Source: Gammaproteobacteria bacterium Milos-ODIII6 (GTDB lineage Bacteria; Pseudomonadota; Gammaproteobacteria; Chromatiales; Chromatiaceae). Taken from it: a stretch of DNA of 64,000 bases. The position numbers and the translations under genes are program-made. Positions within the stretch are counted from its first letter, which is position 1, and each line of letters opens with the position of its first letter. The stretch spans positions 310,001 to 374,000 of the forward strand of contig JAPTHR010000002.1 in NCBI GenBank assembly GCA_029228645.1, written 5' to 3'. The notes under the pieces are model-generated. The model was not told where the DNA came from and did no database searches. It was given only the letters and a program-made list of their open reading frames with translations. This document shows positions 1-64,000 of the stretch, piece after piece.

Positions 1-345
1 CTTGTCCTGCAAGCCGAGGCGCGCCACCAACGGCCGGATCGCGGCAGTCTCCCTTTGCCGCGGCCACGCCAGGTTCAGCAGGTTGTACCAGCTCGGATGG
101 CGGTTGAGCCGCCCCATGTAGACGTTGTGAAAAACGCTCAGCGAGGCAACCAGACCGGGATTCTGCGGCACCAACGCGGCACGGTCGCGCAGGCGGGCCT
201 GGATGGCCGCGAGCAGGGTCGACTTGCCGGCGCCGCTCTCGCCCACCAGGGCGATGCGGTCACCCGCCTCGATGCCGAGCGAGACACCACGCAGCACAGG
301 ACCCCGGTCGTAACCGAGGTCCTGCTTGACCAGCTTCAGCAGCAC
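1..345 (-). CDS. ABC transporter ATP-binding protein, PhnC-like (partial, runs off window)
   Basis: This is the N-terminal part of a cytoplasmic ABC ATPase that would power uptake of a phosphonate-, phosphate- or selenate-like oxyanion together with the binding protein encoded just upstream. The Walker A motif GESGAGKST is visible near residue 33 and the Q-loop region (VPQNP) follows near residue 55. The rest, with Walker B and the signature motif, lies beyond the window edge. The only canonical start is a GTG at 345; an in-frame stop at 358-360 excludes longer versions. The start lies 4 bases after the stop of the binding-protein gene, so the two are surely co-transcribed. The substrate cannot be told from the ATPase itself. 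Confidence 0.85.
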   Translation of the reverse strand, partial: MLLKLVKQDLGYDRGPVLRGVSLGIEAGDRIALVGESGAGKSTLLAAIQARLRDRAALVPQNPGLVASLSVFHNVYMGRLNRHPSWYNLLNLAWPRQRETAAIRPLVARLGLQDK

Positions 346-349
346 CGGG

Positions 350-1219
350 TCAGTCGATCAGCTTGATCTCACGCGCGGTGTCGAGGATGGGCTGGAAGTC
401 GGCGTTGGTGGCCGGAATAAAACCTTTGCGCGGGAACGAGGCCAGCAGGTCCGGGGCGTCCATGTCGAGCAGCGCCTGACGCACCTTTTCCTTGAAGCCC
501 TCGCCCCAACGCTGATCGACATCGCCGCGAATGGTCCATTGGTAGTCGGGATAACCCGGCGTCTTCCAGATCACCGAGAGCTTGTCCGGATCGATCTTTC
601 CCTCGGCGAGTTCGCGCTTCCAGACCTTGAAGTTGGTCGCGCCGACCTGGTAGGCGCCTGACTGCACCAGCGCAACGGTCTTGGAGTGGTTGCCGCTGAA
701 GCCGACCTTGGAGAAGACCTCGTCCGGCGATTTACCGAACTGCTGGCGGATGTGGTACTCGGGCATCAGACGGCCCGAGGTTGAGCCCTTGGACCCGAAC
801 GTGAAGGTCATGCCGGCGATCTCCTTCGGGAAGTCCTGCGACGGTTTCAGGCCGGTGCTGACATGTGCGATGAAATAGGTCTCGAAGTTCGGGTCCTCGA
901 TCCCCTGGGCGATCGCCTCGGAGCCTTCGACCAGCAGGCGCGCACGCACGCCTGACAGGCCACCGAACCACGCCAGTTGCACCTGGTCGTTGCGGAAAGC
1001 GGTCACTGCAGCGGCATAGGACTTGACCGGCACGTAGCGGGTCTCGACGCCCAGCGCCTCGCTCAGGTAGGTGGCGACCTTGCCGAAGCGCTCCTTCAGG
1101 CGCGCCTCGTCCTGGTCAGGTATCGCCGTGAAAACAAAGGTATCGGCAACCGCCACCGATGTTGCCAGCAGGCCCGCGGCCAACGCGATGAAAAACCTAC
1201 GCCCGATCAACTTTCCCAT
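350..1219 (-). CDS. PhnD-family periplasmic substrate-binding protein (phosphonate or selenate type)
   Basis: A 289-residue periplasmic binding protein with an N-terminal signal peptide (residues 1-25, hydrophobic core ending in VAVA). The mature part has the PhnD fold pattern: a VFTAIPDQDE start, the TRYVPVKSY and AWFGGLSG segments, and the GSKGSTSGRLMP loop that in PhnD-type proteins lines the oxyanion site. It would capture its ligand in the periplasm and deliver it to the permease that pairs with the ATPase next to it. The sequence resembles the subgroup annotated as putative selenate-binding components at least as well as classical phosphonate binders, so the ligand is left open. It is the first gene of a leftward operon. 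Confidence 0.85.
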   Translation of the reverse strand: MGKLIGRRFFIALAAGLLATSVAVADTFVFTAIPDQDEARLKERFGKVATYLSEALGVETRYVPVKSYAAAVTAFRNDQVQLAWFGGLSGVRARLLVEGSEAIAQGIEDPNFETYFIAHVSTGLKPSQDFPKEIAGMTFTFGSKGSTSGRLMPEYHIRQQFGKSPDEVFSKVGFSGNHSKTVALVQSGAYQVGATNFKVWKRELAEGKIDPDKLSVIWKTPGYPDYQWTIRGDVDQRWGEGFKEKVRQALLDMDAPDLLASFPRKGFIPATNADFQPILDTAREIKLID

Positions 1220-1499
1220 GATGACTTTTCCCTCAGATATGGTTTCGGAAGCAAATTCGCTCGCCGCTCACGTTAGTGGAAGCGGGCGCCAGGGCGCAAC
1301 CACCAACGCATGACAAAAAGGAGGGTTGATCCGCAGTGTCTTCGGGGTAAAGAGCGACGGCCTCCGAAGAAGCGCAAGTCCACCCCGGCAGACAGGTGTC
1401 GAGCGGCGAGGTATCGGAGTCGGTAAGCGACGCCGACAGCCGGGCTTGGGAGTTTGCAGTAGGATGTTTGGCAGACAGTCAAGCGGCCGAACAGTAGAG

Positions 1500-3197
1500 A
1501 TGCGAAACACAGATTCGGTAGTGGGGTCAGCGTTGTATTCATCGAGACCTCGCGAGAGACGCGCGCTACGGCTCTCTCAATCGCTGCTGGCACTGCTGTT
1601 TCTCAATTTCCTGACCACCTTCGGCAACCTCTGGCCGAGCGCGCTGATCGTACCGGGTGCACGCATCGGGCCGGAATTCGTCGCTCTATGGGTGTTCATC
1701 CTGGCCCTGGTGGCGTTGTTCGGTCATGTCGGACGCCGCGCCAGCCTGTTCCTGACGCTCCTGTTCGTGCTGATCAGCATCGGGCGCTACGCCGAAGTCA
1801 CCATGCCCGCGCTGATGGGGCGCCCGCTCAACCTGTACTGGGATGCCCCGCAGCTGCCGAGATTCCTGAGTGTCGCCAGCCAGGACCTGAGCGGCTGGCA
1901 GATCGCCGGGATCATCGTGGCGTTCATCGCGGGCATGTGGCTGCTGGGCCGGATGATCCGCATCGCGATCGAGACCCTCTCCCGGCATGCCGCGCCCGCG
2001 GCGCTGCGCTCGCCCATCGCGCTGCTGCTCACCGTCGCCAGCCTCGCGCTGCTAACAGCCAGCGCCCTGAAAGTCGAAACCGGTGTGACGCTGGTAGCCA
2101 GCCCGGTCTCACCTTTCTACCTGCGCCAGGCGGATATCCTGCTGAATGCCCTGCTGCCCGCGCGGCGTGCGCAGGCACTGCCTCCATCCCCGCCGCTGAA
2201 TTCCGACCTCGGGGCGCTGGCCGGGGCGGAGGTCAAGGTGCTGTTTCTCGAATCGTACGGCGCAATCACCTACGATCGCGACGATATGGCCCACGCAATC
2301 GGACCGGCGCGCGAGCGCTTCGCGCAGGCCGCCGGGGCGCAGGGAAGACAGGTGCTGTCCGGCTTCGTGCGCGCCGCCACCTTCGCTGGCGCCTCCGATC
2401 TCTCGCACCTGAGCTTCCTGTCGGGGCTCGACCTGAGCGACCCGCTGCGGCACGACCTGCTGCTCGAGACGAAGCGCAAGACACTCCTGGATGCCTTCGA
2501 GCAGGCCGGCTACCGCAGCATCGGCCTGTATCCGTCGGTGAGCTGGGACTGGCCCGAGAAGGCCTTCTACGACTTCGATCACTACCTGGACGGACCGAGC
2601 CTGGACTACCGTGGACCCCGGTTCGGGCTGTGGTGGCTGCCGGACCAGTTCGCCATGGCGCGGGTCGACGAACTGTTTCCGCCCGGGCCGGCAGAAAAAC
2701 CCCGCTTGCTGTTCTTTCCCACGATGAGCAGTCACATACCGTTCCGTCCGACCCCGCCCTACCAGCCGGACTGGGGCCGCATCACGTCGGACCAGCCCTT
2801 CTCGGACGAGGCCAGCCGTGAGGCGCTGCGCGAGGGAACCGGCTGGTCCGACCTGCTACCCGCCTATATCCGCAGCATCGACTACACCTTCCAGTGGCTG
2901 AGCGGCTACCAGGCACTGCCGCAGGCACGCGAATCGGTACTGGTCCTGCTGGGCGACCATCAACCAGCCAGCCGCGTGAGCGGCCCGGGTTCGAATTGGG
3001 ATGTGCCGGTGCATATCGTCACCGCCAATCCCATGATCGCCGATCGGTTGCGCCGCCTGGGCCTGCAGGATGGTGTCGAGCCGAAGCGCCGCCCCCTGGG
3101 TCATATCAGTGCGCTCGGGCCGATGCTGCTCTCGGTGTTCGATAGCGGCGAAGACCCGGTTGCCGGGCCAGGCCGCAAGGTCGCTGGCGACCACTGA
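1500..3197 (+). CDS. Sulfatase/alkaline-phosphatase-fold inner membrane protein
   Basis: About 565 residues with some four to five hydrophobic segments in the first 200 residues, followed by a large periplasmic sulfatase-fold domain. Visible family marks are the early acidic metal-ligand stretch KVLFLESYG, a Ser-rich nucleophile region near TFAGASDLSHLSFL, the MSSHIPF stretch, and the metal-binding LLGDHQPAS motif near the C-terminus. Relatives transfer or remove phospho-groups on lipids or glycans; the exact substrate is unknown. An ATG at 1500 was preferred because the in-frame extension back to 1326 is Arg-rich and low in hydrophobicity. An ATG at 1464 is an alternative, and neither start has a strong ribosome site. 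It is transcribed away from the binding-protein gene. Confidence 0.75.
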   Translation: MRNTDSVVGSALYSSRPRERRALRLSQSLLALLFLNFLTTFGNLWPSALIVPGARIGPEFVALWVFILALVALFGHVGRRASLFLTLLFVLISIGRYAEVTMPALMGRPLNLYWDAPQLPRFLSVASQDLSGWQIAGIIVAFIAGMWLLGRMIRIAIETLSRHAAPAALRSPIALLLTVASLALLTASALKVETGVTLVASPVSPFYLRQADILLNALLPARRAQALPPSPPLNSDLGALAGAEVKVLFLESYGAITYDRDDMAHAIGPARERFAQAAGAQGRQVLSGFVRAATFAGASDLSHLSFLSGLDLSDPLRHDLLLETKRKTLLDAFEQAGYRSIGLYPSVSWDWPEKAFYDFDHYLDGPSLDYRGPRFGLWWLPDQFAMARVDELFPPGPAEKPRLLFFPTMSSHIPFRPTPPYQPDWGRITSDQPFSDEASREALREGTGWSDLLPAYIRSIDYTFQWLSGYQALPQARESVLVLLGDHQPASRVSGPGSNWDVPVHIVTANPMIADRLRRLGLQDGVEPKRRPLGHISALGPMLLSVFDSGEDPVAGPGRKVAGDH

Positions 3198-3338
3198 CAA
3201 GGCGTCCAGCCACACCGCGACCGCATGTCCTGAACATGTCCGCTCGATTGCTGCCAGATCCACGCCCGCCCCGAAGCAGGCGCACGCCGTCGGATGCGTT
3301 AGCCTGCTGGATTAATCGGAAGACGGGCTGGGGTCACG

Positions 3339-5816
3339 ATGGCAAAAACAGCGCAACAGGCAGAGCCCCTTACGCAGCTGCCAGCACATCTCGGCGAGCG
3401 ATGTCGCCTGCTCGGCGGCAGCGGCCTGCACCCCGAGGGCGAGTTCGTGCTCTACTGGATGCATCACGCCGTGCGGGCGCACGAAAACCCCGCGCTGGAC
3501 ACGGCGCTCGCGATCGGCAATCGACTCCAGCTGCCGGTGCTGGTCTATCAGGGCCTTGGCGGTGACCACCGATACAACAACGACCGCCATCACAGCTTCA
3601 TCCTGCAGGGCGCGCGCGATGCCCACCGGGCGCTGCGCGCTCGCGGCATCCGTGCTGTTTTTCACCTGGCCAGCGACCAGCAGCAGCGATCTCCGCTGAA
3701 CGCGCTGGCACGCCGGGCCGCCGCGGTCATCGTCGAGGACTTCCCGGCGCCACCCTTTCCCGCCTGGTCACGCCGGCTTGCCTCGCATGTCGACAGTCTG
3801 ACGGTTGCCGTGGACTGCGGCTGCATCGTCCCGATGCGCTTGCAGTCCGGGCCGTTCAGCCGCGCCTATGCATTTCGCTTGGCAAACCGGGAGGAGTTTG
3901 CGCAGCGTGTTCCACTCCCATGGCAGGACGCCCAACCCAGCTGCCCAGCTTTTGCCGGCGACCCCGGCTTCGAGGCGCTCGATCTCGAGCAGGCGGACAT
4001 CGCGGCGCTGTGTGCCGCCTGCGATATTGATCATGGGGTGCCACCCGTGGCCCACACTGTCGGGGGGACCGAGGCGGGTTATCTCCGCTGGGAGGCCTTC
4101 CGCACGGCCGGCCTCTCCGGCTATGCACGCCTGCGCAACGATGCGGCGATCGACTGGCCACGCGGCGTCAGCCGGCTGTCGCCCTACCTGCATCACGGCC
4201 ATGTGTCACCGTTCCGGATCGCGCGCGAGGCCTGGCAGCACGGTGGCGACGGCGCGGAGAAGTTCCTCGACGAACTGCTGATCTGGCGCGAACTCGCGTT
4301 CAACTTCTGTTTTCATACCGCTGACCCCGAGTCGCTCGCCTGTCTGCCGGAGTGGGCCCGCCAGACCCTGCTCGAGCATGCCACGGATACCCGCGCCCAG
4401 CGGCTGGACGAGGACACCCTGGCCCGATCGCTCACCGGCGAGCCGCTCTGGGATCTGGCGCAGACCTCGCTGCGTATTCATGGCGAGCTGCACAACAACC
4501 TGCGCATGACCTGGGCCAAGGCCATCCCCTACTGGCGTCCGGACCCGGCCGCCGCGCTGCGCACCCTGATCGACCTCAACCACCGCTATGCGCTGGATGG
4601 CTCCGACCCCAACTCCTACGGTGGTCTGTTGTGGGCCCTCGGGCTGTTCGACCGCCCCTTCGACGAGACCCCGGTGCTCGGGCGGGTGCGCAACCGCAGC
4701 GTGCAGGCGCATACCCGCCGGCTGGACCTCGAGCACTACGCTGCGAGGGTCAGCCGACCCAGCGCTGGCGAAGTGCTGGACATCGCCGTGATCGGCGCCG
4801 GCGTCGCCGGGCTGAGCGCCGCCCGCAGCCTGCACGACCAGGGCCACCGGGTAACGGTGTTCGAGAAGTCCCGCGGGCTCGGCGGGCGCGCTGCCACCCG
4901 CCGCATCGGGGACATCGGCCTGGACCATGGCGCCCAGTACTTCAGCGCCGACGACCCGGCTTTCCGGCGGGTGGTGGATGCCTGGATCGAGCGCGGCCAG
5001 GTCGCTCCCTGGCGGGCGCGCATCGGGCGCATCACTTCGCAAAGCATCAGCGCCTCGCACGACGGGCGCGAACGCTTCGTCGCCGTGCCCGGCATGAGCG
5101 CACTCGGTCGCCTGCTCGGCGAGGGGCTGCATATCCAACGGCAGACACGGGTCGCGCCGCCAGTATTCAGCAGCGGGCGCTGGCAGCTTCGCGATGAGCG
5201 CGACAGCCCGCTGGGCGGGTTCGACGCCCTGGTGATCGCGGCGCCGGCACCCCAGGCCGCAGAACTGCTGCGACCGTCCTCAACCGAGCTGGCGCGCCAG
5301 GCCGAAGGCATCCGCTACCTGCCGGCCTGGGCGGCGATGCTCAGGCAGCGTTCAGCGGATGAGCTGGACTTCGACGGGCTGTTTTTCGACACCCCCGAGC
5401 TGGCTTGGGCGGCGCGCAACGGCAGCAAACCGGGGCGGCAGGGAAACACCTGGGTGCTGCACGCCTCCACCAGCTGGAGCCAGGCGCACCTGGAAACGGA
5501 TCGCGAGCCCGCCGGTCAGAAACTGATGCAGGCATTCTGCGACCGAAGTGGCATCGATCCGAACGGCGTCGAGCTACTGGGCAGCCATCGCTGGCTGTAC
5601 TCGCTGGTCGAGCGGCCGCTCGATGTCGGCGCGCTCTGGGACGCAGAGCGCCGCCTCGCGGTGTGTGGCGACTGGTGCCAGGGCGCGCGCATCCAGGGCG
5701 CCTACCTCAGCGGGCAGGCGGCTGCCGGGCACCTGTTGCGCGCCCTTTCGCAGGGGGTAAGGAGCGAGAGCGAGGCATCCGCGCCGTCGCTCGCTCTCGA
5801 GCTTCCGATGACCTGA
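3339..5816 (+). CDS. Class II photolyase-like protein fused to an FAD/NAD(P)-dependent oxidoreductase
   Basis: An 825-residue two-part protein. Residues ~35-470 match class II cyclobutane pyrimidine dimer photolyases: the FVLYWMHHAVRAHEN opening of the Rossmann-like antenna domain, FLDELLIWRELAFNFC and LPEWARQTL in the FAD-binding helical domain, and the RYALDGSDPNSYGG and DRPFDETPV segments near its end. Residues ~481-810 are a separate flavoprotein of the renalase/amine-oxidase type with the dinucleotide-binding motif VIGAGVAGLSAA, an FEKSRGLGGRAATRR stretch and a C-terminal FAD-contact segment CGDWCQGARIQGAYLSG. There is no stop or frame change between the parts. The first half should repair UV lesions using light; the role of the second is unknown. 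GGGG lies just upstream of the ATG. It is co-directional with the next gene. Confidence 0.85.
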   Translation: MAKTAQQAEPLTQLPAHLGERCRLLGGSGLHPEGEFVLYWMHHAVRAHENPALDTALAIGNRLQLPVLVYQGLGGDHRYNNDRHHSFILQGARDAHRALRARGIRAVFHLASDQQQRSPLNALARRAAAVIVEDFPAPPFPAWSRRLASHVDSLTVAVDCGCIVPMRLQSGPFSRAYAFRLANREEFAQRVPLPWQDAQPSCPAFAGDPGFEALDLEQADIAALCAACDIDHGVPPVAHTVGGTEAGYLRWEAFRTAGLSGYARLRNDAAIDWPRGVSRLSPYLHHGHVSPFRIAREAWQHGGDGAEKFLDELLIWRELAFNFCFHTADPESLACLPEWARQTLLEHATDTRAQRLDEDTLARSLTGEPLWDLAQTSLRIHGELHNNLRMTWAKAIPYWRPDPAAALRTLIDLNHRYALDGSDPNSYGGLLWALGLFDRPFDETPVLGRVRNRSVQAHTRRLDLEHYAARVSRPSAGEVLDIAVIGAGVAGLSAARSLHDQGHRVTVFEKSRGLGGRAATRRIGDIGLDHGAQYFSADDPAFRRVVDAWIERGQVAPWRARIGRITSQSISASHDGRERFVAVPGMSALGRLLGEGLHIQRQTRVAPPVFSSGRWQLRDERDSPLGGFDALVIAAPAPQAAELLRPSSTELARQAEGIRYLPAWAAMLRQRSADELDFDGLFFDTPELAWAARNGSKPGRQGNTWVLHASTSWSQAHLETDREPAGQKLMQAFCDRSGIDPNGVELLGSHRWLYSLVERPLDVGALWDAERRLAVCGDWCQGARIQGAYLSGQAAAGHLLRALSQGVRSESEASAPSLALELPMT

Positions 5817-5857
5817 GACCCGAGTTTGCCGGCGCGGCCATGAAACGGAGAAACGAG

Positions 5858-6286
5858 ATGTTCCAGAAACCTGTTTTGATCCTGCTGCTGCTCATCGCTG
5901 CCCTGCCGGCACAGGCCTACGACCTGTCACAGCACCAGTGGCGTGACCGCCTGCTGATCCTGGCGGCGGATGATCCCGCCGATGCGGCGCTGCGCGAAAA
6001 GCTGGAGGCGGTCCGGCAGAAGCAGGCCGGGATCGACGACCGCCGGCTGGTCGTTTTCCAGCTTTCGGCCCACTCCGGATCGGTCGACGGGCGCTCCTTG
6101 AGCGCCAGCGATCTCTCGCGCCTGCGTGAGCTGCTGCGGATCGCGCCGGGTCAGCGGGAAATGATCCTGATAGGCCTCGATGGCGGGATCAAGCGCCGCA
6201 GCGATCTGGGTACGGATCTCGAGGAGATCTTCGCCGAGATCGATCGCATGCCGATGCGCCGGATCGAACTGGACCGGCGGCAGTAA
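5858..6286 (+). CDS. Secreted DUF4174-like protein
   Basis: A 142-residue protein with a clear signal peptide (FQKPVLILLLLIAALPAQA), so the mature chain should be periplasmic. The remainder (QHQWRDRLLILAADDPAD, FQLSAHSG, then MILIGLDGGIKRRSD) follows the DUF4174 pattern, a thioredoxin-like domain of unknown role without a CxxC pair. The ATG at 5858 was chosen over one at 5840 because GGAG sits 8 bases upstream and the signal peptide then begins at once. It lies 41 bases after the photolyase fusion gene and may be co-transcribed with it. Confidence 0.75.
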   Translation: MFQKPVLILLLLIAALPAQAYDLSQHQWRDRLLILAADDPADAALREKLEAVRQKQAGIDDRRLVVFQLSAHSGSVDGRSLSASDLSRLRELLRIAPGQREMILIGLDGGIKRRSDLGTDLEEIFAEIDRMPMRRIELDRRQ

Positions 6287-6315
6287 AACCAAGCCGCCGC
6301 ACAACGATCCGGATC

Positions 6316-7947
6316 TCAGACCTGCCAGGGGGCCCGCGCATTCGCCTCGACCGACGCCGCCAGCAGGCTGTCCAGTTCCGCAGCCGGCAGCGGCCGCGAG
6401 AACAGATAGCCCTGGCCAAAATCACAGCCCGCGGACAGCAGCAGATCCCGCTGCGATTCGGTCTCGATGCCCTCGGCCACGACCTTGAGTCCCAGCTTGT
6501 GCGCCATGATGATGATCGCCTCGCACAAGGCCAAGTCATCGGAGTCCGCCTCCAGATTGCGCACGAAGGCCCGGTCGATCTTGAGATAATCGATGTCGAA
6601 CTTCTTGAGGTAGGAAAGCGACGAGTATCCGGTGCCGAAATCGTCCAGCGACACCTGGATGCCGGCGTCACGGAACATCAGTAGCCTCTCGGTCACTTTT
6701 TCGATGGCATCCATCAGTACGCCCTCGGTAATTTCGACTCCGATGGCTCCGCCGGGAAGTCCTCGCTCGCGCAGATAACGGCCCCAGTCATCCACCTCGA
6801 AACTCTCGCTCCGGTACTGCACCGGTGAGGTGTTGATGGTCACCTGGAAATCCGGGTTGAAGGCCTCACGCCAGGCCTCGCATTGGCGAACAGCCTGCCT
6901 GAACACCCAGTCACCGATATCCAGGATCATGCGTGTTTCCTCCGCCAGCGCCACAAACTCCGCGGGACTGACCAACCCCCTGGTGGGATGTATCCAGCGA
7001 ATCAGGGCCTCCGCCTTTTCGAACCGGCCGCTCGACAGCGCCACGATCGGCTGATACCAGAGCTGGAACTGCTGCCCGGGCAATGCTGCGCGCAGATCCT
7101 TGATCATCTGGGCACGATGGACCGCCTTGTGCTGCATCGAGGGGGTGAAATACTGGTAGCAGTTACGCCCCTTGTCCTTGGCGGCATACATCGCGTGATC
7201 GCCGTTTTTCAGCATCTCACTGACTTCCCGGGCATCGTCCGGATAGAGGGTGATACCGATGCTTACGGTGACATGCGCCACCTCTTCTGCGAGCGTGAAA
7301 GGGGCCTGGAATTGCTGCAGGATGTCGTTCGCCACCCGTTCGACACTGCCCACTTCCTCCAACCCGCCCATGACGATGGTGAACTCGTCACCCCCCAGGC
7401 GGGCCACGGTGTCCGCCTCGCGAACGCAGGCGGTCAAACGTTTGGCCGCCTCCTGCAACAACAGATCGCCCAAACCGTGCCCGAGAGTGTCGTTGATGTC
7501 CTTGAACCGGTCCAGGTCGAGATACAGCAGCGCAACTTTGCCTCCCGCCCTGTGGGCATTCAGGATCTCGTGTTCCAGCCGGTCACGCAGCATGGAGCGG
7601 TTCGCGAGGCCGGTGAGCGTATCGAAGTTGGCCTGCCTCCAGATCACCTCCTGCGAGCGCTTGCGCGAGGTGATGTCTCGGAAGGTCCACACCCGGCCGA
7701 AATATTCGTCGTCCGTCCCGATCATGGGCGCCGAATGGCGTTCGAAGACCCGTCCATCCTTGAGCTCGATCTCGTCCATGCTGGTCTCGTGCCGACTGGC
7801 ATACAGCTGATGGACGCGCTCGAGAAACTGTTCGGGATGGGCAAACTTGGCCAGCACGGCATTGAGGAGACGCTCGTCCGAGTGGGATTCCGCAATGTCC
7901 GGGGGAATCCCCCACAGGGAGAGGAAACGCTGATTGCGCGAGATCAC
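6316..7947 (-). CDS. GGDEF-EAL protein, C-terminal half of a split c-di-GMP enzyme
   Basis: A 543-residue cytoplasmic protein. Residues 1-90 are a PAS domain lacking its first strands (it opens directly at ISRNQRFLSLW). A diguanylate cyclase domain covers ~105-265 with an intact LGGDEF motif near 186, and a phosphodiesterase EAL domain covers ~285-525 with intact EALIRW, DDFGTGYSSL and VVAEGIET motifs. Both catalytic centres look competent, so it could make or degrade c-di-GMP. The reading frame opens with a GTG that overlaps the TGA of the upstream membrane half (GTGA), which would allow translational coupling. The missing PAS strands and the frame change point to one ancestral gene broken by an internal deletion. 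Confidence 0.85.
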   Translation of the reverse strand: MISRNQRFLSLWGIPPDIAESHSDERLLNAVLAKFAHPEQFLERVHQLYASRHETSMDEIELKDGRVFERHSAPMIGTDDEYFGRVWTFRDITSRKRSQEVIWRQANFDTLTGLANRSMLRDRLEHEILNAHRAGGKVALLYLDLDRFKDINDTLGHGLGDLLLQEAAKRLTACVREADTVARLGGDEFTIVMGGLEEVGSVERVANDILQQFQAPFTLAEEVAHVTVSIGITLYPDDAREVSEMLKNGDHAMYAAKDKGRNCYQYFTPSMQHKAVHRAQMIKDLRAALPGQQFQLWYQPIVALSSGRFEKAEALIRWIHPTRGLVSPAEFVALAEETRMILDIGDWVFRQAVRQCEAWREAFNPDFQVTINTSPVQYRSESFEVDDWGRYLRERGLPGGAIGVEITEGVLMDAIEKVTERLLMFRDAGIQVSLDDFGTGYSSLSYLKKFDIDYLKIDRAFVRNLEADSDDLALCEAIIIMAHKLGLKVVAEGIETESQRDLLLSAGCDFGQGYLFSRPLPAAELDSLLAASVEANARAPWQV

Positions 7948-8660
7948 CCGCCCCGGCTGTAGCCGAATATGTTCTCGGCAGATTTATTCCACTGGGTGCA
8001 GTGAAGATCCTTGTCCCAGGAGATCGCGGCCAGCGGGGTATTCTCCAAATGAAGAGACAATCGGGCCTGACTCTCGACGAGGTCGGCCTCGGTCTTCAGA
8101 CGCTTCTCGATGTCCAGCAGCAGCAGACCCAGCAATGCGGTCGCCGGGGCAAAGGTCAGGATCAGCGGCAGCGCGACCGTGTCCATCACCTTGGCTACGG
8201 CGTCGTCCGGCAGCTGGGTAAACAGACCCACTTCGACGATATGCACGAGAAAACCGAACGCCAGCAGTCGACTGGCGCTGATACCCACCCAGCCGCGATG
8301 ATGGGCGTAGCGATAGAAAAGGCCGAGCAAGGCGCAGACCAGCACCACGGCGACACCGACATAAACGCCGCCGCCCCCAAGCCAGAGACGATACCCGCCC
8401 GCAATCGCGACGGAGATCGCCGCCACGATCGCACCACCGAACAGGCCGGCCATGCTGAGGATGACCGAACGGGGGTCGAATATGACCCCGGGGGCGACCT
8501 CGATCGGCGCCATCATCCCGACCACACAGATTCCGCCAAACAGGCAGCCGGAAAGCACCTGCCGCAACGTCTCTCTGTTCTGCCAGTAGCGGGCGATCAG
8601 GCCCTGCAACAGGCTGAGCGCAAGCAGGAGGGCCGCCGCTTTGATTAACTCCAGAACCAT
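7944..8660 (-). CDS. 5TM LytS/YhcK-type membrane sensor with truncated PAS, N-terminal half of a split c-di-GMP enzyme
   Basis: A 238-residue membrane protein. Residues 1-180 contain about five to six hydrophobic helices and match the five-transmembrane receptor domain of LytS/YhcK type (note FGGICVVGMM, FDPRSVILSMAGLFGGA, HHRGWVGI). A PAS domain then begins (NTPLAAISWDKDLHCTQWNKSAE) but ends abruptly at IFGYSRGG, roughly a third of the way through. The natural continuation, signal output, is encoded in another frame immediately downstream. As it stands this would be a sensor without an output domain unless ribosomes restart or shift at the GTGA overlap. It is transcribed divergently from the large CHASE protein gene. 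Confidence 0.8.
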   Translation of the reverse strand: MVLELIKAAALLLALSLLQGLIARYWQNRETLRQVLSGCLFGGICVVGMMAPIEVAPGVIFDPRSVILSMAGLFGGAIVAAISVAIAGGYRLWLGGGGVYVGVAVVLVCALLGLFYRYAHHRGWVGISASRLLAFGFLVHIVEVGLFTQLPDDAVAKVMDTVALPLILTFAPATALLGLLLLDIEKRLKTEADLVESQARLSLHLENTPLAAISWDKDLHCTQWNKSAENIFGYSRGG

Positions 8661-8993
8661 GGACTTGTTTCACCCGTATCAGTAGTGAGCGCCTAAGGCC
8701 TTCAGGTTGCTCGCGGTCAACATGGGTCTGACTCCCTCCTGACAGGCACACAGGCCGCCCCGGGCAAACCATCCCGGCGAGATGATACCCAACTCTCCAG
8801 GTCGAATCCGCCCTTGCACAAAGGGAAACAGTCCATCCTGGTAACCCCCGTCTACACTCAGGAAGGCGGAAAAACTGAAATTTTCTTCAAGAATGCCGTT
8901 ACTAGCGAAGCTACCGTCGATTACTCCACAGCCTGGCAAACAACCACTCATGCTTCGAAACCACTCAATAACCCGCTCGCAGAGTCACTCGGA
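8661..8993. other. Intergenic region between divergent c-di-GMP genes, no gene seen
   Basis: About 330 bases between two divergent starts must contain both promoters. Open frames here have no recognisable content. A stretch around 8740-8790 carries GGGCAAACC, which recalls the conserved core of c-di-GMP-I riboswitches, but the other conserved parts were not found. Confidence 0.5.
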
Positions 8994-11900
8994 ATGACGC
9001 CCACCGAGTCCGGGACGCCCGACGGCAGTGCAATGCCCAAGCGGACCGGCTGGGGCCGACGATCCGTTGCCACCGTGCTACTGGTCGGACTGGCCGTGAC
9101 GGTCGCCGCCTTCCTCCTGGTGCGAAACTGGGAACAGAGCGTTATCCAGGCGGAACTGCAGCGCCAGGCGAGCGCCCAGGTGGCGGTTATCCAGTCGATC
9201 ATCGATCAGCATACTGAACTGCTCGAATCCCTCGCCGGGCTGTTCGCCGCCTCCAAGCTGGTCGAGCGTTCCGAATTCCGCCGGTTCGTACAACCCATCC
9301 TGGCCCGCCATCCGGAGGTCCAGGGGTACGGCTGGAATCCCCTGGTCCGTTCCGCTGAGCGGGCTGCTTTCGAGGCATACGCGAAGCGCGCCGGGCTGCC
9401 GGGCTTCCAGATAACCGAAGTGGACGAAAACGGGGACAGGATTGTGGCCGGGCAGCGCAGCAATTATCTGCCCGCGTTTTATCTCGAACCCCTGAGCGGC
9501 AATGAGCAGGCACTGGGCTTTGACATCCTCTCGGAAAGCACGCGCCGCGAGGCGCTGCTACTGGCCCGCGATCGCGGTCAGGCCGCCACCACTCACTGGA
9601 TTCGACTGGTGCAGGAGACCGGGGATCAATACGGGATCCTGATCGTGCGTCCGATCTATACTCGGGATGCGGTACTCGACTCATTGCAGCAGCGTCGCGA
9701 CGCGCTTATCGGCTATGTCCTCGGCGTCTTCCGCGTCGGCGACATGATCGAAGAGGCGCTCCGCCCGACCAGTCCGGCAGGCCTCGACTTCTGGGTGTTC
9801 GAGGATGCCGCTGCGAACGAATCGGTCCTGGCTTATTTCCACCCCTCGCGCACGCGCAGCAGCGGCAAGGAAAGCGGTCCGCGATTCCAGAAACTTGACC
9901 CCCGGAACGCGCAATCCCTGCAGCTGACGCTGCGGATTCCGGGGAGGACCTGGACCATCGCCTATAGTCCGGCGCCAGCCTTTCTTGCCGCCAACCGCCA
10001 ATATGCGGCTTTCGGCGTACTGCTGAGCGGGATCCTGTTGACCTCGCTGCTGGGCTTCTACCTGCGAAACATGCTGCGGGACTCCGAGCGCAACGCCCGC
10101 CTCGGCAAGCAGCTGGCGACAACCAACGAAGAGCTGAAGCGCGAGATCGCCGAGCGTTTCGAGGCGGAAAAGGCCCTCTCCACCAGTGAGCAGGCCTATC
10201 GCTCCCTGGTAGAGAACGCGCCCGAGGCAATCACCATCCTGGACGCGCAGCTCGGTCACCTGATCGAGGCCAATCCCCACGCGACGCAGCTTTTTGCCAT
10301 GACCCGGGAACAGCTGTTGAGCATCGGTCCGGCCGAATTCAGCCCTGAGTATCAGCCCGATGGTCGGCGCTCTGAAATCGCGGCTCCCGAGTACATAAGG
10401 CGCGCGGTCGAAGGGGAGACACCGGTGTTCGAGTGGATGCACAAGGACGCAGAGGGCGAGAACATCCCCTGTGAGGTCCGCCTGTCGCGCCTGCCCGACT
10501 CGGAGCGCATCCTGATACGCGGCACCATCATGGACATTCGCGACCGCAAAAAGGCCGAGGGTCTGCGCGAACGCCTCGGACGTATCCTCGACAACTCCAG
10601 CAACGAGATCTACGTGTTCGATGCCAGCACCCTGCGCTTCACCCAGGTGAATGCCAGCGCGCGGGCCAACCTCGGCTTCAGCAGTGAAGAGCTGGCCGGA
10701 ATGACACCCCTGGATATCAGTCCTGAATTATCCCCGGATGCCTTCCGCAAGCAGGTCGAGCCGTTACTCGCCGGCCTGAGCAACGACCTGCGTTTCCAGA
10801 GCGTGCACCAGCGCAAGGATGGCACATGCTATCCCGTCGACGTCTCGCTGCAGTTGTCGCGCCATGAGAACCCCCAGGTTTTCGTCGCCATCCTGCAGGA
10901 CATGAGCGAAAGGCTTGCCGCGGAGAACGCGCTGCGCGAGAGCGAGTCCTACAACCGGACCCTGTTCGAGGAATCCGCGATCGGCCTGCTGCTCTGCAAC
11001 ATGCAGGGAAGTATCGTCGATGCCAACCCGGCTTTCGCGGCCATCATAGGTCGTCCCGTGCAGGAAATTCAGAACCTCCGCTGCGGTGAGATCACGCCCG
11101 AATCGTTTTTCGACGAAGACAGGGAGCACCTCGAAGCGCTCGAACGGGACGGCCGGAGTGGGCCCTATGAAAAGGAGTTCATTCACAGTGACGGTCACCG
11201 GGTGCCGGTGCGACTCACCGGAAGAATTCTGCTGAAGGACGGCAAACAGTACGTCTGGTCGAGCGTGGAGGACATCACCGAGTACAAGCGGGCGCGTGAC
11301 CGCATCGATCACCTCGCGTTTCACGATTCACTCACCGACCTGCCCAATCGCGAACTGGTACGCGACCGACTCGAACACGCCCTGCAGCTGGCGCAGCGCA
11401 ACAAGACGCTGGTCGGGGCCATGTTCCTCGATATCGACCGATTCAAGACCATCAATGACAGCCTGGGACACCGCTTTGGCGATGAATTGCTCAAACAGGT
11501 CGCCGAGCGCCTGAAACGCAACGTGCGCGAGGCGGATACCGTGGCGCGCTTTGGCGGAGACGAGTTCATCGTGATCGCGGAGGGGTTCTCTGAGCGTCAA
11601 CAGCTGGAGGAAGTCGCGGGAGCCCTGATCGACAGCATGCGGGAGCCTTTTCACATCGACGCCCAGACGTTGTTCGTCACCACCTCCATCGGCATCGCCG
11701 TCGGACCCGACGAGGGCGCGGACGTCGATACCCTGATCGCAAGGGCCGACATGGCGATGTACAAGGCCAAGGAATCCGGTCGCAACAATTACCAGTTCCA
11801 TTCCCCCGAAATGGGCAAGGTCGCCTCCCTGGTCACGGCGATCGAGAGCGATCTGCGCGGCGCGCTGGAACGCAATGAATTGCGCGTCCACCTGCAACCG

Positions 11901-12608
11901 ATCCACTCGGTGGAGACCCAACAACCGGTCGGCATGGAAGCACTCATGCGCTGGGAGCATCCGGAGCGCGGCCTGGTAAGCCCGGCGGAATTCATTCCGG
12001 TGATGGAAAACTCGGGAATGATTGCACCGGCCAGCCGCTGGATTCTGCAGGAATCCTGCCGTTTCTTACGTTCGGTGGGCGATGCGACCGGGAAGGAGCT
12101 CTCGATCGCGGTGAACTTTTCAGCGCCCTGCTTCTACGATACCGGGATCACCGCGTTCGTCGCCCAGACACTGGCGGCATCCGGCATCCAGGCCAAACAA
12201 CTGACCATGGAAATCACCGAGAGCACCCTGTTCCAGGATCCGGAGCGGGTCTACCCGGTTCTGCTGGGCCTCAAGGACCTGGGTGTCCAGATCGCCCTGG
12301 ATGACTTCGGCACCGGCCAGTCCTCGCTCAGCCATCTACGCAATTTCCCGATCGATATCGTGAAGATCGATCGCGGCTTCATCCGCGACGTGCCCGACCA
12401 CGACAGCGACTGCAAGCTGGTCTCGGCCGTGATCGCGATGGCCCGCAACCTCAACAAGACGGTGGTGGCAGAGGGTGTCGAGGAAGAGGCCCAGCTGGCT
12501 TTTCTTAAACAACGGGATTGCGACCGGGTTCAGGGCTATTTCTTCAGCCCGCCGCTACCGGCTGAGGAGATGCTCGCCTACCTGCAGAAGGACGCGACGC
12601 CAGCGTAG
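8994..12608 (+). CDS. Membrane CHASE-PAS-PAS-PAS-GGDEF-EAL c-di-GMP signalling protein
   Basis: About 1204 residues. A transmembrane helix at ~26-44 is followed by a periplasmic CHASE ligand-sensing domain (~65-300; note EVQGYGWNP, ALGFDILSE, YGILIVRPIY) and a second helix at ~337-357. Three PAS domains follow (~400-520, 530-650, 655-775), then a GGDEF domain with intact FGGDEF near 852 and an EAL domain with intact EALMRW, DDFGTGQSSL and VVAEGVE motifs. It should couple an external small-molecule signal to c-di-GMP turnover. The ATG at 8994 has a short CGGA upstream; the frame stays open to 8814, so the start is not certain. A REP-like array follows the stop. Confidence 0.9.
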   Translation: MTPTESGTPDGSAMPKRTGWGRRSVATVLLVGLAVTVAAFLLVRNWEQSVIQAELQRQASAQVAVIQSIIDQHTELLESLAGLFAASKLVERSEFRRFVQPILARHPEVQGYGWNPLVRSAERAAFEAYAKRAGLPGFQITEVDENGDRIVAGQRSNYLPAFYLEPLSGNEQALGFDILSESTRREALLLARDRGQAATTHWIRLVQETGDQYGILIVRPIYTRDAVLDSLQQRRDALIGYVLGVFRVGDMIEEALRPTSPAGLDFWVFEDAAANESVLAYFHPSRTRSSGKESGPRFQKLDPRNAQSLQLTLRIPGRTWTIAYSPAPAFLAANRQYAAFGVLLSGILLTSLLGFYLRNMLRDSERNARLGKQLATTNEELKREIAERFEAEKALSTSEQAYRSLVENAPEAITILDAQLGHLIEANPHATQLFAMTREQLLSIGPAEFSPEYQPDGRRSEIAAPEYIRRAVEGETPVFEWMHKDAEGENIPCEVRLSRLPDSERILIRGTIMDIRDRKKAEGLRERLGRILDNSSNEIYVFDASTLRFTQVNASARANLGFSSEELAGMTPLDISPELSPDAFRKQVEPLLAGLSNDLRFQSVHQRKDGTCYPVDVSLQLSRHENPQVFVAILQDMSERLAAENALRESESYNRTLFEESAIGLLLCNMQGSIVDANPAFAAIIGRPVQEIQNLRCGEITPESFFDEDREHLEALERDGRSGPYEKEFIHSDGHRVPVRLTGRILLKDGKQYVWSSVEDITEYKRARDRIDHLAFHDSLTDLPNRELVRDRLEHALQLAQRNKTLVGAMFLDIDRFKTINDSLGHRFGDELLKQVAERLKRNVREADTVARFGGDEFIVIAEGFSERQQLEEVAGALIDSMREPFHIDAQTLFVTTSIGIAVGPDEGADVDTLIARADMAMYKAKESGRNNYQFHSPEMGKVASLVTAIESDLRGALERNELRVHLQPIHSVETQQPVGMEALMRWEHPERGLVSPAEFIPVMENSGMIAPASRWILQESCRFLRSVGDATGKELSIAVNFSAPCFYDTGITAFVAQTLAASGIQAKQLTMEITESTLFQDPERVYPVLLGLKDLGVQIALDDFGTGQSSLSHLRNFPIDIVKIDRGFIRDVPDHDSDCKLVSAVIAMARNLNKTVVAEGVEEEAQLAFLKQRDCDRVQGYFFSPPLPAEEMLAYLQKDATPA

Positions 12609-12629
12609 CAATTGCGGTTCACCGGGAAC

Positions 12630-12960
12630 ATTCGCGGGCAAGCCCGCTCCTACGACTCGGGGCTCGTGTCGGCGCCGTACCTGTAGGAGCGTCCTTGGCC
12701 GCGAAGGTCCCGGCACCGGACCCGCCGCGTCAGACACCATTCGCGAGCAAGCTCGCTCCTACGCCTCATTTCAGCGTTCTGTAGGAGCGTCCTTGGCCGC
12801 GAAGGTCCCGGCACCGGACCCGCCACGTCAGACACCATTCGCGAGCAAGCTCGCTCCTACGCCTCATTTCAGCGTTCTGTAGGAGCGTCCTTGGCCGCGA
12901 AGGTCCCGGCACCGGACCCGCCGCGTCAGACACCATTCGCGAGCAAGCTCGCTCCTACGC
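12630..12960. repeat. REP-like tandem array with 98-bp period
   Basis: Three copies of a 98-bp unit start at 12682, 12780 and 12878, each opening with TGTAGGAGCGTCCTTGGCC and containing TTCGCGAGCAAGCTCGC followed by TCCTAC. A half copy at 12632 reads TTCGCGGGCAAGCCCGC. Copies two and three are nearly identical. The GCGAGCAAGCTCGC core folds as a hairpin. This matches the REP/BIME repeat style of pseudomonads and other Gammaproteobacteria. The last copy overlaps the end of the RND gene and supplies its stop codon. Confidence 0.9.
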
Positions 12961-15816
12961 CCGCCCGAAGACAAACCTCGGCCTGAGCCAGCTGACCAGC
13001 AGCGGCAGGAACAGCAGCGCGAGCACGACATCCAGTATCAGGGCCTCGGCGATGTAGAGACTGACCGACCACAGGTTCGCCATCTCGGTATTCATCAGCG
13101 GAATGATGCTCCCCAGCAGCACCACCACAGAGATCACGATCGCGGAGCCGGTGGTACGAATCGTCTCGCGCAATGCGTAAGCCCAATGATGCTGTTTGGC
13201 CTGCATCTCCTCCCGCAGGCGGGACACCATGTACACCGCGTAGTCGACACCCAGGCCCATCGCAATACTCAGGGCCACCTGGACGTGAAAGGCGAGATTG
13301 CCCGACCACTCCCCGATCGAGGTCATATAACCACCGAGGCCGTACTGCGACATCAGGGTCACGAAGCAGAGACCGATCAGGATGAAGGCGACCAGCCAGG
13401 AGCGGAACATCACCGCGGTCATCAGGAATACCGTGGCTGAGGTCATCGCCGGCGCATGCAGCCATTCTGCGAACGCCACATCGCGGGTGGCCTCGGTCAC
13501 CCCGAGGAAGCCGCCAATCGCCGCCTTGCCCGGAATCGTATCGTCGGTGACCACCACGCGCGCGCCGGGCGTATTGTCGACCGGGATCGCCTCGCCACCC
13601 TCGATGCCGATGCGCAGCTTCGCCATACCCGGGTCATCCTGATGCTGCGCTATGTAGGCCTGGATCTCGCGCACGCTGCGATGGGTATGCGCCGGTTCCA
13701 GGGTATTGACGAACGCCACGATGATGCCCTCATCCCAGGTGCGGGTATTGACGAAGCCATCGAGTTCGCCCGCCCCGGCATTGGCCGCCAACATGCCGTT
13801 GTACAGCTGCACGGTCTGTTCCGGGTCCGGCAGTTGCGCCGGGTCTCCGCCATAGGCGTACAGGTTGGCACGCATGTGCGCCAGGGTGGGAATCGCGTAC
13901 AGGTTGGCATGCCCGGTCGGCGCCTCGCCGGCCGGCGCATTGAGCACCATGTTGAGGGTCTTGATGAACTGTACATAGGAGGTCGTGAACCCCACATCCG
14001 CGCGACTGCGCAGCCAGTCCTCCATGTCGGCGAGCGCGGCCAGCACCTGCGGATCGTTGAATATCCCCTGCGGCGGATCCTCCTGTTCGTCAAAACATTG
14101 GTCCGGGCCGATCACCCGCTGGCCTTCGTCGTCCCAGGCCTCGATCCCGCAGGCTGGCAGGGTGCCGGCGCGCGAGCGCACCACCAGGTTGGCGGTGATC
14201 ACCCCGGGCATCATTGCCGACAGGCGCTCGAGATCGACTATCGGGCGCACCGAACCCTCCCCATGCAGCAGTTCGCCGAGCAGGTAGTGCTCCTTGAAGG
14301 CCGCCCTCGGGTAATGGATCCCCTTCTCCACCCCCGGCATGATGTCGAACTCGTCCTGGATTCGGGCGACTTCCGGGTCGCTCCGCCCGGCCTCGCCGGC
14401 GAATATCGCGGACACTCCCCGGGGCAACTGCGCATAGTGTGCCGACGCCACCAGAATCAGCCCCACCAGCGCGAGCGGCAGCCACTTCCAGCCGCTGGTC
14501 AACACCCGGGTGACGCCCTTTGCCAACGCGTTCTCCCAAGCGCGTTCACGTTCCCCGACCGTCATATGCGGCGGCAGGCTGACCATCAGCAGGGGTATCA
14601 GGGTGGTCGTGGTCAGGATCAGGGTCGCCATGCCGAAGATGCCGAAATAGGCATAGGCCTTATAGAAAGAGATATCTACGAAGGAAATCGCGAAAAAGCC
14701 ATGCAGATCGGTGCCGATCGACAACGCGGCGGGGATGATCGTATGCCGTATCGACTCCACCGCGGCGAGTTCCGGATCACCGGTACCGCATAATTCCTGC
14801 ATGTAGCGGCGCGTGATCTGCATGGCATGTCCCACGCCGATCGCCAGCAGGAGCATCGGGGTCAGTGCCATCATGGTGGTGAGCTGGAACTGGGTGAATC
14901 CCATCAAGCCCAGGGTGAGCACGATGGTCATGCTGACCCCGAGCAGAGGGTAGACAGCGCAGCTCCAATGTTTGAACTGATAGCGCAGGACAAGCAGAAC
15001 GATCGCCAGCGAGATCACAAACAACCAGGCCTTGTCGCGCAGTTCCTGGATCATCTTGGCGAGGATGAAAGGCTCTCCGGATACCAGGAACTCAACCCGG
15101 TCGCCGAATTCCTCCTGGTAACGCTCGAGCAGCGCGTCCGACGCCCGGATCCATGCCAGGCTGTTCTCCTTCATCCCGTTGCCGAAGTCGCCGATGATGA
15201 AGGTACCCCTGGCCTTGCAACGCTGGGTGACGCGAGCCACCGATGCGGTATCGATGCGTCCCTGCGCATCGAGCAAGTCACACTTTTTCCCTTCCCCGTC
15301 CTCGTAGTAGACGAGCAGGGGCTCGAGCACCAGGTGGCGCTGCAGCCCCCTGCGCAGATAATCGATCTGTTCGCGGCGTTCGTGCTCGTCCTGAGTGAGA
15401 CCATTCGCGGGCATCAGGCGGCTGAAATCCAGGCTGCCATCGGCGGCGACCCCGATGTTGCGCAGCCTGGATGAGGGCAAACCGGCAAAGTTGGCGGCGT
15501 TGGCGAATTCGAGGCTGCTCGCCTCCGCATAGAAGCGGTGCAGCATCTCGAGGAACCACGGCTGATAGATGTCGCCTTCCCTGAGCTTGAAACCCCACAC
15601 CATCAGGTTGCCCATGCCGTAGGTGTTGTCGGCGTAGAGATTGGTCGCGATGTAACGGTTGGAGAGCGGCAGCAGGGAGTCAGGATCGTTGCGCAGGTTG
15701 ACCTTTGGAACATAAAAGGCCGCGACGATGGTGGCGAGCAACAGGAATACGATCACCGCACGTCGATGGCGCAGCATGAATCGGGCGTAACCCAGCGCGT
15801 ATTGGTTCGCGGCCAT
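12955..15816 (-). CDS. RND superfamily (MMPL-type) exporter
   Basis: About 953 residues with the RND/MMPL layout: an N-terminal helix (VIVFLLLATIVAAFYV), a large periplasmic loop (~45-240), a cluster of helices including MTIVLTLGLMGF and LLLAIGVGHAMQITRRY (a sterol-sensing-like block), a second periplasmic loop (~430-740), and a last helix cluster with the family motif MGLGVDYAVYMVSRLREE. It should be a proton-driven inner membrane exporter of a hydrophobic compound or lipid. The ATG at 15816 was chosen because GGAGAG lies ~11 bases upstream; an ORF extension to 15903 is Pro/Arg-rich. The upstream gene encodes a periplasmic lipoprotein-sorting-like partner. The TAG stop lies inside a REP copy. 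Confidence 0.85.
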   Translation of the reverse strand: MAANQYALGYARFMLRHRRAVIVFLLLATIVAAFYVPKVNLRNDPDSLLPLSNRYIATNLYADNTYGMGNLMVWGFKLREGDIYQPWFLEMLHRFYAEASSLEFANAANFAGLPSSRLRNIGVAADGSLDFSRLMPANGLTQDEHERREQIDYLRRGLQRHLVLEPLLVYYEDGEGKKCDLLDAQGRIDTASVARVTQRCKARGTFIIGDFGNGMKENSLAWIRASDALLERYQEEFGDRVEFLVSGEPFILAKMIQELRDKAWLFVISLAIVLLVLRYQFKHWSCAVYPLLGVSMTIVLTLGLMGFTQFQLTTMMALTPMLLLAIGVGHAMQITRRYMQELCGTGDPELAAVESIRHTIIPAALSIGTDLHGFFAISFVDISFYKAYAYFGIFGMATLILTTTTLIPLLMVSLPPHMTVGERERAWENALAKGVTRVLTSGWKWLPLALVGLILVASAHYAQLPRGVSAIFAGEAGRSDPEVARIQDEFDIMPGVEKGIHYPRAAFKEHYLLGELLHGEGSVRPIVDLERLSAMMPGVITANLVVRSRAGTLPACGIEAWDDEGQRVIGPDQCFDEQEDPPQGIFNDPQVLAALADMEDWLRSRADVGFTTSYVQFIKTLNMVLNAPAGEAPTGHANLYAIPTLAHMRANLYAYGGDPAQLPDPEQTVQLYNGMLAANAGAGELDGFVNTRTWDEGIIVAFVNTLEPAHTHRSVREIQAYIAQHQDDPGMAKLRIGIEGGEAIPVDNTPGARVVVTDDTIPGKAAIGGFLGVTEATRDVAFAEWLHAPAMTSATVFLMTAVMFRSWLVAFILIGLCFVTLMSQYGLGGYMTSIGEWSGNLAFHVQVALSIAMGLGVDYAVYMVSRLREEMQAKQHHWAYALRETIRTTGSAIVISVVVLLGSIIPLMNTEMANLWSVSLYIAEALILDVVLALLFLPLLVSWLRPRFVFGRA

Positions 15817-15999
15817 GATTTTCGGTGCTCTCCGACCGACCCTTGCGCGCTCATCTGCCGATACCGGCGGCCCGGGTCCTGGGTTCAACCGCCAGCGGCG
15901 CACCCTGCTGGCTGGAATAAGATCTCCCGATAAACCGCATCGGCGCGGTGCACCTGTTCTTTCTTCTCCGACCGGGAATCGTCCCCCGGTTTCTTCCCC

Positions 16000-16953
16000 C
16001 TACTTCTTCTGAAGGTAGTCCCGGATCGTTTCTACAGACCAGAATTCGTCCGGGATATCCACGTTCGTGCCGATCGTCTCGCGCGGCACATACACCATGC
16101 TGTCGAGGCCATTGTCATGACTCACAGCATAGATGTAGCGCGGATAGGCGAGCGTCGTGTCCGTCTGCTGCAGGGGCTGCCAATCCACCCCTACCGTCTT
16201 GATCCTGTTTTCGTCTTTGTAATAGACCGTCCGATAGGGCCAGTAGCTACCTTGGTCGATCTCGGTGATACGGTAGTCGTACCACCAGTTCACAAACTTC
16301 GTGGTGCTCTTCAGTCGCCACACGGCCTTTCCGCGGACTTCGCATTGCTCCCCGGGCAAGGACTCGGTGTAGCGGTTCTTCTCCCAGGGCTGGAAGACCA
16401 TCGTGGCGAGGCAACCTTCGAGCACCCCCTCGCCGAGGTACTCGTGGGTCTCGTCAGTCGGTTGGCGCAACACGAGTTCGCCATAGGTCAGGTTGGTTCC
16501 GAACCAGACATCCTCATGCGAAGGCTCGTTGACGTTCCTCGCCTTGCGCAGCGCCGGCAGCCAGATGCTTAGGAGCGCGCTGCGCGCGGGATCAGTGAAG
16601 CGGGTGACCAGAACCCCGGTGCCCTTGGCCTTGCCGGAGGTCAGGATCGCCATCTGCAGGGTGTCGAGCGCCGGATCGGCCGGTTGGTTGTTGATGTAGG
16701 TGTCGAAGGTCTTGATATGCGGCTTGCGTCCCTTGCGCATCTCCAGCGGAACGCGGTTCACCACCATCGGCGCCTCCCGCCCGTTGCGCTTGGCGACCGC
16801 GTTGCGCAGGGCCTCGTTATGCGACACGGCATGCACCTTCCTCGCCAGCTCATCGGCGTCAGGCGCCTCGCCCGCAAACGCCAGCGGAAAAATCCCCGTC
16901 AGGGCAGGGAGCGAAATCAACACCAGCAAAAGTCGGGCATGAAGCACACGCAT
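16000..16953 (-). CDS. Outer membrane lipoprotein-sorting (LolA-like fold) protein, RND partner
   Basis: A 317-residue secreted protein with a signal peptide (LLLVLISLPALTGIFPLAFA). The mature part resembles the outer-membrane lipoprotein-sorting family with a LolA/LolB-like half-barrel, seen in stretches such as KGTGVLVTRFTDPARS, SIWLPALRKARNV and DVWFGTNLTYGEL. Such genes commonly sit beside MMPL-type RND exporters, as here: the exporter gene follows 183 bases downstream on the same strand. Its likely job is to carry a lipid or hydrophobic cargo through the periplasm. The ATG at 16953 places the signal peptide at the start; the open extension to 17145 is Cys- and Pro-rich and not convincing. 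Confidence 0.8.
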   Translation of the reverse strand: MRVLHARLLLVLISLPALTGIFPLAFAGEAPDADELARKVHAVSHNEALRNAVAKRNGREAPMVVNRVPLEMRKGRKPHIKTFDTYINNQPADPALDTLQMAILTSGKAKGTGVLVTRFTDPARSALLSIWLPALRKARNVNEPSHEDVWFGTNLTYGELVLRQPTDETHEYLGEGVLEGCLATMVFQPWEKNRYTESLPGEQCEVRGKAVWRLKSTTKFVNWWYDYRITEIDQGSYWPYRTVYYKDENRIKTVGVDWQPLQQTDTTLAYPRYIYAVSHDNGLDSMVYVPRETIGTNVDIPDEFWSVETIRDYLQKK

Positions 16954-17209
16954 CGGTCGATGCTGCCATGTCCACTGCTGATGCAGAAAGAGGGATATCC
17001 CCGGTATCGAAGCGCATCGCCGGCACGAGCACCCGGTTTGAATCCGCAAATCCGGGATAGGGTGGGCGCCAGGGAGGGGATCGACTGCCGCGCATCCGCT
17101 GGCCGCAGGAATGGCGCAGATGGATAGCCATGCTGGCAGGCGCACAGGCGGCGACTACAATTCCCCCACTCAGACCTCGAAGAAAAACAAACGACCGGAG
17201 CGAACCCTA

Positions 17210-17623
17210 ATGTCCAACGACCGTTTTCAGGGGCCCAAGCAATTCGGGATCCTGCTGTCAGAGCTTTTTCACCTGCTACTGCTGTATGCCGGTGGATTTG
17301 CGATCATTTGGGCCGCTGCTATCGAGCTGATCGAGGTCATCCAGCATGGCGGCCCCAGCCTCAAAGATATTCTGATGCTGTTCATCTTCATCGAGCTCGG
17401 CGCGATGATAGCGATCTATTTCAAGACCAACCGCCTGTCGGTCCGCTTCCTGGTGTATGTCGCGATCACCGCGATCACCCGCCTGCTGGTGATCGACATC
17501 AAGGAGCTGGACAACCAAACGGTGCTGACTCTGACCGGGGCGATCGCGATCCTGGCGCTGTCCGTGTTTGGCCTCCAGGCGGCTACACACTGGTTCGGCA
17601 GCGATAACCAGGAGGAAGACTGA
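17210..17623 (+). CDS. PsiE family membrane protein
   Basis: A 137-residue integral membrane protein with four hydrophobic helices. Characteristic PsiE stretches are DILMLFIFIELGAMIAIYF and VYVAITAITRLLVIDIKEL. PsiE is induced by phosphate starvation in E. coli; its biochemical role is unknown. The ATG at 17210 has GGAG 10 bases upstream, and the frame upstream of it (from 17111) lacks family features. It stands alone, convergent with the ribonucleotide reductase gene. Confidence 0.85.
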   Translation: MSNDRFQGPKQFGILLSELFHLLLLYAGGFAIIWAAAIELIEVIQHGGPSLKDILMLFIFIELGAMIAIYFKTNRLSVRFLVYVAITAITRLLVIDIKELDNQTVLTLTGAIAILALSVFGLQAATHWFGSDNQEED

Positions 17624-17678
17624 GAAGCCAATCTTGGCGTTAGGGCCCGATGCAGGGGCACATCCGCGAATCCGGATT

Positions 17679-19514
17679 TCAATCGTCCGACCGATCCAGG
17701 CCGCAGCAACTCGACCCGGCCGCCTGCCCCCCTTCCCCTGCCTCCAGCACCGACCCGGTGATCGCATTTGGGCGGTAGGTCGTGCAACCCTTCAGGCCCA
17801 GCCGGTAGGCCTGATGGTAGACCGAACGGAAGGACTCGAAGTCATAGTCGGCCGGTATATTGATGGTCTTGGAAATGGCGTTGTCGACATGGGGCTGCAG
17901 CGCGGCCTGCATTTCCAGGTGATCGCGGGGCGAAAGATCATGCGAATCGACGAAGCTCGCGTGCAGTGCCCGGTCACCGAAAAGCTCACGCCAGTGGCGC
18001 AAGGCGTAGTCGCTCAGCTCATACTGGGTGCTGGCGCCAGCGTGATCGCGCACCTGTCGGCGATAAGCGAAATCGAACACCGGCTCGATCCCGCTCGAGA
18101 CGTTGTTCGCCAGCAGGCTGATGGTCCCGGTGGGGGCGATCGCGGTCAGGTGGCTGTTGCGCAGCCCGCGCGCGGCGATGCCGTCACGGATATCCTGCGG
18201 CAGCGCCTGTATAAAGGGCCTCTGCAGATAAGCCTCGCGGTCGAGGAACGGAAAGCTGTCCTTCTCTTCGGCAAGCGTGATGGAGGTCCGATAGGCGGCG
18301 TGGCAGATGGTTCGCATCGCCTCAGCGGCGATCTCTCTCGCGCGCGGCGAGCCGTAGTGCAGGCCGAGCATGATCAGGCTATCCGCAAGCCCCGTAATCC
18401 CCAGCCCGATACGTCGGCTGCCAAGCGCCTGGCGCCGTTGCGCCTCGAGCGGAAAGCGCGAAGCATCGATCACGTTGTCGAGCAGGCGCACCGCAACCCG
18501 GCTGGCCCGGGCGAGGGCGTCCAGGTCGAGCACCGCTTCATCGTTGAAGGGTTCGCGTACGAAGCGCGTCAGATTGAGCGAGCCGAGATTGCAGGCGCCA
18601 TAGGGCGGCAGGGGTATCTCCCCACAGGGATTGGTTGCGCTGATCTGCTCGCGGTAGCCGAGGTTGTTTTCCCGGTTGATGCGGTCGATGAACAGCACCC
18701 CGGGCTCCGCTCGCTCATAGGTGGCGCGCATGATCTTCTGCCACAGCGCGCGCGCCGACACCTCGCGCCATACCGCACAGGGCACCGGCTCCAGGTGACC
18801 GGGCCAGGAGCGCAGCAGCTCTTCCCCAACACGCTGCGCGCGGCCGCCGAGACCGTCGACCGGGAAGACCAGCGGCCAGGCAGCGTCCTGCGCTACCGCC
18901 TGCATGAAGTCGTCGCTGACCAGCACAGACAAATTGAAATTGTGCAGCTCACCGCTGCAACGCTTGGCATCGATGAAGGTCTCGATGTCCGGGTGATCGC
19001 AGCGCAGGATAGCCATCATGGCGCCGCGCCGCGCTGCGGTCGACAGCAGCGTCTCGCACATGCGGTCCCATATCCGCATGAACGAGACCGGCCCCGAGGC
19101 CACCCCACCCACCCGCCAGGCCGGAGCGCCCTCGGGTCGCAGGGTGGAGAAGTCGTAACCGACTCCCCCGCCCTGTTGCATGGTCAAGGCGCCTTCTTTG
19201 AGAGCATCGAAGATACCCTCCATGGAGTCCTCGACAGGTCCCATCACGAAGCAGTTGAATAGGGTGACATCCTGGCCGGTGCCAGCGCCGGCCAGGATCC
19301 GGCCGCCCGGCAGGAAACGTAAGTCTTGCAGCAGATCGAGGAAATCCCGCTCCCAGCGTGAACGATCCGCCTTCTCGACGGCCGCGAGCGCAGCGGCGAC
19401 CCGCTGCCAGCTATCGAGCACGCTGCGATCGCCGCGTCCGTCGGGCGCGCGATAGCGGTAGCGGCTGTCCCAGATATGCTGCGAGATGGGAATCTCGAAA
19501 GGAGCCTCGGTCAT
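17679..19514 (-). CDS. nrdJ: Adenosylcobalamin-dependent (class II) ribonucleotide reductase
   Basis: A 611-residue cytoplasmic enzyme that reduces ribonucleotides to deoxyribonucleotides with a B12-derived radical, so it does not need oxygen. Visible motifs are FLPGGRILAGAGT, the first redox cysteine in TLFNCFVMG, the GGGVGYDFSTLRP loop, the radical-site motif NPCGEIPLPPYGACNLG with the NxCxE pattern, APTGTISLLANNVSSG, and KGCTTYRPN near the end. The C-terminal tail has a CC pair (SSCCGLD) that could act as the reducing swivel, though it is not the common CxxC form. No ATP-cone is seen at the N-terminus, suggesting no overall activity control. The ATG at 19514 has no overlap with neighbours. 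Confidence 0.92.
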   Translation of the reverse strand: MTEAPFEIPISQHIWDSRYRYRAPDGRGDRSVLDSWQRVAAALAAVEKADRSRWERDFLDLLQDLRFLPGGRILAGAGTGQDVTLFNCFVMGPVEDSMEGIFDALKEGALTMQQGGGVGYDFSTLRPEGAPAWRVGGVASGPVSFMRIWDRMCETLLSTAARRGAMMAILRCDHPDIETFIDAKRCSGELHNFNLSVLVSDDFMQAVAQDAAWPLVFPVDGLGGRAQRVGEELLRSWPGHLEPVPCAVWREVSARALWQKIMRATYERAEPGVLFIDRINRENNLGYREQISATNPCGEIPLPPYGACNLGSLNLTRFVREPFNDEAVLDLDALARASRVAVRLLDNVIDASRFPLEAQRRQALGSRRIGLGITGLADSLIMLGLHYGSPRAREIAAEAMRTICHAAYRTSITLAEEKDSFPFLDREAYLQRPFIQALPQDIRDGIAARGLRNSHLTAIAPTGTISLLANNVSSGIEPVFDFAYRRQVRDHAGASTQYELSDYALRHWRELFGDRALHASFVDSHDLSPRDHLEMQAALQPHVDNAISKTINIPADYDFESFRSVYHQAYRLGLKGCTTYRPNAITGSVLEAGEGGQAAGSSCCGLDRSDD

Positions 19515-20007
19515 GCATTCATCTCCTGTTGTTGGGCCAGAGCATCCTGCACCGCGCAGCCGGTCTGGCCGCTCTCAAAGAAGACCTACACACCGCCCCC
19601 TTTGCCTCCCGGTTCCTGAGCCGGCTCGCCCTGTTACATCTACCCTCTCAGCATAGCTGCCCGTATAAGTCTGTTGTGATCCAAGCAGGCGCAGTTGAAC
19701 CAGACCGTTGAACTCGATCGGCCGGTTGCGTTTACCGACGTGATCGCACTGGTAGTCAGCCACCGCCCGATCACGCAACAGCAACGACACTTCAATCTCC
19801 AAGCGGGGATCGCGAGACTCGATCGGGTAATTCAGGTTCGTTTACAGGAGTGAAGCCAAGAGTGGCGAACGGCCCTGCAGCTTCTCTCAATTCGCGATGT
19901 GGCGGACTGGGATTGAGAGTGAAGACAAACCTGCTCGGTGCGCACGCGGCATTCCTCGCTGTTCATACTGGATGGGGAGCGGTGCTCCAATCATCGGAGG
20001 ACAACCG
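19515..20007. other. Gene-free stretch of about 490 bases
   Basis: No convincing gene was seen. A short leftward frame at 19575-19802 has no recognised motif and no ribosome site. Base composition drops in GC toward the right, in line with the following gene pair, so this may be the edge of a transferred segment. Confidence 0.5.
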
Positions 20008-21165
20008 CTAATAAATCCCTGGGATGAATTTATAGGGGGTTTTCTCTTTGTAAGAGACATAGTCCGGATTGGAATTCGTCATGAAGTCGTCTTCCCTTTC
20101 CGACCTGAGGTAATACAACAATATGAACATCCCGATAGCTGCACCCTGCGGCAGACCCGTCGCCCCGCGAAGCTCCAACATCACGAACATCAATGCCTCC
20201 AAGGTGTAGTTTGGATGACGGATAACGCTGTACCAGCCGGTGGAACACACACCCTTGTCGGTCATCACCCCAAACCGTTTACCCAGATTCCAGATGGATG
20301 ACGTATAGAAAATATTCAACATCAGCTCTGTCACGAGCATCAGATAATAGAGTGGGCCTTGGGTAACAACAGGGTCACTCCCGGCCAGTGGCGGCATCAT
20401 TTGCCAGATCACGACACCGAGCAGGGGATAGCAGGCCGCATTGGTAACCCACCCCATCACGGTGAAATCGAGGTTTCGAATATGCTTTCCCCATAGAACG
20501 CCGACGATGGAGTGCCCATATCCAATGAGGCAGCCAACGATCGTGATCGACCAGAGTGCGTAACGGGCAATCTCGAACCCTTCTTCAATACTCGCCACCT
20601 GCGGCCGGTGGGTGAGCACATGAACCAATCCGTGAAACGCACCGTTCAAGTTCGCAAAGCTCAGATTTGCTTCAGGCCAGCCCAGGCGGGCCAAGGCGCT
20701 CATATTTCCGATCAGGAATGAATGCAGAGTACTGGCAAAGGCATAGGCGATGACCAAATGCAGGAGCCAGATGATCAAGCGACGGTTCAGCCAACCCAAC
20801 TCCGGGTAACCCCGGGGTCGGTAGCGAAATTGATCCCAGAAAGCCAGAACTGGCGATCTCTGCCTGGTAATCAGGTATAACAAAAACCAGAAGGCCACCA
20901 CAGCGTAGAGGATGCGGATATCGAGCAGTCCAACGATCGGTTTGCCAGAAAGAAATCCCTCGACAACAGGCATCTCCAGCAACTGCTCAACGACAAAATA
21001 GTCGAACATCTCCACGATAAAATTGACAGTCAGCCATACGAACGGAACCAGCAGCCCAATGCTGGTTATCCATATCACGGTCTTTGAGTCCAAGCGTAGA
21101 TGCTTACTCACTTGGTGCTTTATCGTGACAGCGAGCGATCGTCTACGAGTGAGCAGTTTGAACAA
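20008..21165 (-). CDS. Membrane protein with C-terminal isoprenylcysteine-methyltransferase-like (ICMT/PEMT) domain
   Basis: Up to 385 residues with about seven hydrophobic helices. The C-terminal 110 residues carry the hallmark of ICMT/PEMT-type membrane methyltransferases: STGWYSVIRHPNYTLEALMF followed by YYLRSEREDDF and the NPDYVSYKEKTPYKFIPGIY tail, where family members bind S-adenosylmethionine and the methyl acceptor. The substrate is unknown. The start is uncertain: a TTG at 21165 and a GTG at 21111 are candidates, neither with a good ribosome site. The frame is the same as that of the preceding gene, separated only by a TGA at 21169-21171. The segment is visibly less GC-rich than its surroundings. 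Confidence 0.7.
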   Translation of the reverse strand: MFKLLTRRRSLAVTIKHQVSKHLRLDSKTVIWITSIGLLVPFVWLTVNFIVEMFDYFVVEQLLEMPVVEGFLSGKPIVGLLDIRILYAVVAFWFLLYLITRQRSPVLAFWDQFRYRPRGYPELGWLNRRLIIWLLHLVIAYAFASTLHSFLIGNMSALARLGWPEANLSFANLNGAFHGLVHVLTHRPQVASIEEGFEIARYALWSITIVGCLIGYGHSIVGVLWGKHIRNLDFTVMGWVTNAACYPLLGVVIWQMMPPLAGSDPVVTQGPLYYLMLVTELMLNIFYTSSIWNLGKRFGVMTDKGVCSTGWYSVIRHPNYTLEALMFVMLELRGATGLPQGAAIGMFILLYYLRSEREDDFMTNSNPDYVSYKEKTPYKFIPGIY

Positions 21166-21168
21166 CCA

Positions 21169-21801
21169 TCAGCAGACTGCCAGCGCGATGATGGCAAGCT
21201 CGCCAATAAATACATACGGATTCTTGAAATAGGCGATTTGAGTCGGCACCGAGAACTCGGATGCAGTCAAGCCACGCAGATCCGCTTTCGACGAGGAAAG
21301 AAGCGTTCCCCAGGCGCTCTGTGTCGAGATTTCCTTTAGTTCGATTCTGCCGACTTGGCGTCTGCCATCGAAAAGAACCAACTGATCGCCAGCTTTCAAC
21401 CCAAGCGCGCTACCGATGTTGACTTGCACCCAGTCAGGCAATTGAGCAGTGACCTGACCCTGCCTGCCCATCGGCCAGCTGAAGTGTTCTTTGTCAAAGT
21501 GAGCGACGAATTTGTCGCCGTCTTGCTCGGCGACTCTGACCTTCCCGATTTCGACTTTCCAGTCTGCACTGAACCGGTAGACAGGCAGGACATCACCTAC
21601 TTCAAGAAACGGGTCATCGTTGTAGAAGACAACGCTTGCGCCGGGTAGCGTCTGGGCAACGTTTATGTTCTGGGTCGCGTACTTGTGCACCACCGCCAAC
21701 AGAACGGCGACGATCGTCAGAATGACAACCAGATCGAGAGCGTAATAACAGACGTTACCGATGAACGAACGTTCGCTTTTCGAAACTATTTCATGACCCA
21801 T
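21169..21801 (-). CDS. Two-helix membrane protein with extracytoplasmic beta-rich domain, unknown function
   Basis: About 210 residues: an N-terminal helix (ALDLVVILTIVAVLLAVV), an extracytoplasmic domain of about 150 residues rich in beta-type alternation (ASVVFYNDDPFLEVGDVLPVY and later DQLVLFDGRRQVGRIELK), and a closing helix (YVFIGELAIIALAVC) that runs directly into the stop. Not recognised as a named family; the central part recalls small SH3-like or secretion-channel accessory domains, but this is a guess. The ATG at 21801 was preferred over an upstream ATG at 21870 that overlaps ybjQ. It lies immediately before the methyltransferase-like gene in the same frame, so the two very likely function together or were once one gene. 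Confidence 0.6.
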   Translation of the reverse strand: MGHEIVSKSERSFIGNVCYYALDLVVILTIVAVLLAVVHKYATQNINVAQTLPGASVVFYNDDPFLEVGDVLPVYRFSADWKVEIGKVRVAEQDGDKFVAHFDKEHFSWPMGRQGQVTAQLPDWVQVNIGSALGLKAGDQLVLFDGRRQVGRIELKEISTQSAWGTLLSSSKADLRGLTASEFSVPTQIAYFKNPYVFIGELAIIALAVC

Positions 21802-21844
21802 CTGAAAAACCGGGGACGAGCCCCATTTATCCTTATGTCCCGGA

Positions 21845-22165
21845 TCAGCGCACCCGCACCGCCGTCCCACTCACGCTGACCATCAGCATGCCGCCCTTCT
21901 CGCCAAGCACCTCGTAATCGATATCGATGCCGACCACCGCGTTGGCGCCGAGCTTTTCGGCCTCGGCGCCGATTTCCTCCAGGGCAATGCTGCGTGCCTT
22001 GCGCAATTCCTTCTCATAGGCCGCCGAGCGCCCGCCGACAATGTCGCGGATGCCGGCGAAAAGGTCCTTGAAGATGTTGGCGCCCATCACCGCCTCGCCG
22101 GTGATGACCCCGAGATAGGTGTCGATCGATTTACCCTCGATACTGGGTGTCGTGGTCAGGATCAT
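21845..22165 (-). CDS. ybjQ: YbjQ/UPF0145 family protein
   Basis: A 106-residue cytoplasmic protein of the YbjQ family, which forms pentamers and was once called a putative heavy-metal-binding domain; its role is not established. Family marks are the [21 protein letters not shown] start, [15 protein letters not shown], and the [13 protein letters not shown] strand. The ATG at 22165 follows a strong GGAGGAG site, which settles the start against a longer open frame to 22324. Divergent from the EamA transporter gene. Confidence 0.9.
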
Positions 22166-22322
22166 GGCTCCTCCTGTGCTGGTCCGCCGAATGGCATCGG
22201 CAGACGGAGATACGATAGCGCCAACGGGACTCTCCCGCAGCCCACCATTCCGAGCTGGTTTAATATTACCCACCGGAGCGGAAAGACCCGACCGGCCGTA
22301 TTCCGCTGTTGAGGCACCCGAC

Positions 22323-23201
22323 ATGCTTTACCGTCAGAGTATCACCCAGGGCGCCATTCTCATCGTCGCCTCCGAGTTCATGTTTGCCAGCATGGGGGCC
22401 GCGGTAAAGACCGCCTCATTGACCCTGCCCAACGAGATGCTGGTGTTCATGCGCAACCTGGTCGGCCTGGGCATTCTGCTGCCGCTGCTGCTGCGCGGCG
22501 GTCTCAGCAGCCTGGTGACCCAGGTACCCCATCTGCACCTGTTGCGCGCCCTGGCCGGCGTCTCGGCGATGTATTGCTTCTTCTACGCGCTCGCGAATCT
22601 GCCCCTGGCCGATGGCATGCTGCTGAAGATGACCGCACCCATCTTCATGCCACTGGTCGCCTGGCTGTGGTTGCGCGAGGAACTCACACCGCTGGCATTG
22701 CTCGCGGTCCCGGTCGGCTTCCTGGGCGTGGCCCTGGTGCTGCGCCCGGAGGGCACGCTCACCTACGTGGCCCTGGTCGGGGTGGCGGGCGGCGCACTGG
22801 CCGCCCTGGCCAAGAGTACCGTGCGACGCCTCACCCACACCGAACCGGCCACGCGCATCGTTTTCTACTTCGCCATTCTGGCCGCACTGGTGTCAGCGGT
22901 TCCCCTCGCCTGGGCCTGGCGCATGCCGCAGGGCCAGGAATGGGGTCTGCTGCTGTTCGTTGGCGCGGCCGGCACCGCTGGCCAGTTTCTGCTCACCCGG
23001 GGCTATGCCGCGGCGCCCGCCGCTCGGGTAGGCCCGTTCACCTATTTCTCGGTGATCTTCGCCGCCCTGTATGGCTACCTGTTCTGGGGCGAGGGACTCA
23101 CCCTGGGATTCGTCAGTGGAGCGGTGTTGATCGCGCTGGCCGGAGTGCTCGCGTTGAGGGGGCGCCCCCGTTCACTCGCGGTCGCCAGGGTGCCGGAGTG
23201 A
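22323..23201 (+). CDS. EamA/DMT family transporter
   Basis: A 292-residue inner membrane protein with ten predicted helices in two EamA repeats (roughly 5-140 and 150-285). Typical stretches are [38 protein letters not shown] and [19 protein letters not shown]. Drug/metabolite transporters of this kind usually export amino acids or related metabolites; the substrate here is unknown. The ATG at 22323 starts the first repeat; the frame open upstream to 22119 overlaps the divergent ybjQ region and is not coding-like. Confidence 0.88.
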
Positions 23202-23355
23202 AGATAATCACCCCTCCGGATTGGTTCAGACCAGGCTGGCGAACACCCGGCGAACCCGGCTGTGGGGGACCGCAAAGCCCACGGGATCGATCAGGCACGA
23301 TCGCAGATCGCTATTGGCTGTCGCGCAAAACCAGGCCCCAGTCTCCCTCGCAGAG

Positions 23356-24387
23356 ATGAAGTTCGCTTGTTACCGAAACTGGGATCAACTGCCTGCGGGC
23401 GCCAATGCGCTGTTTGAGCAAGCCGCGCAGACGAGCGTTTTCTTTTCCAGGCAATGGTTCGAAACGCTGTCGGCAAGCACCCTGGGAAATGATCAGGCGA
23501 TGTTGCTGGCCGGCGTGGTGGAGAAAGAGCGCCTGCTGGCCTTGCTGCCGTTGGTCGAGTTCGATGGGGGGAGCCTGGGCTCTCTGCGGCATCGATATAC
23601 CCCCGTGTACAGCCTGCTGCTGGCCGAACAGGACCAAACGGCCATTCTCCGCTGCCTCGTCGAGGGTCTGGCAGCACGTCCCGTGGACAGCCTGCAGCTG
23701 GAGCCAGTGGCCGACAAGGACCGCAATATCCTGACGCTGCAGCAGGCGATGCAGGCGGCCGGCTATGCATCGCATCGTCACTTCCGCTTTTACAACTGGT
23801 TCCATCGCACTCGAGGCGAGTCCTTCGACGCCTACCTGCAAGGGCGTCCCACGCGGGTGCGCAACACCATCGCGCGCAAGCGACGCCAACTGGAGCGCGA
23901 GCACGGCTATGCCATCCGCATGTTCCGAGGCAACGGGGTGCAGCAGGGATTGCACGACTACCACCGCGCCTACACCGCCAGCTGGAAGGCAAACGAGCAG
24001 TACCGTAGTTTGCTCGATGCGCTTGCGGTCAACCTGGCCGCACCGGACTGGACCCGGCTCGCGGTGCTCTATATCGGTGACAAGCCCGCTGCCGCACAGC
24101 TCTGGTTCGTCGCGCACCGTAAGGCCAATATCTTCCGCCTGGCGTATGACGAGGACTGGAAACGCTACTCCCCAGGCTCCATCCTGACCGCCTATCTCAT
24201 GCAGCACGTGATCGACCAGGACAGGGTCGAGGAGATCGACTTCCTGACCGGCAATGAACCCTACAAGCAGGACTGGATGTCCGAACGCCGCGAGCGGCAG
24301 GGGCTGATATTCAGCAAGCCCCCAGGACCGCGCAGTCGCTGGGAGGCGCTGATCGCGACACTCAAAGGTGCGTTCAAAAAGGGATGA
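23356..24387 (+). CDS. FemAB-like GNAT-fold acyltransferase
   Basis: About 343 residues. The second half carries the GNAT/BioF2-like (FemAB-type) pattern: RVRNTIARKRRQLERE, YHRAYTASWKANEQY, AVLYIGDKPAAAQLWFVAHRKANIFRLAYDEDW, and SPGSILTAYLMQHVIDQD followed by EIDFLTGNEPYK. Related proteins transfer acyl or aminoacyl groups during surface polysaccharide or peptidoglycan work. The substrate is unknown. An ATG at 23356 was chosen since the conserved part begins there; the open extension to 23221 is Arg-rich and lacks a ribosome site. It follows the EamA gene by ~150 bases on the same strand. Confidence 0.75.
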   Translation: MKFACYRNWDQLPAGANALFEQAAQTSVFFSRQWFETLSASTLGNDQAMLLAGVVEKERLLALLPLVEFDGGSLGSLRHRYTPVYSLLLAEQDQTAILRCLVEGLAARPVDSLQLEPVADKDRNILTLQQAMQAAGYASHRHFRFYNWFHRTRGESFDAYLQGRPTRVRNTIARKRRQLEREHGYAIRMFRGNGVQQGLHDYHRAYTASWKANEQYRSLLDALAVNLAAPDWTRLAVLYIGDKPAAAQLWFVAHRKANIFRLAYDEDWKRYSPGSILTAYLMQHVIDQDRVEEIDFLTGNEPYKQDWMSERRERQGLIFSKPPGPRSRWEALIATLKGAFKKG

Positions 24388-24424
24388 GGAGCAGACCAGT
24401 AAGGGGCCTGCCCACGCGCACAGG

Positions 24425-25153
24425 TCAGTGCGCCGGGTCGCTTGGCCATTTCGCGATATAACGGTCGAGTACTTCCAGGACTTCATCCGGGACGTTCTGC
24501 GTGGCCGCCTGACGTCGCCCGTCGGCAAGGAAGCCGGGCATGTCATACGGCAGGCGCCGGCCCAGTCTGTCAAAGATATCGGCCATCAATTGCGGATCCA
24601 GGGAACGGGTGGCAGCGATACCGGTATTGAGATTGAGCACCCGCCATGGCCGCAAGGGGTCGCTGCGATCCTGGTCCAGCGCCACTTGCCCGGACGCCGC
24701 TTCGGCCACCCCGTCCATGGTCCGGCACACCCCGGCAAGCTCTTCGGTATCACTGAGGCCATTGACGACCCAGGCGAAGCCGTCTGCAACCCCTTCCAGG
24801 TTTTTCAATACTGCCTTGTGGCGCACCAGCCAGACCCCGAGAGAGGTGTACACGCGGGACATGCGCTCGCGCTGATCCATGATCTCGAGCAACCTGAGCT
24901 GATAGGCAAGCCGGTCGAGCAGGTCCAGGCCATAGTCGCCGAACTCCGCCATCTGCTCCTCGTCGAGCTGGTTCTGGCCGCTCTCCAGGGTCGAGGCGAT
25001 CATGAAGAAGTCCGACAGGGCCGAGGCCAGCGCCAACGGACCGAGACCGTCTTCCGTCAGTTTTTTTGTCTCTTCGTTTTTCTCCAGGACCGCCTTCATG
25101 ACCTGCACGGCGAGTTCGGAGATGGCATCGATTTCGGAAAGCAGTAACTTCAT
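24425..25153 (-). CDS. Hypothetical alpha-helical protein
   Basis: About 242 residues, acidic and predicted nearly all-helical with leucine-rich heptads in the first half (LLLSEIDAISELAVQVMKAVLEK, shown here only as its general pattern, then ALASALSDFFMIASTLESG). No signal peptide or membrane segment. Not recognised. The ATG at 25153 was chosen over a TTG at 25165; no clear ribosome site is seen for either. It lies downstream of fbpC on the same strand with a 178-base gap, so it may be read from its own promoter. Confidence 0.65.
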   Translation of the reverse strand: MKLLLSEIDAISELAVQVMKAVLEKNEETKKLTEDGLGPLALASALSDFFMIASTLESGQNQLDEEQMAEFGDYGLDLLDRLAYQLRLLEIMDQRERMSRVYTSLGVWLVRHKAVLKNLEGVADGFAWVVNGLSDTEELAGVCRTMDGVAEAASGQVALDQDRSDPLRPWRVLNLNTGIAATRSLDPQLMADIFDRLGRRLPYDMPGFLADGRRQAATQNVPDEVLEVLDRYIAKWPSDPAH

Positions 25154-25330
25154 ATTCAGGTTCAATCTGTTGAGTTGGATATTTCACGCGCACCTTACTG
25201 TAGAGCGAAGGACAACGTCATCCCCAGCCCTTTGACCAGGACGCGGGCTGGCCGAGGGAGTCACGCCGAAGCTCATCAGCCGGCGGGGATCGGAGCATGC
25301 CTCCGGATTACAGTCTGCGCCGCCGGTTGT

Positions 25331-26401
25331 TCACTCTTGCGAGGCAGCGCCAGGCACCTGTGGCTGCGGAAAGACCACCAGGTGTTCGATCTCGAGCACG
25401 ATGCCCAGGTTCTCCCCAACCGCGTGATCGTGGTGGGAATGCACCATGGAAAGCAGCCGGACCCCGCCCTGCAGTTCCAGCGTGTACAGGTAACTGGCGC
25501 CCCGGAATTCGCGTTTTCGGATGATCGCCTTTCGCGGGCTGCAGTCGTCGTGAATGATGTCATCCGGACGCACCAGCACCTTGACCTTGCAGCCCGGCTT
25601 GCACCCCGTGGGCACGCGGCCTTCCAAGGTCACGAGGTCGGTCTCGACCCGGTCGTTATCCAGCACGACCCCGTCGATCAGCACGCCCTGGCCGATGAAA
25701 TCCGCCACTGAAATGGTCGCCGGCTGATGATAGAGCCTGTAGCCGGTGTCCCATTGCTGCAGGCGTCCATCGAACATCACGCCGATGACATCCGCCATGG
25801 CGAAAGCCTCGTTCTGGTCATGGGTGACCAGAATCGCCGTGATTCCCTCCTTCTTGAGGATGCCGCGCACATCCGCGGCGAGCTGTTCGCGCAGTTCGAC
25901 GTCCATGCTGGAAAAGGGCTCGTCCAGGAGCAACAGGTCCGGCCTCGGCGCCAGCGCACGCGCCACCGCAATGCGCTGCTGCTGGCCACCCGAGAGCTCG
26001 TGCGGATAGCGTGTCCCGAAACCTGACATGCCGACCAGTTCGAGCAGTTCCCGGATGCGCGCCTTCTGCTCCGAACGGGCGAGTTCACGAATGCCGAAAC
26101 CGATATTGTCGGCGATGGTCAGGTGCGGGAACAGGGCGAAATCCTGGAACACCATGCCGACCGCACGCTTCTCGGGCGGCAGGGTGCGCTTCAATGAGCT
26201 GACCGTGGCGCCCCCGATACTGATCGCGCCCTGGCTGACGTCCTCAAAACCGGCAATCGCGCGCAACAGGGTCGTCTTGCCGCAACCGCTGGGGCCGAGC
26301 AGGCAGCCGATCTCCCCCGGCTCGAGTGCGAAACTGACGTCGTGCACGACCGTGTTGCTGCCGTAACTGACCGAGACATTGCTGACCTGCAACGCGCTCA
26401 T
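25331..26401 (-). CDS. fbpC: Iron(III) ABC importer ATP-binding protein FbpC
   Basis: A 356-residue cytoplasmic ATPase that drives ferric iron import. Walker A is GPSGCGKTT near residue 38, the Q-loop is FQDFALFPH, the signature is LSGGQQQR, Walker B is LLLLDEPF, and the switch histidine is in VTHDQ. Residues ~240-350 form a TOBE-like domain typical of FbpC/PotA-type ATPases. The ATG overlaps the stop of fbpB by four bases (ATGA), indicating translational coupling. Last gene of the fbpABC operon. Confidence 0.93.
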   Translation of the reverse strand: MSALQVSNVSVSYGSNTVVHDVSFALEPGEIGCLLGPSGCGKTTLLRAIAGFEDVSQGAISIGGATVSSLKRTLPPEKRAVGMVFQDFALFPHLTIADNIGFGIRELARSEQKARIRELLELVGMSGFGTRYPHELSGGQQQRIAVARALAPRPDLLLLDEPFSSMDVELREQLAADVRGILKKEGITAILVTHDQNEAFAMADVIGVMFDGRLQQWDTGYRLYHQPATISVADFIGQGVLIDGVVLDNDRVETDLVTLEGRVPTGCKPGCKVKVLVRPDDIIHDDCSPRKAIIRKREFRGASYLYTLELQGGVRLLSMVHSHHDHAVGENLGIVLEIEHLVVFPQPQVPGAASQE

Positions 26402-28083
26402 GGGGCATTTCCTCCGGCGCGCGAACGCCCGATCGCGCGGCTCAGAATGATGACGGGAAGGATGCCGGCCAGCACGATCATCAGTGCGGGGGCGCCGGCA
26501 TCGGCAAGGCGCTCGTCGGCCGCCATCTCGTAGGCGCGCACCGCAAGCGTATTGAAATTGAAGGGGCGCAGGATCAGGGTCGCCGGCAACTCCTTGAGCA
26601 CATCCACGAACACCAGCAGAAGCGCGGTCATCACCGTGCCCTTCATCAGGGGGAGATGGATCTTGCGCAGCACACCCATGGGCGACAGCCCGAGCGAACG
26701 ACCGGCATCGTCCATCGAGGGTTTGATCTTGCCAAGCCCGGACTCCACCGACTGGATCGACACCGACAGAAACCGCACGGTGTAGGCAAACACCAGGGCA
26801 ACCAGGGTGCCGGAGAGGAGCAGGCCCGTGGATATACCGAAGTTGGCGCGCATCCAGGCGTCGATACTGTTGTCCAGCCAGGCGAACGGGATCAACACCC
26901 CGACCGCGATGACCGTGCCGGGAACGGCGTAACCCAGCGAGGCCGCGCGCACGCCACTCTCGACCAGCGGGGTGGAATGCAGGCGTTTGCCGTAGGCGAG
27001 CAATAACGCCAGCAGCACCGCGATCAAAGCCGTCAGCGTGGCCAGCATCAGGCTGTTGCCAGCCAGGACGAAGAAGGCCGCATCGAGAGTCTCTTCGGCC
27101 GTGGTGAAAGTCCACATCAACAGCTGCAGGGCCGGCAACAGGAATCCAAACAATACCGGCAGCAGGCTGGCCACGAAGGCGAGCCCCTTTTTGAACCCGC
27201 GCAGCTGGTAGCGATGGATCTGGGAATACTTGTTGCTGGTGTGATGGAAACGGGCGCGCCGGCGCGACCAGCGCTCGAGCAGGATCAGCATGAACACGAA
27301 GCCCAACAGCATGCCGGAGAGTTGCGCCGCCGAGGCGCTGTCGCCCATGCCGAACCAGACACGAAAAATGCCGGTGGTGAAGGTGGTGACACCGAAGTAC
27401 TGCACCGTGCCGAAGTCCGCCAGGGTTTCCATCAGGGCCAGTGACAGGCCGGTGACAATGGCCGGGCGCGCCAGCGGCAGCGCCACCCGGAAGAAGCTGC
27501 TGGTCGGCGAGTTGCCGAGCGTGCGGCTGACCTCGAGGACACAGATCGATTGCTCGAGGAAGGCCGCGCGCGCCAGCATGTAAACGTACGGGTAGAGCAC
27601 CAGCGACAGCATCAGGATGGCGCCGCCGAGCGAACGCACCTCGGGGAACCAGTAGTCCCCATAGCCCCAGCCGGTCGATTCGCGGAGTGCGGACTGCACC
27701 GGCCCCTCGAAATCGAGCATGCCGGTGTAAGTGTAGGCAATGATATAGGCGGGGATCGCGAGCGGCAGCAGCAGCGCCCAGGTCAGCAGGCGGCGCCCGG
27801 GAAACTCGCACATGCTGGTCAGCCAGGCCGTGGTGACACCGATGGATAGCACCCCGGCAGTAACGCCGAGCATGAGCAGCAGCGAGTTGCTGACATAGTC
27901 GGCCAGCAGGTTCTCGGCGAGGTGGTGCCAGTTGTCATTGACCGGCTCGAAGACGAACGCCGCGATCACCAGCACCGGCACGGCCATCAGCAGGGCGATG
28001 CCCAGGACGGAGCCGTCCCACATAAAAGACCGCGGCAACCGGAGGTTGCCGCGGCGCCGGATATCGAGCACGCCGTTGGCCAT
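26398..28083 (-). CDS. fbpB: Iron(III) ABC importer permease FbpB
   Basis: A 561-residue inner membrane permease with about twelve helices arranged as two fused transport domains, as usual for FbpB. Each half has an EAA-type cytoplasmic loop for contact with the ATPase (EVSRTLGNSPTSSFFRVALPLARPAI in the first half, seen as E-x6-G-x8-V-x2-P-x3-P; DAGRSLGLSPMGVLRKIHLP in the second). Lies 61 bases after fbpA and overlaps fbpC by four bases. The start ATG at 28083 lacks a strong ribosome site. Confidence 0.92.
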   Translation of the reverse strand: MANGVLDIRRRGNLRLPRSFMWDGSVLGIALLMAVPVLVIAAFVFEPVNDNWHHLAENLLADYVSNSLLLMLGVTAGVLSIGVTTAWLTSMCEFPGRRLLTWALLLPLAIPAYIIAYTYTGMLDFEGPVQSALRESTGWGYGDYWFPEVRSLGGAILMLSLVLYPYVYMLARAAFLEQSICVLEVSRTLGNSPTSSFFRVALPLARPAIVTGLSLALMETLADFGTVQYFGVTTFTTGIFRVWFGMGDSASAAQLSGMLLGFVFMLILLERWSRRRARFHHTSNKYSQIHRYQLRGFKKGLAFVASLLPVLFGFLLPALQLLMWTFTTAEETLDAAFFVLAGNSLMLATLTALIAVLLALLLAYGKRLHSTPLVESGVRAASLGYAVPGTVIAVGVLIPFAWLDNSIDAWMRANFGISTGLLLSGTLVALVFAYTVRFLSVSIQSVESGLGKIKPSMDDAGRSLGLSPMGVLRKIHLPLMKGTVMTALLLVFVDVLKELPATLILRPFNFNTLAVRAYEMAADERLADAGAPALMIVLAGILPVIILSRAIGRSRAGGNAP

Positions 28084-28144
28084 CAGGGCAATGGAAGCAT
28101 GGGTTCACACATCAGAGCTGAAGCTTACACGCTTGCGCGGCTGA

Positions 28145-29167
28145 CTATTTCCAGCCGGCACGGTCCATCAGCCGGACCGCCGTGGCATTCAACTCGCCGA
28201 GTTTCGCCAGATTCAGGGTGTCGGCCTTGAATTCGCCCCAGGATTTGAGGATTTCGCCCCACTCGACACCGGGACGCACCGGATATTCATGATTGATCTC
28301 CGCGTACCATTTTTGCGCGTCCGGGCTGACCAGGAATTCCATCAGCTTGAGCGCATTGTCCTTGTTCCTGGCGGCTGCGGTCATCCCAATGCCGCTCACG
28401 TTGACATGCGCCCCGCGGCCGTCCTGGTTGGGCCAGTAGATCGCCAGCTTGGCGATCGCGGCGCGCTGCGCCTTGTCCTTGCCCTTGACCATCATGCCCG
28501 CATAGTAGGTATTGGCAATCGCGATGTCGCATTGCCCCGCGGCGGCGGCCTTGAGTTGATCGCGATCACCACCCTTCGGCGGCCGCGCCAGGTTTGCGAC
28601 CAGCCCACTGGCCCATTGCTCGGTCTCCTGTTCACCGATGTTGGCGACCATGGACGCAACCAGCGACTGGTTATAGATGTTGTCGGAGGAACGCACGCAG
28701 ATACGCCCTTTCCATTGCGGCCCGGCGAGGGCCTCGTAGGTGGAGAGTTCTTCCGGCTTGACCCGGTCCCTGGCATAGAAAACCGGCCGGGCACGCTGTG
28801 ACAGCCCGAACCAGTAACCTTCCGGATCGCGCAGGTTCTCGGGGATCGCCGCCGTCAGGGCCTCGGAGTGGACCGGCTGCATCACCCCCGCCTCCCTGGC
28901 GCGATGCAGGCGGCCGGCATCCACGGTGATGAACAGGTCCGCCGGGGAGTTGCGCCCTTCAATCTGGAGACGCTTGAGCAGCGCGTCCGCTTTGCCGGTC
29001 ACCAGGTTGACGGTGATCCCGGTTTCCGCGGTGAACCTGTCGAGCATCGGCTTGATCAGGTTTTCCTTGCGTGCCGAGTAGAGATTGACTTCTTCGGCTG
29101 CCACAACCGGCAGGGACAGTGCGGCAGTCAGAACCGCGGTCGCCAGAACAACAAGGCGCTGTTTCAT
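28145..29167 (-). CDS. fbpA: Iron(III) periplasmic binding protein FbpA
   Basis: A 340-residue periplasmic protein with a signal peptide cleaved near VVAAEE. The mature protein opens with VNLYSARKE, as in FbpA/FutA, and contains the paired iron-ligand tyrosines in ANTYYAGMM. It captures ferric iron and hands it to FbpB. First gene of the operon. A Fur-type site lies about 36-68 bases upstream of the ATG, so expression should rise when iron is scarce. Confidence 0.93.
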   Translation of the reverse strand: MKQRLVVLATAVLTAALSLPVVAAEEVNLYSARKENLIKPMLDRFTAETGITVNLVTGKADALLKRLQIEGRNSPADLFITVDAGRLHRAREAGVMQPVHSEALTAAIPENLRDPEGYWFGLSQRARPVFYARDRVKPEELSTYEALAGPQWKGRICVRSSDNIYNQSLVASMVANIGEQETEQWASGLVANLARPPKGGDRDQLKAAAAGQCDIAIANTYYAGMMVKGKDKAQRAAIAKLAIYWPNQDGRGAHVNVSGIGMTAAARNKDNALKLMEFLVSPDAQKWYAEINHEYPVRPGVEWGEILKSWGEFKADTLNLAKLGELNATAVRLMDRAGWK

Positions 29168-29202
29168 CGTAAATACCGTCAGTTGAAAAACGAGCCTGGA
29201 TG

Positions 29203-29235
29203 TTATTCGTAATGAGAATGGTTTGCAATCGCAAT
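29203..29235 (-). promoter_or_regulatory. Putative Fur box upstream of fbpABC
   Basis: The plus strand holds TAATGAGAATGGTTTGCAAT, an AT-rich stretch that agrees with the AATGAGAAT-type half of known gammaproteobacterial Fur sites. It sits just upstream of the iron-importer operon, as a Fur operator should. The match to the 19-bp consensus is partial. Confidence 0.6.
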
Positions 29236-29270
29236 TTTATTTGGAGCCTCGCCGGCACACCGGCGAACGC

Positions 29271-30467
29271 TCACACGCCAGATGGGTCATCGCTGATATT
29301 TGCCCGCATCTGGCGGTAGTCGAGTTGCACCCGATGCCTGGCCAGCCAGTTGTGACCGATGATTCCGCCGATGCGAATACCCAGTTCACGCCCAAGACTG
29401 AAGCCCGGCAAGACCGCCGCGGGGAGCTCCGGGTACTCGAGGTCCGCATGCCGGAAATCCCTGATGCGAACCGCCTTGGCCGACAGCGCACCACCTCCTC
29501 CGTGGGCCTCGATATCGCCGTCCAGGGCCTCGGCCCCGTGACGTTTCGCCGCTGACTCGGAACAGGCCAGGTCGATGCCGCTCATGCCGCTGTCGATGAA
29601 CCAGGATGACGCCGGCCCGCCATTCGCCTGGCAGGGCGTGAGTGGATAATGCGGACCCGCGATCCAAAGGGGTTCCCCGCCCGTCAGGCCCGGGGAGCCG
29701 AGCCGGAACTGCGCCTGGCGGTAATCGATGTCGACTCCCCCGGCGGCGCGCAACAGCCCCGCACCCACGATGCCATCCACCGGGCTATCCGCGAAGCCAT
29801 GCTGGAAGGCCATATCGAGCGGAGAAATCATCGCGGGCAGCATCTCGAAGCGTGACCCACCAATGGACAGGCTGTCGACACGCGCCAGCTGCCAGTGGCC
29901 GAGACGCCCCCCGGCAAAGCTCGCCTGGTCGTGCGGCCCGGGCTCGACCCCGGCAAGGCGCGCAAAGCGGCTATCCAGGAGGCAGTCACCCGTCCCCGTA
30001 TCGAGCACGAAGCGCCCGCTGACCCCGTTGACGGTCACTTCGAACAGCGGCAGGGGGTATTCGATGTCCACCGGGACAGCGCCGGCGGACAGCTCCTTCA
30101 AGCGGTACCAGTCGCCATCGAAGCCTTCCAGGTGATCGGCGCGGGCATGCCGGCCCAGCTGCCGCAGCGAGGTCGCCGCGGCCGCGAGATCGCCTCTGCG
30201 TATCGCCATGTCGGCCTCCAGCCCGACGAAGTACACGTGCAGTCCGTACTCGTCGCGGGCGATTTCCAACTGTTCGCTCACATCGGACATGCGATCGCTG
30301 AGCATGCCGATCTGCGCCCGACGCAATGCAATCTGTGCGCGGTCGCCCTCGGTCAGGTCGGCCAGCTGCTCCAGCACCGTGTCGGCGTGCAGGTAGTGAC
30401 CGTCGGTAAACAACTGGGTTGCGAGGCGGCGCAAATGGTCGATATCAAGAGCGCGATAGTGGTACAC
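29271..30467 (-). CDS. Double retropepsin-like aspartyl protease fold protein
   Basis: A 398-residue protein with two retropepsin-type half-domains in one chain: the first with FVLDTGTGDCLL near residue 155 and the second with WFIDSGMSGIDL near residue 290. Each also has the following hydrophobic-hydrophobic-Gly element (VDGIVGAGLL, GGIIGHNWL). Together they could form a pseudo-dimeric active site. The first 130 residues are helical, TPR-like (LATQLFTDGHYLHADTVLEQL). No signal peptide is seen, so the cell location is unclear. The GTG at 30467 was chosen because GAAGGA lies just upstream; an open extension to 30518 begins with TTG. The substrate is unknown. Confidence 0.75.
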   Translation of the reverse strand: MYHYRALDIDHLRRLATQLFTDGHYLHADTVLEQLADLTEGDRAQIALRRAQIGMLSDRMSDVSEQLEIARDEYGLHVYFVGLEADMAIRRGDLAAAATSLRQLGRHARADHLEGFDGDWYRLKELSAGAVPVDIEYPLPLFEVTVNGVSGRFVLDTGTGDCLLDSRFARLAGVEPGPHDQASFAGGRLGHWQLARVDSLSIGGSRFEMLPAMISPLDMAFQHGFADSPVDGIVGAGLLRAAGGVDIDYRQAQFRLGSPGLTGGEPLWIAGPHYPLTPCQANGGPASSWFIDSGMSGIDLACSESAAKRHGAEALDGDIEAHGGGGALSAKAVRIRDFRHADLEYPELPAAVLPGFSLGRELGIRIGGIIGHNWLARHRVQLDYRQMRANISDDPSGV

Positions 30468-30965
30468 GGTAATCCTTCGGCAATGCTTCCGGACTTTCAC
30501 GACGACCGCAAACCGCAAGCTCCAGCCAGGGTGGAAGACGCGGGTTTGTGGCAGTGCAAAGAAAGCGTGGTTATCTTCGCTTCAATACTAACCCAGCCGA
30601 ATTGGCAACCGGCACCCCGCCGGGAGCGCCTTGTCCTGGAAAAGCGTGCGAAACGCGCTCAGGAAAAAAAGGCGCCGACGAACGACTCTGAACCCACCAG
30701 GGAACCCCTCGATACGAGGCCGCGTTATCAGTGATCCTGCCGGACGTCGCAGGGATTCCATCAAGCGTTCAAGACTTTAACGAAACGTTCAGCAAAGCCC
30801 GCGGCAAGGACTGCCTGGGCGCTCCCGGACAAAACTTCAGGTCCCTGTTATTTATAGGAATTACCGCGAACGAATCACCTGGCATGTCAGTTGCTAGGTG
30901 TTAATCAAGCAATCACAGAGCATTGATTGCCGATCGCAACAATAAGGACATTAAGGAGAACTCTC
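30468..30965. other. Gene-free stretch of about 500 bases
   Basis: No gene was supported. The right part (30840-30965) is AT-richer and should hold the promoter of the small secreted protein gene; an inverted repeat CAATCA...TGATTG lies at about 30910-30930. The left part should hold the promoter of the divergent protease-fold gene. Confidence 0.5.
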
Positions 30966-31274
30966 ATGAAAAAGATCATCCTCATTACCGCGCTCAGCCT
31001 TGCCACAGGCGGCGCCTTCGCCCTGGATAGCCACTTGTCAGGCTCGGACGAGTATTACCAGAGCCCGTTGACTGACCACGGTCCAGGATCCACGACGGAA
31101 ACCATCGGAGTCGGGCACGACCACGGTGACGACACCATCCGGAATTTCACCGGACACGATCACGATATGCCGGTCGTGGACAAACCGGCCTCCTCCAGCG
31201 ACGGCACCACGCCGAAGCTTCACGACCACGGTGATGATGTCATCAAGGAATTCATCCCACACGTGGAGAGCTGA
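30966..31274 (+). CDS. Small secreted His/Asp-rich protein
   Basis: A 102-residue protein with a signal peptide (KKIILITALSLATGGAFA). The 80-residue mature part is rich in His, Asp and Gly and repeats a motif three times: GHDHGDDTIRNF, GHDHDMP and HDHGDDVIKEF. Such spacing of His and Asp suggests metal binding in the periplasm, but this is inference; no named family was recognised. AAGGAG lies 8-13 bases before the ATG. A hairpin follows the stop. Confidence 0.75.
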   Translation: MKKIILITALSLATGGAFALDSHLSGSDEYYQSPLTDHGPGSTTETIGVGHDHGDDTIRNFTGHDHDMPVVDKPASSSDGTTPKLHDHGDDVIKEFIPHVES

Positions 31275-31288
31275 TGCGGTCGGCGCAG

Positions 31289-31315
31289 GCCACCGGCTAC
31301 AGCCGGTGGCTTTGC
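31289..31315 (+). terminator. Hairpin, probable terminator
   Basis: A perfect 9-bp stem GCCACCGGC / GCCGGTGGC with loop TACA is followed by TTTGCGTT. It lies 15 bases after the small secreted protein gene. The U-tract is short, so termination may be partial. Confidence 0.6.
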
Positions 31316-31633
31316 GTTGTTCAGACCAGTGCCGACATTTTCCTTGAGGTGCTTGAACTTGAACCAGTGCGCATTCTCCGGCACATAGAAGTACCTCCCT
31401 GAATACTGGTCAGCGCCCTTCAGCAATGTCTCAATAGCCGCATCTGGTATGCCCTGTTCCTTAAACTCCTTCTCCAGTTCTTCGCGGCGCTGGTCGAACA
31501 GGTCACTGGCGCGCTTGAGGAACAGCATGCCGAAGATGTACTCCTTTTACTCACTGGCATCCATATTGCCGCGCAGATCATCACAGGCCCGCAGCAGAAG
31601 GCCGTCAAGTTGGGAGAGGGTCAGTTTGGACAT
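31316..31633 (-). pseudogene. Truncated hsdM (type I methyltransferase subunit) fragment with nonsense mutation
   Basis: The N-terminal ~100 residues of a type I restriction-modification M subunit. The frame starts MSKLTLSQLDGLLLRACDDL and reads to NMDASE, where a TAA (31547-31549) replaces the expected tyrosine codon. The same frame then resumes with KEYIFGMLFLKRASDLF and continues to ENVGTGLNNA, after which homology stops at the hairpin region. The methyltransferase core with the NPPF-type motif is entirely missing, and no hsdS or hsdR is present. It is a relic of a lost restriction system, directly downstream of the AbiE pair. Confidence 0.85.
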
Positions 31634-31649
31634 GCTTTTTTCGTTCTCG

Positions 31650-32546
31650 TTATGCGCTGGGAGCTGGCGCCTCGGTCTGAGGCGCCGGCTTGTAGTTGTT
31701 GTCGCGATAGCCTTTGACGAAGGCATCCAGTAAGGACCGGTGCCGCTCATACTGCGTGTCCGCCTGGGTGCACGATTCTTCAACCAGGCGCTCCAGGTCG
31801 AGCTTTCCTATGCCTTCGTCGATCAGTTGGTCCAGCAGTGCAGCCGTGTCGCTCAGGAGCACTGGCGCTACGTGCCTGCCCAGCATTTCGGCGGCAGCCA
31901 GGGCGATATCCCAGTCATGGGATTCCATGAGTTCTTCATCGCCATAGCACTCGTCCAGGGCGGCAGGAAGACGCTCATAACTCTCCAGGACGTAGGTGAT
32001 GTCTCTGGCATCCTTGACGCGTAATTCTGCGGGGCGCTCCGTCCAGGCAATCAACTTCAGAACGATCAGCCCAACCGGCGTTGCTACTCGGACCGCCAGG
32101 CCGGTGTCCGTGCTCAGAGAGACACGCACGGCCGTTTGCAACGCCTCGGCAAGGCCCAGCACCGTCATTTCGATCTCGCCGGAGGGCGGCCAGGCGATCT
32201 TTGAACCGTTCTGCTGGACTTCGCCGAACGGCACAATGTCCACGACCCCATTCGCCGGACTGATGAGGCGATGGAGCTTTTTCGTGTCCTTGTAGCCCCG
32301 TTCCAGCAATGCCTGCCTCAAGGCTTCGAAAGCGGACCAATCCGGCACCTGAATGGCGAAGTCCACATCCTGGGTCACTCGCTCGATCTTGGCACCGTAG
32401 TGATGGTGCAGGAGCAGATCTCTCGCCGTCGCGCCGATCACCACATAGGGGAGCCCCAACCCGCTGGCGATCTGCTCAACAAGTTCAAGGACCTCGGCCG
32501 TGGCCGGGTCAATCTTCCCGGCAATGTCGAGCGATGTACTCGTCAT
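31650..32546 (-). CDS. AbiEii-type nucleotidyltransferase toxin
   Basis: A 298-residue nucleotidyltransferase-fold protein of the AbiEii/AbiGii toxin family, the toxic half of a type IV toxin-antitoxin system that can abort phage infection. The active-site region shows GATARDLLL followed by the QDVDFAIQV metal-binding pair of aspartates, and then LKLIAWTERPAE and KDARDITYVLESY as in the family. It is longer at the C-terminus than the core domain, with a helical tail. Its start lies inside the last codons of the antitoxin gene (38-base overlap), consistent with coupled translation. Confidence 0.85.
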   Translation of the reverse strand: MTSTSLDIAGKIDPATAEVLELVEQIASGLGLPYVVIGATARDLLLHHHYGAKIERVTQDVDFAIQVPDWSAFEALRQALLERGYKDTKKLHRLISPANGVVDIVPFGEVQQNGSKIAWPPSGEIEMTVLGLAEALQTAVRVSLSTDTGLAVRVATPVGLIVLKLIAWTERPAELRVKDARDITYVLESYERLPAALDECYGDEELMESHDWDIALAAAEMLGRHVAPVLLSDTAALLDQLIDEGIGKLDLERLVEESCTQADTQYERHRSLLDAFVKGYRDNNYKPAPQTEAPAPSA

Positions 32547-33579
32547 AGATCATTCCTGCCACTTCGCGGTTTCGCGGGTCGCCGGTAGCCAGCAAATCGG
32601 CATAGGCCAAGACCGGCGGCACCAGCCCCCTCATGGCCGCTCCATCTTCAAGTCCCAGAAGCTCTGGCCAAAAGGTTTTGTAGAGGCGCACATTGCCCGG
32701 CTCTGCTTTCGCACCAACCGGGGCTTTCCGCAGGCGCGCCTTAGCCAAAAGTTTTCCAGTATTTCCCTCTGGCAGGTACGCGGTGGCAACCGCCGGTTTT
32801 AGGTAGTTGGTGTAGATAGCCGCTGCGGTTTCCCCGCCCCAGTAGCCACCGAATTCGCGGATATCGATCTCCTTCCACCAGTACGGATCCTCTGCCTGGT
32901 AGTTGCCCACGAGGAGTTTGGGGCGGAGCTTTTCGGGGTAGGCCTCGACCCAACGGTCCAGCATCCGGCGGTACTCAGTGATCCGGCGCCCTTTGTGCTT
33001 GCCCTTGTCGAGAACCAGGCCTGCGGCCTTGAGGCCATTCAGTACCCAACCGACCGTACCGAGCGCCACATCCGCCATGTCGGCAATTTCGCGATAGGGG
33101 GCATTGATAAGCGCCGGGTCGCAAAGAAAGGCGAAGACCACCTTGAGACCCGTTCGGTCGAATGCGCGATTCGGGGCCTCTTTTACTGTGGCAGTACCCA
33201 TGGGCCTGGGCTTGCCGGCCACGAACACATACGCAGGCGGCTGGTTGATGTAGGCGTTGCCGACGGTGTCGATGAATTGCACATCTTCCCGCCGTAACTT
33301 GTCCGCCATCTTGGGGTTGATGTAGTCGGCGACCAGCACCCCCTGCAACGGCAAGGCCTTGATCTGGTGAATCAAGGCTCCCAGGTTCGCGTGCCCTGCC
33401 CAGCGCTTGACCTCTGCCGCCAGGTGATCGCCCCCCGGGGCCAGCCGGAGAACTGCATCCAGCTGGTGTCTGTGCGCCTTGGTCTCTCGCTGTTCGATGA
33501 CCAGACGAAGCCCTGCCTCGCGCTCTACGGCGCCCAGGGCACGCTCCAATACGTCAGCATCGAGATCTTGGGGTTCCAT
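32509..33579 (-). CDS. AbiEi-type antitoxin and autoregulator
   Basis: A 356-residue protein of the AbiEi family (large form), the antitoxin partner of the nucleotidyltransferase encoded next. Features include AEVKRWAGHANLGALIHQI, a winged-helix-like DNA-binding region near YREIADMADVALGTVGWVLNGLK (family residues 150-175), and DPYWWKEIDIREFGGYWG. Such proteins also repress their own operon. The ATG at 33579 has GGACAGAG upstream and was preferred over the frame opening at 33690, which lies inside the operator. Confidence 0.85.
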   Translation of the reverse strand: MEPQDLDADVLERALGAVEREAGLRLVIEQRETKAHRHQLDAVLRLAPGGDHLAAEVKRWAGHANLGALIHQIKALPLQGVLVADYINPKMADKLRREDVQFIDTVGNAYINQPPAYVFVAGKPRPMGTATVKEAPNRAFDRTGLKVVFAFLCDPALINAPYREIADMADVALGTVGWVLNGLKAAGLVLDKGKHKGRRITEYRRMLDRWVEAYPEKLRPKLLVGNYQAEDPYWWKEIDIREFGGYWGGETAAAIYTNYLKPAVATAYLPEGNTGKLLAKARLRKAPVGAKAEPGNVRLYKTFWPELLGLEDGAAMRGLVPPVLAYADLLATGDPRNREVAGMIYDEYIARHCRED

Positions 33580-33652
33580 GGTTCTCTGTCCGTTGACTGC
33601 CCCACAGCCGCTCGACTCCGCACATGACAGAGCCACCCGCGACCCAGAGCGA

Positions 33653-33707
33653 TTGTTCACGATATTAGCACGTACATTAATAATGTACACTCACCAATAG
33701 TGAACAA
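33653..33707. promoter_or_regulatory. Nested inverted-repeat operator of the AbiE pair
   Basis: A perfect palindrome GTACATTA-A-TAATGTAC (33672-33688) is enclosed by a second inverted repeat TTGTTCAC (33653-33660) and GTGAACAA (33700-33707). Both share the same centre at base 33680. It lies 74-128 bases upstream of the antitoxin start and includes a plausible leftward -10 element (TAATAT). AbiEi proteins are known to bind inverted repeats in their own promoter. Confidence 0.75.
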
Positions 33708-33812
33708 ATATTCTGTCCCAGTAATGCTAAGCACTCCCTGTGCTAATGCCCTGCCAAGCCACGATGGCATGCCTGGCAGGCCTACCCTATGGCCCCCAGA
33801 CGCTACCCGCAG

Positions 33813-34028
33813 CTAGCTCTCCACGCGTTCGAGCAGATCGCCTACTTGGCAGTTGAACAGATCGCACAGGCGATCCAGTGCAACCAGATCAATTCGGCTC
33901 GCCGAAAACCCCGAGCATGTCTGCAACTTAAGGCCTGACTTCGTCGTTGAGACCTTCCAGACCCTCACCAAGCTGATCGAGGAATCCCTGCACCCCTGAC
34001 ATTTTTTTGCCCGTGCGCCGAAATCCAT
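33813..34028 (-). pseudogene. XRE-type helix-turn-helix regulator remnant
   Basis: The last ~30 residues (ASRIDLVALDRLCDLFNCQVG, ending DLLERVES) match the C-terminal half of short Cro/C1-type helix-turn-helix regulators. The preceding residues in this frame do not form the usual recognition helix, and a second frame carries a plausible start that stops early, so the gene appears frame-shifted. It is probably a relic of the same defence patch as hsdM. Confidence 0.6.
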
Positions 34029-34092
34029 TCCCGGCCTTGCCTCAAGAAAGCCGCGGGGTTTACGGATCCCCTGTCGGGGACTCCAAACATGT

Positions 34093-35469
34093 TTATTCGG
34101 AGCTGCGCGGCAGCTGAATGGTCACGCAGGTGCCGAGCGCCCTGTCCCAGGTCAGGCTGACACGCCCACCGTGCTCTTCGATGATTCGTTTGACCAGGCC
34201 CAGTCCGAGGCCAGACCCCTTTGGCTTGGTCGAGTAGAAGAGGTCGAATGCATGATCCAGGGTTTCCCGGGAGGGTGGCTCTCCGCCATTGGCGACGAGC
34301 AACTCCAGTTCATCGCCCCGGGCCTTCAGACTGACCAGGATCCTGCCGCCATCCGGGCTGGCTTCCAGTGCATTTTTCAACACGTTCAGGAGCGCCTGGT
34401 GCATCTTGCCCTCATCCATGCGAGCCACCAGGCATTCGCCGCATTCCTCGCGACGAATCTTCAGACTGCGGCGATCGAGAAGCGGCTGTTGTTGTGCAAT
34501 AACGCTGGTCAACAGCTTGTCCAGACTCACCGGTCGATTCGAGAGCTGAATGGGACGCGCATAATCCAGGGTCTGCGAAAGCAGGGTATCGAGACGGTCG
34601 ACCTCGCCGATCACCAGGTCGACTCGCCGCTGCTCGCGTTTGGCCAGGGATTCCCTGCTGCCCATGCCGGACAGGGCCAGCTTTATCGACGCCAGCGGGT
34701 TGCGCATCTCATGCGCCAGGACCGACGCCGTCTGCCCGATGGTGGCCAGCCTGGTCTTGGCCAGTACCTCCCGGTGGGCCTCCTCCAATTCCCCGCTACG
34801 CCGCTGCAGCAAATACTCGAGGCGCCTCTCGTAGGCGCGGCCGATGCCCCGCATGGCAAAGACCCCGATCAGACCTATCATCGCGTAGGTCGTGAGCAGA
34901 ATGGCGTCCAGTTGCAGGTGCAGGTCACCGAGAAAATCGTTCAGTTGGTGCTGATCGCTGGCAACCCCCAGATAGACGTTCCCGTCCGAATCCGGGCCCT
35001 GGAGTCTCTCCAACCAGATCACCTGCGGATAGCCTGCTTCGTTGGTCGCGCTGGCCTCTCCTCCCCCTGCCGGGACCTCTCTCCGTGACCACTCCAGATC
35101 GTCGAGCCAGCCCTCACCCAAAGACCTCGGAAGCGCGCCATCGGCGCCACTGTCCAGGAGCAGATCGCCCTGCCCTGAAACCAGGAATATCCGGTAACCG
35201 AAAGACCCATAGAAATCGACGGACGGTGCCGCCTTATCGAACTCCCGCGCCGTATCGCCGGCGAGTTGGGATCTGATCAGAGGCTCTATCCGCTGGGCTA
35301 TTTCACGGTTGTGACCCAGATCATGCTGGGCCATCCGCTGCTGCAGGTATTCGATCACCAGCCTCGTGCCCATCAGGCCAACTGCCGCAACCACCGCACC
35401 CATAATGAGGAGGCTGAGCCATGACACCGCTCCCGGAGTCCAGCACAACAGACGTTTTCCAAATTTCAT
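34093..35469 (-). CDS. Membrane sensor histidine kinase
   Basis: A 458-residue kinase: helix 1 (WLSLLIMGAVVAAVGLMG), a periplasmic sensor of about 150 residues, helix 2 (AILLTTYAMIGLIGVFAM), a coiled linker, a dimerisation domain with phosphorylatable His in LAHEMRNPLASIK, and an ATPase domain with N-box LLNVLKNALEAS, and GLGLGLVKRIIEEHGG. The overall type is NtrB/ZraS-like, fitting the divergent NtrC-type regulator gene across the MITE-like element. The signal is unknown. Confidence 0.9.
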   Translation of the reverse strand: MKFGKRLLCWTPGAVSWLSLLIMGAVVAAVGLMGTRLVIEYLQQRMAQHDLGHNREIAQRIEPLIRSQLAGDTAREFDKAAPSVDFYGSFGYRIFLVSGQGDLLLDSGADGALPRSLGEGWLDDLEWSRREVPAGGGEASATNEAGYPQVIWLERLQGPDSDGNVYLGVASDQHQLNDFLGDLHLQLDAILLTTYAMIGLIGVFAMRGIGRAYERRLEYLLQRRSGELEEAHREVLAKTRLATIGQTASVLAHEMRNPLASIKLALSGMGSRESLAKREQRRVDLVIGEVDRLDTLLSQTLDYARPIQLSNRPVSLDKLLTSVIAQQQPLLDRRSLKIRREECGECLVARMDEGKMHQALLNVLKNALEASPDGGRILVSLKARGDELELLVANGGEPPSRETLDHAFDLFYSTKPKGSGLGLGLVKRIIEEHGGRVSLTWDRALGTCVTIQLPRSSE

Positions 35470-35490
35470 GCCAAACCCGCTATAAATTGA

Positions 35491-35659
35491 CTAGCAGCCT
35501 GTCGGACATAACCGTTTGAAGCGAAAATTCATGGGAGCGAATCAAAAGTGTTTATCGGGCAAGGCGAATAGCCCGGCCTATTTAACGAGTCCGATAAGCG
35601 CAGTTGATCGCTCTCCATGGATTTGCAGCCAAACAGTGTTAAGTCCGACAGGCTGCTAG
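35491..35659. mobile_element. 169-bp palindromic MITE-like element
   Basis: Terminal inverted repeats CTAGCAGCCTGTCGGAC bound the element. The similarity of the two arms continues inward, with gaps, for most of the length (for example TTTATCGGG against CTTATCGGA, and GAATAGCCCGGCC facing GGCCGGGCTATTC), so the element can fold into one long hairpin. It has no coding capacity. The ends at CTAG would fit insertion at TA within CTAG, as in IS630/Tc1-type transposition, which is inference. It occupies the promoter region between the kinase and regulator genes. Confidence 0.8.
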
Positions 35660-35737
35660 CCCTTTGCAAAGGGATCATGCCCACCGGTACCCACCAGCGT
35701 AGACCGGTATGGCCCGCTAACAAGAGAGGCTGACGCG

Positions 35738-37093
35738 ATGGCCGATATTCTGATCGTCGAAGATGACCCGGTTTTTGGCGAAGTTCTGCAGATGCACCTC
35801 GAAGACGGCGGACACCACCCCAGACTGCTGAACAGCGTGAGGGAGGCGCTCGGCTATCTCGAGCAGTCCACACCGGACGCGGTCCTGCTGGACCACCAGC
35901 TGCCGGATGGCTATGGCCTGGACCTGCTGCGGGAGATTTCGGCCCGAACCGCCGCGCCACCGGTGATCATGATTACCGGTGTAAGCGATAACACACTGGC
36001 CATCAAGGCAATGCAGCTCGGTGCGTTCGACTTCATCCGCAAACCCATGGACGAGATCGAACTGGATGTCACCCTGGCCAACGCCCTGAACAGGCATCGC
36101 CTGACACGCCAGGTATCCGCGATACTGGAGACCGAAGGCGGGCTTGTGGATGTCGATCAGATCGTGGGCGAGAGCCCGGAGATCCTGGATGTCTGCAAGA
36201 CGATCGGCGCGGTTGCCACGCACAGTGCACCGGTATTGATTACCGGTGAAAGCGGCACTGGCAAGGAGGTCATCGCCAGAGCGATTCATCACCATTCCGA
36301 GAGAAGCGGTCCGTTCCTGGCGGTCAACTGCTCGGCGCTGGCGGAAGGCGTTCTCGAAAGCGAGCTCTTCGGTCACGAGAAGGGCAGCTTCACCGGCGCC
36401 AGCCATCGTAGAGAGGGGCGTTTCGAACTCGCCAGCGGCGGCACACTCTTCCTCGATGAACTCGGCGACATACCGCTCCCCCTGCAGGCAAAACTGTTGA
36501 GGGTTTTGCAGGAAGGCACTTTCGAGCGCGTCGGCGGCACCCGAACGCTTCGCTCGGATGCACGGGTTGTGGCCGCCACCCATCGCGACCTGCGGACCAT
36601 GATCGCTGAGGGCGGGTTCCGTGAAGACCTGTTTTATCGGCTGAACGTCATCCACATGAACCTGCCGCCACTGCGCGAGCGTATGCTGGATCTGCCCGCG
36701 CTGACCGAGCACATGCTCAAAAAAATCAATCAACGCCAGCACACCGCGATCAGACATGTCGCCGACGCAACCTGGCGAAAAATGAAGGAATATGCCTGGC
36801 CCGGCAACGTGAGGGAACTCGAGAACCTGCTCACGCGAGCCGCCTTACTCGCCAGAAGCGACACGATAAGCCCCGACCTCATCGCTTTGTCGCCTGAATC
36901 GCCGCATCGCATCCAGATCGATCCGCAGGAGGAGAAAGCGACGCCCCAACTCAAAAGCCTCGATCAACTGGAAAGCGAGCACGTGGCAGCCATCCTGGCA
37001 CATGTGAAATGGCACAAGGGCAGGGCCTGCGAGATCCTGGGGATCTCCCGGCCCGCGCTGGAAAGAAAGATAAACAAATACGGCCTCTCGTGA
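35738..37093 (+). CDS. NtrC-family sigma54-dependent response regulator
   Basis: A 451-residue activator: a receiver domain (1-120) with the phospho-accepting Asp in DAVLLDHQLPDG, an AAA+ domain (~140-380) with Walker A GESGTGKE, Walker B GGTLFLDELGD, and a sigma54-contact loop that reads GSFTGA in place of the common GAFTGA, and a Fis-type helix-turn-helix at the C-terminus (KGRACEILGISRPALERKI). It should work with the divergent kinase to turn on sigma54 promoters. Its targets are unknown; no clear sigma54 promoter was seen before the downstream osmolyte operon. Confidence 0.92.
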   Translation: MADILIVEDDPVFGEVLQMHLEDGGHHPRLLNSVREALGYLEQSTPDAVLLDHQLPDGYGLDLLREISARTAAPPVIMITGVSDNTLAIKAMQLGAFDFIRKPMDEIELDVTLANALNRHRLTRQVSAILETEGGLVDVDQIVGESPEILDVCKTIGAVATHSAPVLITGESGTGKEVIARAIHHHSERSGPFLAVNCSALAEGVLESELFGHEKGSFTGASHRREGRFELASGGTLFLDELGDIPLPLQAKLLRVLQEGTFERVGGTRTLRSDARVVAATHRDLRTMIAEGGFREDLFYRLNVIHMNLPPLRERMLDLPALTEHMLKKINQRQHTAIRHVADATWRKMKEYAWPGNVRELENLLTRAALLARSDTISPDLIALSPESPHRIQIDPQEEKATPQLKSLDQLESEHVAAILAHVKWHKGRACEILGISRPALERKINKYGLS

Positions 37094-37315
37094 GGACATC
37101 TTTCAGCCCATGTTCATAGCGCTCCAGTCGACCAGCGGCCCGCACGTTCCAGGGTCAGACTCCCAGCGATAGCGCGGCGCGCCCGCAGTCCGGGCTCGAT
37201 CAAATTGAACCTCCGGGTGCCGGTATTCAACCCACAGCCCGGCCTTCGGTTTGAAGTCGCCCACGCCATTGTTTAGGATCAAATCAAATTCAAGCTGTAA
37301 AGTGGTGCCTGTCTC

Positions 37316-39088
37316 ATGTGCGGAATCTGCGGCGAAATCCGCTTTGACGGCGCCCAGCCGTCGGTCGAACCGATTGCGCGCATGAACCGCGTGCTGTTCC
37401 CCCGCGGCCCGGACGGCAGCGGCATATTCCAGGCCCGTCATATCGCGGTCGGCCACCAGCGACTCAAGATCCTCGACCTGAGCGAACACGCCCAGCAGCC
37501 GATGGTCGATAATGAGCTGGGTCTGGGCATCGTATTCAATGGCTGCATCTATAATTTTCGCGAGCTGCGCGCCCAGCTGCGCAGCCTGGGCTACCGGTTC
37601 TTCTCCGACGGCGATACCGAGGTCATCCTCAAGGCTTACGCTGCCTGGGGCGCGGACTGCGTCGAGAAATTCCATGGCATGTTCGCCTTCGCGATCTGGG
37701 AGCGGGACTCCGGCCGTCTGGTGCTCGGGCGCGACCGTCTCGGAATCAAACCCCTCTACTACACGGAAACCGGGCACGGCCTGCGCTTCGCCTCGACCCT
37801 GCCAGCGCTGTTGGCGGCAGGCGGCGTCGACACCGACATCGACCCGGTCGCACTGCACCACTACATGAGCTTCCATGCGGTGGTGCCGGCACCGCACACC
37901 ATTCTGCGCGGGGTGCGCAAATTGCCACCGGCGACCGTGCGCGTGATCGAGCCGGACGGCCGCAGCCGGGACCATTGCTACTGGCGTCTGCACTTCGGAC
38001 CGCAGGGTGATGACAGCGAGCGCAACTACGAGGACTGGCAGGAGATCACCCTTAATGGCCTGCGCAAAGCGGTCGAACGCCGCCTGATCGCGGACGTACC
38101 GGTGGGCGTGCTGCTCTCCGGCGGCCTCGACTCCAGCCTGATCGTCGGCCTGCTTGCCGAGCAGGGCCAGCGCGGACTCAACACCTTTTCGGTCGGCTTC
38201 GAATCGGTCGACCAGGAAAAGGGTGACGAATTCCAGTATTCCGACATCATCGCCCGTCACTTCGATACCGAGCATCACCAGATCCGGGTCGATTCGGCAC
38301 AACTGCTGCCGGCCCTGAACGACTGCATCCTGGCGATGAGCGAACCGATGGTCAGCCATGACGTGATCGGGTTCTACCTGCTCTCGCAACGCGTGGCACA
38401 GCATGTCAAGGTGGTCCAGAGCGGCCAGGGCGCCGACGAGGTCTTCGCCGGCTACCACTGGTATCCGCCGCTGACCGAGAGCAGCGACCCCGTGGGCGAC
38501 TACGCGCGCGTGTTCTTCGACCGCGAACACAGCGAGTTCGCGCAGGCCATCGATCCACGCTTTGTTGCCGAGGATTACAGCCGGGCGTTCGTCGAACACC
38601 ACTTCGCCATCCCCGGGGCACAGCAGCCGATCGACAAGGCGCTGCGCCTCGACACCCAGATCATGCTGGTCGACGACCCGGTCAAGCGGGTCGACAACAT
38701 GACCATGGCGTGGGGCCTCGAGGCGAGGGTGCCCTTCCTCGATCACGAACTGGTCGAACTCGCCGCGCGCATCCCCGCACAGTACAAGATCGCCGATGGC
38801 GGCAAAGGGGTGGTCAAAGAGGCGGCTCGCGCGGTGATCCCGCACGAGGTCATCGACCGGCCCAAAGGCTACTTCCCGGTGCCGGCGCTCAAGTACCTCC
38901 AGGGTGAATACCTGGATTACGTCGAGAACTCACTGGCACAACCCGCGGCACGCCAGCGAGGGTTGTTCCAGGAGGACTATCTCAAAAGGCTGATGGCCGA
39001 CCCGAAGCAGCACATCACGCCGCTGCGCGGCTCCAAGGTCTGGCAGATTGCGCTGCTCGAACTGTGGTTCCAGCAGCATGGCATCTGA
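37316..39088 (+). CDS. asnO: N-acetylglutaminylglutamine amidotransferase (asparagine synthase family)
   Basis: A 590-residue asparagine-synthetase-like enzyme. Cys2 (MCGICGEI) is the glutaminase nucleophile of the N-terminal Ntn domain; the synthetase domain has the pyrophosphate loop LLSGGLDSSL near residue 267. In the NAGGN pathway it amidates N-acetylglutaminylglutamine to give the osmolyte NAGGN. The identity is supported by the following two genes, the synthetase and the M42 peptidase that form this operon in other bacteria. The gap to the next gene is 18 bases. Confidence 0.92.
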   Translation: MCGICGEIRFDGAQPSVEPIARMNRVLFPRGPDGSGIFQARHIAVGHQRLKILDLSEHAQQPMVDNELGLGIVFNGCIYNFRELRAQLRSLGYRFFSDGDTEVILKAYAAWGADCVEKFHGMFAFAIWERDSGRLVLGRDRLGIKPLYYTETGHGLRFASTLPALLAAGGVDTDIDPVALHHYMSFHAVVPAPHTILRGVRKLPPATVRVIEPDGRSRDHCYWRLHFGPQGDDSERNYEDWQEITLNGLRKAVERRLIADVPVGVLLSGGLDSSLIVGLLAEQGQRGLNTFSVGFESVDQEKGDEFQYSDIIARHFDTEHHQIRVDSAQLLPALNDCILAMSEPMVSHDVIGFYLLSQRVAQHVKVVQSGQGADEVFAGYHWYPPLTESSDPVGDYARVFFDREHSEFAQAIDPRFVAEDYSRAFVEHHFAIPGAQQPIDKALRLDTQIMLVDDPVKRVDNMTMAWGLEARVPFLDHELVELAARIPAQYKIADGGKGVVKEAARAVIPHEVIDRPKGYFPVPALKYLQGEYLDYVENSLAQPAARQRGLFQEDYLKRLMADPKQHITPLRGSKVWQIALLELWFQQHGI

Positions 39089-39106
39089 GGAAACGGGGGG
39101 AACGAC

Positions 39107-40846
39107 ATGAGCCGGGAGGAAAACTACCGTGAGCGCCTCGCGCGGCAGCGAGGACGCAGTGTCGCCGGACCCGCAGTGCGACAGTCACCGGATGCTGAAA
39201 AACCAAGCCCCAACGCAATCGTCGACTTGGGCTGGGGACGGCTGATCTTCGCGCACACCTTCAGCGAGTACCGCAAGCTGGCGGACGCGCTGCTGGCCGA
39301 ACTGCCAGGCAAGCGCGACATCGCCTTTTATGTGCATGATCCGCATGTGCTGCTGGCGATGGCGCCGCACAACCTGTTCCTGGACCCCTCGCACACCTAC
39401 CGACTGTGGCTGGATCGCTACAAGGTATCGCCACTGCGCCCGCGCGGCTTCACGGTCCGCCTGCTGAACAGCCGCGAGGATGCCGAGGCGATCCAGCGCG
39501 TCTACCTGGCCCGTCAGATGATTCCGCCACCCATCGATTTCATGTGGCGGCATCGCGCCTCACGCACGGTGCAGTTCTTCGTTGCCTCGGACAATCACAC
39601 CGGAGAAGTCCTCGGCGCCGCGACCGGTGTCGATCATGTGGAGGCCTTCAGCGATCCCGAGAAGGGATCGAGTCTGTGGGCCCTTGCGGTCGATCCACAG
39701 GCGCGCCACCCGGGCATCGGCCAGGCATTGGTCCGGCACATGGCCGAGTTTTTCATCACCCGTGGGCGCAGCTACCTCGACCTGTCGGTGATCCACAGCA
39801 ACCGCGAGGCGATCCGGCTGTATGAGCGCCTGAAGTTCCAGCGCATCAATACCTTCACGGTCAAGAACAAGAACTCCTTCAACGAGCCCCTGTTCATTGG
39901 CGCGCTGCCCCAGGAAAAGCTCAACCCCTACGCCAAGATCATCGTCCGTGAGGCGCAGCGGCGCGGTATCAGTGCCGAGGTTCTGGATGCGGAGGCCGGT
40001 TTCTTCGAACTCTCCTTCGGCGGCCGCTCGGTCACCTGTCGCGAATCACTCAGCGAGTTGACCACCTCAATCGCGATGAGCCGCTGCGACGACAAGGCCG
40101 TGACCCACCGCATCCTCGAGCGCGCCAAATTGCGCGTACCCGGCCAGATGGTATGTCGTGAGCAGGCCGATGCGGAGCGCTTCCTGGAGGAATTCGGTTC
40201 GGTCGTGGTCAAACCCGCGCGCGGCGAGCAGGGCGCAGGGATCAGCGTCGATGTGCGTGACCGGGAGTCACTGCGGCACGCGGTCGACGAGGCGAAAAAG
40301 CATTGCGAAACGGTCCTGCTCGAGGAATTCGTACAGGGTACCGACCTGCGCATCATCGTGATCAACGGCGAGGTGGTCGCCGCAGCCACCCGTCGGCCGC
40401 CGCGAATCCAGGGAACCGGGCGGACCAGCATACGCGAGCTGATCGAGAAGCAAAGCAGGCGCCGACAGGCGGCCACCGGTGGCGAAAGCAGCATCCCGAT
40501 CGACCGCGAGACCGAGCGTTGCGTGCAGGAGGCCGGTTATTCGATGGACCAGGTGCTCCCCTATGGGGATTATCTCACCGTGCGCAAGACGGCCAATCTG
40601 CACACCGGCGGCACCATTCATGATGTCACGTCGAAGCTGCACCCGACCCTGGTAAACGCCGCCGTAAAGACGGCGCAGGCGCTCGATATCCCGGTAACCG
40701 GGCTGGATTTCATCGTCCCGGACCCGACCGCTGAAGAGTATGTGATCATAGAGGCGAACGAGCGGCCAGGGCTGGCCAATCACGAGCCGCAACCGACGGC
40801 AGAACGATTCGTCGATCTGCTCTTCCCGAACACCGTCGGTGCTTAA
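39107..40846 (+). CDS. ngg: N-acetylglutaminylglutamine synthetase (GNAT plus ATP-grasp)
   Basis: A 579-residue bifunctional enzyme that acetylates glutamine and joins a second glutamine. The GNAT half (~115-250) has the acetyl-CoA segment DPQARHPGIGQALVRHM. The ATP-grasp half (~300-570) shows VVVKPARGEQGAGISVDV, LLEEFVQGTDLRIIVINGEV and VIIEANERPGLANHE. It acts in the cytoplasm under osmotic stress. Second gene of the NAGGN operon. Confidence 0.93.
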   Translation: MSREENYRERLARQRGRSVAGPAVRQSPDAEKPSPNAIVDLGWGRLIFAHTFSEYRKLADALLAELPGKRDIAFYVHDPHVLLAMAPHNLFLDPSHTYRLWLDRYKVSPLRPRGFTVRLLNSREDAEAIQRVYLARQMIPPPIDFMWRHRASRTVQFFVASDNHTGEVLGAATGVDHVEAFSDPEKGSSLWALAVDPQARHPGIGQALVRHMAEFFITRGRSYLDLSVIHSNREAIRLYERLKFQRINTFTVKNKNSFNEPLFIGALPQEKLNPYAKIIVREAQRRGISAEVLDAEAGFFELSFGGRSVTCRESLSELTTSIAMSRCDDKAVTHRILERAKLRVPGQMVCREQADAERFLEEFGSVVVKPARGEQGAGISVDVRDRESLRHAVDEAKKHCETVLLEEFVQGTDLRIIVINGEVVAAATRRPPRIQGTGRTSIRELIEKQSRRRQAATGGESSIPIDRETERCVQEAGYSMDQVLPYGDYLTVRKTANLHTGGTIHDVTSKLHPTLVNAAVKTAQALDIPVTGLDFIVPDPTAEEYVIIEANERPGLANHEPQPTAERFVDLLFPNTVGA

Positions 40847-40870
40847 AACAAGAATGAGTATTCACAACAC

Positions 40871-41980
40871 ATGAAACTGTTGCCTATCGATCAGACCTAC
40901 GTCCAGGACGTCCTTTTCCGACTGCTCAACACGCCCAGCCCTTCGGGTTACACCGACCGTGCGGTGCACCTGGTCGCGGACGAACTCGACAAGCTCGGCG
41001 TACCGGTCGAGCTGACCCGTCGCGGCGCCATTCGCGCCACGATCAAGGGCGAACACAGCAGTCCGGACCGCGCGGTGGTCGCCCACATCGACACCCTGGG
41101 CGCGATGGTCAAAGCGCTCAAACCCAACGGCCGTCTCGAGGTGATACCGGTCGGACACTGGAACGCCCGTTTCGCCGAGGGCGCACGGGGCACCCTGTTC
41201 ACCGACATCGGCGCGCACCGCGGCACCATACTGCCGCTGAAGGCCTCGGGACATACCTTTGCCGACCAGATCGACAAACAACCATCCAACTGGCAGAACC
41301 TGGAATTGCGGGTCGACGAGATCTGTGCCTCGCAGGGCGAACTGATGCGGCTCGGCGTGCACGTCGGGGACTTCATCTCGATCGACCCACAGCCGGAGGT
41401 CATGGAGAACGGTTATATCGTCTCGCGCCACCTCGACGACAAGGCGGGGGCGGCCGTCCTGCTCGGCGCCATCAAGGCGGTAAGCGAGAGCGACGTCACC
41501 CTCCCGGTCGACTGCCATCCGCTGTTCACCATCTCGGAGGAAGTGGGCTCCGGCGCATCTGCCGCGCTGCACCAGGATGTCGCCGAGATGCTGACCCTGG
41601 ACAACGGCACCACCGCGCCCGGGCAGAACTCCAGCGAATTCGGCGTGACCTTCTGCATGGCCGACATGAGCGGACCGTTCGACTATCACCTGACTCGCTA
41701 CCTGATCCAGCTGTGCCAGGAGTTCGAGATTCCCTACCAGCGTGACATCTTCCGCTTCTACCGTTCGGACAGCGCAGCGGCGGTCGAGTCCGGCGCCGAT
41801 CTGCGCACTGCGCTCGCCACGTTCGGCATCGACGCCTCGCACGGCTGGGAGCGGATCCACTGGAATGCCCTGGAATCCCTGGCCCAACTGACCACCATCT
41901 ACATGCAATCACCGCCGCTGTTTCTGCGCGAGCAGGACGAACTCGCGCCGCGCGCCGGCTTCCCGATACAGCCCGGATGA
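40871..41980 (+). CDS. Osmoprotectant NAGGN system M42 family peptidase
   Basis: A 369-residue metallopeptidase of family M42. Putative metal ligands and catalytic residues are in AHIDTLGAMV, HLDDKAGAAVL and ISEEVGSGASA, with a late His in IDASHGWERIH. It is the usual third gene of the NAGGN operon, 24 bases after ngg; a role in turnover of the dipeptide osmolyte or its precursors is assumed rather than shown. Confidence 0.88.
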   Translation: MKLLPIDQTYVQDVLFRLLNTPSPSGYTDRAVHLVADELDKLGVPVELTRRGAIRATIKGEHSSPDRAVVAHIDTLGAMVKALKPNGRLEVIPVGHWNARFAEGARGTLFTDIGAHRGTILPLKASGHTFADQIDKQPSNWQNLELRVDEICASQGELMRLGVHVGDFISIDPQPEVMENGYIVSRHLDDKAGAAVLLGAIKAVSESDVTLPVDCHPLFTISEEVGSGASAALHQDVAEMLTLDNGTTAPGQNSSEFGVTFCMADMSGPFDYHLTRYLIQLCQEFEIPYQRDIFRFYRSDSAAAVESGADLRTALATFGIDASHGWERIHWNALESLAQLTTIYMQSPPLFLREQDELAPRAGFPIQPG

Positions 41981-42080
41981 AGACGGCAGCATTCAGCGGT
42001 TGAAGGGCTCTGCGCCAGCCCGGAACGTATGCGGTCCCGGGGCCAATCCGGATCGCTGGATTGACGCAGGAACTGACTGA

Positions 42081-43853
42081 TCAGAACGCCCAGATCAGCG
42101 GCACCAGTCCCACTGTGACGATCCCCACCAGCACGGTCAGCGGCAGGCCGATGCGCATGAAGTCCATGAACCGGTAGCCCCCCGCGTTGTAGACCATCAG
42201 GTTGGTCTGATAGCCGATTGGCGTGGCAAAACTGGTCGACGCGGCAATCATGATCGTTACCGCGAAGGGCAGCACCCCGACATTCATATGGCTGGCGGCG
42301 GCAAGCGCAATCGGAAAAGCCAATACCGCCGCCACGTTGTTTGTGGCAATGGCGGACAACAGCGCGGTTGCGACAAATACCAGGGTCAACGTGGCCCAGG
42401 GGTGCCCCCCCGCCAGATCGATGATCGACTCTGCCAGCACGCCCGCCGCGCCACTCTTATCGAGGGCCGCGCCTATTCCAAAAGATGCCGCAATGACCAC
42501 CAGCACCTGCCAGTCAGGCGCCTGACGCGCCACCCGTCCGCTGGTACAGCCGGTCAGAATCATCAAGCCCGCCGCCACCAGGGCCGCCTCCAGCATGCTC
42601 AGAATGCCGCTGGCTGCCAGCAGCACCATGCCGGTCACAGTGGCCAGCGCGACCGGGGCACCCTTGTAGTTGAGCGGGTGGGCCTCACCGATCTCGCTGA
42701 CGAGCAGAAAATCCCGTGACCTGCCGAACTGCTCGATAAAACTGGGACGTGCCTCCAGCAACAAGGTGTCCCCGGTGCGCAGCACCACGTCGCCGATCTT
42801 TCCCCGCAAACGCTCGCCGTTACGCGCCATCGCCAGAATCACCGCCTGGTAGCGGGTCCGGAAGCGTCCCTCGCGAACCCGCTTACCCACCAGTGGGCAG
42901 GTATCCGACACGACGGCCTCGAAAAAGCTGCGATCCTTGCGCTCGCCTTCGAGTTTCATCACCTGGTCAGTTGCCGGCTTCAGGCCGTGCATCCCGTGCA
43001 GGTCGACCACGGACTCCATGGCGCCGACGAAAACCAGCCGGTCATTCGCCTGCAATCGCTCTCGAGGACTCACCGCCGGCAATACCGCGCCGTCACGTTC
43101 GATTTCGGCAAGAAAAAGCCCGGGCAGGGAGCGCAGCCCGGCGTCCCGGATGCTGCTGCCCACCAGGGGGCTGCCGTCCTCCACCATCATCTCCGCCATG
43201 TACTCGCGGATACTCTCGCCATGCGCCAGGGGCGCCTCGCGCTCAGGCAGAAACCTGTTGCCAAACAGAAACAGGAACAACAGCACGCTCAGGGTAATCG
43301 GGAGGCCAACCCAGGCCAGATCGAACATGGCCAGCCCCGGCATGCCCGCCTGATCGACCAACAGACCATTGACTACCAGGTTGGTGCTGGTCCCGATCAG
43401 GGTACAGGTGCCACCGACGATACTGGCGTAACTCAGCGGTATCAGCAGCCGGGAGAGGCTCAGGTTGTTGCGCCGCGCCCAGACCTTGACCGCCGGCAGA
43501 AACACCGCGACGACAGGGGTGTTGTTGAGAAAGGCGCTCAGTGCCGCCGCCGGCGCCATCACCCGGGCCTGCGCCTGCTGCATCCCGCGCGGCTTGCCCA
43601 GGATGTAATGCACCACCCAGCCGATCGCCCCTGTCTCGGTCAGGCCGCTGACCACGATATACAACACCGCGACAGTCAACATGCCTTGGTTCGCAAACCC
43701 GGCCAGGGCCTCCGCGGGCAACAGCACCCCGGAAACCAGCAACACCGTCAGCCCCGCCGACATGATGATATCCGGCGAGACCCAGGTGAACGCGATCAGC
43801 CCGAAACAGGCGATGACAACGGATAAAGTCAGCCAAGCTTCCCAGCCCATCAA
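42081..43853 (-). CDS. SLC13/DASS-family anion transporter with two RCK_C (TrkA-C) domains
   Basis: A 590-residue inner membrane protein. Two blocks of helices (1-205 and 400-590) carry the DASS family clues FLNNTPVVAVFLPAV and, in the second half, AIATNNVAAVLAFPIALA and FATPIGYQTNLMVYNAGGY. Between them (~220-380) lie two TrkA-C-type regulatory domains (SSIRDAGLRSLPGLFLAEI, VGKRVREGRFRTRYQAVIL). This layout is common in sodium-coupled sulfate or dicarboxylate transporters of marine and sulfur bacteria; the substrate is unknown. Convergent with the NAGGN operon. Start at the first of two ATGs. Confidence 0.88.
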   Translation of the reverse strand: MMGWEAWLTLSVVIACFGLIAFTWVSPDIIMSAGLTVLLVSGVLLPAEALAGFANQGMLTVAVLYIVVSGLTETGAIGWVVHYILGKPRGMQQAQARVMAPAAALSAFLNNTPVVAVFLPAVKVWARRNNLSLSRLLIPLSYASIVGGTCTLIGTSTNLVVNGLLVDQAGMPGLAMFDLAWVGLPITLSVLLFLFLFGNRFLPEREAPLAHGESIREYMAEMMVEDGSPLVGSSIRDAGLRSLPGLFLAEIERDGAVLPAVSPRERLQANDRLVFVGAMESVVDLHGMHGLKPATDQVMKLEGERKDRSFFEAVVSDTCPLVGKRVREGRFRTRYQAVILAMARNGERLRGKIGDVVLRTGDTLLLEARPSFIEQFGRSRDFLLVSEIGEAHPLNYKGAPVALATVTGMVLLAASGILSMLEAALVAAGLMILTGCTSGRVARQAPDWQVLVVIAASFGIGAALDKSGAAGVLAESIIDLAGGHPWATLTLVFVATALLSAIATNNVAAVLAFPIALAAASHMNVGVLPFAVTIMIAASTSFATPIGYQTNLMVYNAGGYRFMDFMRIGLPLTVLVGIVTVGLVPLIWAF

Positions 43854-44114
43854 TCCAACCCGAAGTGTGAGGCAAGCATGCGATTCGTGTGCGAATGGAA
43901 AAGATATGGGAGCAGCATCCCATCCATCTTAATGACAGCGAGCATAGCCCTCGCGTGGCACAAGGTTCCAGCGGCTGACGTAGGACGGAAAACAGCTCAA
44001 TCAGGGTCTCGGCAGTCAGTCCCACAACTGAAGACCCGAAGAGCTATCCAGCCAATCCCAGGTTTGAAAAAATTCGGTGAAGGCGGGCCGGATCGGCCCA
44101 CCAATGTGCAAACT

Positions 44115-44612
44115 TCAGAGGCGCTTGCCGTCCGGGTGACGATGATGCTTGCGCACCCGCATCTGCTGCAGGCGCGCACGCTGCTCCCCGGTCAGAACGG
44201 TCCCCAGATCGGCACGCTGGCGGGCCCGCAGCACGATCATCTCGGCTTTCAGGTCACCCTGCTTTTCGGCCAAGCGGCGTATGGCAGCCTCATCGAAGTC
44301 TGCCTGCCTGGTCAGCTCTCTCAGCTCGCTCCGGTTCTGGCGCATCCGATCGCGCAGGTCGACCTTCATGTCCCGGTATTTGTTGCTGATGGCCTTCGTC
44401 TGTGCACGCTGCTCCTCGCTCAGGTCAAGGCGTTTGGCGAGGCGCTCCATATCCGGCCGTTTGGCATAGTGATGCCTGCCTTTCGCCACGTAATCAGCAG
44501 CGCGTTTGCAGCCTGCGCCATCTTCGAAGGAGGAAGCCGAGACCATCGAAACCACGCCTGCGGTACTGATGATCAGCGACATTGCCACTAGGGTTTTACT
44601 GAGCTTTTTCAC
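44115..44612 (-). CDS. Spy/CpxP family periplasmic protein
   Basis: A 165-residue protein with a signal peptide (KKLSKTLVAMSLIISTAG, cleavage near VSASS). The mature part is helical and carries two LTxxQ-like motifs, LDLSEEQRAQ and VLTGEQRARL, as in CpxP and Spy, periplasmic chaperones that restrain the Cpx kinase or protect folding proteins. The GTG at 44612 has GGAGAT 8 bases upstream. An exact CpxR box lies 68-82 bases upstream, and the Cpx-like two-component genes are divergent nearby. Confidence 0.9.
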   Translation of the reverse strand: MKKLSKTLVAMSLIISTAGVVSMVSASSFEDGAGCKRAADYVAKGRHHYAKRPDMERLAKRLDLSEEQRAQTKAISNKYRDMKVDLRDRMRQNRSELRELTRQADFDEAAIRRLAEKQGDLKAEMIVLRARQRADLGTVLTGEQRARLQQMRVRKHHRHPDGKRL

Positions 44613-44679
44613 GGTTTGATCTCCACTTTAAATGGTTTTTCGAACAGCACCCTGCTGTCCATGAAGGGGTAGCGTCTTT

Positions 44680-44694
44680 GTAAAGACAGGTAAA
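44680..44694 (+). promoter_or_regulatory. CpxR box in front of the Spy/CpxP-like gene
   Basis: The plus strand reads GTAAAGACAGGTAAA, an exact match to the CpxR consensus GTAAA-N5-GTAAA. It lies between the stop of the upstream gene (44706) and the start of the Spy/CpxP-like gene (44612), so this gene probably has its own CpxR-controlled promoter. Confidence 0.8.
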
Positions 44695-44705
44695 ATCCGG
44701 TCTGT

Positions 44706-45302
44706 TCAAGGCGAAGCGGTGGACACCACTTCCCAGCTGCCATCCGGATTTCGGCAGGCCGTTCCATAGGCACTCTCCTTGCTGCCACCGATGGTGACTT
44801 GCTGTTGGAACTCGCGACAGTAACGGCCCGAGGTGCTGGTCCCATCGCGCAGCACCGTGACGGCCCCGGAGGCGCCACCCCGGTGCCATCGGATCGTTTC
44901 GCCGATATTCGCCCGGGTTGCGCTGACCTGTGCCGATTCGTGCTCGCGTTGCTGCTCCTCGTTGAGGTTGTCCAGCAGCTTCAGCGAGATGGCGGTGAAG
45001 GACAGCCACCGGTAGGCATGATCATCCGTACGATAGCGCCCGTAACCGCGATACCAGCGCCCATGTGGCCGCACTATCGTGACATGACGAAAATGGCGGA
45101 TACGGTCTGGCCGCACCGCCCGGGCCGGCCCCCGATGGATGACCACCGGCGGCCGGTGATGCAGATGCCGTTTGGCTCCCCAATGTGGCGCCCCCTCGTC
45201 GTAATGAGGCGCTGCATGGGACGGGCCTGATGCCATCGTCCCCATCAGGCCTATGATCCCGACCGACAAGGTCGTGAGAACTATTCCGGGTCTTCTTTTC
45301 AT
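44706..45302 (-). CDS. Secreted protein with 17-kDa-antigen-like C-terminal domain
   Basis: A 198-residue protein with a signal peptide (LTTLSVGIIGLMGTMASG, cleavage near SHAAP). A His/Arg-rich middle (HWGAKRHLHHRPPVV, RPHGRWYRGYGRYR) is followed by a C-terminal domain of about 70 residues (GRYCREFQQQVTIGGSKES, then AYGTACRNPDGSWEVVS), found in rickettsial 17-kDa surface antigen-like proteins. The glycine zipper usually present in that family is absent. GGAGGTGGG precedes the ATG. Its start faces the cpxR-like gene across a shared region containing a CpxR box. Confidence 0.8.
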   Translation of the reverse strand: MKRRPGIVLTTLSVGIIGLMGTMASGPSHAAPHYDEGAPHWGAKRHLHHRPPVVIHRGPARAVRPDRIRHFRHVTIVRPHGRWYRGYGRYRTDDHAYRWLSFTAISLKLLDNLNEEQQREHESAQVSATRANIGETIRWHRGGASGAVTVLRDGTSTSGRYCREFQQQVTIGGSKESAYGTACRNPDGSWEVVSTASP

Positions 45303-45385
45303 TGCCCACCTCCAGGCTTGGCTTCGATTGAACATCGCACACAGCCAAGCTTGCCCGGCCCACCGGCAAAGTCGGGTAAGGGGGT

Positions 45386-45400
45386 GTAAAGATGTGTAAA
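45386..45400 (+). promoter_or_regulatory. CpxR box between cpxRA-like operon and the divergent secreted-protein gene
   Basis: The plus strand reads GTAAAGATGTGTAAA, an exact match to GTAAA-N5-GTAAA. It sits 62 bases before the cpxR-like start and 84 bases before the divergent gene, so it may control both, including autoregulation of cpxRA. Confidence 0.8.
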
Positions 45401-45461
45401 TGTCGCGGCTGGGAGTGCAACCGCAGGGAACGCCTGTGGCACCATCCCCTGAGCTTTTGGA

Positions 45462-46169
45462 ATGACCGTTATGAATCGAATACTGTTGGCGGATGATGAT
45501 ATCGAGCTGTGCGACATGCTCCGGGAATACCTGCAGGCTGAGGGCTTTCAGGTCGAAGCGGTACACGACGGCGACGCGGCATTGCAACAGGCCGGCACAA
45601 ACGATCACGAGCTGCTGGTACTCGATGTGATGATGCCGGAACGCAACGGTTTCGATGTTCTGCGCGAGCTGCGCAAGCATTCTCAAATGCCGGTGCTTAT
45701 GCTGACCGCGCGTGATGAGGACATCGACAGCATCGTGGGTCTCGAGTTGGGCGCGGACGACTACGTCACAAAACCCTGCAACCCCAGGGTGCTGGTCGCA
45801 AGGATCCGGGCCACACTCCGGCGCGCCCACATGATGGCCGAAGATGGCTCCGGCCCGGGTTCACCGGAAGTCCTGACCCTGGACGACCTGCAGATGCACA
45901 CCGGCTCCCGCAACGTTGCCTTGAACGGACAGGCGGTCGCCATGACCAGCACCGAGTACAGCGTACTCGAAGTGCTGCTGCGCGAGGCCGGCCACGTGGT
46001 GTCCAAGGCGGATTTGTCCGAGCGCGCTCTGGGCAGGAAGCTGACCCGCTATGACCGCAGCCTGGATATGCACCTGAGCAGCCTGCGCAGGAAGCTCGGC
46101 CCTTTGCCCAACGGCGCGGAACGCATCAAGACAGTGCGTGGCGTCGGCTATCAATACACCTCACCCTGA
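45462..46169 (+). CDS. cpxR: CpxR-like OmpR-family response regulator
   Basis: A 235-residue regulator: a receiver domain with acidic pocket ADDDIELCD and phospho-accepting Asp in LVLDVMMPERNG, and a winged-helix DNA-binding domain with LTSTEYSVLEVLL-type entry (here AMTSTEYSVLEVLL) and IKTVRGVGYQYTSP. The CpxR assignment rests on the adjacent CpxA-like kinase, the Spy/CpxP-like gene and the exact CpxR boxes. A second ATG at 45471 is an equally good start. Confidence 0.9.
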   Translation: MTVMNRILLADDDIELCDMLREYLQAEGFQVEAVHDGDAALQQAGTNDHELLVLDVMMPERNGFDVLRELRKHSQMPVLMLTARDEDIDSIVGLELGADDYVTKPCNPRVLVARIRATLRRAHMMAEDGSGPGSPEVLTLDDLQMHTGSRNVALNGQAVAMTSTEYSVLEVLLREAGHVVSKADLSERALGRKLTRYDRSLDMHLSSLRRKLGPLPNGAERIKTVRGVGYQYTSP

Positions 46170-46179
46170 AACGATTCAC

Positions 46180-47553
46180 ATGCATCGACTGGTCTGGAAA
46201 ATCTTTTTCTCCTTCTGGTTCTCGCTGATCATTTTTGCCGGGGCCAGTCTTACGCTCGCCTCTCTCTTCGTCGAGCAGGCGCGGCTTGACGATTCCAGCC
46301 AGAGCCCCCGCGACCGTCTCAAGCAGCACCTGGAGGAGGCGCGTCGTGTCGCACAAAGCGAGGACGCCGACGGGCTTGTTGCCTGGCTGAAGGAACTCGA
46401 CCGGCGCGAGGTGGTGCCCATCCTGTTGATCGACAGGCATGGCAGAGACCTGCTCGGGCGTTCGGTATCCGACCACCTGGCCGAACGTATCGAGCGACCA
46501 CCCCCGCCGCGCGGCCGGCATCGGCGTACCCTTCCACGTGGCCTAGTGCAGATCCCCGGGGGCGCCGAGTATCGCCTGGTGCCCGATTTTCGTGCCGTGA
46601 CCCTCCAGCGGGTATTGACCCGGCCACGCGTCATGGCCATACCTTTCATCGCCGCCGCCATCATAAGCGGCCTGATGTCCTTTTTTCTGGCCAGGTACCT
46701 GAGCCGGCCGATACGGCGACTCAGTCGCGCCACCCGGCGGTTCGGGTCGGGCGACCTGGGCCTGCGCGTGGCCCCCACCCTCGGAGGCCGTCGCGACGAA
46801 GTGGCCGAACTGGCGCACGACTTCGATCATATGGCCGAGCGGCTACAGACCCTTATTTCCGCGCAGCGGCAACTGCTGAGCGACGTCTCGCATGAACTTC
46901 GCTCTCCCCTCGCCCGTCTGCAGGTGGCGCTGGGCCTGGCACGCCAACGCGATACTACCCAGCCATCTCCGGAGCTGGATCGCATCGAACGCGAGGCCGA
47001 ACGCCTCAACGAGCTGATCGCACAACTCCTGTCGCTGGCGCGCCTCGAAACCGGCGCCGGACTGTCACACACCGAAAGCGTTGATCTCGCCGATCTTGTT
47101 GCCGAGATCGCCGAGAACACGGATTTCGAGATCGCCCCCTCCGGGCGGCGGGTTGTTATCGTCAATCGCACCCCCACGCCGGTCGAGGCCAACCCCCCGC
47201 TGTTGCACAGCGCCTTGGAAAATGTGGTGCGCAACGCGGCCAAATACACCGCCGAAGGGACCAGCGTGGAGATCGCATTGACACCCGATGATCAGCACCC
47301 GGGCTGGGTGTTGATACAGGTGCGCGACCACGGTCCGGGCGTGCCGGAAAACAGGCTCGATCATTTGTTCGAGCCCTTCGTCCGGGTGGGCGATGCCCGC
47401 GACCGGGCCAGTGGCGGTTACGGGTTGGGCCTGGCCATCGCCAAACGGGCAATCCAACTACATGGGGGCCAGGTTTCAGCAAGCAATCACGCGGAAGGCG
47501 GCTTGGCTGTAAGCATCAGGCTGCCAACCGACCCGAATCGTGAGCACGGATGA
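46180..47553 (+). CDS. cpxA: CpxA-like sensor histidine kinase
   Basis: A 457-residue envelope stress kinase: helix 1 (IFFSFWFSLIIFAGASLTL), a periplasmic sensor of ~130 residues, helix 2 (VMAIPFIAAAIISGLMSFFL), a HAMP linker (RYLSRPIRRLSRATRRFGSG), the phospho-His motif LSDVSHELRSPLARLQ, and an ATPase domain with ENVVRNAAKYT, RDHGPGVPE and GYGLGLAIAKRAI. It follows the regulator by 10 bases and will be co-transcribed. Its periplasmic Spy/CpxP-like partner is divergent. Confidence 0.92.
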   Translation: MHRLVWKIFFSFWFSLIIFAGASLTLASLFVEQARLDDSSQSPRDRLKQHLEEARRVAQSEDADGLVAWLKELDRREVVPILLIDRHGRDLLGRSVSDHLAERIERPPPPRGRHRRTLPRGLVQIPGGAEYRLVPDFRAVTLQRVLTRPRVMAIPFIAAAIISGLMSFFLARYLSRPIRRLSRATRRFGSGDLGLRVAPTLGGRRDEVAELAHDFDHMAERLQTLISAQRQLLSDVSHELRSPLARLQVALGLARQRDTTQPSPELDRIEREAERLNELIAQLLSLARLETGAGLSHTESVDLADLVAEIAENTDFEIAPSGRRVVIVNRTPTPVEANPPLLHSALENVVRNAAKYTAEGTSVEIALTPDDQHPGWVLIQVRDHGPGVPENRLDHLFEPFVRVGDARDRASGGYGLGLAIAKRAIQLHGGQVSASNHAEGGLAVSIRLPTDPNREHG

Positions 47554-47804
47554 CGGCGCAGGCGAACCGAATATCCAGCCCCCCGTCAACGGGGGCGACC
47601 GTGAATAACGCACGAAAGCCTACGCAAATGGCAGCGGTATTTTCGTCTGATCGACCGGCAGGAACTCTCTGGCCACTGGCTTCGCCCTGCTATTCGGGCA
47701 GCCAGCGTTCGTGCAATGGGGCGGGGCGCCACTCTTTGACTTGCGCACCCGGGATACTCACGGGGTAAACTAGTAGGCACCACGCGCACAGCTGGATCCT
47801 GCGC

Positions 47805-48602
47805 ATGACAACCTCCAAGCAATGTCCCGTTCTCAACGATGCCGGTCTGCGGGGACTGGTGTGGGTGTTTATCGGTCTCGTATACGCCTTTATCTTCGTC
47901 TCGGTAGCCGAGTCCACCCGAGACCTCCTGGGCTCGCCGCTCAATTTCCTGTTTGCGACAGTAGCGGCCTCCACCCTGACGGCCCTGTTCTATGGCAGCA
48001 TGCGTCTGGCAGTGATCATCGCCAACGTGGTCCTGGTGACCACCCTCCTGTTCCTGATGTTCGGCAAGGACAGCGGCCTGTTCACCCTTCCCCTGCTCAT
48101 CCTGGTTCCGGCCGCTCTGGGCATGCTGATCGGCGCAGGCTACGGCTGGCGGGACCGCGGATCGAGAGTCTGTTGCGCAGACGCCAAGATTGTCGCAGGT
48201 CTTTTTGCGGGCTGCGTGACCTTATTGCCGTCTCTGCTGGTACTGGCCGTGTTCGGCGGCAGCGATCGGGTGGTCTATCCCTGGTTGGTCATGCTGCTCG
48301 CGCCGATGGCCGGATCAATCTACGTGACCTCTGCCTGCTGGTTCGTGAGACGCCTGCACAAGCTGCTGCCGCCAATAGGCGATGGCGCGCTCGTGGGCTT
48401 GGGCGTCGGCGCCATCACCGGCCTGCTTTTTGTCGTGATCGCCGGGACCTTCGAGCCCGACGTCACCGGACACGGGCGCCCTCTGCTTTTCATCGAAAAC
48501 GTTTACAGAGTGCTCGATGCGGCGCTGATCGGCGCCGCCGCCAGCTGCTTTGCCCTCGGTATCGCCCGCGCGTTCATGCGAGTCGACTGGTACAGGCTTT
48601 AG
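47805..48602 (+). CDS. Hypothetical integral membrane protein
   Basis: A 265-residue protein with about seven hydrophobic helices and short loops. No motif or family was recognised. The ATG at 47805 lies 250 bases after cpxA in a region that shows no other gene, so it probably has its own promoter. Its role is unknown. Confidence 0.7.
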   Translation: MTTSKQCPVLNDAGLRGLVWVFIGLVYAFIFVSVAESTRDLLGSPLNFLFATVAASTLTALFYGSMRLAVIIANVVLVTTLLFLMFGKDSGLFTLPLLILVPAALGMLIGAGYGWRDRGSRVCCADAKIVAGLFAGCVTLLPSLLVLAVFGGSDRVVYPWLVMLLAPMAGSIYVTSACWFVRRLHKLLPPIGDGALVGLGVGAITGLLFVVIAGTFEPDVTGHGRPLLFIENVYRVLDAALIGAAASCFALGIARAFMRVDWYRL

Positions 48603-48773
48603 GAATGTATCGATACAAGCGGGTGAAGAGGCTTCCCGGCCCGATCACCCCGCCTACGACGCGGTCTCCTTATAATGCTGCCGTCCTGTCGGTCATCAAC
48701 CCGTGAGTAAAGAATCGCATCTTCGGTCGCTACACTTGCGATCCAGTCCTGTTGTCCACCAGAGGTACCCGGT

Positions 48774-50090
48774 ATGACAAACACCAAAGATCACCATGGG
48801 CTTTTCGTAATTGCCGGGGCCCTGCTGATTCAGCTCTCTCTCGGCGCGATCTATGCGTGGTCGGTTTTCGCCAAACCGCTGCAGGAGCTGGGCTGGACGA
48901 CTGCGCAGACCCAATGGCCGTTTACCGTCGGCCTGGTGACGTTCGCGGTCGTCATGGTGTTCGCCGGACGCAAGCTGCATGCGTTCGGGCCACGCCGGCT
49001 GACGATCGCCGGTGGCGTGCTGCTCGGCGCCGGCTATTTTCTGGCCGGCGTCACGGGCGGCGACAGCTTCTGGCCGATTCTGATCGGTGTGGGGCTTTTG
49101 GGTGGCGCCGGGATTGGGCTTGGCTATGTAGTGCCGATCGCGGTCGGGATGCAATGGTTTCCCGACAAGAAGGGGCTCATCACCGGGGTCGCGGTTGCGG
49201 GTTTTGGGCTCGGGGCCATGATCTGGGTGAAACTGGCCGGTACCTGGGGTGGCCTGATCACGGACCTTGGCCTTGGCCCGACCTTCATGATTTACGGTGG
49301 GATATTCCTGTTGCTGGTGATGCTTGGCAGCGTCTGGATGCGCTTTCCCGCGTCTTTCGTCCCTCCCCACCCGGACCACAAGGTCGGCAAACTCGATTTC
49401 CGCAGCGACGAGATGCTCCGCACGCCGCAGTACTGGTCGATCTTCGCAACCTTTGCCATCGGCGCAACGGCCGGACTGATGTGCATCGGGCTGATGAAAC
49501 AGTTCCCATCCCAGGCCCTGGTATCCGGTGGCATGTCGACGACGCTGGCTGACGCCGCCGCCGGAACTGCGATGGTCGTGTTCGCGATCTTCAATGCTAT
49601 CGGGCGCATCGGATGGGGCAGGATCAGCGATATGATCGGGCATGCCGTCAGTTGTGATCACCGGGGACGCAAGACCGCGCTGATGGCGATGGCGGCCAGC
49701 CAGGGTGTCTTCGTGGTGCTGTTTCCCTACTTTGCCGGGAGCGAGTACCTGTTGTACCTGTTCGCGGCGCTGATCGGTTTCAACTTCGGCGGCAACTTCG
49801 CCCTGTTCCCGGCCATCACCACGGACACCTTCGGTCACAAATTCTTCGGTCAGAACTACGGCTACGTGTTTCTTGCCTACGGCCTGGGTGGAACGGTCGG
49901 ACCCATGCTGGGCGGTTATCTCGGCGACATGAACAATTTCCTGCTGGCCTTCATCATCACCGGGGTAATGAGCCTGGTGGCGGCCGGGATCATCTCGACG
50001 GTACGGATCCCGATCAAGCCCGGTACGGACGAGGCTGGCAGCGTGGCCGAAGCGCGCGCCGCGACAGCCAACGCAACGGTTTCAGATTAG
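48774..50090 (+). CDS. OFA-family MFS transporter
   Basis: A 438-residue twelve-helix transporter of the oxalate/formate antiporter type. Family marks are IQLSLGAIYAWSVFAKPL at the first helix, GIGLGYVVPIAVGMQWFPDKKGLITG and NFGGNFALFPAITTDTFG. It probably exchanges monocarboxylates or dicarboxylates; the substrate is not known. AGAGGT precedes the ATG. Confidence 0.88.
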   Translation: MTNTKDHHGLFVIAGALLIQLSLGAIYAWSVFAKPLQELGWTTAQTQWPFTVGLVTFAVVMVFAGRKLHAFGPRRLTIAGGVLLGAGYFLAGVTGGDSFWPILIGVGLLGGAGIGLGYVVPIAVGMQWFPDKKGLITGVAVAGFGLGAMIWVKLAGTWGGLITDLGLGPTFMIYGGIFLLLVMLGSVWMRFPASFVPPHPDHKVGKLDFRSDEMLRTPQYWSIFATFAIGATAGLMCIGLMKQFPSQALVSGGMSTTLADAAAGTAMVVFAIFNAIGRIGWGRISDMIGHAVSCDHRGRKTALMAMAASQGVFVVLFPYFAGSEYLLYLFAALIGFNFGGNFALFPAITTDTFGHKFFGQNYGYVFLAYGLGGTVGPMLGGYLGDMNNFLLAFIITGVMSLVAAGIISTVRIPIKPGTDEAGSVAEARAATANATVSD

Positions 50091-50223
50091 CGCGCCGCGC
50101 CAATTGAACGCCGTCTTGCTGGCCAGGGGTCGAACGCAGAACCGCCTGCGGCGCGGTCGCTTGAAACCAGCAACACCCTGGCGGAACATGCAGTAAAAAC
50201 CCGCAATCAAACGGAGACAGGCA

Positions 50224-50631
50224 ATGACGCCAGAACAGAAAGCACTCGTTAAAGACTCCTGGGCCAAGGTCCTGCCGATTCAGGAAACCGCGGCAGACCT
50301 TTTCTATAACCGCCTGTTCTCGGAGTATCCCGAGGTGAAGCCGTATTTCAAAGGCGATATGAAAGAGCAGGGCAGTAAGCTGATGGCCATGCTCAACACC
50401 GCGGTCATCGGCCTGGATAACCTGGAAGCCCTGATCGCGCCACTCAAGGCCTCCGGCAAAGCGCACAAGGGCTACGGTGTAAAAGCCGAGGATTATGACA
50501 AGGTCGGCGCGTCTTTCCTGTGGACCCTGGAACAGGGACTGGGCGAGGCGTTCACCCCCGAAGTCAAGGAGGCCTGGAGCGTCACCTATACCACCGTCGC
50601 ATCGGTGATGATCGACGGCGCGGAATATTGA
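50224..50631 (+). CDS. Single-domain globin
   Basis: A 135-residue haem protein of the bacterial hemoglobin type. The A to H helices can be followed; the proximal histidine is in ASGKAHKGYGV, and the distal E7 position appears to be Gln in DMKEQGSKLM. It could bind oxygen or detoxify nitric oxide, without a reductase domain. GGAGACAGG precedes the ATG. It is 133 bases after the MFS gene. Confidence 0.9.
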   Translation: MTPEQKALVKDSWAKVLPIQETAADLFYNRLFSEYPEVKPYFKGDMKEQGSKLMAMLNTAVIGLDNLEALIAPLKASGKAHKGYGVKAEDYDKVGASFLWTLEQGLGEAFTPEVKEAWSVTYTTVASVMIDGAEY

Positions 50632-50896
50632 AGCGCCGCGCAATGCAAACGAAAGCAGTTCGGGTGGAGAGACATTCTCGGCGCAAAAAAGGCATCCTGA
50701 ACCAAGGGCGCCAAACACCATTATTGGAACTGCTGCGCAATGGCGGCAGCCGCACTGGCGCCTCTCGACCGATACCCCCAAGGCGTTTTACTACTGGACT
50801 TCTAAAGCCCCTCCTGCCCTAGCCGTTTACCATTGGGCGAACTATATAGTGTTTCCATCCGGCCATAATCGCCAGCTGTGAGTTTCAGGGGGTTCC

Positions 50897-51847
50897 ATGT
50901 TTTCCTTCATTCATCAATGGTTCAGCGACAGTTCCGTGGATCTCGACGGCCTGTCGGAACACGAAGTGGAGGAGGCGATCGAGACGGCGATCAATAAGAC
51001 CGACAAACGCCTGCGGCTGGTCGGCAGCTACCAGCGCAAGCTCCGCCCGGCGATCGTGGAGGCCCTGTTGCACGCGCGTGACCTGATCCATCAGATTCCC
51101 GGGCCGGTCGAGATCAACCGCCGCACCTATGCACACGATGTCCTGGTGCATAGCCTGTTCGGAGCGGCGGACCAGGTGGGGGAGGTGTTCAGCCAATCGG
51201 CAGAGGCGCAGGCCTTCACAAAAAGGGCCTGGAGCAGCGGCAACGACCACCTGTTCGGCCTGCTGACGATGACCCTGAATCGGAAAACCCGCCCGGGTTT
51301 CGTGCTGAATGGCGACATGCTGCAGGGTGATGTCATGCAGAAGATCGTCTTCTTCAGCGACCATGCACTGGTGAAAGTGGCCGGCTCAGAGGACCAGGTC
51401 AGAACAATGCTGCGGGAGCGGGCGCTCGAGGCCATGTTCCAGGAGTACAAACGGCGGGTCGCCGAGCACACCCGGCAGAGCAGTGAATTGGATCGCGAGC
51501 GGGCACGCCTGCGGCGTGAAGCCAAACTGGAGGACCAAGAGCGCCTCGCGGATGTCGAACGTGAGCTGCAGGCACTGTCCCAGAGCATGCTCCACATCGA
51601 CGACCACCTGGACCTTCTCATCGAGGTACTGACAAACCCGAACGACCATTGTGGCCTGGAGCATCGCGAACTGAGACTGGACCGGGACGGTGTTGATCGG
51701 GGCGCGGCTGCGGACGATGGTTACCAGGTGCCCTACGCAGAGATCACTGTCGGCGAACTCCAGCGCGCGGCCCTGCTGGTGAAGTATCCACTGCAGGAGT
51801 TGCTCGACATGAATCACATGAATTCACTGTCACGCGTTGCCTTGTGA
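50897..51847 (+). CDS. Hypothetical cytoplasmic coiled-coil protein
   Basis: A 316-residue protein without signal peptide or membrane segments. Residues ~175-240 are a charged coiled coil (RRVAEHTRQSSELDRERARL and onward). The sequence resembles uncharacterised gammaproteobacterial proteins and no function is known. The ATG at 50897 is preceded by GGGGG. No partner gene is evident. Confidence 0.75.
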   Translation: MFSFIHQWFSDSSVDLDGLSEHEVEEAIETAINKTDKRLRLVGSYQRKLRPAIVEALLHARDLIHQIPGPVEINRRTYAHDVLVHSLFGAADQVGEVFSQSAEAQAFTKRAWSSGNDHLFGLLTMTLNRKTRPGFVLNGDMLQGDVMQKIVFFSDHALVKVAGSEDQVRTMLRERALEAMFQEYKRRVAEHTRQSSELDRERARLRREAKLEDQERLADVERELQALSQSMLHIDDHLDLLIEVLTNPNDHCGLEHRELRLDRDGVDRGAAADDGYQVPYAEITVGELQRAALLVKYPLQELLDMNHMNSLSRVAL

Positions 51848-52115
51848 GGGCCCCGCCCGCCCCCTGCGATACCAGGCGCGCAATGAAAGTCGACTAGTCC
51901 ATCGGATCCCTTCCCCGTGAGTGCCGTGGGAGATCTCGCACCAACCGCGACCTGGCCCAGCGAAACCGCACCCCTTTTCCCGTCTTCGCCAATCACATCC
52001 CCGCATCCTGTTGCTCCAGCGCCTGGAGCAGCTGGAAATCGCTGTTGCAAACAAACAAGCCGTACAATCGTGAACTGTGCAGAGCGCAGTACATCTTGCA
52101 TAGGCGGAAGCAGAA

Positions 52116-54218
52116 ATGACGCAAAACATCTACGTGGCGGGCGCAGAGGCCAGCAGCGGCAAATCGGTGGTCGCCCTCGGGCTGATGGAACTGCTCTCGA
52201 CGCAAACCAACCGACTGGGTTTCTTTCGCCCGGTAGTGCCGAGCGAGGAGACGATCGACCCACTCATAGAACTGATGCAGACGCGTTATTCGCTGAGCCA
52301 CGCCTACGAGTCGATGTACGGTTGTGGCTACGCCACGGCCAGAAAGCTGCTGGCGCAGGACCATGAAGCCGAACTGTTGAAGCTGATCCTGGGCAAGTTC
52401 AAGGCCCTGCAGCAGCATTGTGATCACATCGTATGCCTTGGCACCGACTTCAGCGGCGTTGGCACGGCGCTCGAGTTCGACTTCAACGCGGACGTCGCGA
52501 ACAACCTCGGCTGTCACGTCGTGCCCGTGGTGCTGGGCTACCGGCGCAATCCGGCCCAGGTGACCGAAGCGGCACGGGCATTCGTTCACCTGCTGGAGGA
52601 ACGTCGTTGCGAGATCCTCGCGACCGTGGTCAATCGCGTCGAGCCGAACGCACTGGTCGAAGTGAAGCAGGCGGTCGGGCAGGCGATCGATCATGGGTAT
52701 CCCGTGTATCTGCTTGCGGAGAATCCCTCGCTCGGAAAACCGACCATGGCAGACATCGCGAACGCGCTGGATGCCGAGTGCCTGTACTGCGAGCCGGAAA
52801 CGCTGGAACGCGAGGTGCATAACTACAAGGTGGCCGCGATGCTGCTGCCGGACTTCCTCGAGCATGTCGAAACGAACAGCCTGATCATCACGCCCGGCGA
52901 TCGCTCCGATATCATCCTCGGCAGCCTGATGTCGTTTCCGTCGCGCACGTTTCCACAGGTCGCCGGCCTGCTGTTGACCGGCGACCAGAAGCCGGCGCCG
53001 GCTGTCACACGCCTGATCGACGGACTGGGCAAGGTACCGGTGGCGGTCCTCAGCCTGGCCGCCGACACCTTCAGCAGCGCGATGCAGGTCAACGCAGTGA
53101 GCGCGGGTCTGCGGGCGGGCAAGGAGCGCAAGATCGCGCTGGCGCTGGGTCTCTTCGAGTCCGGGATCGATGCCGACGGCCTGCTGCAGCGGATCAGCAC
53201 GACGCACTCGACCCGGGTCACGCCATTGATGTTCGAGTACGAACTCATCCGCAAGGCGCGCGCGCAGCGCCGACACATCGTGTTGCCCGAGGGCGCCGAA
53301 CCGCGCATCCAGCTCGCGACCGAGGTCCTGGTATTGCGCGATGTGGCGCGCATCACCCTGCTCGGCAATGAGGACGAAATCCGCGCCAGGATCGCCGAGC
53401 TCGACCTGCACATCGATGGCGTCGAAATTATCGACCCTTTGACTTCCGGTCTGCGCAGTGAATTCGCCCAGACCTACTATGAGCTGCGCCGACACAAAGG
53501 CATCTCGAAGGAGATGGCCTACGACGCGATGGGCGATGTCAGCTACTTCGGCACGATGATGGTGTACCACGATCTCGCGGACGGCATGGTGTCCGGTGCG
53601 GTGCACACCACCCAGCACACGATCCGGCCCGCTTTCGAAACCATCAAGACCCGGCCCGGCGCGAAGATCGTATCCAGCGTATTCTTCATGTGCATGCCGG
53701 ATCGTGTGCTGGTATTCGGCGACTGCGCGATCAACCCCAACCCGGATGCCGAACAGCTCGCTGACATCGCGATCAATGCCGCGGATACCGCGCAGCGCTT
53801 CGGCGTCGAGCCACGCATCGCGATGCTCTCCTATTCCACCGGCGAATCCGGCAAGGGCGAGGCCGTCGACAAGGTGCGGCGGGCTACCGCACTGGTACGC
53901 TCCTTGCGTCCGGACCTCAAGGTCACCGGCCCGATCCAATACGACGCCGCGGTCGATGCCAGCGTCGCGCGCACCAAGATCAAGAACAGCGACCCGGACG
54001 CGGAAACAGTCGCTGGCCGCGCCACCGTGTGTATCTTCCCGGACCTGAATACCGGTAACAACACCTACAAGGCGGTCCAGCGCTCCGCCAATACGCTCGC
54101 GATCGGGCCGGTGCTGCAGGGCCTGAACAAACCGGTCAATGACCTCAGCCGCGGCTGCACCGTGCCGGACATCGTCAATACGGTCGCTATCACCGCCATC
54201 CAGGCGCAGCGGGACTGA
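52116..54218 (+). CDS. pta: Phosphate acetyltransferase (long form)
   Basis: A 700-residue enzyme that interconverts acetyl-CoA and acetyl phosphate. An N-terminal BioD-like P-loop domain (AGAEASSGKSVVALGL) is followed by a DRTGG domain (~215-330) and the catalytic PTA/PTB domain (~370-695) with RRHIVLPEGAEPRIQLAT, MMVYHDLADGMVSGAVHTT and LSYSTGESGKGEAVDKVR. No acetate kinase gene is near, so the partner is elsewhere. ATG preceded by GGCGGAAG. Confidence 0.93.
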   Translation: MTQNIYVAGAEASSGKSVVALGLMELLSTQTNRLGFFRPVVPSEETIDPLIELMQTRYSLSHAYESMYGCGYATARKLLAQDHEAELLKLILGKFKALQQHCDHIVCLGTDFSGVGTALEFDFNADVANNLGCHVVPVVLGYRRNPAQVTEAARAFVHLLEERRCEILATVVNRVEPNALVEVKQAVGQAIDHGYPVYLLAENPSLGKPTMADIANALDAECLYCEPETLEREVHNYKVAAMLLPDFLEHVETNSLIITPGDRSDIILGSLMSFPSRTFPQVAGLLLTGDQKPAPAVTRLIDGLGKVPVAVLSLAADTFSSAMQVNAVSAGLRAGKERKIALALGLFESGIDADGLLQRISTTHSTRVTPLMFEYELIRKARAQRRHIVLPEGAEPRIQLATEVLVLRDVARITLLGNEDEIRARIAELDLHIDGVEIIDPLTSGLRSEFAQTYYELRRHKGISKEMAYDAMGDVSYFGTMMVYHDLADGMVSGAVHTTQHTIRPAFETIKTRPGAKIVSSVFFMCMPDRVLVFGDCAINPNPDAEQLADIAINAADTAQRFGVEPRIAMLSYSTGESGKGEAVDKVRRATALVRSLRPDLKVTGPIQYDAAVDASVARTKIKNSDPDAETVAGRATVCIFPDLNTGNNTYKAVQRSANTLAIGPVLQGLNKPVNDLSRGCTVPDIVNTVAITAIQAQRD

Positions 54219-54384
54219 GACCGGTCGGGAGCCACACGCCATCATTCCTTCGTGCGCGCCCCTCCAGGGTTAAGCGCCCTCGGCCACCCCGTGGTTTGGA
54301 GCGTCATTCCCGGTTTTTGGCTCTTGGGTTGAGCGGCCGGCTATTGCACACTACGGCTCCGAAAAACTTCCGAGAGAAGCGCAA

Positions 54385-55260
54385 GTGCAAGCCGATATCC
54401 TGACCAAGATCATCCTGCCGCTGTCGCTTTTCCTGATCATGTACGGCATCGGCATTTCGCTGAAGCCAGTCGATTTCAGAAATGTACTGCGCCATCCCAA
54501 GGCGCTGGGCGTTGGCCTTGGCGGACAGCTGGTGGTTCTGCCATTGGTCGCTTTTGGCATTGCGACCGCAATGCAATTGCCGCCGGAGATTGCGGTCGGC
54601 CTGATCATCATCGCCCTTGCCCCCGGAGGCGCCACCTCGAACATGTTCACCGACCTGTTCAGGGGTGACGTTTCGCTCTCGATCAGCCTGACCGCCGTTA
54701 CCAGCCTGGTAACGCCCTTCACCATCCCGGTGATCACCGCGTTCGCGATGGATTACTTCATGGGCAGCAACGCGACCTTCTCTCTGCCTGTCGGCAAGAC
54801 CATCGCGCAGCTGCTCCTGATTACGCTGATTCCGGTTGCGCTCGGCATGTTCACGCTGGCCAGGTGGCCCGCAGCCGCCACCCGAATCGAGAAATTACTG
54901 AAGGTCTTCTCGATCTTTTTCCTGGCGCTGATCATCGCGCTGATCGTGCTCAAAAATAAGGACGAGATGGCCGGATTTTTCGCCCGGGTCGGCCTGGCTA
55001 CCCTGATCCTGAATGTCGTTGTGCTCTGGCTGGGGTATCAACTGGCCCGCTTGACAAAACTCAGCCAGGCGCAATCGATCACGCTTGGCTTCGAGGTGGG
55101 GATCCAGAACGGCACCCTTGCGCTCGTGGTCGCAGGCACCCTGATCGGCAACGCCAGCATGATGATTCCGGCGGTCACCTATTCGCTGATCATGTTCGCC
55201 AGTGGCGCCGGCTTCGGCTGGCTGATGAGCAGAAAGCGGGCGGCCGCGGCACACTCATAG
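54385..55260 (+). CDS. Bile acid:sodium symporter (SBF) family protein
   Basis: A 291-residue membrane protein with nine to ten helices of the SBF/BASS type. The family marks include LAPGGATSNMFTDLFRGD near residue 90 and GFEVGIQNGTLALVVAGTL near residue 235. It probably couples sodium flow to organic anion uptake. The GTG at 54385 follows GAGAGAAG, and no upstream ATG is in frame nearby. Confidence 0.88.
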   Translation: MQADILTKIILPLSLFLIMYGIGISLKPVDFRNVLRHPKALGVGLGGQLVVLPLVAFGIATAMQLPPEIAVGLIIIALAPGGATSNMFTDLFRGDVSLSISLTAVTSLVTPFTIPVITAFAMDYFMGSNATFSLPVGKTIAQLLLITLIPVALGMFTLARWPAAATRIEKLLKVFSIFFLALIIALIVLKNKDEMAGFFARVGLATLILNVVVLWLGYQLARLTKLSQAQSITLGFEVGIQNGTLALVVAGTLIGNASMMIPAVTYSLIMFASGAGFGWLMSRKRAAAAHS

Positions 55261-55300
55261 GCCCAAGCTTTCGGCAGTCGGCAAGGCCTGCATACAGGCT

Positions 55301-55807
55301 TCAACGCCGTTGATAATGCGCCCGGTCGGGGATGACGTTCCGAATCCCGCCCCTGGGGTTTTCCACATCCCCCTGGTAGCGCGGCAAGACGATTACGTGC
55401 AGGTGATCGATGCTCCGCCCCGCCGCCCGGCCATCATTGTTGCCCACGGTATAGGCGTCGGGTTGCCTACCCAGAAAGGGAAGCGCCAGCACCATCTGGA
55501 TCTGGTCCATCGGCCGGTCACTGAGATCTTCCCTGGCCATCATGCGCGGATAGAGTTGCGCGAAGTCGGTGGTTTCGATCACCGCTTTGACGCCGGCCAG
55601 TGCATCGAAGTAATCGCCCTGCTCCTGGGCATTCAGGTCGAAAATGGATTCGACATGTCGCCTGGGAATAACCAGGGCGTGGCCGGGGTTCACCGGGTGG
55701 GTATCGAAGATGGCAACAAAGGATCTGTTCTCGAAAATGAAGGGATCAGCCTGGCCGCTGGATACCTTGCAGAAATAACAGGCCTGTTCAGAAGGGGTAC
55801 TGCTCAT
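55301..55807 (-). CDS. HIT-fold family protein with altered histidine triad
   Basis: A 168-residue nucleotide-hydrolase-fold protein with an N-terminal CYFC pair (ACYFCKVSSG), the AIFDTHPVNPGHALVIPRRH strand pair and a C-terminal NPRGGIRNVIPDR stretch typical of Ap4A-hydrolase-like HIT proteins. The triad region reads DHLHVIVLPRY: the first two histidines are present, while the third is isoleucine. The middle histidine, the usual nucleophile, is retained, so activity is possible. It is convergent with the SBF gene. Confidence 0.88.
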   Translation of the reverse strand: MSSTPSEQACYFCKVSSGQADPFIFENRSFVAIFDTHPVNPGHALVIPRRHVESIFDLNAQEQGDYFDALAGVKAVIETTDFAQLYPRMMAREDLSDRPMDQIQMVLALPFLGRQPDAYTVGNNDGRAAGRSIDHLHVIVLPRYQGDVENPRGGIRNVIPDRAHYQRR

Positions 55808-55969
55808 TGTCCTCGCTCTTTTCTCATCCAGGGATTGGGGTCGCCGCGAGAGCGGGGCGACCTGCGTATGACTGATTTTACCCGAGTCTCCATATCACTA
55901 CTTTCGAGCCTCTTTTTTGGGAAACGAAACCCCCGGGCTTAACCGGTGGGCTGTTCACGGGACGTCTGA

Positions 55970-56012
55970 AGAAGAAAAGCCGCCATCCCTGATCACCTGG
56001 AACGACGGCGGC
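55970..56012 (-). terminator. Rho-independent terminator of katG
   Basis: On the minus strand GCCGCCGTC pairs with GATGGCGGC (one mismatch region) around a loop of about 17 bases and is followed by TTTTCTTCTT. It lies 68 bases after the katG stop codon. Confidence 0.75.
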
Positions 56013-56079
56013 ATTTAGCTAATTGATGAGAGGAGCGTGCCCAGCGGGCAAGCAGGACGGCCGCCCGCTGGGATTCCTC

Positions 56080-58305
<2,226 letters not shown>

Positions 58306-58334
58306 TTAGCTGCCGGTAACCAATTTAGCCAATT

Positions 58335-58352
58335 GATTAATTGAAATTAATC
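58335..58352. promoter_or_regulatory. Palindrome upstream of katG, possible LysR/OxyR-type operator
   Basis: GATTAATT-GA-AATTAATC is a perfect 8-bp inverted repeat, flanked by ATAG on one side and CAATT on the other, in an AT-rich patch in front of katG. LysR-type regulators, including OxyR, bind such sites. The match to the OxyR four-box pattern is weak. Confidence 0.45.
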
Positions 58353-58469
58353 GATAGTTTTTACCGATCCCATTTCAATCCGGTTCCGATCCGCACCCGT
58401 CACGCGGCCGGGCAGAGGTTCACGGCGGTGGAAGCCTGTCGCCCGGTCCGGGAAACGCGCGGCCTGGGA

Positions 58470-58497
58470 ACCCCTCCGCCGCGGGCGATGGAGGGGT
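58470..58497 (-). terminator. Inverted repeat after the small conserved gene, possible terminator
   Basis: ACCCCTCC pairs with GGAGGGGT around a 12-base loop. It lies ~30 bases after the stop of the leftward gene at 58525. There is no U-tract, so it may instead slow transcription or protect mRNA. Confidence 0.4.
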
Positions 58498-58524
58498 GGT
58501 GGACCTGCCGCCTGTGTCCAGGCT

Positions 58525-58833
58525 CTACTCGAAGTGCGTCCTGGCGAGAAGCTCGTCTTTCTCCAGCGAAACGTCCGCCAGGGTGACCCCGTCCGATGCC
58601 ACCCCCACGACGACTCCCTTCCCCGCGACAGGAATCAGCTTGTCGATTTTGAATCGACCCGATGCACCCCGGATGAAGCATTCCTCGTCGAAAAACAGGC
58701 GGTCGCTGCCGTCGCCGATTTGATCCGACTCGATCGAGTCGTAGCCCACCAGCGCCGCAATCGCCTCGAGGTCACCCACCTCCGTCGCTTCGATGGTCTT
58801 GTCTTCGGGTGAAATCATAAAGGCCTTGGCCAT
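58525..58833 (-). CDS. Small conserved hypothetical protein
   Basis: A 102-residue acidic cytoplasmic protein. The opening AFMISPEDKTIEATEVGDLEA followed by a short beta-rich body resembles small proteins of the DUF3846 kind, but this is only a faint likeness. GGAGGG lies 5-6 bases before the ATG at 58833, which supports it as a real gene. No function is proposed. Confidence 0.65.
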   Translation of the reverse strand: MAKAFMISPEDKTIEATEVGDLEAIAALVGYDSIESDQIGDGSDRLFFDEECFIRGASGRFKIDKLIPVAGKGVVVGVASDGVTLADVSLEKDELLARTHFE

Positions 58834-59432
58834 ATATCCCTCCGGATCAATACTGGAAAAAAGGCGGACGCGACAGGCGCCACGCCGCGAATCGTCGGCT
58901 CGAGAGTCATCACAAGCTATCAGCGTTCACCCAGGCATCCCAGCCGAGCCATTCTTCTTCCCGAGGGACATCCGGATCACCGGCATGGCTTTCAAACCCA
59001 GGGAATGACTGGCAAGGCGGCAGGATGCTTTCTCTTCGGAACGGGCACAGGAATCGTGTCAACATGGGGATAAGCTCGAATATCTGAACGACCTTACACG
59101 ACCATAGACCCCGGCGGGAAACGGGTGAAGTTGAAAGTTTCAAAGGTCGCGATAGGCGTCCGCTATCCCGGGAATACCTCCGCAAAGCCAGGGGATGAAT
59201 CGTCGCGCTGGCAGCATCGCCCGCCCGGACTATTCGTCACCACGATAGCTCGTGACAGGCCGCCAGGCGCCCCGTTTCAAAGAACATTCCAGCCACCCGG
59301 AGAACAGGATTGCCTCGTCCCAGGTGGCAGTCGAGAATACCCGAGAGGAAGAGCGGAAGACGCCGGGATTCACACCCTTGGGGTTCCAGCACCATCAGCC
59401 AGCTAAAAAAACCAACCGCGGAACATGTCCGG
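58834..59432. other. Gene-free stretch of about 600 bases
   Basis: No gene could be supported on either strand. Open frames here are rich in Arg, Pro and Cys and lack ribosome sites. It must hold promoters for the divergent small gene and the GNAT-nitrilase fusion gene. Confidence 0.5.
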
Positions 59433-61019
59433 ATGAACAAAGCCACAGCCAGCAAGAAAGGCAAGAAGAAGAGCCCCCAGAAGAAACCGAAGCGCTTCCA
59501 GGAACTGCTGCTACGCAATACCCGCATCGACGATTACGACGATATCGCATCGATGATGAATCGCATCTATCCGGATTGGGACGGCGCCTGGTCGCTGGAA
59601 CAGTTCGAATCCCAGATCCGTCGCTTCCCGGAGGGTCAGGTCTGCATCGAGGACAACGGCAAGGTCATCGCGGCGTCGAACGCTTTGATCGTCAGCATGG
59701 AACGTTTCGGCGACCGGCATACCTACGAGGAGGTTACCGGCGAAGGCTTCTTCACAACCCATGACCCGAAGGGTGACACCCTGTACGGTGCGGACATCTT
59801 CGTTGACCCGGACTACCGCGGTCTGCGTCTCGGGCGGCGCCTGTACGATGCCCGCAAGACCTTGTGCGAGAATCTCAACCTGCGCCGGATCGTCGCCGGC
59901 GGACGCATCCCGGGGTACGCAAAGCACGCCGAGGCGATGTCCGCGGCGCAATACATCGAGCTGGTCAAGCGCAAGGAACTGCGCGACCCGGTGTTGTCAT
60001 TCCAACTCAGCAACGACTTTCATGTCCTCAAACTGATACCGCAGTACGAGCGCATGGACGAGGCATCCCGCTCCTTCGCCACCCTGATCGAGTGGATCAA
60101 TATCCACTACCAGGGGAAGGCGCCGCTGCTTCGCACACGCAGCAGCCGGGTGCGCGTCGGTGCGGCGCAGTGGAAGATGCGCCAGGCGCCGACGCTCGAT
60201 GTACTCAAGCAGCAAATCAAGTACTTCGTCGATGTGTTCGCCAGCTACAACGCCGACTTCGTGCTGTTCCCGGAGTTCTTCACCTTTCCGCTGATGGTGC
60301 AGTTCAACCAGGACAACCCGGCCAAGGCGATTCGCGATGTCTCGGTATTCACGGAACAGATCCGAGACGAAATGCTGGCACTGGCAGTCAGCTACAACAT
60401 CAACATCATCGCCGGCTCGATGCCGGTCTACAGCGAGCAGCGCCTGCATAACGCCAGCTACCTGCTTCGTCGTGACGGCAGCTGGGACGCGCAGTACAAA
60501 TTGCATGTCACGCCGGACGAGACCGCCTATTGGGGAATGCAGGGCGGCGACAGACTGCAGGTGTTCGACACCGATGTCGGACGGATCGGCATTCTGATCT
60601 GCTATGACGTCGAGTTCCCCGAGCTACCACGCATTTTGGCCGAGCAAAATATGCAGCTGCTTTTCGTGCCCTACTGGACCGACACCAAGAACGGGTATGA
60701 GCGGGTGCGCCGCTGCGCCCAGGCGCGCGCGATCGAAAACGAGTGTTACGTGGTCATCACGGGCAGCGTTGGCAACCTGCCGAACGTCGAGAACATGGAC
60801 ATCCAATACTCGCAATCGGCCGTGTTCACCCCATCGGATTACGCCTTTCCGCACGATGCCATCGCCGCGGAGGCGACGCCGAATACCGAGATGGCGCTGA
60901 TCGCGGACCTCGACCTCGACAAACTCGACGACCTGCGGCGCAGTGGATCGGTTCGGAACCTCCAGGACCGCCGCCTCGACCTGTATCAGTTGAACTGGAA
61001 AAGCAACAACAAGGACTGA
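59433..61019 (+). CDS. Bifunctional GNAT acetyltransferase / nitrilase-family carbon-nitrogen hydrolase
   Basis: A 528-residue fusion known from other bacteria. After a Lys-rich tail (residues 1-22), a GNAT domain covers ~25-215 (acetyl-CoA loop in DPDYRGLRLGRRLYDA). A nitrilase-superfamily domain covers ~245-520 with catalytic Glu in LFPEFF, Lys in YKLHVTPDE and Cys in ILICYDVEFPE. Substrates are unknown. The ATG at 59433 was chosen as the first in front of the domain; an open extension to 59310 is not family-like. Confidence 0.88.
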   Translation: MNKATASKKGKKKSPQKKPKRFQELLLRNTRIDDYDDIASMMNRIYPDWDGAWSLEQFESQIRRFPEGQVCIEDNGKVIAASNALIVSMERFGDRHTYEEVTGEGFFTTHDPKGDTLYGADIFVDPDYRGLRLGRRLYDARKTLCENLNLRRIVAGGRIPGYAKHAEAMSAAQYIELVKRKELRDPVLSFQLSNDFHVLKLIPQYERMDEASRSFATLIEWINIHYQGKAPLLRTRSSRVRVGAAQWKMRQAPTLDVLKQQIKYFVDVFASYNADFVLFPEFFTFPLMVQFNQDNPAKAIRDVSVFTEQIRDEMLALAVSYNINIIAGSMPVYSEQRLHNASYLLRRDGSWDAQYKLHVTPDETAYWGMQGGDRLQVFDTDVGRIGILICYDVEFPELPRILAEQNMQLLFVPYWTDTKNGYERVRRCAQARAIENECYVVITGSVGNLPNVENMDIQYSQSAVFTPSDYAFPHDAIAAEATPNTEMALIADLDLDKLDDLRRSGSVRNLQDRRLDLYQLNWKSNNKD

Positions 61020-61033
61020 AAGCTGGCGGAACC

Positions 61034-62056
61034 TTACCGCAGCCGCCAGGCCAGCTCCTCGTTTGCCTTCAGCGGGGTGACACCGCCGGCATGATCCGGC
61101 GGCACCGTATGGCTTTCCTTCACCAGGGTGAGGGTTTCAGCATTGCGCGGCAGACGGTAGAAATCCGGACCGAAATGACTGGCGAAATCCTCCAGCTTGT
61201 CCAGGGCGCCTGCCGCCTCGAAGACCTCGGCGTACAACTCGATCGCGGCATGCGCCGTGTAGATCCCGGCGCAACCGCAAGACGTCTCCTTGGCATGCGT
61301 GGCATGCGGGGCGCTGTCAGTGCCCAGGAAGAACTTGGGATTGCCGCTGATGGCCGCACCAAGCAGGGCCTCGCGATGCGTCTCCCGCTTGAGCACCGGC
61401 AGGCAGTAGTAATGGGGCCGGATACCACCCTGGAACATGGCGTTGCGGTTGTACAGCAGGTGGTGCGCGGTGATGGTGGCCGCGACGTTGGCTGGCGCAG
61501 CCGCCACGAACTCAGCGGCCTGGCGGGTGGTGATGTGCTCCAGCACCACCCTCAGCTCCGGCTGCCGCTGCAGCAGCGGCGTCAGGATGCGCTCTATGAA
61601 AACCGCCTCGCGATCAAAAACGTCGACTTCCGGGTCGGTTACCTCGCCGTGCAGCAAGAGCGGCATGCCCGCTTCCTGCATGGCCTCCAGCGCATCCGCC
61701 ACCCGACCGATGTCGGTCACACCGGAATCCGAATTGGTGGTCGCTCCGGCGGGGTAGTACTTCACCGCGTGCACGAAGCCGCTGTCTTTCGCCTTTAAAA
61801 TCTCTGCCGGCGATGTGTTGTCCGTCAGGTACAGGGTCATCAGCGGTTCAAAGTCCATCCCGGCGGGCAAGGCCGCCAGGACACGTTCCCGATAAGCGGC
61901 GGCTTCCGCGACGGTCCGAACCGGTGGCTTGAGGTTGGGCATCACGATGGCTCGCGCAAAGCGCCGCGCCGTGTCCGGCAATACTGCGGCGAGCATGTCG
62001 TCATCGCGCAGGTGGACGTGCCAGTCGTCTGGCCGGGTGATAGTCAACGTGTGCAT
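61034..62056 (-). CDS. pyrC: Dihydroorotase (class II)
   Basis: A 340-residue zinc enzyme of pyrimidine synthesis that closes carbamoyl-aspartate to dihydroorotate. The metal-binding residues are [10 protein letters not shown] (HxH), the carboxylated Lys in HAVKYYPAG, the His in LLLHGEV and in LEHITT, and the catalytic Asp in FLGTDSAPH. The ATG at 62056 begins the conserved part; the longer open frame to 62329 lacks family sequence. Convergent with the GNAT-nitrilase gene. Confidence 0.94.
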
Positions 62057-62381
62057 ATCTCGGTCTCTTGCTCCAGCTTGAACTCGGTGAGCATCGGAAG
62101 CACAGACAGCATGCCCCCACACCGCAGAATACCTCAATCCGGCGATCGAACGACGCCAGCCATAACGACTGACATCTTGGTTCGCGGGAGCTGAGGCGCA
62201 GCGCGCATCGCCAGGCGCATGCTGAGAGAAGCCACTCTCTGTTGCCTGATAAACAGGACTAGCCCGGCCGTTTATCCTTATCTTCCCTGTTTTCTTTATG
62301 CTTGATGCTGTTCGGCAGACTCCTACCATCAGCAGTCACAGGAAACAATCTCGGTCGCATTGGCAGAGGGGATGAAATGGC
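62057..62381. other. Intergenic region between pyrC and the TAXI fusion gene
   Basis: About 325 bases between divergent starts. No gene or clear operator was seen; the right end (62260-62320) is AT-rich and may hold the rightward promoter. Confidence 0.5.
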
Positions 62382-64000
62382 ATGAAGAGCGTACTCGGAT
62401 TGATTGGGTCCTTGCTGCTGGCAACGGCCTCCGCGACGCTGGCGAGCGAGGCAACACGGATCAGCTGGGCAACCGCAACCAAGGGTGGCGGCTTCCAGCT
62501 GTTTGGCGAACACCTCGCCGAGGTGATCAATGCCGCGGACCGCCGCATCCGGGTCGAAACGCGCGTCAGCGGAGGCAGCCAGGAGAACATCAGGCTCCTG
62601 CAAGCCGGCGAGGTGGACGTCGGCCAGGTGGAAGGCAACGCCGCGCGGATTGCACTGGCGGGCATCCAGCAACCGGCCCCGAATCTCAAGGTACTCTCAG
62701 TGATGTACCCGAACCCCGGGATGTTCGTTGTGCGCGCTGATTCCAGCTACCAACGCATTGAAGACCTCAAGGGACAGCCAGTCGCCTTGGGCACCGAGGC
62801 ATCCGGACTACGGATACTCGCAAACGACGTCCTCGGTGGCCTGGGCCTGTCGCCGGACGAGGATTTCCAGCCGATCATTCTGGTCAATGCCGCGCAAGGT
62901 CCGAAGCTGGTCGACGAGCGCAAAGCCGAAGCACTGTGGGGGGCCGGCATCGGCTGGCCGGGTTTCGAAGCCGTGGCGGACGGATCGGCCGGCGCCCGCT
63001 TCATTGCACCGTTGCCGGAGCAGATACAGCAGATCATCGAGGCGAAACCGTATTTACAGGAAATGACGGTTCCCGCCGGCACCTACAAGGGCCAGGACGC
63101 AGATATTCATTCGCTTGGGCTGTGGTCTCTGATTCTGGCCAGGCCCGAGCTCGGCGATGAAACGGCCTATCGGCTCGCGCGTGCGATTCATCTCGGGCAC
63201 AAAGAGCTGCTCAGGCGCCTGCCGCAAGGCCGCTATACACAGGTGGCCAATACCGTGAAATACGTGCCGGCGACACAGCTACACCCCGGCGCCGCCAGGT
63301 ACTACCAGGAAATCGGCTTGCTGCCCGCCGTCGATAAACTCGTGAAGGTCACCCCGGTTGGCAGCCATGACGGCGATTTCTGCCGCTATGACCGCGCCCT
63401 GGTCTTCGAGGATCCCGATGGCACGCGCCTATTGTACGACGCCGGGCGAACCGTCGCAGGCCCGGACGACCCCCGGCTCGGCTCTATCGACGTGGTGCTG
63501 GTGAGCCATATGCATGGCGATCACGTCGGTGACCGCCATATTCCGGAGGTGAACGCTGGCGAGTGTGGCGCACCGGAATTCTCGGTTGGGGCGCTGCCCA
63601 ATACCAACAGCGTCAATATCGCCCTGGCCAAAGGCGCCACGATCCTCACCGGCAGCGAAATGCCGAAGTTTTTTGCCGCCAAGCTGGAGGCACTGGGCGG
63701 AAGCCCTTCGCAGTCGCAATTAGTGCGGTTTGGCGCCTCGAGAAAAATCAATGGCGTGACGCTGACGACCGTGCCCGCGGCACATTCCAACGGAATCGCC
63801 GGGGCCATGATTGGCAGCAAACTGGGCGCCCTGCTGGATGCCGCGGGGCTGACCGCCTACGCCGGGCCGCCAACCGGCTACGTCGTGATTTTCTCGAATG
63901 GACTGAAGGTCTATCTTTCCGGAGACACGGGGATCACTGCAGAACAGGGAACCGCCGTCCGGGATCACTATGGCGTGCATCTGGCGGTCATGAACATCGG
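62382..64000 (+). CDS. TAXI-type solute-binding protein fused to a metallo-beta-lactamase-fold hydrolase (partial, runs off window)
   Basis: An uninterrupted frame of at least 539 codons. Residues 1-21 form a signal peptide (KSVLGLIGSLLLATASATLA). Residues ~25-315 match TAXI-family periplasmic binding proteins (ATATKGGGFQLFGEHLAEV, SGGSQENIRLLQAGEVDVG, GQPVALGTEASG, VPATQLHPGAARYYQEIG). From ~325 a metallo-beta-lactamase-fold domain begins (VTPVGSHDGDFCRYDRALVF) with the metal motif SHMHGDHVGD, a later His in PAAHSNG and YLSGDTGIT. Related hydrolases are usually separate proteins with their own signal peptides; none is present at the join. GAGGGG lies ~10 bases before the ATG at 62382. The hydrolase end is outside the window. 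Confidence 0.85.
   Translation, partial: MKSVLGLIGSLLLATASATLASEATRISWATATKGGGFQLFGEHLAEVINAADRRIRVETRVSGGSQENIRLLQAGEVDVGQVEGNAARIALAGIQQPAPNLKVLSVMYPNPGMFVVRADSSYQRIEDLKGQPVALGTEASGLRILANDVLGGLGLSPDEDFQPIILVNAAQGPKLVDERKAEALWGAGIGWPGFEAVADGSAGARFIAPLPEQIQQIIEAKPYLQEMTVPAGTYKGQDADIHSLGLWSLILARPELGDETAYRLARAIHLGHKELLRRLPQGRYTQVANTVKYVPATQLHPGAARYYQEIGLLPAVDKLVKVTPVGSHDGDFCRYDRALVFEDPDGTRLLYDAGRTVAGPDDPRLGSIDVVLVSHMHGDHVGDRHIPEVNAGECGAPEFSVGALPNTNSVNIALAKGATILTGSEMPKFFAAKLEALGGSPSQSQLVRFGASRKINGVTLTTVPAAHSNGIAGAMIGSKLGALLDAAGLTAYAGPPTGYVVIFSNGLKVYLSGDTGITAEQGTAVRDHYGVHLAVMNI

Follow-up and report, generated by a model that had tools for sequence, protein, structure and literature searches.

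In-frame fusion of a TAXI-type solute-binding domain to a metallo-beta-lactamase-fold domain in a predicted periplasmic protein

The binding proteins of secondary transporters are presumed to work for partners in the membrane. That a TAXI-type solute-binding protein can be fused to a non-TRAP partner is already known: the available text of PMC12344293 describes TAXI-GltS systems (BP0403; fusions in Lachnospiraceae) in which, in a few genomes, a TRAP-free TAXI protein and a non-TRAP protein share one continuous frame, and it acknowledges 'orphan' TRAP binding proteins as a loose end. There is precedent as well for envelope hydrolases that carry a regulatory ligand-binding domain; in MltF, according to the available part of PMC10746161, muropeptides fill the N-terminal domain and the catalytic site opens. 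Here we describe a gene in which a TAXI domain is joined to a hydrolase domain of the metallo-beta-lactamase (MBL) fold. We found no published report of a TAXI-hydrolase fusion of this kind in a literature search that covered titles and the beginnings of abstracts and took in few subscription journals.

The gene lies at the end of a window of 64,000 nucleotides, the whole stretch of DNA that was analysed, in which a 539-codon frame starting with ATG at position 62382 remains open to the last base. The parent contig (C12) completes it. The full gene encodes 617 amino acids and occupies C12:372382-374235 including the stop codon (L004:2383-4236 in the fetched locus), the stop being reached 235 bases past the window. 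The in-frame fusion that the original prediction had read from the incomplete frame is therefore a complete gene with two full domains, whose coordinates are given in Table 1. The TAXI half matched the Pfam family PF16868 over residues 30-312 (E 5.3e-47; 161.2 bits, cut-off 27) and the NCBIfam model TIGR02122 over residues 1-312 (model positions 1-320 of 320, E 1.6e-67; 227.6 bits, cut-off 84.35), and the MBL half matched PF13483 (residues 340-567, E 2e-8) and PF12706 (residues 348-567). The proposed export signal was recovered as a Sec-like N-terminus by a crude hydrophobicity rule, and this signal peptide is weakly constrained among the fusions described below. The same rule, which passes the gene's own N-terminus, found no signal-peptide-like stretch at the junction, in agreement with the original prediction. 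From this arrangement we infer that the product is one exported two-domain protein located in the periplasm.

Table 1. Features of the fused gene (positions are those of the window unless the contig is named)
Feature	Position	Strand	Residues and basis
Sec-type signal peptide	62382..62444	+	residues 1-21; predicted cleavage ATLA/SEA; crude hydrophobicity rule positive
TAXI-type solute-binding domain	62445..63320	+	residues 22-313; PF16868, TIGR02122, structures 1us4 and 8s4j
Fusion linker	63321..63341	+	about residues 314-320; ends of standalone relatives
MBL-fold hydrolase domain	63342..64000, on to C12:374235	+	residues 321-617; PF12706, E 4.8e-11
HxHxDH metal-binding motif	63507..63524	+	residues 376-381; invariant in 31/31 aligned
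His468, metal ligand position (motif 3)	63783..63785	+	invariant in 31/31; role by homology
Asp515, metal ligand position (motif 4)	63924..63926	+	invariant in 31/31; role by homology

The position of the join could be deduced from relatives in which the two parts stand alone. The C-termini of eight of nine standalone TAXI proteins lie no more than about 10 residues from the point where the fused TAXI domain ends, the ninth (L122) running on for 28 residues, and 87 of the 90 MBL rows align from residue 321 on, the other three being fragments; since these ends and starts flank the stretch of about residues 314-320, the join was placed there. A Sec-like N-terminus was recognized by the crude rule in 81 of 83 standalone MBLs, and the remaining two (L051 and L066, both from Nisaea) have the hydrophobic stretch and no Met at the tested place. 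It follows from the comparison of standalone ends and starts that two elements are missing from the fusion, the stop codon of TAXI and the signal peptide of the MBL, and that a linker of about seven residues joins the two parts.

The same two-domain order was found in two other genomes. Full-length fusions with no internal stop are present in G210 (L117; contig L037), with 77% identity to our protein, and in G214 (L118; contig L038), with 73% identity, so that neither a stop or frame error nor a set of homologues with always separate parts accounts for the gene. The three fusions belong to one family and two genera. In each of the three, purifying selection acts on both halves. A simple Nei-Gojobori count of the three pairs, which are separated by a dS of about 0.9-1.4, gave dN/dS values of 0.13-0.26 (TAXI half) and 0.10-0.13 (MBL half). 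Of the four stretches that were compared between the fusions, the linker differed most at nonsynonymous sites, a value that comes from seven codons only. Because the junction is shared by three genomes, the frames are open and both halves are constrained, a frame error or other artefact is ruled out; a sequencing or assembly fault at the junction of our own contig is refuted by the other two fusions, and we give it practically no chance.

Among proteins of known structure, the TAXI half is closest to TtGluBP (1US4/1US5) and VcGluP (8S4J), with 1US4 and 8S4J as the nearest entries, and the match to these extends over the whole TAXI domain (TIGR02122, PF16868). It belongs to a clade that is set well apart: in the family and class loci its relatives were 56-72% identical and the next TAXI proteins at most 29%, and intermediates with 38-50% identity appeared in the phylum sample. 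Long runs of residues are invariant in the 12 TAXI sequences aligned (three fused, nine standalone), among them TATxGGGFxLFG, VEGNAA, VMYPNPGMFVV and ALWGAGIGWPGF. The domain probably binds a ligand and, because such long stretches are invariant, this is probably a single defined ligand throughout the clade. In the fusion, S66 retains the serine that VcGluP has in its pocket (S75), and residues of the VcGluP glutamate site are replaced in the clade (Y45 by F38, Q93 by E84, E125 by N111 and D157 by L143; VcGluP site as given in the available text of PMC11574862). F38 and E84 were invariant in all 12 sequences, and the key residues Y45 and Q93 of VcGluP are thus absent. As a change to alanine sharply weakens the affinity of VcGluP, 213-fold at Y45 and 990-fold at Q93 according to the same text (PMC11574862), glutamate is no safe guess. 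With these key residues replaced, glutamate was set aside as the default ligand. The equivalents of VcGluP Y200 and M201 are ambiguous, the gap in this region having been placed differently in two alignments.

In the MBL half, all seven metal-ligand positions (H376, H378, D380, H381, H468, D515 and H567, the last of them past the window end) were each invariant in the 31 aligned sequences, three fused and 28 standalone, and so were four cysteines. The motif H-x-HGDH occurs in 86 of 86 full-length MBLs, the three fused ones included. The claim of an intact HxHxDH motif was therefore borne out, and later His, Asp and His ligand positions accompany it. Given the ligand positions, the cysteines and the signal peptides, the family would consist of secreted, probably disulfide-bearing, metal-dependent hydrolases, and we infer from the same residues that the fused MBL half is catalytic. 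Its closest solved relatives are the UPF0173 hydrolases TM1162 (3x2z), 7e3v and Igni18 (6hrg), with E values from 9e-12 to 7e-10; two weaker solved relatives followed at 6e-5 and 6e-4. The NCBIfam model NF001911 (metal-dependent hydrolase), which we take to be the UPF0173 model, has a cut-off of 144; the whole protein scored 69.2 with it and the MBL half 72.8. As this lies under the equivalog cut-off, we regard the MBL half as a remote relative of UPF0173 and not as a member.

That the two parts are normally separate genes, as the original prediction had stated, holds for most relatives, the fusions being exceptions. The loci among the best 80 of 226 relatives comprised two fusions, one locus with both parts separate in one cluster, one with TAXI only and 76 with MBL only, MBL only meaning that no TAXI gene of the clade lay within the fetched stretch. 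At the level of the order, 12 of 210 genomes matched: three with the fusion (our own included), four with TAXI only, five with MBL only and none with both genes apart. The class sample yielded 17 matching genomes out of 369 (our own fused, three with both apart, two TAXI only, 11 MBL only), and the phylum sample 21 out of 398 (our own fused, eight MBL only, 12 TAXI only, none with both apart). These counts were made at thresholds of E 1e-40 for the order and class and E 1e-50 for the phylum, with remote relatives outside them, and the samples partly overlap; G066 in the order and G560 in the class were scored as MBL only on fragments whose frames are interrupted by a stop. Secreted MBLs of this family are common in alpha- and gammaproteobacteria, and since most of them occur without TAXI, the MBL can be considered independent of the TAXI domain. 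When our own genome was left out of the class sample, the MBL was present in three of five genomes with TAXI and in 11 of 363 others; the Fisher p of 0.0004 for this co-occurrence ignores relatedness, and the pattern is absent from the order and phylum samples. None of 318 matching plasmid records had one place covering 80% of the query.

In a tree of 86 of the 90 MBL rows (partial L143, L125 and two of L140 left out), the three fused MBL halves formed one clade (100/91). The TAXI tree contained 34 of 37 rows (partial L132, L033 and L027 left out); here the three fused halves and the TAXI-only proteins of G209 and G207 (L122 and L124, respectively) formed one clade (100/100) with an unsettled inner order. 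Because these two TAXI-only proteins fall within the clade of the fused ones, the pairing of TAXI with MBL is not obligatory. The trees fit a fusion that arose once, some lines having since lost the MBL; the alternative is more than one event. The G209 protein may itself be a former fusion that lost its MBL, since it ends in GLLPA, with which the fusion linker begins; tblastn detected no MBL remnant at the G209 locus. The surroundings of this TAXI-only gene (L112/L122) resemble positions 55301-62330 of the window: a HIT-family gene (81%) lies directly behind TAXI, and a presumably pyrC-like gene (82%) lies about 3.6 kb from the TAXI gene.

Genes of this TAXI clade do not have TRAP permeases as neighbours, and this applies to the unfused members as well. 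Using tblastn, we detected a TRAP permease at none of 17 clade loci (12 genomes, three of them with the fusion) and none of eight loci of intermediates, which stand outside the tree, compared with 22 of 26 control TAXI loci, or 21 of 25 without the query's own locus; many of these controls belong to the same family, in which a permease is more easily detected. The effective queries were L145 and L146, the third (L144) being an antisense frame; L146 is the neighbour of control L005, and control L006 is an odd membrane-type protein. A survey for DctM, done later as the better test, agreed with this result: in none of 19 other genomes (11 with clade members, eight with intermediates) did the contig show a DctM match less than 40 kb from the TAXI gene, the nearest being 40 kb off in G773. 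All 20 genomes checked, our own among them, have DctM elsewhere, and conventional TAXI genes in the same data do adjoin permeases, for example in G030 at 3.50 Mb. The TRAP membrane subunits for which the sequence beyond the window had been proposed as a place to look were not encoded on C12; the four DctM matches of the genome were confined to contigs C6, C7 and C21, the one on C6 being of the fused type and adjoining another TAXI gene. The GltS family (PF03616) had no match in our own genome. Since some contigs are short (the loci of G497 and G016 measure 2.8 and 3.4 kb), a neighbour may in such cases lie off the contig.

Other TAXI-type proteins came to our attention during this survey. In several genomes of 6-8 Mb from the phylum sample (L167-L171 and L174), TAXI proteins about 50% identical to the clade are encoded near other binding-protein genes, identified by Pfam at L167 as TctC, Peripla_BP_6 and PBP_like_2; similar genes were seen by BLAST to cluster near the others. 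The odd protein of control L006 (G000:C20:283304-283984; L006:6816-8090, minus strand) has 424 amino acids, with PF16868 at 36-261 and hydrophobic stretches both at the N-terminus and behind the TAXI-like domain. Frames like it recur in relatives, mostly with 407-482 amino acids and similar matches.

The only side-by-side pair of TAXI and MBL genes among the fetched loci was found in G254 (L056), where the order is TAXI, a cupin gene (PF07883), MBL, a small gene without a Pfam family, an efflux adaptor (PF13437) and a pump. An RND efflux pair is also present downstream of the fusion (pump PF00873 at our locus; both adaptors PF13437), and we gave it little weight, as the adaptors of the two loci are 36% and the pumps 46% identical. 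Clustering of the neighbours within 6 kb gave no hint of a substrate, with no family present in more than nine loci. A different pairing of TAXI with a hydrolase was seen in G386, where an M28 peptidase gene begins about 10 bp after a TAXI gene of the clade (L178:6429-8432), and in seven loci a gene that by eye resembles a PAS-type sensor (L042:11221-12891 and its cluster) lies at most 6 kb from the MBL gene.

A peroxidase gene (PF00141), which we take to be katG, is located at 56080-58254 of the window, 4.1 kb upstream of the fusion. Peroxidase genes were also observed near the MBL in eight Marinobacter loci (L095, L097-L100 and L114-L116) and in G731; in G766 one follows the MBL at a distance of about 280 bp, and a broken remnant is situated directly behind TAXI in G016. 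The places with a peroxidase neighbour include L184:7902-10112, L185:3618-5759 and L009; in the clustering of neighbours described above, the peroxidase genes were those of the eight Marinobacter loci and L009. These neighbours could hint at an oxidative-stress setting.

Since no permease gene stands beside the members examined and the fusion carries an enzyme of its own, the most economical functional interpretation would be that the binding domain works for the hydrolase. The TAXI clamp would bind a small ligand, be it the substrate, the product or a reaction-linked signal, and the domain would hold this ligand for the attached hydrolase or gate the hydrolase by closing; the model is MltF, a periplasmic hydrolase whose active site opens once ligand fills the N-terminal regulatory domain. 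By this analogy we tentatively favour an exported TAXI-MBL protein whose TAXI domain captures a ligand for, or gates, its hydrolase, at a little under even chances. A coupling of capture and hydrolysis is suggested by analogy, and the conservation of both halves would be compatible with their working uncoupled. Since the fusion recurs and its two halves have the look of working domains, an enzyme may by now have replaced a transporter as the partner of the binding half. That the TAXI clade left transport and became an enzyme partner, capturing or sensing a molecule and feeding or gating the attached hydrolase, seems to us doubtful. The main competing explanation is that two neighbouring periplasmic proteins were brought onto one chain by a deletion, which took out the stop of the TAXI gene together with the signal peptide of the MBL, and that each keeps its own job, uncoupled from the other. 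It would account for a short and variable linker, for TAXI and MBL being neighbours in G254 with only the cupin between them, for the TAXI-only proteins L122 and L124 within the fused-TAXI clade and for each half being common without the other; but the fusion has been kept over dS of about 0.9-1.4 in two genera, and the co-occurrence in the class sample is above chance when relatedness is ignored. We consider this explanation rather unlikely, and still one to be reckoned with.

It is also conceivable that the MBL processes a compound and that TAXI passes the product to a transporter encoded elsewhere, be it the TRAP system on C6 or one of another type. Service to a transporter is the normal role of TAXI proteins, systems as well as fusions of TAXI with GltS have been published (described in the available text of PMC12344293), and DctM exists somewhere in every genome checked, in our own next to another TAXI gene on C6. 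The C6 permease, however, has in that gene its own binding protein, DctM was found within 40 kb on the contig in 0 of 19 genomes and not on C12, and our genome is without a GltS match, so that we find this arrangement improbable. Finally, the TAXI ligand might be chemically unrelated to the MBL reaction and merely switch the enzyme on or off. The N-terminal domain of MltF does respond to muropeptides and activate the catalytic domain (available part of PMC10746161), but its ligand is a cell-wall product and hence linked to the reaction, and we see very little likelihood in a switch of the unrelated kind. If capture or gating by the TAXI domain is true, the protein would be a ligand-gated periplasmic enzyme made from a transporter part. 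A TAXI clade that is encoded away from TRAP permeases and has a secreted hydrolase as its fusion partner or gene neighbour gives these binding proteins a testable non-transport role, and its ligand would point to the chemistry of the conserved secreted MBL family, for which our literature search found no assigned function.

Compared with known systems, the MBL half has the GDTG motif in common with UPF0173; it differs in that it aligns over part of the domain only and in that its family is exported and has four invariant cysteines. Igni18 (6HRG) has five His and two Asp metal ligands, as does the MBL half, and is promiscuous, with lactonase, lipase, phosphodiesterase, beta-lactamase and further activities (available text of PMC7846560). 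The acesulfame sulfatase, an MBL with a binding protein nearby, was compared by its description (available text of PMC10413263) and dropped as a parallel, because its partner belongs to an ABC system. In TAXI-GltS, the partner of the TAXI protein is a membrane symporter, whereas in TAXI-MBL it is a soluble hydrolase (TAXI-GltS as described in PMC12344293, available text). TAXI-TRAP proteins typically have a permease gene nearby, whereas the fusion has none and is joined to an enzyme. The N-terminal domain of MltF is of the ABC binding-protein type, a family of binding proteins other than TAXI; its catalytic domain is unrelated to the MBL half, and we do not claim homology between MltF and the fusion. 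MltF is nevertheless the closest mechanistic parallel to the TAXI-MBL protein, being located in the envelope and having a regulatory domain that binds ligand at its N-terminus and a hydrolytic one at its C-terminus (available part of PMC10746161).
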